34,442 nucleotides of DNA from Saprospiraceae bacterium. Its GTDB lineage: Bacteria; Bacteroidota; Bacteroidia; Chitinophagales; Saprospiraceae. Location of the stretch: contig JAHDHB010000010.1 of assembly GCA_020631545.1 (NCBI GenBank), forward strand, positions 1 to 34,442, written 5' to 3'. The notes below the pieces were generated by a model. That model was not told where the DNA came from. It made no database searches and saw nothing but the letters and a program-made list of their open reading frames with translations. This document shows positions 1 to 34,442 of the stretch, piece after piece. How positions within the stretch are numbered: the first letter of the stretch is position 1; every line of letters begins with the position of its first letter. The translations under genes were made by a program, and so were the position numbers.

Positions 1-283
1 ATAACGGAAAAATAACAAGCTTAAACTGTCTAGAACTTCTGAACAGAGCCACTAGCCTGCGCATTTTGTCAGCGTTGAACTCCTCCTTATCTGGGTTAAG
101 CTCTTGAAAAATAGCTTTCTTATCTTCCTCACTATCTGTGTATTTGCCTTTCCAACTCCTAATGCGTTGCCAATAGAGTAATAGTGAATAATTGCAGTTT
201 TTTAAAAACCCCTCAAATCTGGTATAACCTTTTTCAAAATTGCCAAGCATTTTTATTAAATCTACAATACTAGAAGCTCTCAT
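1..283 (-). CDS. Partial hypothetical protein; N-terminus in window, runs off the left edge
   Basis: Reverse strand is open from ATG at 283-281 to base 1 (MRASSIVDLIKMLGNFEKGYTRFEGFLKNCNYSLLLYWQRIRSWKGKYTDSEEDKKAIFQELNPDKEEFNADKMRRLVALFRSSRQFKLVIFPL...). Not in the ORF track because it is truncated. Confidence 0.6.
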   Translation of the reverse strand, partial: MRASSIVDLIKMLGNFEKGYTRFEGFLKNCNYSLLLYWQRIRSWKGKYTDSEEDKKAIFQELNPDKEEFNADKMRRLVALFRSSRQFKLVIFPL

Positions 284-487
284 TATAACCGTTTTTAATA
301 CAACAGAATAGCGTAAACCGTATAAGTCGTTAAATTAATGGATAATTTTTACAAATAAGGAAAATGTGCTTAAAAACTTGATGAGGCACAAGTACAATAT
401 GTTCACTTTAAAAAATAAAACACCTTGTATTTGTTACTATTGCGATAAAAGAATGTAATTTTGATTTTATTACCTTAACCAATCACT

Positions 488-1141
488 ATGACGGAAATTC
501 AACCTACGATTCTTTTTGAAGACGATTTCATTATCGCAATCAATAAACCTTCTGGAGTACTTGTACAAGCAGATAAGCAAGGGGAAAAAGGTCTTGCTCA
601 AACGCTAGGAAAAAACCTAGGCCTTATTCATCGGTTGGATCGTCCAGCAAGTGGTATTTTGTTGCTTGCAAAGAAAAAATGGGCTTTAGCTAACCTTAAC
701 GAACAGTTTAAGGAGCGGCAAGTCATCAAAAAATATTGGGCAGTGGTGCAGCATAAACCCGAAAAGGAAAGCGGTCGTCTGAAACACTTTTTGCGTAAAA
801 ATCAAGAAAAAAACCTGAGCTTTGCTTTTGATAAACCGCTGCATCATACACAAGAAGCTGTACTAGAATATCGGTTTCTCGAAAGCATTGAACGTTATCA
901 TTTGCTTGAAATTGATTTAAAAACAGGTCGGCACCATCAAATCCGCGCTCAACTTAAGGCCATCGGATCTCCTATAAAGGGTGATGTAAAATATGGTTTT
1001 CGTAGAGGAAATCGGGATCGTTCTATTCATTTACATGCTTGTTCTCTCCAGTTTTCCCATCCAGAATCTGGCGAATCCATGACCTTGAAAGCTCCTCCTC
1101 CTGAAGACATCGTTTGGAAGGCCTTTAAGGCCATTCAGTAA
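488..1141 (+). CDS. RluA-family pseudouridine synthase
   Basis: GLIHRLDRPASGILLLAK catalytic motif (HRLDxxxSG) and LKTGRHHQIRAQL motif. Confidence 0.93.
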   Translation: MTEIQPTILFEDDFIIAINKPSGVLVQADKQGEKGLAQTLGKNLGLIHRLDRPASGILLLAKKKWALANLNEQFKERQVIKKYWAVVQHKPEKESGRLKHFLRKNQEKNLSFAFDKPLHHTQEAVLEYRFLESIERYHLLEIDLKTGRHHQIRAQLKAIGSPIKGDVKYGFRRGNRDRSIHLHACSLQFSHPESGESMTLKAPPPEDIVWKAFKAIQ

Positions 1142-1246
1142 AAATAAAGGGTGTTTTCGGCTTGTTATTTGTAGAAAAGGCAAAGGATGCATAAAAAAGA
1201 AGGGGAAGACAATTTCCCACTTAGTTTATCGTTTTGGTTTGTAGTT

Positions 1247-1254
1247 TACCTTTG
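1247..1254 (+). promoter_or_regulatory. Putative Bacteroidota -7 element (TAnnTTTG)
   Basis: TACCTTTG located 17 nt upstream of the ATG at 1272; no clear -33 TTTG at ideal spacing. Confidence 0.45.
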
Positions 1255-1271
1255 CTTAAAAACACCTTAAC

Positions 1272-2180
1272 ATGAAAAATAGCCTGTTTTTACTAGTTCT
1301 TCTCCTTGCCTTTTCGGCTTGTGATAAGGAAAAAAATAATACCCCAGAAGGCCCTTTCCTAGAGTTTAAATTTAAGTTCGATGAGACGCAAGATCGGTTG
1401 AATAGTTTTGGGCTACCTTCCACAATTCCTAGTGGTCATGCAGCACAAACGCCATCATTTAATAGTATGAGTGCGCATTTTATAGAATTAGCGCCTTCTT
1501 TGCTTACGCCTTTGGCAGGTGGAGAAGAAGTTTATAAAGGAGAAGAAACCAATGCTGGGGGCGAAAATGCGATTAACTTTGATCGCGCACTAGTAGAAGA
1601 TGAAGATATTGTCTTTTATAGAATTCCTTTGAAGGATGTTACGCCTGACACTTATAATCATATCAGAGTTTCAGTAGCTTATCAAAATTATGATGTACGC
1701 TACAACATTAAGAATATTCCAGCAGTTGGAGATTTGAATGATCAAAACGGAACAATAGCTTCTTTCGTTGGTTTCAATACTTACATTACTTCATTGACTC
1801 CGAAAACAAGAACGAAAGTGGTCAATGACGATAAAAAACAAGGCTACTGGGCTTTTGAAACGGATCTTTCGGCTCCTTTTGAATCCTTTAATCAATTGGT
1901 AGACGGCGAAGCTCCTGAAGGTTCTACTACGGTTGTGAATCCTTTTAGTGATGAAATTCCTGATGGTTCTTGTGTCGTAGGAGGTAGTTTCAATCAACCC
2001 TTGGTAATAACAGGAGACGAAACGGAAAACATAACGGTAACGCTTTCTTTTTCAAGCAATCAGAGTTTTGAGTGGGTAGACACCAACAACAACGGAGAAT
2101 GGGATATGGATGCTTCTGGTGCTAGCCTTGAACCAGTTGTCGATATGGGACTAAGAGGATTAAAGGGTTTGGTAGAGTAA
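1272..2180 (+). CDS. Hypothetical lipoprotein
   Basis: Signal peptide with lipobox-like LLAFSAC; no catalytic motif recognised. Confidence 0.75.
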   Translation: MKNSLFLLVLLLAFSACDKEKNNTPEGPFLEFKFKFDETQDRLNSFGLPSTIPSGHAAQTPSFNSMSAHFIELAPSLLTPLAGGEEVYKGEETNAGGENAINFDRALVEDEDIVFYRIPLKDVTPDTYNHIRVSVAYQNYDVRYNIKNIPAVGDLNDQNGTIASFVGFNTYITSLTPKTRTKVVNDDKKQGYWAFETDLSAPFESFNQLVDGEAPEGSTTVVNPFSDEIPDGSCVVGGSFNQPLVITGDETENITVTLSFSSNQSFEWVDTNNNGEWDMDASGASLEPVVDMGLRGLKGLVE

Positions 2181-2204
2181 AAACGATTTTTTATAAACAT
2201 ATTG

Positions 2205-2240
2205 AAAAGCTCAAGCAAATGCATTTTGCTTGAGCTTTTT
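2205..2240 (+). terminator. Intrinsic terminator
   Basis: AAAGCTCAAGCAAA / TTTTGCTTGAGCTTTTTT hairpin with U-tract just after the 1272-2180 CDS. Confidence 0.85.
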
Positions 2241-2325
2241 TGATAGCAAGAATCAAAAGAGGAAGAGCATTACATTCTTCCTCCTAGTGGTACTTCTCAA
2301 AAACCATGGATGGTTTAGGCGAGGC

Positions 2326-2673
2326 TTAATTCAAGCAAAAATCCAGATTTGTCGTATCAAAGGGGATCTCAGACGTTATGCGGATTTGATATTTTCCTGC
2401 GGGCAAATTAGATGTAGGTAAGCTCACATAGCTCATGTCTTCTAAACTTAGGAGAGAAGACTCATAAACGGAACAGTTACTAGCATTAAAGATGAAAACC
2501 CTTGCTTGAATAGTACCCGTTATTGAAATAGCCATGTCAGCTTTCAATTGGATAATGTCAATTACAATACCGGAGCCTTCACAGTTTTCCTCTGCAAAGA
2601 CAGTAGTCGTAGAAAAAGAAGAAAGGAATAAACACAAAACAAACAAGTACGAAAAATTATTATTGTTTTTCAT
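2326..2673 (-). CDS. Small secreted protein, hypothetical
   Basis: 115-aa ORF with N-terminal signal peptide; C-terminal part (SNLPAGKYQIRITSE) has a beta-sandwich-like pattern typical of small Bacteroidota exported proteins. Confidence 0.65.
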   Translation of the reverse strand: MKNNNNFSYLFVLCLFLSSFSTTTVFAEENCEGSGIVIDIIQLKADMAISITGTIQARVFIFNASNCSVYESSLLSLEDMSYVSLPTSNLPAGKYQIRITSEIPFDTTNLDFCLN

Positions 2674-2899
2674 GATAATGGATTTGGTATGTACAACACA
2701 AAACCATTAACCGCAGTAATTGAGGTGTTTGAAAGTACTCAGTTTTTTACTGACCATAAGTTCTAGGATTATCCACCAAAAAGAAGGGGAATAACAACTA
2801 GGTGTTAGAAAAAAAGTCTTTTTTTTGTCAGAAAAAAGTGGCATCTTTGCAATACAATAGGATTAAGCCACCAATTACGTTGGTTTAAGATTTTATGTT

Positions 2900-2922
2900 G
2901 GCCTTACCTGGAACGTAAGGCC
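2900..2922 (+). terminator. Strong hairpin, terminator-like, possible end of a short RNA
   Basis: GGCCTTAC-CTGGAAC-GTAAGGCC followed by TTCTTTTG. Confidence 0.5.
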
Positions 2923-3613
2923 TTCTTTTGTTAGAAAATAGTGTTCGAAACATTGCGGTAGCTACACCGCACAGGGCTTTTGGATTTTAAAACTAGTCGA
3001 GTGTACCTAGGTATACCCAACAGGAAACTTCAAATAATTCATTGAAATGCGGTTTTATAAGATGGAAGCTCTATGCCTCATTAGCGAGAGCTTTTTATTT
3101 GGTTAAAGTATTTATGAAAGTCTGGGCAGTACACGATCCTTATTTTATTCTAAGCTCAACCTCTTTATTAAATGAATATACCTGAAAAAGAGGAATGGTT
3201 AGCATCAAAAGCAAGTTTTAATATAATTTTAAGAATTCAACCCGTTTTAAATACTATGCAAAGAACGGTTAATATCAGCAAACATTCCAGTAAAAAAAAT
3301 AGATTTTAACCTCCCTAGTATTTTGTACAACCTAATCCCTATTTCTAGCAATATCTTTTGGTAGATTGAATGACAAGTCTTTCTTTGTATACATTCTACA
3401 TTAGTACTAGAGGATATTATTTAGCATTTTTCACAATTCTGAAAAAAAAGATTGAAACTTTGTATAGCTATAGCCTTCTATATACAAGAGTCCTAAATAG
3501 ACGAGATTTATAAACGACGGAGAACTATTTTTTTGATCAAAACCGAAAAAATAAATCCCCAAAAACAACATGTTGCTGTTTATGAATAAGTTACATGCGA
3601 CTAAAACCAAAAA

Positions 3614-3643
3614 AAGGATGAAGAAAATTAATTCTTCACCCTT
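3614..3643 (-). terminator. Intrinsic terminator of the PNGase F-like gene
   Basis: AAGGATGAAGAA / TTCTTCACCCTT stem (11/12 pairs); on the minus strand it is followed by TTTTTTTGG. Confidence 0.8.
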
Positions 3644-3687
3644 TGGTCAACGTTTCTTCTCTAGAGAAAACGTCGAAAATTTTTACC

Positions 3688-5673
3688 CTACTGAATAACA
3701 ACTTTTTTAGACAGCAACTCTTCATCATAACGCAGTTGAACCAAGTAAACGCCTTTTGCTACGTCTTTCAAGATGATTTCCTTGTTATATCCATCTCCAA
3801 TAGTATTCAGACGCTCTTGATAAATAACTTTACCCAATAAATCTACTACAGTAAAATCTGCTTCTTGCTGTTGCAAACCATTTATCCTAAGGGTAAAGTG
3901 TCCATTATTTGGATTTGGGCTAATCGAAAGTTTATTATCTCTAGTAATATCAATGTCTTCCGTTGCTACAATCATACAATCTCCTCCTTGGGGTACAGCC
4001 TCTAAATCTCCTATCGTGAATTGGTAGTATACTTCAGAACCAAAATCTGTTTGGAAGGTCTTAATGGGTTGACCTGTAGCATATTTTAAACGAAGAGAGC
4101 CCACTCCTGCGCCTTGATTGTTCCACCAGTATAATCCTTGGCCTCCAGAATCCCAAAGGCGGAAGGTATAGCATCCTGGGTCAAGATTAAACGTGTCAGA
4201 GTATTGAGTGCTAGGGCTTAAAGAGCCTTCCGCTCTTTCCATTATTAAACTCCCCTCAGAATCCGTCAAGGTATAGCTATTCTCGTTGGCTTGGTTGTTC
4301 GTCAATAACTCCCAAACAATCGGTCCATTGTATTTTGGTGTAACTTCAAATGCAGAAGAAAGTGTATTGTTCCAAGCATAATCATCAGCACTACCATTTA
4401 CGGCTGAAATACTGACTTCAAAAACAGGATTTGTAGGATCTAAATCCGCCCAAGAGGGGGTCGGCAATTCGATTTCAGCTTCTTCGAAAGTAGGAAGAGT
4501 TCCGAACCAAGTATAGGCACAAGAAGCACCACCCTCTACACCATAAGTAAAAGTAATCGAGGTTGCAGTCGTTGCACCTGTATTTCGTACTTTGATTTTT
4601 GGATTGCCACAAATAGGATTGTGCCGGCTATAAGGATCTTGCATAGAAGGCGAAAGAATATCCACGAGTTCAACATCTCGATTGAAATTCATAGCACCAT
4701 AATGCACTAATTGTACATCATAAATATAATAGGGTGCTTGATCGCCGCTCCAAGTATAGTTTTGAATATTCAAATCTAATTGAGCATCCGTTCCCGGAGT
4801 CAAAAAAGGTGTTAATTCATGTTCATGCAAATTGGATTTATCACCAGGGCACCAATCTGCTCGATTGTAAATCCATGTTCCTCCTTGAGGATAGATTGGA
4901 TTCAAGCCACAATCACCTCTCCACATCAAAGCGCTACCCACCTCAAAACCATTGACTTTGAAAGCATAAGAACGTTCACAAAACTCTGCACAGCCTGTAT
5001 TGTTATCAAACCCATGACCTGTTATGCTAATTCGCACTTTTGTTTGTTCAGCATTAGCGGGAATACTGACGTCTTTGAAGGGGAAATTGCTAATATCAAA
5101 AGAAACAGGCGTATTGTAATTGTCTCTTCCTCTATAAAGATTATCAATAGCAATAATATCTCTAGGAGGAGTTCCTTCTATAAATTCAAATCGCAAGCTA
5201 ATGCTAAAGCCATCTGACCAACCATCATAAAAGGCACGAACTTGAACAGAATCCATCAGCCTTGGCGCAAAATCGGTTACATCAAAAGCATAGGTGTGCG
5301 ACCAACTGTTGTCAAATCCATTCGCCCCATCTGCCATATAGCCCCCGTAAGGCGTGATGACACGACCCAATTCAAGGTTTTGGGTACCATCAGAAGGATC
5401 GGGGACTAGGAAAACCTGTGTCGTGTAGTCCCAGTCACTACAACCATTGGAGGAACACCCTAAGGTATAAAACATCGTGATTTTACGGTACGATTTGCTA
5501 CCATCAGGAAAATAGCCCATTTGATTATAGTTTTCATTCCACACCATATCTACGGCATCATGAACGTAAATATTCGTAGTATCACCCTCTGCCGCTAGGC
5601 TAAATTGAGGTGATAACAAGCAGAGAATCAAAAAGACACATAGGGGCTTGAATACGTAGAAATAAAATTTCAT
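3688..5673 (-). CDS. Peptide-N-glycosidase F-like protein with T9SS type A sorting domain
   Basis: Signal peptide; SYRKITMFYTLGCSSNGCSDWDYTTQVFL and RVITPYGGYM resemble PNGase F-type N/C domains; C-terminal ISPNPNNGHFTLRI...KGVYLVQLRYDEELLSKKVVIQ sorting domain. Confidence 0.85.
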   Translation of the reverse strand: MKFYFYVFKPLCVFLILCLLSPQFSLAAEGDTTNIYVHDAVDMVWNENYNQMGYFPDGSKSYRKITMFYTLGCSSNGCSDWDYTTQVFLVPDPSDGTQNLELGRVITPYGGYMADGANGFDNSWSHTYAFDVTDFAPRLMDSVQVRAFYDGWSDGFSISLRFEFIEGTPPRDIIAIDNLYRGRDNYNTPVSFDISNFPFKDVSIPANAEQTKVRISITGHGFDNNTGCAEFCERSYAFKVNGFEVGSALMWRGDCGLNPIYPQGGTWIYNRADWCPGDKSNLHEHELTPFLTPGTDAQLDLNIQNYTWSGDQAPYYIYDVQLVHYGAMNFNRDVELVDILSPSMQDPYSRHNPICGNPKIKVRNTGATTATSITFTYGVEGGASCAYTWFGTLPTFEEAEIELPTPSWADLDPTNPVFEVSISAVNGSADDYAWNNTLSSAFEVTPKYNGPIVWELLTNNQANENSYTLTDSEGSLIMERAEGSLSPSTQYSDTFNLDPGCYTFRLWDSGGQGLYWWNNQGAGVGSLRLKYATGQPIKTFQTDFGSEVYYQFTIGDLEAVPQGGDCMIVATEDIDITRDNKLSISPNPNNGHFTLRINGLQQQEADFTVVDLLGKVIYQERLNTIGDGYNKEIILKDVAKGVYLVQLRYDEELLSKKVVIQ

Positions 5674-5970
5674 AAGTAGAGGAATTGGTATTTAATGAAT
5701 AGGATTAAATAAAGGTAAGAATTAATTATCTGATCAATCTCGCTTTAGCCCGAAAAAGTCTATATTCGCTTTATACAGCGAAGCTGTTAAATCACGAATT
5801 AGGCGCATCCCTCAAAATTAGTGGTGCTGCTCATAAGTAATGATGTCTACTGAAAAGTCAAAGGAATAAGCAACTTTAATTCAAGTCCAAAAATGTACCT
5901 TGTAAAATTTCATACATCATAAATGACTCGTAATTCGTCATTCGTCATTCATAATTAAACAACATGTAAA

Positions 5971-7530
5971 ATGGAAGCCAATATATTGACCCCCTCCTTT
6001 ATTCTAACGATGGTACTCGGCTATTTTGCCCTACTTATGGTTGTTTCCTATCTAACTGGAAAAGAAGCAGATAATGCCGATTTTTTCCTAGCCAATCGCC
6101 AATCTCCTTGGTATTTGGTTGCTTTTGGGATGATTGGGGCTTCTTTGTCTGGAGTAACGTTTATTTCTATCCCAGGTGTTGTTGGGGCGGGGAAGGCGAA
6201 TATGGATTTCTCGTACATGCAAATGGTCTTCGGCTATTTGGTGGGTTATTTGGTCATTGCCACGGTGTTGATGCCCATTTACTATAAGTTGAATTTGACG
6301 TCCATTTATGGTTATTTAGAAAAACGATTTGGCACGATGTCTTACAAAACGGGCGCGGGGTTCTTCTTGCTTTCGCGTACTATTGGAGCATCTTTTCGCT
6401 TGTACTTGGTCGCTATTGTCTTGCAAAAATTCGTTATGGATTCCTTTGGTGCTCCTTTTTGGGTGACGGTCTTGCTGACCATTTTCCTTATCTGGATTTA
6501 TACCTTCCGTGGAGGTATCAAGACGATAGTTTGGACGGATACCCTTCAGACCTTCTGTATGTTGGCCGCTGTGGGTTTGACGGTGGTGGCGATTGCTAGT
6601 AATTTAGGTGTTGGTATTACGGAAATTCCTAGCTTAGTAAGTGGTAGTGAGTATTCTCAAATGTTCTTCTTTGAAGGTGGATGGAATGATCCCAACAACT
6701 TCTTTAAGCAATTTATCAGTGGTGCCTTTATCGCTTTGGTAATGACGGGCTTAGACCAAGATATGATGCAAAAAAACTTGAGCTGTCGTACCTTAGGAGA
6801 TGCGCAGAAAAATATGTTTTGGTTCAGTATTATCCTAGTCTTTGCCAACTTACTTTTCCTTTCATTGGGCGCTCTATTATACATGTATGCGAATAAAAAT
6901 GGAATAGAAATTCCTGCTAAAACGGATCAATTGTTTCCAACCATTGCATTGCAATATCTATCTCCTGCCGTAGGCATTTTCTTTGTCTTAGGCTTGATAG
7001 CCGCAGCATATTCTAGTGCAGATTCAGCATTGACTTCTTTGACGACTTCGTTTTGTGTTGATTTTCTTGGCTTTGAAAAAGAGGAAAAGGATGTGGAAAC
7101 AGATGGAGGAGCGACCGTACTTGATAAACCTAAGAAAAAAGTGTTGATTCATACCAAAGATCGTAAGCAAACACGATTTTTAGTACACATCAGTTTCTCT
7201 GCTTTGCTATTCTTAGTCATTATGGCATTCTGGTTTGTGAATGATGATGCCGTCATTACGCAAGTTTTCCTTGCTGCGGGCTTTACTTATGGGCCTTTGC
7301 TTGGGTTGTTTGCCTTTGGAATATTGACCAAACGCAAAATAAAAGATCATTTAGTACTAGGAATCTGTCTAGCAGCCCCCATCCTCTCCTTTTTCTTAAA
7401 TAAATACTCGGATGTATTATTTAGTGGGCTAAAATTTGGTTTCCTTATTCTTTTGGTCAATGGATTCCTGACGTTCCTTGGATTATACTTGATTTCGGAT
7501 GAGGGTTTGGGAGAAGAGGAGCTTTCCTAG
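5971..7530 (+). CDS. Sodium:solute symporter family (SSS) transporter
   Basis: Polytopic protein; ADFFLANRQSPWYLVAFGMIGASLSGVTFISIPG and GLIAAAYSSADSALTSLTTSF motifs of the SSS family. Confidence 0.92.
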   Translation: MEANILTPSFILTMVLGYFALLMVVSYLTGKEADNADFFLANRQSPWYLVAFGMIGASLSGVTFISIPGVVGAGKANMDFSYMQMVFGYLVGYLVIATVLMPIYYKLNLTSIYGYLEKRFGTMSYKTGAGFFLLSRTIGASFRLYLVAIVLQKFVMDSFGAPFWVTVLLTIFLIWIYTFRGGIKTIVWTDTLQTFCMLAAVGLTVVAIASNLGVGITEIPSLVSGSEYSQMFFFEGGWNDPNNFFKQFISGAFIALVMTGLDQDMMQKNLSCRTLGDAQKNMFWFSIILVFANLLFLSLGALLYMYANKNGIEIPAKTDQLFPTIALQYLSPAVGIFFVLGLIAAAYSSADSALTSLTTSFCVDFLGFEKEEKDVETDGGATVLDKPKKKVLIHTKDRKQTRFLVHISFSALLFLVIMAFWFVNDDAVITQVFLAAGFTYGPLLGLFAFGILTKRKIKDHLVLGICLAAPILSFFLNKYSDVLFSGLKFGFLILLVNGFLTFLGLYLISDEGLGEEELS

Positions 7531-7549
7531 CGGTATTTGATAAAAAAAT

Positions 7550-7654
7550 ATGATGTAAGATGTATGAAACATTCATTGCGTAAGTTTTTATTTGCTAGCA
7601 AATAAGAACCATCATACTTCATAAATCTTACATCGTATTTTGAAGAGTGGCCTC
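7550..7654 (-). repeat. Copy A of a ~150-bp dispersed palindromic repeat (truncated at one end)
   Basis: Arms GATGTAAGATGTATGAA (7552-7568) and TTCATAAATCTTACATC (7618-7634) around the perfect palindrome TTATTTGCTAGCAAATAA (7588-7605); terminal GAGTGGCCTC shared in inverse orientation with copies B and C. Confidence 0.85.
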
Positions 7655-7667
7655 AAACTTATTACCC

Positions 7668-9818
7668 TTAGGCCGAACCCTTCCCTAGGGGATGGGGAAT
7701 TTCTACGGAAATAGAAGTTCCGCGCCCCAGCTCCGTATCAATATTTAATTTTCCTTTCAGATCGAACGCTCTGGACTCTACGTTTTTAAGTCCCATTCCC
7801 ACTCTTTTTCTTTTCTTATTCGGATCGAAGCCAACGCCATTATCTTCTACTTTAACGACGATGTCGGCAGTGCTTCTATTGATAAAAATACCAATTTTTG
7901 TGGCTTTTGCATGTTTGAGTGCGTTGCTAACAAGCTCTTGAACAATGCGATATATCTTTACTTCTAGGATGTGGTCTAAGCGTTCTTCTAAGCCTTTTGC
8001 TTTTACCTCAATATTCATTTGATTGGCATTTTGGATAGTTTCTGCCAACGCATCTAACTCTGCCTTCAAACCAAAATTGGTCAAAACACCGGATTGCATA
8101 TCGTAAGCAATTCGTCGAACCTCTTGACTTGCATTATCTAATAAATCATTCGCCATTTTCATTCGAGACTGTTGTTCCGTATTCAATTCTCCTTTTTTGG
8201 GCATAGCAGAATTAAAATACAAGCGAATGGTGGCCAACATACTCCCTAGTCGATCATGTAAATCTTGAGCAATTCGGCGCCGTTCATTGTCTTGACCTTC
8301 CAATTTGGCATAAGTAGAGGTAAGTTCTAACTCATTGAGGAGGTTATCCATTTTTTCCCTAGCAATTTCTTCCTTTTGAAGAGCAATTTTTTCCCCGTTT
8401 TCTGCTAGTAATCGTCGTTGTTGATTGCGATATGCAAGCAGCAGAGCAAAAATCAAGACAAATGCTAGTAAAGAAAGAGCGGCAAGACTTCGTGCTTTTA
8501 GTTTTTCCCGATTTGCAGCCGCTAGCTCCAACTGGCGATCTTTTTCTTTGATTTCCAACTTTTTGCGTTCATCCTCATAATTCAATTTCGTGTTCATTGC
8601 ATCCCTATAAGCCGTATGGAGACTATCGCGAAAATCATTGTGGCGAACATTCATTTTAAAGGCCATATTGTATTGCCCTAGCTTCCCATACGTTTCTGAA
8701 AGGGAAGAATAGACTTCACTTTTAAGCAGTAAATCAGGAACTTCTTCTAGCAGTACTTGACTGTTTTTTAGGTATTTAAGCGCTTTTTGGTGCTCATCCT
8801 TTTTTATGTAAATCAAACCAATATCGTGGTTGACTTCTGCCAATTCAGATTTACTTTGTAATTCTGTAAGTTTCTTTAAGCTCGTGAGGTAGTTTTCAAG
8901 CGCTTTTTCATATTGCTTTTGCTCTCGATAAATATCTCCACGTCCTCTAAGCACCAGCATTAAATCAGAAATTTCAAGCGCATTTCTATAATTATGCGCT
9001 TTTTCAAAATATTCTAGCGCTATTTCATGATCTGTTGCATACATTCCAAGATTGATATAACAACGACCCATTCCTTTTTGATCTTGGTATTCCTCAAATA
9101 TGGCTAAGCTTTTTTTCTGGTATTCATTCGCTTTCTCATTGTTTCCCAGTTTTCTGTAGAGGTTGGTCAAGTTTTGCATAGAGCGGGCTTTGCCTAGGCC
9201 GTCCTTAAATTTTTCTCGCACAAGAATACCCCTATCAATATGTCGAATCGCTTCTTCATAATCTCCTAGGTTTTTGTAAACAGCCCCTAAGTTATTCAAA
9301 AGAATAGCTTCCAACTTCACAGGAGGCGTTCCTTCAAGTGTACTTAGTCCTTGTTGATAATAATCTTTGGCTTTGTGAAAATCTCCTAGACGCTTTTGTA
9401 CAATACCCAAGTTATTGTAAGTACTTGCAACATCCCTAGGAGAAGACGCCCGTTTCCTGATTTCTAAAGCTTTAAGGTAATATTCTTCTGCTAGCGGATA
9501 GTCTCCCTTTTTTTGGGAAAGAAGACCAATCATATTTAGACTAGTAGCTTCTCCTTGTTTATAATTTAATTTTGCAGCAAGGACTTGTGCTTTTGTGGCA
9601 TAGACAGCAGCTTTATCACTATCAGTATCCCTTAATTCAAAGGCTAAGGCATTTAAGGTTTTTACCCTGCTTGTATCGTTCTTTTGAACATCTAGGAGGA
9701 GTGCCAAACTATCAGATATAGGACTATCTGCAAGGCAGGATACTGAAGAAAATGTAAAAAATAATATAACGGCAATTGTAAATTTCACGCTCCATTTTTT
9801 TGGGTGAATTAAGCTCAT
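7668..9818 (-). CDS. TPR-containing sensor histidine kinase (HisKA_3/HATPase_c, NarL-partner type)
   Basis: Signal/TPR repeats (YYLKALEIRKRASSPRDVASTYNNLG), TM LLAFVLIFALLLAY, ERRRIAQDLHDRLGSMLATIRLYF phosphoacceptor, and VEDNGVGFDPNKKRKRVGMGLKNVESR ATPase box. Confidence 0.93.
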   Translation of the reverse strand: MSLIHPKKWSVKFTIAVILFFTFSSVSCLADSPISDSLALLLDVQKNDTSRVKTLNALAFELRDTDSDKAAVYATKAQVLAAKLNYKQGEATSLNMIGLLSQKKGDYPLAEEYYLKALEIRKRASSPRDVASTYNNLGIVQKRLGDFHKAKDYYQQGLSTLEGTPPVKLEAILLNNLGAVYKNLGDYEEAIRHIDRGILVREKFKDGLGKARSMQNLTNLYRKLGNNEKANEYQKKSLAIFEEYQDQKGMGRCYINLGMYATDHEIALEYFEKAHNYRNALEISDLMLVLRGRGDIYREQKQYEKALENYLTSLKKLTELQSKSELAEVNHDIGLIYIKKDEHQKALKYLKNSQVLLEEVPDLLLKSEVYSSLSETYGKLGQYNMAFKMNVRHNDFRDSLHTAYRDAMNTKLNYEDERKKLEIKEKDRQLELAAANREKLKARSLAALSLLAFVLIFALLLAYRNQQRRLLAENGEKIALQKEEIAREKMDNLLNELELTSTYAKLEGQDNERRRIAQDLHDRLGSMLATIRLYFNSAMPKKGELNTEQQSRMKMANDLLDNASQEVRRIAYDMQSGVLTNFGLKAELDALAETIQNANQMNIEVKAKGLEERLDHILEVKIYRIVQELVSNALKHAKATKIGIFINRSTADIVVKVEDNGVGFDPNKKRKRVGMGLKNVESRAFDLKGKLNIDTELGRGTSISVEIPHPLGKGSA

Positions 9819-10051
9819 AGTACCGAATATTAGCTTCTGGAAAACGGAATAGAACTAAAAAAAGCTAGTAAAAGTTACATCGAATATCTCTATTCGCCAA
9901 ATAATTGAGTGAATAAGTGTGGTAAAACGTTCATTATTTGGAAATAAGTGTGCTTTTTAGGCTATAGGGAGAAGGGTTTGGTACTTAAGGCTGACTTAAA
10001 AATACGAATAATATGGAGAAGAAGTGATTTGTGGCTAATTCTAAAAAAAAC

Positions 10052-10108
10052 AGGTATGTAAGATTCGTTTTGTTCTACATGCCTAAACAAAACGAATTTT
10101 ACATACCT
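10052..10108 (-). terminator. Long-stem intrinsic terminator downstream of the 44-aa micro-ORF
   Basis: 23-nt arms AGGTATGTAAGATTCGTTTTGTT / AACAAAACGAATTTTACATACCT (22/23 complementary), 11-nt loop; minus-strand hairpin followed by GTTTTTTTT. Confidence 0.85.
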
Positions 10109-10212
10109 AAAGAAGCATTTCCATAGAAATAGTCGACTCGTGCAAAATACAACTATTCTACTGCTTTTACTCAAAAATAACTACGGACTAATGGGGCAAG
10201 AACAAGACCTTA

Positions 10213-10347
10213 TTATGCCTTAGAAGATCCCTCATCTGAATCGGCATCACCACCACGAGACTTTAGCGTGTTTTGTGGCTGACTTTTAGTAGGGGAAGTT
10301 TCTGTAGTTGAAGTAAGTGTTGTTGAAGTTAAATCGAGCGTTTTCAT
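10213..10347 (-). CDS. Candidate 44-aa micropeptide, unannotated in the ORF track
   Basis: ATG at 10347-10345, TAA at 10215-10213: MKTLDLTSTTLTSTTETSPTKSQPQNTLKSRGGDADSDEGSSKA; followed about 105 nt downstream by a strong minus-strand terminator. Confidence 0.5.
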   Translation of the reverse strand: MKTLDLTSTTLTSTTETSPTKSQPQNTLKSRGGDADSDEGSSKA

Positions 10348-10387
10348 AGTGTCGTGTTTTTAAGCAATGAAAAAATGGAGTCATTGG

Positions 10388-10445
10388 AGAGCTGGTCTAA
10401 CATTTATTTTTGGTGAAGAAAAAAGATAAAGGTTAAACCAGCTCT
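10388..10445 (-). promoter_or_regulatory. Putative leader or upstream stem-loop of the micro-ORF
   Basis: AGAGCTGGT (10388-10396) pairs with ACCAGCTCT (10437-10445), with additional AAC/GTT pairing; 41 nt upstream of the micro-ORF ATG. Confidence 0.4.
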
Positions 10446-10662
10446 AAAGTGTCTCTAGTGTTAATGTTGTCAAGTGTACTACAAATATCTACCTTTTGGC
10501 GGGATTAAAAAATAGGTAAAAATACCCCTTTTTCAACCGCGTAGTATTGCTTGATGCTAAACCAAAACACACATAAACCTGTCAAACAATGCCTTATGTT
10601 GGTTTTATCTTAGTTTGCTCATTCAAAAAAATTATCCAGTTATTTTCCAAAAGAACAAAGAA

Positions 10663-10686
10663 GCCCAGCGGTAAGTACCACTGGGC
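10663..10686 (-). terminator. Intrinsic terminator for the 10734-12605 CDS
   Basis: GCCCAGCGGTAAGTACCACTGGGC hairpin; minus strand continues TTCTTTGTTCTTTT. Confidence 0.65.
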
Positions 10687-10733
10687 AAAATGAGGGCTGA
10701 TAAAGAGCAAAGTTTATTTCTTAAACGTGTATT

Positions 10734-12605
10734 TTAGAGACTTGACACTACGACTACCTTCTGAAGCAAATGGGTTCCGTCTGCGGTCATCCCTTTTACA
10801 AAATATATTCCTTCAGGAATATTCGTGACGTCGAAAGACCAAGCATTACCGTCTTGTTTTCCTTCAAACAATGTTTTTACTCTTTTTCCATCTATGCTGT
10901 ATAGCGCTAAGTTCAAAACAGCAGCGGCATCGTCTTCAATTCGTACATTTACACTCCCGATGGCAGGATTTGGAAATACTTGCAAATTTTCTTCTTGGTT
11001 AAGAATTAACCTCTTAGGCGTTATGGGGTCATGCATTAAGCTGGAAGCAATCCTTACATTACTAGGCGAAATCGTAGGAAAATAAGCCTGAGAACAGTGA
11101 TTCCCTACAACATCAGTATAAGCAATGACTTCAAAGTCACTTGTAAAGTTATAAAGATCATTGGAGCAGGAGGTTTCTACCTGTTGGAAGAGAGCATTGG
11201 CGGCAAACTCTATGTGTAAGAAATCCTCTAAGTAAGCAAGCCCTAGGTCATTTGCATGAATAGAAAAGACATCCCCAGTGTTTAAGCCCATAAAAACACC
11301 TAATAATGCTCCTTGGTTTCCATTCAACACTATAGCATCTGCATATTCTAATCCATTATACTGCAATACTACAGACTCTAAGCCGACATAACATTCACAT
11401 ATGGGAGCTTCTTCTTCACAAGTATAACCCTCCATATCTTCGTAGGCAACCACCCTAAAGTCACCAAACGTTTCCCCTTGAATTTCCTCTGTACAAGAGG
11501 TATTTATAACGAGCTCTGTTGTATCATTGACGTATAGGTAAGTATCTCCTGCTAGTTTAAGTTTTCCTGCATAAGCACTAGAAAAGGAAACAATATCTCC
11601 TGGATGAACGTTTTTATAGGCTTCTAGCGGAATCTCAAAATTTTCTTTCTTATACCCAACAATTTTGGCGGTAGTTGTTCCTTGGTATACTAGAGAAATA
11701 GAAACCATACCATCGTTACAATCACAACCATAGATGGGCGTACTCCCGCAATTTGAAGAAGTAATCATTGTATTGCAATCCCCGAGCGTATATCCTTTAT
11801 TCAGTTTTCTAGCAATTCTATCCGTACGAACACACCTCGTCGAAGGTATACTTTCATTGTCGCACATCGTAACCTTATTATTAGCACAGCTAATATCCAC
11901 AATTTCAACGGTATGATTGTGTGTTTCTATAGTCCCATAAGCATCAGTCACCGTCACTCCATAAATACTTGTTGTCGTAGGAGTTACTAGTATTTCTGAA
12001 GAGGTTTCTCCCGTACTCCAAAGGTAAGTAAAAGGAGCCGTACCATTTATCACTTCTGCCCGAATAGTCGCTCGATTAGAGTTTGAAAAACCAAGCGCTA
12101 AGGTCTGATCGTCACAAACCGTAGAAGCAAATGTTGGGTTTCCATTGTCCTTGACATAAACAACATCATAGTGGTAGTTATTCAAGGAGTCATTGTCGAT
12201 TAATGGCGGTGGCAATAATGGCCAAATAATGACTATGATATTTTGCTCCGTATCAAAATGAGCGGGATCTGCAATTATCGTCCTAGAAAATGAGAAGGTT
12301 TCATTCGGAAGGAGAACCACATTATTGAAATTATCTTGAATGTAGTCTCCATCAAAAGGAATTTGAGAAATATTAGGATTCACTGTTTCCAGCATCATCC
12401 CTATATCAACAGGCAACGTAGTTGTTCCATTATTCCTAAGCGTACCACTTATCTCAAAGGGACTACCAATGACAATGGTGTCGTCTATTTGGAAATTGAG
12501 AAATTCAATATCTGTTTGTCCCTTAGCTTGGTTCCAAGGAACCACAGCCCCTAAGAAAATCAAAAATAGAACCCGATAGAATGTCGTGTAAATTAACTGC
12601 TTCAT
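10734..12605 (-). CDS. T9SS type A sorting domain protein with CARDB-like and SprB-like regions and two copies of a Cys-rich domain
   Basis: Signal peptide; APFTYLWSTGETSSEILVTPTTTSIYGVTVTDAYG SprB-like repeat; two ~105-aa repeats (CDCNDGMVSISLVYQG...TSCTEEI...FGDFRVVAYEDMEGYTC and CECYVGLESVVLQYNG...TSCSNDL...FEVIAYTDVVGNHC); C-terminal VFPNPAIGSVNVRI...GIYFVKG sorting domain. Confidence 0.82.
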   Translation of the reverse strand: MKQLIYTTFYRVLFLIFLGAVVPWNQAKGQTDIEFLNFQIDDTIVIGSPFEISGTLRNNGTTTLPVDIGMMLETVNPNISQIPFDGDYIQDNFNNVVLLPNETFSFSRTIIADPAHFDTEQNIIVIIWPLLPPPLIDNDSLNNYHYDVVYVKDNGNPTFASTVCDDQTLALGFSNSNRATIRAEVINGTAPFTYLWSTGETSSEILVTPTTTSIYGVTVTDAYGTIETHNHTVEIVDISCANNKVTMCDNESIPSTRCVRTDRIARKLNKGYTLGDCNTMITSSNCGSTPIYGCDCNDGMVSISLVYQGTTTAKIVGYKKENFEIPLEAYKNVHPGDIVSFSSAYAGKLKLAGDTYLYVNDTTELVINTSCTEEIQGETFGDFRVVAYEDMEGYTCEEEAPICECYVGLESVVLQYNGLEYADAIVLNGNQGALLGVFMGLNTGDVFSIHANDLGLAYLEDFLHIEFAANALFQQVETSCSNDLYNFTSDFEVIAYTDVVGNHCSQAYFPTISPSNVRIASSLMHDPITPKRLILNQEENLQVFPNPAIGSVNVRIEDDAAAVLNLALYSIDGKRVKTLFEGKQDGNAWSFDVTNIPEGIYFVKGMTADGTHLLQKVVVVSSL

Positions 12606-13199
12606 ATTCCCTGTTGTTATAATTTATCTTCTAGAAAAACGATTACGAGATGGTTGTTATAGACATAAAAATCCTATCCCTCATAAACCTGGAGAACTCC
12701 AGTGGAAGAAGGAAAAAGCGAGTTTTTCTTGTAGGCTAGTGCATACTTCATACCATTCAGGCTATAGAGAATAAAATCAATTTGATTGAAAATCAGTAAA
12801 CTATAACAAAAATACTTGTTCTAAAATTTACTTATCAATCGACATGCTTCTTTTAGCTCAAATGATTAAAATATGTTTTCGGTTTGTTCGTTGCTAGAAG
12901 TATTCAGGTCTAAATGAATATCCCTTACCATAGGAAGGCCTGCACTGCAATTAAGCAGAATACAGTTTTAACGTCAAGAGTATATTCGGTCTTCTATTAA
13001 TGCGGCTTATTTTACAAATATACAGGCGTTTTTTCACAAATGCTTAGACACAACCATTTTTTATTACAAATTTATTATGCTGTATACTAACTTATAATGG
13101 TTTGTTCAAAACATGCTTTGTTTTAGGCTGTTTTTAAATGAACTACACCTGAAATAAACTGAATTCTTTATTTTTTTATTTTTAAGAAAAATAAAGAGT

Positions 13200-13350
13200 G
13201 AGGCCACTCCGAAAAGGCTCTTCTTCAAAATATGATGTAAAAATTAAGAAGTATAATGTTTATTATTTTCTAGCAAATAATAATTTACGCAATAAGAGTT
13301 TCATGCATCTTACATCATAAATCGTATTTTTTCATTAATTTCTACTTTTC
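13200..13350 (+). repeat. Copy B of the ~150-bp dispersed palindromic repeat
   Basis: 151-bp segment alignable end to end with 24031-24181; begins GAGGCCACTCC and ends TCTACTTTTC. Confidence 0.9.
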
Positions 13351-13471
13351 GGCGTAAACTCAACAGTACCTCAAATTTTTCGCATCTAGAGGTTCAACCC
13401 ATAAAACAAGATTAGTCGTCTTTCGGGACACTTCCAACTCACAATTCTCTGAAAAACCGTATCTTTACCGT

Positions 13472-15013
13472 ATGAAAAAGCTACCAATCGGATTACAAGA
13501 TTTTAGAGAGCTACGTAAAGGGAATTATCTATACGTGGATAAAACTCAACATCTTTATGAGTTGGTGAATAACGGCAAATACTATTTCCTTTCTCGTCCA
13601 AGAAGATTTGGAAAGTCCTTAATGGTTTCTACCCTTAAGTACTTGTATCGTGCAGAACAAGAAGCTTTTAAAGGCTTATGGATTGAAGATAAATGGGATT
13701 GGAACAAGCAACATCCTGTATTGCATTTTAGCTTTAGCTTGATGGATTATCAAGGCTTGGGCTTGGAGATGGCCTTGTTAGAATTGATTCATGAACAGGC
13801 TGATAATTATGCTATTAAGTTAAAAAAGAAAACCCTAAAAGGATGCTTCCAAGAGTTGCTAAAAAAACTATCTAAAAAGGGGAACGTTGTTTTATTGATT
13901 GATGAATACGACAAACCGATAATTGATTATCTCGGAGATGAAAACAATCGCATTATCAAGCATCAATCTATTTTGAAAAGTTTCTACTCCATCATTAAAG
14001 ATAATGATGCTTACCTAGAATTTCTATTTATTACGGGTATTTCTAAGTTTAGTAAAGTTGGCGTCTTCTCTGATCTAAACAACTTAGAAGACCTAACCTT
14101 TGACCCCAACTTTTCCTCTGGAATGGGCTATACGCAGGAAGAGATAGAACACTATTTCGCTCCCTATTTATCGGATATTCAAGCCCGAAAAAACTTAGAA
14201 AAACCTGCCTTGTTCACAAAAATGAAGGATTGGTACAATGGCTATAGCTGGGATGGAGAAACTTTCGTTTACAACCCTTTTTCTATTTTAAATTTCATCA
14301 AGAAAAGGGGAAAATTTATGAATTATTGGTTTGAAACGGGCACCCCTTCTTTCTTAATTAAAATACTGAAAAACAACTTTTTCTACGATTTTGATGGTAT
14401 TCAAAGTGGTATGACCGCTTTTAGTACTTATGACATAGAACACTTGGAAGAATTACCCCTACTTTTTCAAACTGGCTACTTGACTATCAAGGCGATGGAT
14501 GAAGAACGAGACTTGTATACCCTTGCTTATCCCAATAAAGAAGTCAGACTCAGTATGCTGCAACATCTCGTCGGAGCCTTTAGCCATCGTGGTAGTGCCA
14601 AAAGTCGCTCCTTGGCGAATCAACTTGAACTTGCTTTTCAAAACGAAAATATTCCCTTGGTCATTTCTTTGATCAATACTTCTTTTGCTTCCATCCCCTA
14701 CCCTATTTTCATCAAAGACAAGGAAGCTTATTACCATTCCGTCGTCTTTTTAATCTTTTACTACCTAGGGCAATACATTGAAAGCGAAGTAAATACTTCT
14801 ATTGGGCGTATTGATGCAGTTTTGGAAACTGCTGCTAGTATTTATGTCATCGAGTTCAAATTGGACAAAACTGCGGAGGAAGCAATTGAACAAATTAAGA
14901 CAAAAAACTACGCAACAAAATACCAACATAAAAACAAGATAATCAAATTGTTGGGAGTTAATTTTAGTAGTGAAACTAAGGCCGTGGAAAATTGGTTATT
15001 GGAGGATTTGTAA
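13472..15013 (+). CDS. AAA-ATPase-like / PD-(D/E)XK nuclease superfamily protein
   Basis: YLYVDKTQHLYEL, FLSRPRRFGKSLMVSTL (Walker A-like), VVLLIDEYDKPI (Walker B), C-terminal GRIDAVLETAASIYVIEFKLDKTAEEAIEQIKTKNYA nuclease motif. Confidence 0.93.
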   Translation: MKKLPIGLQDFRELRKGNYLYVDKTQHLYELVNNGKYYFLSRPRRFGKSLMVSTLKYLYRAEQEAFKGLWIEDKWDWNKQHPVLHFSFSLMDYQGLGLEMALLELIHEQADNYAIKLKKKTLKGCFQELLKKLSKKGNVVLLIDEYDKPIIDYLGDENNRIIKHQSILKSFYSIIKDNDAYLEFLFITGISKFSKVGVFSDLNNLEDLTFDPNFSSGMGYTQEEIEHYFAPYLSDIQARKNLEKPALFTKMKDWYNGYSWDGETFVYNPFSILNFIKKRGKFMNYWFETGTPSFLIKILKNNFFYDFDGIQSGMTAFSTYDIEHLEELPLLFQTGYLTIKAMDEERDLYTLAYPNKEVRLSMLQHLVGAFSHRGSAKSRSLANQLELAFQNENIPLVISLINTSFASIPYPIFIKDKEAYYHSVVFLIFYYLGQYIESEVNTSIGRIDAVLETAASIYVIEFKLDKTAEEAIEQIKTKNYATKYQHKNKIIKLLGVNFSSETKAVENWLLEDL

Positions 15014-15156
15014 GTCAAAATAAGCTAATTTCATGTTGGAAACTATAGAACAGATTTACTTAACCAAAAAGGCCCTATAAATTTCAAAATATTCAAGAAA
15101 AAGTATACTTTTATTCCTTTCATAAACAAATTTTGAACTAAAGGATTATAGACAAC

Positions 15157-15702
15157 ATGAGCGATACACTTGTAACAAAGAAAGTGTTTTTCGACATCTC
15201 CATTGGAGGTGTAAAAGAAGGACGAATAGTCATTGGCTTATTCGGAGAAACGGTACCTAAAACGGTAAATAATTTCTATGCTTTGACCACCCACGAACAA
15301 GGCATCGGCTATAAAGGATCGATCTTCCACCGTGTCATCAAAGATTTCATGATGCAAGGTGGTGATTTTACCCACGGAAATGGAATGGGAGGAACGTCTA
15401 TCTACGGTGATCGTTTTCCAGATGAAAACTTTAAACTGAATCATCTAGGCCCCGGTTGGCTTTCTATGTCTAATGCAGGGGCAGATACCAATGGTTCTCA
15501 GTTTTTTATAACTTTTACCAAAACACCCTGGCTTGATGGCAGGCATGTGGTCTTTGGTAAAGTACTAGAAGGGATGGATGTCGTTCGAAAAGTAGAAGAT
15601 GAACATACAGATCGGCGTGACGTTCCTTATAATGAGGTAAAAATAATGGATTGTGGTGCCTTAGCACTAGAGGAGCCGTTTCTCCTAGAAACAGTAGCGT
15701 AA
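15157..15702 (+). CDS. Peptidylprolyl isomerase, cyclophilin type
   Basis: [56 protein letters not shown]. Confidence 0.97.
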
Positions 15703-15735
15703 GAACGGATAATTCGCGTAAATCATTATGCTTTC

Positions 15736-15772
15736 TTGCAATCAAGAAGAAAAAAGCTCTTCTTGATTGCAA
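15736..15772. terminator. Bidirectional intrinsic terminator between convergent genes
   Basis: Perfect 15-bp stem TTGCAATCAAGAAGA / TCTTCTTGATTGCAA with 7-nt loop; followed by TTTTGTTTT on the plus strand. Confidence 0.88.
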
Positions 15773-15779
15773 TTTTGTT

Positions 15780-16694
15780 TTAAAATTCTTCTAAAAACTC
15801 GATTTGTGCTAGATTTTTCTTAGAAACACGCTCGTATAACTCGTAAATTAATCCATCTTTTAACCCCACACGAGGAACTAGCATATGATCACTACCCATA
15901 TCTTCCATAACGCGGACATAGATTTCTGAAGCAGGCACGATGACATCCGCCCGGTCAGGGTTCATTTTTAGAATTGCCATGCGTTGGTCATAGGTAAATT
16001 CGCGAACATAAGCACGTAACCCCTTGAGTTCTGCTAGAGAAACGATTCTTCCAGAAGCCTTATTGGCTAACTTATAAAGCTTATTGATATTCCCCCCCGT
16101 ACCAATACTCGTCACGCTTTTACCTTGATTTTCCTTACGGTTATGTATCCATTCAGCAATATGCCAAAAGGTTTTCGCTCTATCCTGTTCCGAAAGTTTT
16201 CTTACTGAACCAATCTTAAAAGATCGACTGTCTATCAGATATTTCCCGTTAAACAAATTCAATTCTGTACTTCCTCCTCCGACATCAATATGGATATATT
16301 GACGCCCATCTTCTAGGTTCGGTATGATAGCTTTATTCAAAATACGAGCCTCATCTTTTCCTGGAATAATAGCAATATTCACCCCTACAGTATCCTGAAT
16401 GTACTGCCGAACCTCTTCACCATTCGCCGCTTCGCGCATGGCAGAAGTAGCGACAGCGCTGTAATGTTTTACTTCATAAAGCTCAATAAGCAATTTAAAG
16501 GTTTGCATCAGCTTAGCAAACTTTTCTTGAACTGCGGCAGAAATAGTTCCTTCCTTAAATACATCATGCCCTAAACGCAGGGGAAAACGCAAGTATTCTA
16601 ATTTCTTAAAACTCACCAGATCATTGGTCTCAAATACATTAACTATCTGTAAACGAATGGCATTCGAGCCTATATCTATTGCTGCTAATTTCAT
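15780..16694 (-). CDS. Ppx/GppA family phosphatase (exopolyphosphatase-like)
   Basis: MKLAAIDIGSNAIRLQI, YIHIDVGGGSTELNLF, SIGTGGNINKL. Confidence 0.95.
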   Translation of the reverse strand: MKLAAIDIGSNAIRLQIVNVFETNDLVSFKKLEYLRFPLRLGHDVFKEGTISAAVQEKFAKLMQTFKLLIELYEVKHYSAVATSAMREAANGEEVRQYIQDTVGVNIAIIPGKDEARILNKAIIPNLEDGRQYIHIDVGGGSTELNLFNGKYLIDSRSFKIGSVRKLSEQDRAKTFWHIAEWIHNRKENQGKSVTSIGTGGNINKLYKLANKASGRIVSLAELKGLRAYVREFTYDQRMAILKMNPDRADVIVPASEIYVRVMEDMGSDHMLVPRVGLKDGLIYELYERVSKKNLAQIEFLEEF

Positions 16695-16975
16695 GAATAC
16701 AATTTGTAGCTGAAATTTTACTTAGAGCGATCTCTAAATCAAATCTATAAATGAACAAACAAAGATCTGATATTAAGTATAAACAACAAAAGGATCCTCC
16801 TTTTAATTATAAATTCAACCAAAACAATAACAAAAAACAACCTGCATAATTTATTTAAAAAGTAGCCTTTATAGTTCTTTAAAATAAAATTTTATTTTTT
16901 TTCAAAAAACGAAGTCACCTTTTGAAGTCAAAAAGTACTAATAGGCATAGTAGTTCTGAACTAAAAATAAAACCA

Positions 16976-17911
16976 ATGGAGAAAATAGCACCAAAATATG
17001 ATTTCGATACCCATTGGAAAGTCGCCATAAAAGATCTTTTTGAAGATTTTGTGGCGTTTTTCCTACCTGATCTTTATCCTTTGATAGATTTCAGCCAAGA
17101 ACCCGAATTTATTGAACAGGAACTACATGAGATTTTACCAAAAGGGTATAAGGAAGGTAAAGCCTTTGGGGACAAAGTGGCTAAAGTAAGGCTAAAAAAC
17201 GGTAGTAAACAACTGATTCTTATTCATATTGAAATTCAATCTAGCCATGATCCGCTATTTTTAGAACGAATGTTTACCTACTACTACCGTGTATTGGATA
17301 AGGAACAACTGCCTATTGTTGCCTTAGCCATTTATACCGATACCTTTGTCGCAAAGAACCACAACCGCTATGTTAGTCAGCATTTCAATACAAAAATCAC
17401 TTACGAATTTCAAGCACATAAGGTTATTGATTATTCGGAAGAAGCCTTATTGGCATCCAACAATCCATTTGCCTTAGTCGTTCTTACATGCAAATACCTG
17501 AATAACTGTAAGAAAGACAGTTTAAAGCGCTTTACTTTCAAGGAAAAATTGATTATATTTGCTAGGGAACGGAATTATTCCATTCTACAAATTGTAAGTT
17601 TATTACGATTTATTGACCTTTTGATGATTTTACCAAGGGATTTACAATTCAAAACGAATGCATTAATTCGAGAAAAATTTCTACCTATGGAAACAACTAG
17701 AATCTTTAAAGACGACGACTATCATCTTTCCAATCTAATGCATGAAGCACTTTATGGCGAAACGTATGATGCTAAGCGAGAACGAGAATTTTTAGCGGCT
17801 GCTAAAATTTTTCTACAAAAAGGACTCAACCCAAAAGAAATAGCTGAAGCATTTAAATTACCTCTTGATAAAATCCTTAACCTCCTAAAAGATGGAAATG
17901 AAGAAAAATAA
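16976..17911 (+). CDS. Rpn/YhgA-like PD-(D/E)XK nuclease-transposase family protein
   Basis: Track ORF starts at TTG 16922; the ATG at 16976 (MEKIAPKYDFDTHWKVAIKDLFEDFVAFFLP) is more likely. Motif DKVAKVRLKNGSKQLILIHIEIQSS. Confidence 0.85.
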   Translation: MEKIAPKYDFDTHWKVAIKDLFEDFVAFFLPDLYPLIDFSQEPEFIEQELHEILPKGYKEGKAFGDKVAKVRLKNGSKQLILIHIEIQSSHDPLFLERMFTYYYRVLDKEQLPIVALAIYTDTFVAKNHNRYVSQHFNTKITYEFQAHKVIDYSEEALLASNNPFALVVLTCKYLNNCKKDSLKRFTFKEKLIIFARERNYSILQIVSLLRFIDLLMILPRDLQFKTNALIREKFLPMETTRIFKDDDYHLSNLMHEALYGETYDAKREREFLAAAKIFLQKGLNPKEIAEAFKLPLDKILNLLKDGNEEK

Positions 17912-18005
17912 TACTCGATCCTAGAAAAACGCCCTGCCTTCATGTCGAATTACCCAGTCAAGCAATACTCCTTGGAGTCAATCCTTTAATTAAAATTTCA
18001 ATCCG

Positions 18006-20414
18006 ATGAAAATTTTATTACCGTTGCTTGCTGTTTTTATCGTTAATTCGTTTTCTATTTATGCCCAATGCCCCACAGGAGAAGCAGAATTTCAAGTAAA
18101 TATTGTCCCCGACAATTATTATCAAGAAACTTCTTGGGATCTTCAAGATGAAGCAGGAAATATCTTGTTCGGTGGTGATTTGAGCGATGGGAATCCTTAT
18201 ACTTTCTCTGCCTGTGTTCCTTCTGGAAATTGCCTCACGTTTACCATTTACGATTCTTTTGGAGACGGCATCTGTTGTAGTTTTGGTCAAGGAAATTATC
18301 AGGTTTTAATAGATGGAACTGTTATTGGTTCTGGTGGTGATTTTGATGACGAAGAAACGGTCTTAATTACTTGCCCTCCAGGGGCTTCCTGTGAAGATTC
18401 TTTTGATGCCATAGAAGGCAGTAACCTCCCTGCCCCCTTTTTGAATACCTGGTATGAATTCACCCCAAGTTTTACAGGACTTTATGAAATAAACACTTGC
18501 CTCCCTGGTAATTCTTGTGGAAATACAACCTTGTGGGTGTATGACTACTGTACGGGATTGATTTGGGATGACACGAATGAAGGCTCCATTGCCTATTCCG
18601 ATGACAATTGTAGTGGTCTATTTTCTTCTTTAGATGTAGCACTCGTTGCAGGGCAAAACTATTATATTCGTATAAAGTACGATGCAGGTATCTGCCCAAT
18701 AAGTAGTGTCGATTGGACATTGACGTACTTGGGGGCAATTACGGGGTGTATGGATCCTAATTCTTGCAATTATAACCCAACAGCTACCCAAGATGATGGC
18801 TCTTGTATTTATGAAGGCAATCCCAATTGCCCCAATGGGCCAGATTTGATCATCCTACAAGACGTCTTAGAAACTTCCTTAACCTTAGATTACTTACCTA
18901 ATAATGATGCTTGCTTGATTCAAGAAGGTTGCGTCAGTGGTTATGGTACAAGGGAAGTCATTCGATTTACAACTCATATCAAAAATATTGGAGAATCAGA
19001 TTTTTATATTGGGGAGCCTCCTTTAAGTACATCAGAACCGAGTACGCAATGGGAATGGGATCCTTGCCATAACCATTGGCACTACGAAGGTTACGCAGAG
19101 TACTTATTGTACAACATGAATGATGGAACGGAATTACCCATTGGATTTAAAAATGGTTTCTGCGTCATGGACTTAGAGTGTAACGATGGAGGAAGCCCCA
19201 AATATAACTGCGGTAATCAAGGCATTACTAGCAAATGTGGCGACATATACGACTCTAGCCTTCAATGTCAATGGATAGATATAACCAATTTGGATCCTGG
19301 CCAATACATGCTAGTTGTTCGGGTAAACTGGGATTTTTCTCCTGATGCTCTTGGAAGAATAGAAACAGATTTTGACAATAACTGGGGACAAGTTTGCTTG
19401 GATATCACTAGAGATTCAACGACAGGAAACGCCGCCTTTTCTGTCTTGCCTATTTGTGATCCCTATACCGACTGCTTGGGTAACCTCTATGGAAATGCGC
19501 AATATGACTGTAATAATGTTTGTGCCGGCAGTTCTTTACAAGGCGATATTTTTGTAGATACCTTACGAAGCTTGGCCGATCTTAATGTTTATTTAGACGA
19601 ATGCTTATTGGATACTATTTCCGCCACCTCTTGCTTAGATTTGAATGATGATGGTGAAATTACCGTTACAGATGCTACGCTCCTATTCGACTGTCTCCTC
19701 CACGGTACCGGCCCCGTGCCCGGCACACACCAGCATACGCCCTGCGTTTACCCATACGCCGTACAAAACCCTACGGACGAAGTTACCCTCAAGCTAGGGG
19801 CTTTAAGTCTAGACGATTCCTTTGTCGATATCTTAATAAAAAATCCAACGGGTCGCGTTCTTTCCTTCGAATTTGACCTTTCTGGCCTTGATATCAATTA
19901 CATTATCAATCTCGCACCCAATTATTCACCCAATTACCAACATGCTGATGGTGAAATCATTGGGCTTCCTTACGATGAAGTTAGCCTCGACAAAAACTTT
20001 GATTTTATTCCCTTCATGCGTGTATTTTTCACTTCGATGACGGACAATGAAATTTGTATTTCGAACATTACTGATTTTGTAAATTCTAACTACGAAGAAA
20101 TGGTACACAGCATAGATCCTACTTGTCTTTCCCCTACTTTCGTAGCCTTAGAAGAGTCTTCAGTTAATCCTTTCCTTGCTAAGGTCATTCCAAACCCAGC
20201 GGCAAAATCAGCAACCTTATTTTTTGAGAACAATTCTAATCGGACCATAGCATTAGATATACTAGACATCACAGGTCAACAAATCCTCACTTTTCCTGCT
20301 ATTACCACTAGGGAAGTTCTTCTTCCCTTAAAAGAATTGCCCTCAGGCATCTACATCTTTAGGCTAAATGATGGGGAAAAAATGGGTAGTGGAAAATTTG
20401 TGGTACAAAATTAG
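18006..20414 (+). CDS. Secreted lysyl oxidase-like protein with dockerin-like EF-hand segment and T9SS type A sorting domain
   Basis: WEWDPCHNHWHYEGYAEY copper motif, IGFKNGFCVMDLECNDGGSPKYNCGNQGITSKCGDIYDSSLQCQWIDITNLDPGQYMLVVRVN colinear with animal LOX catalytic domains; CLDLNDDGEITVTDATLLFDCLL; VIPNPAAKSATLFF...GIYIFRLNDGEKMGSGKFVVQN. Confidence 0.9.
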   Translation: MKILLPLLAVFIVNSFSIYAQCPTGEAEFQVNIVPDNYYQETSWDLQDEAGNILFGGDLSDGNPYTFSACVPSGNCLTFTIYDSFGDGICCSFGQGNYQVLIDGTVIGSGGDFDDEETVLITCPPGASCEDSFDAIEGSNLPAPFLNTWYEFTPSFTGLYEINTCLPGNSCGNTTLWVYDYCTGLIWDDTNEGSIAYSDDNCSGLFSSLDVALVAGQNYYIRIKYDAGICPISSVDWTLTYLGAITGCMDPNSCNYNPTATQDDGSCIYEGNPNCPNGPDLIILQDVLETSLTLDYLPNNDACLIQEGCVSGYGTREVIRFTTHIKNIGESDFYIGEPPLSTSEPSTQWEWDPCHNHWHYEGYAEYLLYNMNDGTELPIGFKNGFCVMDLECNDGGSPKYNCGNQGITSKCGDIYDSSLQCQWIDITNLDPGQYMLVVRVNWDFSPDALGRIETDFDNNWGQVCLDITRDSTTGNAAFSVLPICDPYTDCLGNLYGNAQYDCNNVCAGSSLQGDIFVDTLRSLADLNVYLDECLLDTISATSCLDLNDDGEITVTDATLLFDCLLHGTGPVPGTHQHTPCVYPYAVQNPTDEVTLKLGALSLDDSFVDILIKNPTGRVLSFEFDLSGLDINYIINLAPNYSPNYQHADGEIIGLPYDEVSLDKNFDFIPFMRVFFTSMTDNEICISNITDFVNSNYEEMVHSIDPTCLSPTFVALEESSVNPFLAKVIPNPAAKSATLFFENNSNRTIALDILDITGQQILTFPAITTREVLLPLKELPSGIYIFRLNDGEKMGSGKFVVQN

Positions 20415-20616
20415 TGCGCAATAAAGAATACCCTTATTTTTTTCAATTCTCCCAAAAACACTTACAAACCTTCGGCGTCTTTATTTCGTTACGTCAAAGC
20501 CTATATTAGGTTTATAACATACCATGACGATAACATGATTTAAATAAATTATCACCAGATTTTGGTCAAAAAGAGAATCAAAATGGCCATTGGGGTAATT
20601 TTACTTAATCCTTGAG

Positions 20617-20624
20617 TATATTTG
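20617..20624 (+). promoter_or_regulatory. Putative Bacteroidota -7 element (TAnnTTTG)
   Basis: TATATTTG, 25 nt upstream of the ATG at 20650; upstream TTG at 20590-20592. Confidence 0.5.
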
Positions 20625-20649
20625 CACAAGGAAAATAGACCCACAACAG

Positions 20650-21702
20650 ATGTACGACATTATACTAAGTTTTATTACTGCATTTATGATTACTTACTTG
20701 GCTATCCCTTCGATAATTAAGATAGCTGAAGTAAAACATCTCTTTGATGAACCAGGAGAACGTACCTCGCATAGTTCGAGCGTACCCACCTTGGGCGGGC
20801 TTGCTATATTTGCAGGGCTCATATTTTCGGTTACTTTTTGGACACCTTTTGTAGTCTTTAACGAACTACAATATATTTTATGTGCGCTGATAATTATGTT
20901 CTTAATTGGTGCAAAAGATGACATTGTCCCCTTGACCCCCTCCAAAAAATTTATGGGTCAAATCTTAGCCACGTTCATCCTTGTCTTCAAGGCTAATGTA
21001 AAAATCACGAGCCTCTACGGCATCTTTGGAATCACGACTTTACCAGAGTTTGTAGCCATTCCATTGTCTATTTTCTCCATTATCGTTATCATCAACTCCA
21101 TCAACCTCATAGACGGGATTAATGGCCTTTCTGCTAGTATTGGTATTATTGTTACCTGCTCCTTTGGATGGTGGTTTCTCCAAGTCAGTCATATAGAACT
21201 TGCGATCATTTGCTTCGCGCTTTCGGGCTCCCTAGTCGCTTTTTTAAAATACAACTTCACTCCAGCGAAAATATTTATGGGAGACACGGGTTCACTCATT
21301 GTAGGGCTAATCTGTGCTATCTTGGCCATTACCTTTATTGAAGCCAACAAAGGTCTAGAACATCCCTACGCTTTCAAAGCTGTACCAGCAGTAGCTATCG
21401 GCGTCCTGATCGTTCCTCTATATGATACCTTACGCGTATTTACCCTTAGAATTTTAAAAGGGAAATCTCCTTTCAGTCCAGACCGAAATCATATCCATCA
21501 CTTGTTGATTGACATTGGGTTATCTCATATGCAAGCGACTAGTGTACTTGCCGTATTCAACATTCTTTTCATTGTTGCAGTTATTTTATTACAAGATCTA
21601 GGTTCCTTCTACCTATTGCTTGTTGTTCTTGCTTCGGCAACCGTATTGACGACCCTTCTCTACTACGCAGTCCAGAACAAAAAACGAAAAGCTGCTCAAT
21701 GA
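20650..21702 (+). CDS. MraY/WecA-like undecaprenyl-phosphate sugar-1-phosphate transferase
   Basis: FDEPGERTSHSSSVPTLGGLAIF, NSINLIDGINGLSASIG, IFMGDTGSLIVG, PFSPDRNHIHHLL. Confidence 0.95.
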   Translation: MYDIILSFITAFMITYLAIPSIIKIAEVKHLFDEPGERTSHSSSVPTLGGLAIFAGLIFSVTFWTPFVVFNELQYILCALIIMFLIGAKDDIVPLTPSKKFMGQILATFILVFKANVKITSLYGIFGITTLPEFVAIPLSIFSIIVIINSINLIDGINGLSASIGIIVTCSFGWWFLQVSHIELAIICFALSGSLVAFLKYNFTPAKIFMGDTGSLIVGLICAILAITFIEANKGLEHPYAFKAVPAVAIGVLIVPLYDTLRVFTLRILKGKSPFSPDRNHIHHLLIDIGLSHMQATSVLAVFNILFIVAVILLQDLGSFYLLLVVLASATVLTTLLYYAVQNKKRKAAQ

Positions 21703-22076
21703 ATTATCTAGCAGTATTTATCGGCGGAGGGCTTGGCAGTATTTGCCGTTATGGCATTGCCAAACTCCTTGCCCCTTGGCAATTCACCTTTCCTTATGCA
21801 ACCTTGATTGCCAACATATTAAGTTGCATTGTCCTAGGCATTTTTGTTGCTTTAGTTGCTAAAAATGCCATCCACGACACCATCCGTCTACTCATCATGG
21901 TCGGTTTTTGTGGGGGATTCAGTACCTTTTCTACCTTTACGAACGAGACCTTTCGTCTTTTTGAAACCGGAAACTTACTTTACGGCTTTACTAATGTGTT
22001 CCTTAGTCTAATTCTTTGTGTATTTTCCATATATTTGGGTGTTATTTTAGGAAATTCTATCTTCCTCGAAAAATAG
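21699..22076 (+). CDS. crcB: Fluoride efflux transporter CrcB
   Basis: GGGLGSICRYGIAK, TLIANILSCIVLGIF, GFCGGFSTFSTFTNET; ATGA overlap with the preceding CDS. Confidence 0.95.
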   Translation: MNYLAVFIGGGLGSICRYGIAKLLAPWQFTFPYATLIANILSCIVLGIFVALVAKNAIHDTIRLLIMVGFCGGFSTFSTFTNETFRLFETGNLLYGFTNVFLSLILCVFSIYLGVILGNSIFLEK

Positions 22077-22185
22077 GTTCATTTTGATCAAAATTTGAAC
22101 CGATAGGAGAGTATGATTCTTAACAGCCCCTAAGCGTCTTTTTAAATAAATAAAGATTAAAAAGACTCCAAATACACGTCGCATC

Positions 22186-23124
22186 ATGGAGATCACAAAA
22201 GAAATGCAAAGCCGGCTAGAGCTCTTAGAGAAAAAATTTGCCTCCTTAGGTCAAAGTATGGAGGCCTACTTGGACGGCCTTTTATATGCCGATTATTTAA
22301 CCTATTGGGATTACATTCGGGTAGATACGCTTTTGAGTCTGCAACAACCACTTACGCCATTTCCTGACGAAAAAATCTTCATTCTCTACCATCAAATTAC
22401 CGAATTATACTTCAAACTAATACGGAATGCGGTAGAACAACTACAAAAAGAAGAACAACTTAGTCCTCAACTTTTTAAGCGCCAAATTAAGCGAATTAAC
22501 GGCTATTTCGAGCAGTTAATCAATTCCTTTGGAATTATGATCGAAGGAATGGACAAGGAGGAATTCTTGAAGTTTCGAATGAGTCTACTTCCTGCTAGCG
22601 GATTCCAATCTGCACAGTATCGAATGATTGAGATTATCAGCACGGATATGCCTTGCCTTGTACATTACCAAAGGAGAGAAGGCATTACGCCTGAAAACTC
22701 TATCCATGATTTATACCAAAACATCTACTGGAAATTTGGCGCAACAGAACTCGCTACAGGGAAAAAAACCTTGACCCTTAAGCAGTTTGAAGTAAAATAT
22801 GGCGAACAATTAGTTCGTTTGGCACAAAAAGTAAAAGATTGCAATATTTGGCAACTCTACAAAAAATTGCCTAAAGAAGCGCAAGCAGACGAATCCATTA
22901 TCCAAGCGTTGAAAGAACACGATATAAATGCCAATGTTTTATGGCCTCTATCCCACTATCGTTCTGCTGTTAAGCACTTAAATCGACAACCAGAAATTAT
23001 CGCTGCCACAGGAGGAACCAACTGGCAACAATACTTACCCCCTAGAAATCAACGCATCATCTTCTACCCAGAGTTGTGGACAGAAGAAGAATTGGAAAAT
23101 TGGGGGAAAAGTGTGCGATTTTAA
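22186..23124 (+). CDS. kynA: Tryptophan 2,3-dioxygenase family protein
   Basis: TYWDYIRVDTLLSLQ, DEKIFILYHQITELYFKL, RMSLLPASGFQSAQYRMIE, ATGGTNWQQYLPP. Confidence 0.95.
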   Translation: MEITKEMQSRLELLEKKFASLGQSMEAYLDGLLYADYLTYWDYIRVDTLLSLQQPLTPFPDEKIFILYHQITELYFKLIRNAVEQLQKEEQLSPQLFKRQIKRINGYFEQLINSFGIMIEGMDKEEFLKFRMSLLPASGFQSAQYRMIEIISTDMPCLVHYQRREGITPENSIHDLYQNIYWKFGATELATGKKTLTLKQFEVKYGEQLVRLAQKVKDCNIWQLYKKLPKEAQADESIIQALKEHDINANVLWPLSHYRSAVKHLNRQPEIIAATGGTNWQQYLPPRNQRIIFYPELWTEEELENWGKSVRF

Positions 23125-23186
23125 ATGTTGAAATGTGTTGGAATCTAGCTTCCTTTTAAAGCGTGAGTCTTCTGTCATAGGTTCTT

Positions 23187-23810
23187 CTACGAAACCACCT
23201 TCTCCGAGCTTACCAAGCTCCTCACCGCAAGATCAACACCACGAAGAAGCATATTCGCAGGAAGGGAAGGGTAGATCGTTTTATTTTTCTTTATTAAACT
23301 CGCTGCTATCTCTGTTGTAAAAGGTAAGTGAATGAAAAGCGCTTCAGCAGAATGTCGAGCCGCCCATTTCAAGGAAAGGTAGAAGATATGGTTACAAAGG
23401 TAGGTGCCGGCATGATTGGAGCGAACAGCGGGAATCCCTGCTTCACAAAGTTCCAAGGCTAGTTTTTCCGTATTGATGTGTGTGTGATAAGCACTGTTTT
23501 TGTGGCCATCTACGGCAAAATGCGTCTTCTCTCCCATCGGATCAAATCCAGCATTTATAGCAAAAGTCTCTAAACACATAGCCCCTCGCCTAGCATCTAG
23601 GCCCAAATTGAGGATAAGATCAGGGCGATATTCATCCAAAAGCTTTGGGTAACTAGCAGAAACGACTTCAAAATCCGATTTATAAATCGCCTTACGAAGT
23701 TGAATATCCGAACTTGGCAAAAACTCCTCAACCAACGATTCTGTAGGGTTTACAGGATGAGGTGAGAAGGCTTCGAAACCCGTGAGCAGTACTTTTGGAT
23801 AGTTTGGCAT
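23187..23810 (-). CDS. pcp: Pyroglutamyl-peptidase I family protein (C15)
   Basis: KVLLTGFEAFSPHPVNPTESLVEE, LNLGLDARRG, HAGTYLCNHIFYLSL with catalytic Cys, FIHLPF. Confidence 0.93.
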   Translation of the reverse strand: MPNYPKVLLTGFEAFSPHPVNPTESLVEEFLPSSDIQLRKAIYKSDFEVVSASYPKLLDEYRPDLILNLGLDARRGAMCLETFAINAGFDPMGEKTHFAVDGHKNSAYHTHINTEKLALELCEAGIPAVRSNHAGTYLCNHIFYLSLKWAARHSAEALFIHLPFTTEIAASLIKKNKTIYPSLPANMLLRGVDLAVRSLVSSEKVVS

Positions 23811-24030
23811 AAGGCAGCGATTTTATTAGCAGAAGCTAATGATCTTTTTCTTTATGATTATCAGCGTTTCTAAGGGCAAAAAGAACAATTCATAATTTGT
23901 GATCCTGTTAGAAATCATTCCAAAACGCGTCACAAAAATAAGGACAAAAAACATAAACAAGTCCGAAAATATACATTTTATCTCAGAGAATGAAAAAAAT
24001 AGGGCTCACTTTTTTACTATTTTAAAGATT

Positions 24031-24181
24031 GAGGCCACTCCAAAAAGACTCCTCTGCAAAAAAGGATGTGAGATTTATGAAGTATGATGTTTATTACTTG
24101 CTAACAAATATTAATTTACGCTAGGAAAATTTCACACATCTCACCTCATAAGTCGTATTTTTTCATTTATTCCTACTTTTC
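24031..24181 (+). repeat. Copy C of the ~150-bp dispersed palindromic repeat
   Basis: 151 bp, roughly 80% identical by eye to 13200-13350 without gaps. Confidence 0.9.
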
Positions 24182-24387
24182 AAGAATATCAAGTAAAAAA
24201 AATTAAAAAGGTCGTATCGAACCAACTTTTTAAGGTCTTTCGAAAAACGCTTGCTAATTCGTTTTTGTAGCCAGAAATCCTTCTCTTAAAAAAAGCACCC
24301 TTTGTCTATCAACATTTTCAAGCGATAAGGAAGAAAATTCATCGCTACTTATTTATCAGTTCAACCACTTGTTCTTTTGATTTTCTG

Positions 24388-24395
24388 TATTTTTG
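24388..24395 (+). promoter_or_regulatory. Putative Bacteroidota -7 element immediately before the start codon
   Basis: TATTTTTG ends only 4 nt before the ATG at 24400; TTG at 24369-24371 could serve as the -33 element. Confidence 0.5.
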
Positions 24396-24399
24396 CGCC

Positions 24400-25668
24400 A
24401 TGAGTTTTCGAAACAAGGCACCAGAGCTACGAGAGATCACCAAAATCTCTCTACATGAACCCATTAGACATCAATTGGACAATGGGATTCCTTTGTACGA
24501 AGTACATATGGGAACACAAGCACTCCTAAAGCTCGATATTATTTTTTTTGCCGGACGCTGGTATGAGTCTCATCCCCTTGTAGCACGAGCTACAGCCCTG
24601 CTTCTAAAGGAAGGAACTCAACAAAAATCATCTGCCGAAATTGCAGAAATAGTTGATTTCTATGGTGGTTCCCTTAAAACAGGAGGAAATTTGGATACGG
24701 CCACGCTTTCCCTTTTTTGCCTAAACAAACACTTTGATAAACTCCTAACTCTTGTCCACGAAATCCTAACCAAACCCGTTTTTCCGCAAAAAGAATTAGA
24801 CAATTACACTCGGACTGCCAAGATGAACTTGGAAATTGAGCAAACAAAAAACGACATTGTTGCCTATCGTGAAGTCACAGCAGCCATGTATGGCGATAAT
24901 CATCCTTATGGTTATAACAGCACAGCGGCAGACTATGATCGACTCAAAAGAGAAGATTTAGTCAACCATTTTCACCAAAACTACCATGCAGGAAACTGCC
25001 AGATAATTTTAAGCGGCAAAACTTCTGAGACTCAAGTTCAACGTATCAACGGATTGTTAGGAAACAAATTTCCCCTTGGCGAAAAACGCTCTATTACACA
25101 TGTTCCAACACCTTACCCCAATAAAAAAATAAAACTAACCATCCCGAATTCTGTCCAAACAGCCATTCGTATTGGTCGTGTTTTGCCTTCCAGAAAACAT
25201 CCAGACTATTTTGGATTATTATTGCTTAACACCCTACTTGGTGGTTATTTTGGCTCCAGATTGATGAGCAACATCCGTGAAGACAAGGGCTATACTTACG
25301 GTATTTATTCTACTATCGACAATATGTTGTCCGGCAACTATTTTTACATTGCCACCGAAACGGGGAGCGAAGTCACAGCTCCCGCGCTAGAGGAAATTTA
25401 CAAAGAGTTAAAGCGTCTTCGCGAAGAACCTGCTAGCTCAGAAGAGTTAGAAAAACTGCGCAATTACCTACTCGGCACCTTACTTACTAGCATGGATGGC
25501 CCTTTTAATATAGCTAGACTCGTAAAAACACTTGTTCTTGAAAATCTAAACCCTTCGTTTTTTCAAGACTTTATTCAAGCCATAAAAACCATTCAACCCA
25601 AAGATTTACAAGCTTTAGCTCAAAAATATTTACAAGAAGAAGACCTCTACGAAATCCTAGTAAGCTAA
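24400..25668 (+). CDS. M16 family metallopeptidase-like protein (possibly non-catalytic)
   Basis: M16 fold signatures (LLLNTLLGGYFGSRLMSNIREDKGYTYGIYS); no intact HxxEH zinc motif at the usual N-terminal position (ATALLLKEGTQ). Confidence 0.9.
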   Translation: MSFRNKAPELREITKISLHEPIRHQLDNGIPLYEVHMGTQALLKLDIIFFAGRWYESHPLVARATALLLKEGTQQKSSAEIAEIVDFYGGSLKTGGNLDTATLSLFCLNKHFDKLLTLVHEILTKPVFPQKELDNYTRTAKMNLEIEQTKNDIVAYREVTAAMYGDNHPYGYNSTAADYDRLKREDLVNHFHQNYHAGNCQIILSGKTSETQVQRINGLLGNKFPLGEKRSITHVPTPYPNKKIKLTIPNSVQTAIRIGRVLPSRKHPDYFGLLLLNTLLGGYFGSRLMSNIREDKGYTYGIYSTIDNMLSGNYFYIATETGSEVTAPALEEIYKELKRLREEPASSEELEKLRNYLLGTLLTSMDGPFNIARLVKTLVLENLNPSFFQDFIQAIKTIQPKDLQALAQKYLQEEDLYEILVS

Positions 25669-25739
25669 GCCCTAAGTTGGTTTCAGCCGAGAAGTACTAC
25701 TGATATCCTTGTGGCACAGCATATCGGCAGAAGCCATTG

Positions 25740-26771
25740 TTAGCGAGACACATCGGCGACCATCATTAGTTGAAAAATTTTATCCAAAATAATCGGAACA
25801 TTGGACAGAATAATTTGGTGACCCATATTTTCGATCCAAAGCGATTCTGCATTGGGAATGATTTGCGCACACTTTTCACCATGCTCGAAAGGAATCAACT
25901 TATCCAACTTTCCATGTATAATCAAAGTGGGTTGGCTTAAGACAGATAGGCTTTTGTATCTTCCTCCAGAGTTTTCGATAGCTGCTACTTGGCGATCCAT
26001 AGCCTTTGGGTTATAACCTTTACGTTTTCTTAGGTTATACAACACTTCCCTAGCAACACCTATGGTATTCAATGGACTTTCAGGCTTTCCAAGTAAACGG
26101 TTTCGAACGGCCAAGTGATGCTTGATTATATTTTGCTCTGATTGAACAAAGTATTTCAGTCTCAACTTATACAAATCCCACAAAAATGACTTCGGAACCT
26201 TAGGCAAATCGGGATCTTCAACAAACCCAGAAGACATTACCGAAGACAAGGAAAGAACCCTATCAGGATATTGAATAGCCATGACCTGTGCAATCATTCC
26301 TCCCAAAGAAAGACCGATAACATGGGTATGTTTTACCCCCACAGCATTCAAGACAGCAAGACCGTCTCGCGCCATATCTTCCAACAAAAAAGGTTTGTCA
26401 TCTTCCTCCATCCAATCCGACAGCCCCGTACATCGATTATCAAATCGTATGACTCGATACCCTGCATTTACAATAGGATCTATAAAGTGATTGCTCCAAG
26501 CTAAGGCATCCAAGGAAAGCCCCATGATCAACAGAACCGTTCCCCTCACCGTATCTTTGGGCATCCGCACTTCATACCAGATGTTTACATCATCGTTTTG
26601 TGCGATACCCGTCTTACCCTGCACTAATTCAGGTAGTTCTGTGCTAAACACTTCTTCAAGGACTTGTTCAGCATCCGAAGGAAGAGGAGGTGCCGTAAAG
26701 GATACATAACCCCAAATTAGGCCAAAAAATAGCAATAAACCAAGAATCACTTTACCTAATGATTTTTTCAT
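25740..26771 (-). CDS. Alpha/beta hydrolase
   Basis: VLLIMGLSLDALAW, VIRFDNRCTGLSD, HVIGLSLGGMIAQVMA nucleophile elbow, PTLIIHGKLDKLIPFEHG. Confidence 0.93.
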   Translation of the reverse strand: MKKSLGKVILGLLLFFGLIWGYVSFTAPPLPSDAEQVLEEVFSTELPELVQGKTGIAQNDDVNIWYEVRMPKDTVRGTVLLIMGLSLDALAWSNHFIDPIVNAGYRVIRFDNRCTGLSDWMEEDDKPFLLEDMARDGLAVLNAVGVKHTHVIGLSLGGMIAQVMAIQYPDRVLSLSSVMSSGFVEDPDLPKVPKSFLWDLYKLRLKYFVQSEQNIIKHHLAVRNRLLGKPESPLNTIGVAREVLYNLRKRKGYNPKAMDRQVAAIENSGGRYKSLSVLSQPTLIIHGKLDKLIPFEHGEKCAQIIPNAESLWIENMGHQIILSNVPIILDKIFQLMMVADVSR

Positions 26772-27458
26772 CTGTTAATATCTTGAAAACAATTTTCTTA
26801 AAACAAGGATAACGAATCTCTAGGAAATCCGTGGGTTTGATCGATAATTACCATGAAGACTTTTCACGATATTTTTAAGTGGTAACAACATCTTTCACAT
26901 TTACCTAATCAACACTGAAGAGCAATCCTCTCTAGTATTTTGTAGTGAAGCAAGCACAATTATTTGCCCCTAAGCTATAACCATCACCCAATTTAAGGTT
27001 TTTCGCTTTTTTATCCTGAATTATTCCAAAAGTATTCTTAAATCAATTTATGTTAAAGTTTTCATTTTTACTCAAAACGGAACAAAATGTGTTGACTAAT
27101 TCAACTATTAGAAATAACTTGTAATTATCTAGTTCTACTCCTGCAATCCTCAGTACAGTTAATTAAAGCAAAAAACTTTCTAGTTTTAGTAAAACATTAT
27201 AAACCTTGACAGTCTTTAAGATAAAGAAGTCAAGCCCTATCCCCTGTATTGATATTTTTTCATTCATCTACTTGGTAAAGATCTTTTCAGCAAGGTTTTT
27301 TTCCTTAGGGTTTCCTATTTCTTAAGGAGTTCATTTAATGGATACTTTAAATTTTTCTAAAAATTTGACTCCAATTCTGTGCTATTTTGAGTATTAGGGA
27401 ATACCGTATTTAGATATATTGCTACTAGAGTTTCAACCAAGTAAAAAAACAATTTACA

Positions 27459-28400
27459 ATGAACAATCACGTAAAGATGCTAGGCTATTTATGCCTATTT
27501 TCTATTTCTAGCCTACTATTTTTCAGTTGCGAAAAAGCATACCTAACACCAGATGCACCAGAAACTCAACAGGCGATCCAACCTTTGGAAAACACCCAGT
27601 ATCAAAAAAAGGGAAATTCGATTTATTTGGGTGACCAAGTCACTCTAGGCAATGGTGAAATTCAAACTTTTGCAAGAATTTTACCCAATGGAAAACCAAA
27701 AGCGATTGGTGTACGTTTTTCAGAAGAAATGTTGGACAATCTACCCACATCACCTAGCGATATGAGCCATTGTTATGATACTAACGGCAATGGAACTTAC
27801 GAAATGGACGAATGCTTTATGAGTCATGAACGAATATTGAATTTACCTCCTGAAATCCAAGCAATAACACCTTTCAAATGGGTTTTGATTAATTGGAATC
27901 CTTTTGGCCATATGCCAAATGGTGTCTATAATGTTCCTCATTTTGACATGCATTTTTATATACAGTCTTTAGAAGAGCGAAACAATATTGGTGTTGGGCC
28001 TTGTTTAAACTTAATGGATTGTGAAGATTTGCAAACCGCTCTAAATCCTATTCCTGCTCAATACATTTCCCCAGATTATTTCTACCCACCAGATGGCAGT
28101 ACAGTAGAACCAGCAATGGGTGGCCACCTTGTTGATTTGCTTTCTCCTGAAATTTGCTGCATGGCACCTTTTACAAAAACCTTTATTTTCGGTGCATATG
28201 ATGGCAAAATCACTTTTTATGAACCCATGATAACCAAGGCTTACTTAGAAGGCAAACCTAAGGAAAAAACGGCGATTCGAGTGCCGCAGGCTTGGGAGGA
28301 AAGTGGTTATTATCCTACTTCCTACAGCATTCGTTATCATAACAATGACGATACGTATACGGTAACTTTGGAAGACTTTGTTTATCGTACAGGCAGTTAG
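27459..28400 (+). CDS. TTHB210-like/DUF5602-type lipoprotein
   Basis: Lipobox LLFFSCEK; LGNGEIQTFARILPNGKPKAIGVRFSEEMLDNLP and VLINWNPFGHMPNGVYNVPHFDMHFY are characteristic. Confidence 0.75.
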   Translation: MNNHVKMLGYLCLFSISSLLFFSCEKAYLTPDAPETQQAIQPLENTQYQKKGNSIYLGDQVTLGNGEIQTFARILPNGKPKAIGVRFSEEMLDNLPTSPSDMSHCYDTNGNGTYEMDECFMSHERILNLPPEIQAITPFKWVLINWNPFGHMPNGVYNVPHFDMHFYIQSLEERNNIGVGPCLNLMDCEDLQTALNPIPAQYISPDYFYPPDGSTVEPAMGGHLVDLLSPEICCMAPFTKTFIFGAYDGKITFYEPMITKAYLEGKPKEKTAIRVPQAWEESGYYPTSYSIRYHNNDDTYTVTLEDFVYRTGS

Positions 28401-28583
28401 TGATTTATGCGATGATTTTCGCTAATGGATTCGACGATTACAAGCATCAACCCTAGTACAAGAGCAAGTTTTACCGTATTTATGGATTATTTTCTGTCCT
28501 TTGTGGTACTTGTAAAACCATAAACTTACACAAGCGAAAGCTGAAATCCCGTCCTTGTTTCTCTATGGTAAAGGGTAAAAAAA

Positions 28584-28612
28584 TTAGGCGGCAATACGCT
28601 ATTGCCGCCTAA
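28584..28612 (-). terminator. Perfect 13-bp hairpin, terminator-like
   Basis: TTAGGCGGCAATA-CGC-TATTGCCGCCTAA; minus strand continues TTTTTTTACCC. About 300 nt beyond the end of the amidohydrolase gene. Confidence 0.7.
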
Positions 28613-28909
28613 AACTAGTGATCTAAAAATCGTCACAAAATAGTATACAAGGTTGGTAGAATTAAGAGATGTTCGTCTCATCTTAAACACTTTTCATTCT
28701 ATATAATTATCATTTATTCTGCCTAAAGAATATCGGAAGCATCAACCATTGTATATACAAATATAAAGGAATACCCTTTTCATGTCAAGTAACTTTTTAA
28801 TTTTTTTCATACCTTTTTAAACTCATGACATAAAACAAACGTAAGTGACAGTTCTTAGGCATTTGACTTTTTAACATCGTGAGTTAATTCCACCACAAAC
28901 TCTTAGCAC

Positions 28910-30088
28910 CTATCCTAATCGCTCAACACAAGTATCCAGCACCAGTTTAAGTTTCGAATCAAGATTCAACAAATTGAGTCCAGGAGTTTTTCCTTTTTCC
29001 AAACTTCCAATCTCCTTATCAAAACCAAGGGCTTTGGCTCCATTTAGGGTCGCCCATTTCAATAACGTCTCAAAAGAAAGATAAGATTGGAAGCGCTGAA
29101 TGGTTTTCATTTCTTCCAAGATACTCAGCTGCCAGTTCGAAGTCAAGCTATCCGTTCCAATCGTCATTCGGGCATCGGTATCTAAAAATACTTGATAATT
29201 GGGCAATCGGTTTTCAATATAAAGATTGGCATTCGGGCATGTAGCCCAATAAACCTCCTCACTCCAAGCTTGTGCAGCCTGAACGTCCTCCCTCGTTGTC
29301 AAGGTGTTATGAACAAATAAGGTCTTCAAGCTAGGATCCATATTCTCCAATGCATAGTGAATGGAAGGCTTGCCGTTGTGCTTGAAATTGTCCAAAGAAA
29401 TATCAAAACCACCATAGAAATCTACAAAACCGCCACGTTTATGCAAAAACAACTCATTTTCTGGCGGTGTTTCTTGGTTATGAATGCTTACCGTTCCTCC
29501 TTTTCCTAAATTTTCTAGATTGATTTTTCTAAATAAATTCTTGGATACAGAATAAGGAGCATGAGGAACGCAGGTTTTTCGTAAATGTGGCGCTAATTCT
29601 AGAGCATCATACACCGCCTTATATTGTTCAAAAGTAGCATTCGCATTTTCTTCTTGCAAAAAATCAAACATTTCCAAAAAAGTATAATACTGCATCTTGC
29701 TTTCCCGCTTACAAGCAAAAGTATCTACCTGATTAGAAATATCACCAACAGCGACAATTCCTCCATCATACATTTCCTTATCTGCCGCATAAATAGCTGC
29801 TTGGATCTCTTCCTCGCTAGCTGCTCGATTTTGCACCACACTCGTGATAAAAGGAATCAAACTCGTTCCGGTATTCACCCTTCCCTTCATGTGAGAAAGC
29901 TCCAAATGGCAATGTGTATTTACAAACCCAGGAACTAAAACGCCTTTATAAATTTCCAATTCATCTTTCTGAAAATCATGGCGTTGTCCTAGCTCTAAGA
30001 TCCTGCCATCATCATCTAAAATCACTACTCCATTTTTAATCGGTGCAGCACTTACAGGAAACACCACATCCGCTGTTATTTTTCTCAT
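28910..30088 (-). CDS. Amidohydrolase family protein (MtaD/aminofutalosine deaminase-like)
   Basis: GFVNTHCHLELSH (HxH), CVPHAPYSVS, SIHNQETPPENE, TIGTDSLTSN. Confidence 0.9.
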   Translation of the reverse strand: MRKITADVVFPVSAAPIKNGVVILDDDGRILELGQRHDFQKDELEIYKGVLVPGFVNTHCHLELSHMKGRVNTGTSLIPFITSVVQNRAASEEEIQAAIYAADKEMYDGGIVAVGDISNQVDTFACKRESKMQYYTFLEMFDFLQEENANATFEQYKAVYDALELAPHLRKTCVPHAPYSVSKNLFRKINLENLGKGGTVSIHNQETPPENELFLHKRGGFVDFYGGFDISLDNFKHNGKPSIHYALENMDPSLKTLFVHNTLTTREDVQAAQAWSEEVYWATCPNANLYIENRLPNYQVFLDTDARMTIGTDSLTSNWQLSILEEMKTIQRFQSYLSFETLLKWATLNGAKALGFDKEIGSLEKGKTPGLNLLNLDSKLKLVLDTCVERLG

Positions 30089-30199
30089 TGTCTGTATTAA
30101 AATTTAAAATCAGAAATATCTACCCTTCTTATAAAGCTCTAAAGTTAGTAACTAATGCATGAACTAGAAGAAAGTTAACAGAGAAAAATCAATTTATAA

Positions 30200-30317
30200 G
30201 CGAACAAGAAGAACGGGCAGCAAAAAAGAGTCTGAAGATTACAAAGTAGTTAAAATACGCTGCCCGCCTTCCTGTTCGCTAGTGGCTCTGTTCTGAAGTT
30301 CTAGACAGAGTCACTAG
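30200..30317. repeat. Tandem pair of palindromes
   Basis: GCGAACAAGAAGAACGGGCAGC (30200-30221) pairs with GCTGCCCGCCTTCCTGTTCGC (30259-30279); directly followed by CTAGTGGCTCTGT...ACAGAGTCACTAG (30279-30317). Confidence 0.75.
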
Positions 30318-30359
30318 TAAATTTTAGATTTCAAAAATCGAAAAGAATAATTTTGAGGA

Positions 30360-31940
30360 CTATCTGTTCAGAGCATTCACATATTTCTCCACTTCTTCCT
30401 TCACCACAGGAGCAAGCAGCACCAAACCAATAATATTCGGGAAAACCATCGCAAACACCATCGCGTCAGAAAAGTCAATGACGGCCTCAAGCTCTGCTGA
30501 GGAACCAATTACGATGAATAGGCAAAACAATGTTTTATAAATCAGAGCTGATTTTTTCTCCTTGCCGAAAAGAAATTTCCAAGCCGTCAATCCATAATAA
30601 GACCAAGCAAGCATCGTGGAAAAAGCAAATAGAATAACAGCGACCATAAGTACATAAGAAAAACCAGGAAAAACCGTATCAAATGCCTGTGACGTCAATT
30701 GAATCCCAATATTACTCCCTGTTTGACCAACATAAACGCCTGTAATAATGATGACTAATGCCGTCATCGTACAAACCACTACTGTATCAATAAAAGGTTC
30801 TAATAAGGCAACTATTCCCTCACTAGCAGGATAGTTCGTTTTTACAGCAGCATGTGCTATAGCCGCCGAGCCAACCCCTGCTTCATTGGAGAAGGCCGCA
30901 CGTTGGAAGCCAATCGCCAAGACACCCACTATTCCGCCAAATGCAGCACTAGGAGAAAAAGCCTCCTTAAAGATCAAGGCAAATGCACTAGGGATTTCAG
31001 CAACATGAACCACTAGAATAATAACCGCCGAAAGTATATATAGACCACACATCACAGGAACAATTTTCTCCGTGATCGCCCCAATTCGTTTAATCCCGCC
31101 GATAATAACAATAGCGACTAGAGACGCCATAAATAAACCAAAGATAAACCCTGCGCTCCCAGATTCTATTCCAAGGCGAGTCGTGAATTGCTCCGCTGCC
31201 TGATTCGATTGGAACATATTTCCTCCTCCAAACGATCCTCCCACACACATCATCGCGAAAAAAATCCCAAATGCCTTTCCCGTCCTAGGAAACCCTTTCT
31301 CTTTCAAGCCTTTAGTTAGGTAATACATCGGCCCTCCATGTACGGTGTTATCTTCGTCTACTTCCCTATATTTTACCCCAAGAGTACACTCTACAAACTT
31401 CGTAGACATCCCTAGTAATCCTCCTATAATCATCCAAAACGTAGCTCCAGGCCCTCCTAGCGCAATGGCTACAGCAACTCCAGCGATATTCCCCAATCCA
31501 ACTGTAGCAGAAATAGCGGCAGTAAGTGCCTGAAAATGAGAAATCTCTCCTTGTATATGATCTGCTTGTATCGTTTGTAGATTATCTTTTCTAATTGTTT
31601 CTCCAGCAGCATTTTGAGGCTTCTTAGAGGAAGAATGCTTGCCACGAACAATGTCTACAGCCAACTTAAATTTTCGTAGGTTAATAAATTTGAAATAGAA
31701 GGTAAAATAGGCTGCCACCATAAGCAGCAGCACTATTACAATGGGAATCTCTTTGCCTCCACCTAACGAAATGGGATGAAGGACAAAGTTCTTGAGAGCC
31801 AAAGTATAAGGAGCAAGAAAAGCATTTATCCGCTCATCAATACCCATGCTCTGTAAAGTAGTTGATTGTGCCTGTAAAGGAAGCACAAAAAAGCAACATG
31901 AAATGATAGTAATAAATCGGAGACATCTTAAATTTTTCAT
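30360..31940 (-). CDS. Alanine/glycine:cation symporter (AGCS) family protein
   Basis: ISATVGLGNIAGVAVAIALGGPGATFWM, MSTKFVECTLGVKYREVD, GGPMYYLTKGL, RAAFSNEAGVGSAAIAHAA. Confidence 0.95.
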   Translation of the reverse strand: MKNLRCLRFITIISCCFFVLPLQAQSTTLQSMGIDERINAFLAPYTLALKNFVLHPISLGGGKEIPIVIVLLLMVAAYFTFYFKFINLRKFKLAVDIVRGKHSSSKKPQNAAGETIRKDNLQTIQADHIQGEISHFQALTAAISATVGLGNIAGVAVAIALGGPGATFWMIIGGLLGMSTKFVECTLGVKYREVDEDNTVHGGPMYYLTKGLKEKGFPRTGKAFGIFFAMMCVGGSFGGGNMFQSNQAAEQFTTRLGIESGSAGFIFGLFMASLVAIVIIGGIKRIGAITEKIVPVMCGLYILSAVIILVVHVAEIPSAFALIFKEAFSPSAAFGGIVGVLAIGFQRAAFSNEAGVGSAAIAHAAVKTNYPASEGIVALLEPFIDTVVVCTMTALVIIITGVYVGQTGSNIGIQLTSQAFDTVFPGFSYVLMVAVILFAFSTMLAWSYYGLTAWKFLFGKEKKSALIYKTLFCLFIVIGSSAELEAVIDFSDAMVFAMVFPNIIGLVLLAPVVKEEVEKYVNALNR

Positions 31941-32252
31941 AGGGGGTTACAGGATTTAATGTTTTCATAAATGTGTTAAGCTTTCTCCTTTTTCGTAAAA
32001 CTTATTGGGAGAAAGGAATAATCCAAAGTTAAGCGGATCCCCAAGGACATACAAGAATTTTAACTAGAAATTAGTTCCAGACAATGAGTAAGTTATGCGT
32101 TGGTTTTTTTGATGCTTTTTGATATCTTGACACTTTGATTTTGAACGAAAGGTTTATCTTTTTAGCTATTTTATTAGTTTTATTAATTTTATCAACAAGG
32201 AGTCCAAGGCTGGAAACAGCCTGTTATGGTATAAAGGAATACAAGAAGCTTT

Positions 32253-32413
32253 TCAAAAATGACCATTTTCAGAAGGAAAAACGAAATAAACCGTTTCCCA
32301 CCAACTACTTGAATATCAACAACTAAAAACTTAACGGTACTTGAAAAAGGTCAAAAAAATGGACATTTTCATAGGGAATGTTCTCATTAAGCCTCACGAA
32401 ACAGAAAACATCC
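32253..32413. repeat. Imperfect dispersed repeat, copy 1
   Basis: TCAAAAATGACCATTTTCAGAAGGAAAAACGAAATAAACCG ... TAGGGAATGTTCTCATTAAGCC matches 33178-33335. Confidence 0.7.
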
Positions 32414-32465
32414 TAATATCCAATGAGTTATGCCCCAATAAACGCTGAAGAAACATTCTATAATA

Positions 32466-32658
32466 GTGTCTGACCGAAAAAGGCGATAAAAACAATGATC
32501 TAACCTAGTTCTTGAAGCACTAGTCATCTGGACAGTGCCGGGGTTGCCTTGTGGCATGGTATTTTAAGCCGTCAGGCCAAGCGCTATACCATCCCGCATT
32601 GTCCTAGATTGCCTAATCTCTACATTTTCTCTAAAAGTTGCCTTTTTCGGTAAAACAC
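32466..32658. mobile_element. MITE-like foldback element with ~21-bp imperfect terminal inverted repeats
   Basis: GTGTCTGACCGAAAAAGGCGA (32466-32486) and TTGCCTTTTTCGGTAAAACAC (32638-32658): 18/21 complementary with a perfect 12-bp core; internal GGACAgTGC/GCAtTGTCC and ATGGTAT/ATACCAT pairs. No transposase ORF. Confidence 0.6.
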
Positions 32659-32721
32659 CATATAATTTTGATCACTTCAATACAAAAATCAAAGCTGTTG
32701 TCCTCTCTTAAAAATATCACC

Positions 32722-32936
32722 CTATCAGAGCAGCAATTCTCGGTTTGCAAAAGCAATAGGAAGCTATTGGGTGTTCGCAAGAGAAGGCGGTAGCCTTCGA
32801 GGTTCTATAGCAAGGGGTTTCAACCCCTTGGTTCGTAAAATAAGCCACCAAGTTTTGCCCAAAATAGGCAAGAGAGCACTCCTTAGTAACTAAAAACATG
32901 TTTTCTAGGTCAAACCGAGAATTGCTACTATCAGAG
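32722..32936. mobile_element. MITE-like element with 16-bp TIRs and 9-bp flanking direct repeats
   Basis: AGCAATTCTCGGTTTG (32732-32747) / CAAACCGAGAATTGCT (32911-32926), perfect inverted repeats; CTATCAGAG at 32722-32730 and 32928-32936 outside them. Confidence 0.8.
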
Positions 32937-33020
32937 CCGTAGCATTAGTTTTCTTGTTTTTATATAAATCTAACATTACTAAATTATTGGCTCGCATTTC
33001 TTATCCGAATTTGAGGTAAA

Positions 33021-33083
33021 CCCCGAAGGGGTGTTAGGATTATAGCTAGTAATTTAGCTAAGTAACGAAAACCCTGAAAGGGT
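33021..33083. repeat. Pair of REP-like small hairpins
   Basis: CCCC-GAA-GGGG (33021-33031) and ACCCT-GAA-AGGGT (33071-33083), same loop and similar flanks (GGGGTGttAgGAtT / GGGTGaaAtGAtT). Confidence 0.55.
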
Positions 33084-33177
33084 GAAATGATTTGAGAACG
33101 AAACAGCCAAGAAATTGGTCACCCCACGGCTTTGGCTGGAGCGCATTCCTCCCACAGCGTGACGCTTCTCCTAGCTT

Positions 33178-33335
33178 CAAAAGTGGCTATTTTGAGAAGG
33201 AAAAACAAAATAAGCCGTCTATACCCAACAGCCTCTTTTTCAACATCTAATAATAAAAAATCTATGAAAACAATGCCGAAAAGCACTCATTTTTGTAGGG
33301 AATGTCTCCTTTAAGCCGTAGGAAGTAGAAAACGC
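33178..33335. repeat. Imperfect dispersed repeat, copy 2
   Basis: TCAAAAGTGGCTATTTTGAGAAGGAAAAACAAAATAAGCCG ... TAGGGAATGTCTCCTTTAAGCC; see copy 1. Confidence 0.7.
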
Positions 33336-33467
33336 CCTGAGATTACCTTGTTTTTTCAATCAACACATGAAGCAATAAATTAGAGAACTACAACAGCAAA
33401 AAAATCCATCATCCAAAAAAGAAAGGGCATAAAATTTGTTATAAAAAGCCAGAAATCAACAAAGAAT

Positions 33468-34442
33468 ATGAGATTAATTCCACTTATTTGCTGTCTTTTA
33501 ATGACGTCTACGCTTTTCGGACAATATTACTACAAAGAAAACTTTCCAAAACACAATTTTAGCTTGGAATCCTCTCCAAAAGCTCCCAACTATTCGAACC
33601 CCGATCACTGGGCGGCCTTACCAGAAAAAGAAGATTACGCCGATCATGTACCCAAAGGACTACTCGACGAACAGGCTGTTGCTAAAGTAGATGTGTTTTT
33701 TGTTCATCCAACAACCTATACTGGAGAAAATGGCCATGATCAGTGGAATGCAGACGTGAATGATGCCGTTTTGAATCAAAAAACAGATGAAACCACCATA
33801 CAATACCAAGCAAGTATTTTTAATGGATCGGGAAAGGTCTATGCCCCTAGATATCGCCAAGCACACATACATGTCTATTATACCAAAGAAGAAGGACAAG
33901 AAGACGATGCAGAAAGCGCCTTGGATTTAGCCTATCAAGATGTAAAAGCAGCCTTCAAGTATTACTTGAAGCACTACAATAATGGACGACCATTCGTCAT
34001 TGCCTCTCATAGCCAAGGAACAACACACGCTGGAAGATTAATGTTGGAAGAAATTGACGGTCAGGCTATTCAAGAAAAAATGGTGGCCGCATATCTTGTT
34101 GGTATTCCAATTCCCAAAGATACTTTAAAGAACGTTCCTCCTTGTGCTACACCGGAACAAACGGGGTGTTTTTGCGCTTGGCGTACGTTTGTTCGCGGTT
34201 ATCTCCCTCCTTGGGAAAAAAAGAATGTAGACTATGTTGTTACGAACCCTTTGACATGGTCTCTTGAAGAAAAACTTGCTAATGAGGATCTTAACAAGGG
34301 TGGTGTCCTTAAAAAGTTTAACAAAATACGCGAAGGTGTTTGTAATGCAGAGGTTTGTGGAAATGTATTATGGATTGATCGTCCCAATGTTTTTGGGGCA
34401 AGATTGGTCAATATCAAAAATTTTCACATTGCAGATTACAAC
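33468..34442 (+). CDS. Partial DUF3089-type (alpha/beta hydrolase-like) protein, runs off the right edge
   Basis: Open from ATG at 33468 to the window end (325 codons): signal peptide, VDVFFVHPTTYTGENGHDQWNADVNDAVLNQKTDETTIQYQASIFNGSGKVYAPRYRQAHIHVYY, FVIASHSQGTTHAGRLM. Not in the ORF track because it is truncated. Confidence 0.88.
   Translation, partial: MRLIPLICCLLMTSTLFGQYYYKENFPKHNFSLESSPKAPNYSNPDHWAALPEKEDYADHVPKGLLDEQAVAKVDVFFVHPTTYTGENGHDQWNADVNDAVLNQKTDETTIQYQASIFNGSGKVYAPRYRQAHIHVYYTKEEGQEDDAESALDLAYQDVKAAFKYYLKHYNNGRPFVIASHSQGTTHAGRLMLEEIDGQAIQEKMVAAYLVGIPIPKDTLKNVPPCATPEQTGCFCAWRTFVRGYLPPWEKKNVDYVVTNPLTWSLEEKLANEDLNKGGVLKKFNKIREGVCNAEVCGNVLWIDRPNVFGARLVNIKNFHIADYN

Follow-up and report, generated by a model that had tools for sequence, protein, structure and literature searches.

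The protein encoded on the forward strand at positions 18006–20414 of the window, by which we mean the whole 34,442-nucleotide stretch of DNA analyzed here, is most probably a copper- and lysine tyrosylquinone (LTQ)-dependent primary-amine oxidase of the lysyl oxidase (LOX) family that would be exported by the T9SS. We assign this reading a probability of about 85%, a figure that covers the identity of the enzyme and its export and not its purpose. The open reading frame, which lies where the initial annotation had placed it, comprises 802 codons and encodes a signal peptide, two beta-domains, the LOX domain, a dockerin-like segment, a beta-sandwich and a T9SS C-terminal sorting domain (CTD). 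Animals cross-link collagen with a LOX copper enzyme, and a likeness to this enzyme had been noted from the copper motif and the cofactor residues of the bacterial protein, which we refer to as the LOX-T9SS protein.

The catalytic domain and its active site

The LOX catalytic domain (residues 279–484, positions 18840–19457) was delimited by Pfam, by alignment with human LOXL2, by AlphaFold and by Foldseek. The Pfam search, which had been suggested as a check of the LOX assignment, matched Lysyl_oxidase (PF01186) on residues 312–464 with an E-value of 1.3e-34 and 120.1 bits at a cut-off of 20.4. Among PDB sequences, LOXL2 was the best match and the sole match to an enzyme, both with the single sequence (E = 5e-24) and with a profile of 50 relatives (E = 4.5e-40). 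The W-E-W-D-P-C-H stretch begins at residue 349 and leads into the predicted copper site H355-N-H357-W-H359 (positions 19068–19082), whose histidines correspond to H626, H628 and H630 of LOXL2 in the HMMER alignment. The predicted LTQ lysine K382 (positions 19149–19151) aligns with K653 and the predicted LTQ tyrosine Y415 (positions 19248–19250), which lies between C411 and C421, with Y689 (LOXL2 numbering according to PMC9659206). The residue numbers and the cofactor positions given in the initial annotation were thus borne out, including the spacing of 33 residues between lysine and tyrosine, which compares with 36 in LOXL2 (653/689) and 35 in human LOX (320/355, PMC4448552). The first histidine of the animal WEWH sequence is replaced by aspartate in the LOX-T9SS protein; according to the same survey (PMC4448552), this histidine is absent in bacterial LOX and dispensable as judged by the mutants cited there.

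All five residues, H355, H357, H359, K382 and Y415, are kept in each of 125 further non-redundant relatives of the same subfamily (class A), and the copper site is likewise invariant in 21/21 members of a second subfamily (class B) described below. Such invariance rules out a chance or spurious open reading frame. The animal catalytic domain has five disulfides. The LOX domain of the bacterial protein contains ten cysteines that are invariant or nearly so, eight of which match LOXL2 in position: C303, C309, C354, C386, C392, C402, C411 and C421 align with LOXL2 cysteines and are all invariant (125/125), while C464 (invariant) and C484 (122/125) lie beyond the alignable part of LOXL2. Judged by its sequence, the domain is a LOX-family domain with the complete set of copper and LTQ residues.

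Structure models point in the same direction. AlphaFold modeled the whole protein with a mean pLDDT of 86 and a pTM of 0.70 (37 sequences) and the LOX domain alone with a pLDDT of 90.4 and a pTM of 0.85 (50 sequences). A Foldseek search with the latter returned LOXL2 (5ze3) first, chains A and B with query TM-scores of 0.72 and 0.70 (E = 6.6e-15), and the whole-protein model likewise retrieved this structure first, with CARDB domains as distant runners-up in these searches. In the models the catalytic domain hence adopts the LOX fold. The initial annotation had regarded a model placing K382 and Y415 far from the histidine triad as a refutation. The crystal structure of the LOXL2 precursor has its LTQ lysine and tyrosine 16.6 Å apart (PMC9659206), so that a modeled lysine–tyrosine distance says little and this condition is a weak one. 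The likeness to animal LOXL2 and LOX thus extends over the fold (TM 0.72), the WxWxxCHxHxH motif, the two LTQ residues and at least eight cysteines in register; the animal SRCR and propeptide regions, in contrast, are absent from the LOX-T9SS protein, which carries the dockerin-like segment, the beta-domains and the T9SS tail instead.

The sole characterized prokaryotic LOX that we found is HTU-LOX of Haloterrigena turkmenica, which has been shown by experiment to be active, requires copper and is inhibited by BAPN (PMC6452851). It shares the histidine triad and the LTQ residues with the LOX-T9SS protein, but is an archaeal protein of 308 residues with a simple layout, a partly inhibitory N-terminal stretch and no T9SS tail. 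The activity of HTU-LOX supports the notion that the LOX-T9SS protein is active as well.

Domain layout and predicted export

Residues 1–20 (MKILLPLLAVFIVNSFSIYA, positions 18006–18065) likely constitute a Sec signal peptide, as suggested by their sequence and a helix at residues 4–15 in the model, and similar leaders are present in relatives. Two N-terminal beta-domains follow. The first (residues 22–121, positions 18069–18368) is conserved across the LOX-T9SS family and gave no convincing match in a search of the PDB; the second (residues 124–243, positions 18375–18734) is defined by the family alignment and the model. A short cysteine-rich linker, GCMDPNSCNYNPTATQDDGSC (residues 247–268, positions 18744–18809), in which C248, C254 and C267 are invariant among 37 full-length relatives, connects them to the LOX domain.

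Downstream of the LOX domain, residues 511–566 (positions 19536–19703) resemble type I dockerins, with calcium-loop motifs at D514–D525 and D545–D556 and helices at residues 523–535 and 554–566 in the model. Since the Pfam Dockerin_1 score of this segment falls below the cut-off (15.9 bits versus 22.9, E = 0.016), we refer to it as dockerin-like only. A family profile, however, matched type I dockerins of the PDB first (best E = 7e-4), which upholds the segment as originally described; D514, D525 and D545 are invariant and D549 and D556 nearly so. It is followed by a beta-sandwich of modeled strands (residues 585–705, positions 19758–20120) that is possibly cohesin-like. The whole-protein model, searched as one unit, also matched the cohesin-FN3 structure 2w1n in Foldseek, and cohesin-like domains occur elsewhere in the same genome.

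The protein ends in a type A T9SS CTD (residues 727–802, positions 20184–20411). This part of the initial annotation agreed with both Pfam (Por_Secre_tail, PF18962, residues 728–800, E = 1.5e-9) and NCBIfam (TIGR04183, E = 5.8e-11). The host genome encodes SprA (2365 bits), has two matches to C25-family peptidases, C25 being the family that includes the PorU sortase, and contains at least 150 matches to T9SS CTDs. In its CTD family, its signal peptide and a genome that also encodes SprA and C25-family peptidases, the protein resembles other T9SS type A cargo; it differs in that the cargo domain is a LOX, for which we found no earlier description as cargo of this system. These matches support a LOX built into a T9SS cargo protein.

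The combination of domains had been considered an unusual architecture, a view that did not hold, as LOX-T9SS proteins of about 800 residues are common in the Saprospiraceae and the wider order. The Pfam T9SS tail was found in 97 of 117 relatives with complete C-termini, and in 88 of the 110 LOX open reading frames with both ends inside their locus the LOX domain starts at residue 200–330 and is followed by 290–360 residues. Both LOX and T9SS tail were matched in each of the 37 full-length sequences aligned, which had been selected for such length and layout, and invariant cysteines are spread along the entire protein in their alignment. Because layout, tail and cysteines recur across relatives, the architecture is a conserved family trait rather than an oddity of one genome.

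We propose that the protein would first be exported by Sec and would fold and form its disulfides in the periplasm. Copper would be bound by H355, H357 and H359, and K382 and Y415 would then self-process to the LTQ cofactor. After passage through SprA the CTD would be removed and the enzyme attached to the cell surface or released. There it may convert primary amines, among them probably the lysines of proteins, into aldehydes, whereby ammonia and H2O2 would be released.

The gene stands alone, with an Rpn-like gene 94 bases upstream on the same strand and a WecA-like gene 235 bases downstream. Elsewhere on the contig, the reverse strand encodes a further protein with a T9SS tail (positions 10734–12605, 623 residues, no further Pfam domain), and positions 22186–23124 of the forward strand encode a divergent tryptophan 2,3-dioxygenase-like protein (91 bits versus an NCBIfam cut-off of 391).

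Distribution and two LOX subfamilies

About a third of the genomes gave a LOX match within the Saprospiraceae (47 of 150) and within the order (68 of 199), whereas such matches are rare across the phylum (4 of 395 genomes drawn across the Bacteroidota). A scan of GTDB species genomes yielded no fewer than 533 relatives; among the 80 best of them, nearly all are from Bacteroidota (Saprospiraceae, Chitinophagales and Flavobacteriales). Most homologues stem from MAGs; one originates from an isolated, named species, Phaeodactylibacter luteus. A class A LOX also occurs in a record titled Euryarchaeota archaeon (L163, PBNL01000011.1), which shares neighboring genes with loci of Flavobacteriales MAGs and is probably a mislabeled or contaminated MAG. 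A mobile or viral origin of the gene was considered and rejected: there was no phage match, and the single plasmid match (Gemmatirosa) showed 30% identity.

The same order harbors a second type of LOX, class B, with a GHxHxHxDxW copper motif and both the LTQ lysine and tyrosine kept (e.g. L061, L062 and L079). Further loci include L064, L066, L072 and L080, among others, and L073 carries a tandem pair. Class B shares the histidine triad, the LTQ residues and in many members a T9SS-like tail with class A, but differs in its motif, lacks cysteines matching C354, C411 and C421 and forms a separate clade in the trees (support 100/100). Their weak Pfam matches (profile positions 128–197) might have been false positives, an explanation that we rejected as the kept residues mark a real second LOX subfamily. 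Two other sampled members of the host's genus possess class B LOX only. In six loci (L067, L068, L069, L070, L071 and L033) the class B LOX is located at the extreme C-terminus of proteins of about 470–500 residues without a T9SS tail; hence, not every Bacteroidota LOX is T9SS cargo.

The nearest neighbors of the LOX-T9SS protein in the trees point to the Saprospiraceae as the family of its host. LOXL2 groups there with class A against class B (100/100), and its position inside or beside class A shifts with sampling. Since the trees sampled one animal sequence, LOXL2, and one other bacterial phylum, we treat the grouping of animal LOX with class A as a lead and not as a result. Class A bears on the origin of animal LOX, with which it has the copper motif and no fewer than eight cysteines of the catalytic domain in common; the number of disulfides is highly variable among LOX proteins overall (PMC6452851).

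Possible substrates and purpose

The purpose that best fits a surface-tethered enzyme with binding-type domains is, as we tentatively suggest, to oxidize lysines and to cross-link proteins of the surface or matrix of the cell itself, for instance in a biofilm, sheath or adhesive, similar to the animal extracellular matrix. This suggestion is in line with the type A CTD, which would direct the enzyme to the surface, with the binding-type modules and with the chemistry of the family, and a LOX-like protein secreted by the alga Cyanidium has been proposed to stabilize its protein-rich wall (PMC6508830). The genomic context, however, did not point to a substrate. Comparison of 94 neighborhoods revealed no generally linked neighbor or substrate gene, with neighbors in common only within groups of at most eight loci, so that we rejected an operon or substrate linkage. 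A collagen-like substrate was equally rejected: no collagen-like protein was matched in the host genome, and among 150 genomes LOX and collagen-like genes occur together in 16 where 17.9 were expected (Fisher p = 0.59). The collagen analogy is hence unsupported, while the LOX chemistry is supported.

About as likely as cross-linking is that the same enzyme serves another task and deaminates extracellular polyamines, other small amines or amine antibiotics, which it would scavenge as a source of nitrogen or detoxify for protection, or that it generates H2O2 against competitors. HTU-LOX has a relaxed specificity and oxidizes taurine, cadaverine, an aminoglycoside and polymyxin (PMC6452851), a breadth of substrates that leaves scavenging as open as cross-linking. 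An accessory function of this kind would also fit the patchy presence in about one third of the genomes and the stand-alone position of the LOX genes. On the other hand, the large conserved scaffold of dockerin-like segment and beta-domains, which is absent from the archaeal enzyme (308 residues), suggests placement near a macromolecular target.

We consider it improbable that the enzyme acts on eukaryotic proteins of prey, algal or host matrix, as the initial annotation had offered as one option. In animals, LOX acts on matrix proteins rich in lysine, and the same contig encodes a 661-residue T9SS cargo protein (positions 3688–5673, reverse strand) in which the two domains of PNGase F were matched (PF09112, E = 7.8e-7; PF09113, E = 1.1e-16), by its sequence a putative exported peptide N-glycosidase F-like enzyme of an N-glycan-removing class. 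However, this gene is 12 kb away from the LOX gene without an operon link, the homologues are derived mostly from MAGs, and there is no indication of a eukaryotic target. Although many T9SS surface proteins are adhesins of beta-domains, a LOX fold that has lost its catalytic function and serves as a structural or metal-binding module instead is highly implausible in view of the triad, lysine and tyrosine that are invariant throughout class A and kept even in the divergent class B.

LOX proteins in Bacteroidetes, and thus of the same phylum and Pfam family as the LOX-T9SS protein, were reported by Grau-Bove et al. in 2015; the excerpt of their article (PMC4448552) describes most prokaryotic LOX as LOX-only and contains no mention of a multidomain T9SS form. 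Our literature search, which covered a minority of subscription papers and no bioRxiv preprints, returned no paper on a T9SS-exported LOX. While the enzyme is known, its export route and scaffold are apparently undescribed. The most far-reaching reading, that Saprospiraceae and their relatives use T9SS-exported, LTQ-forming LOX of two separate subfamilies to cross-link proteins of their own surface or matrix, acting on non-collagen substrates and possibly standing near the animal LOX lineage, is doubtful as a whole; if true, bacteria would possess an equivalent of the cross-linking of the animal matrix. What bacterial LOX do has been an open question since 2015, and the LOX-T9SS family now provides a predicted location, export by the T9SS to the cell surface. 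Given this location, the conserved scaffold, hundreds of sequences and the homologue in Phaeodactylibacter luteus, the role of bacterial LOX becomes directly testable.
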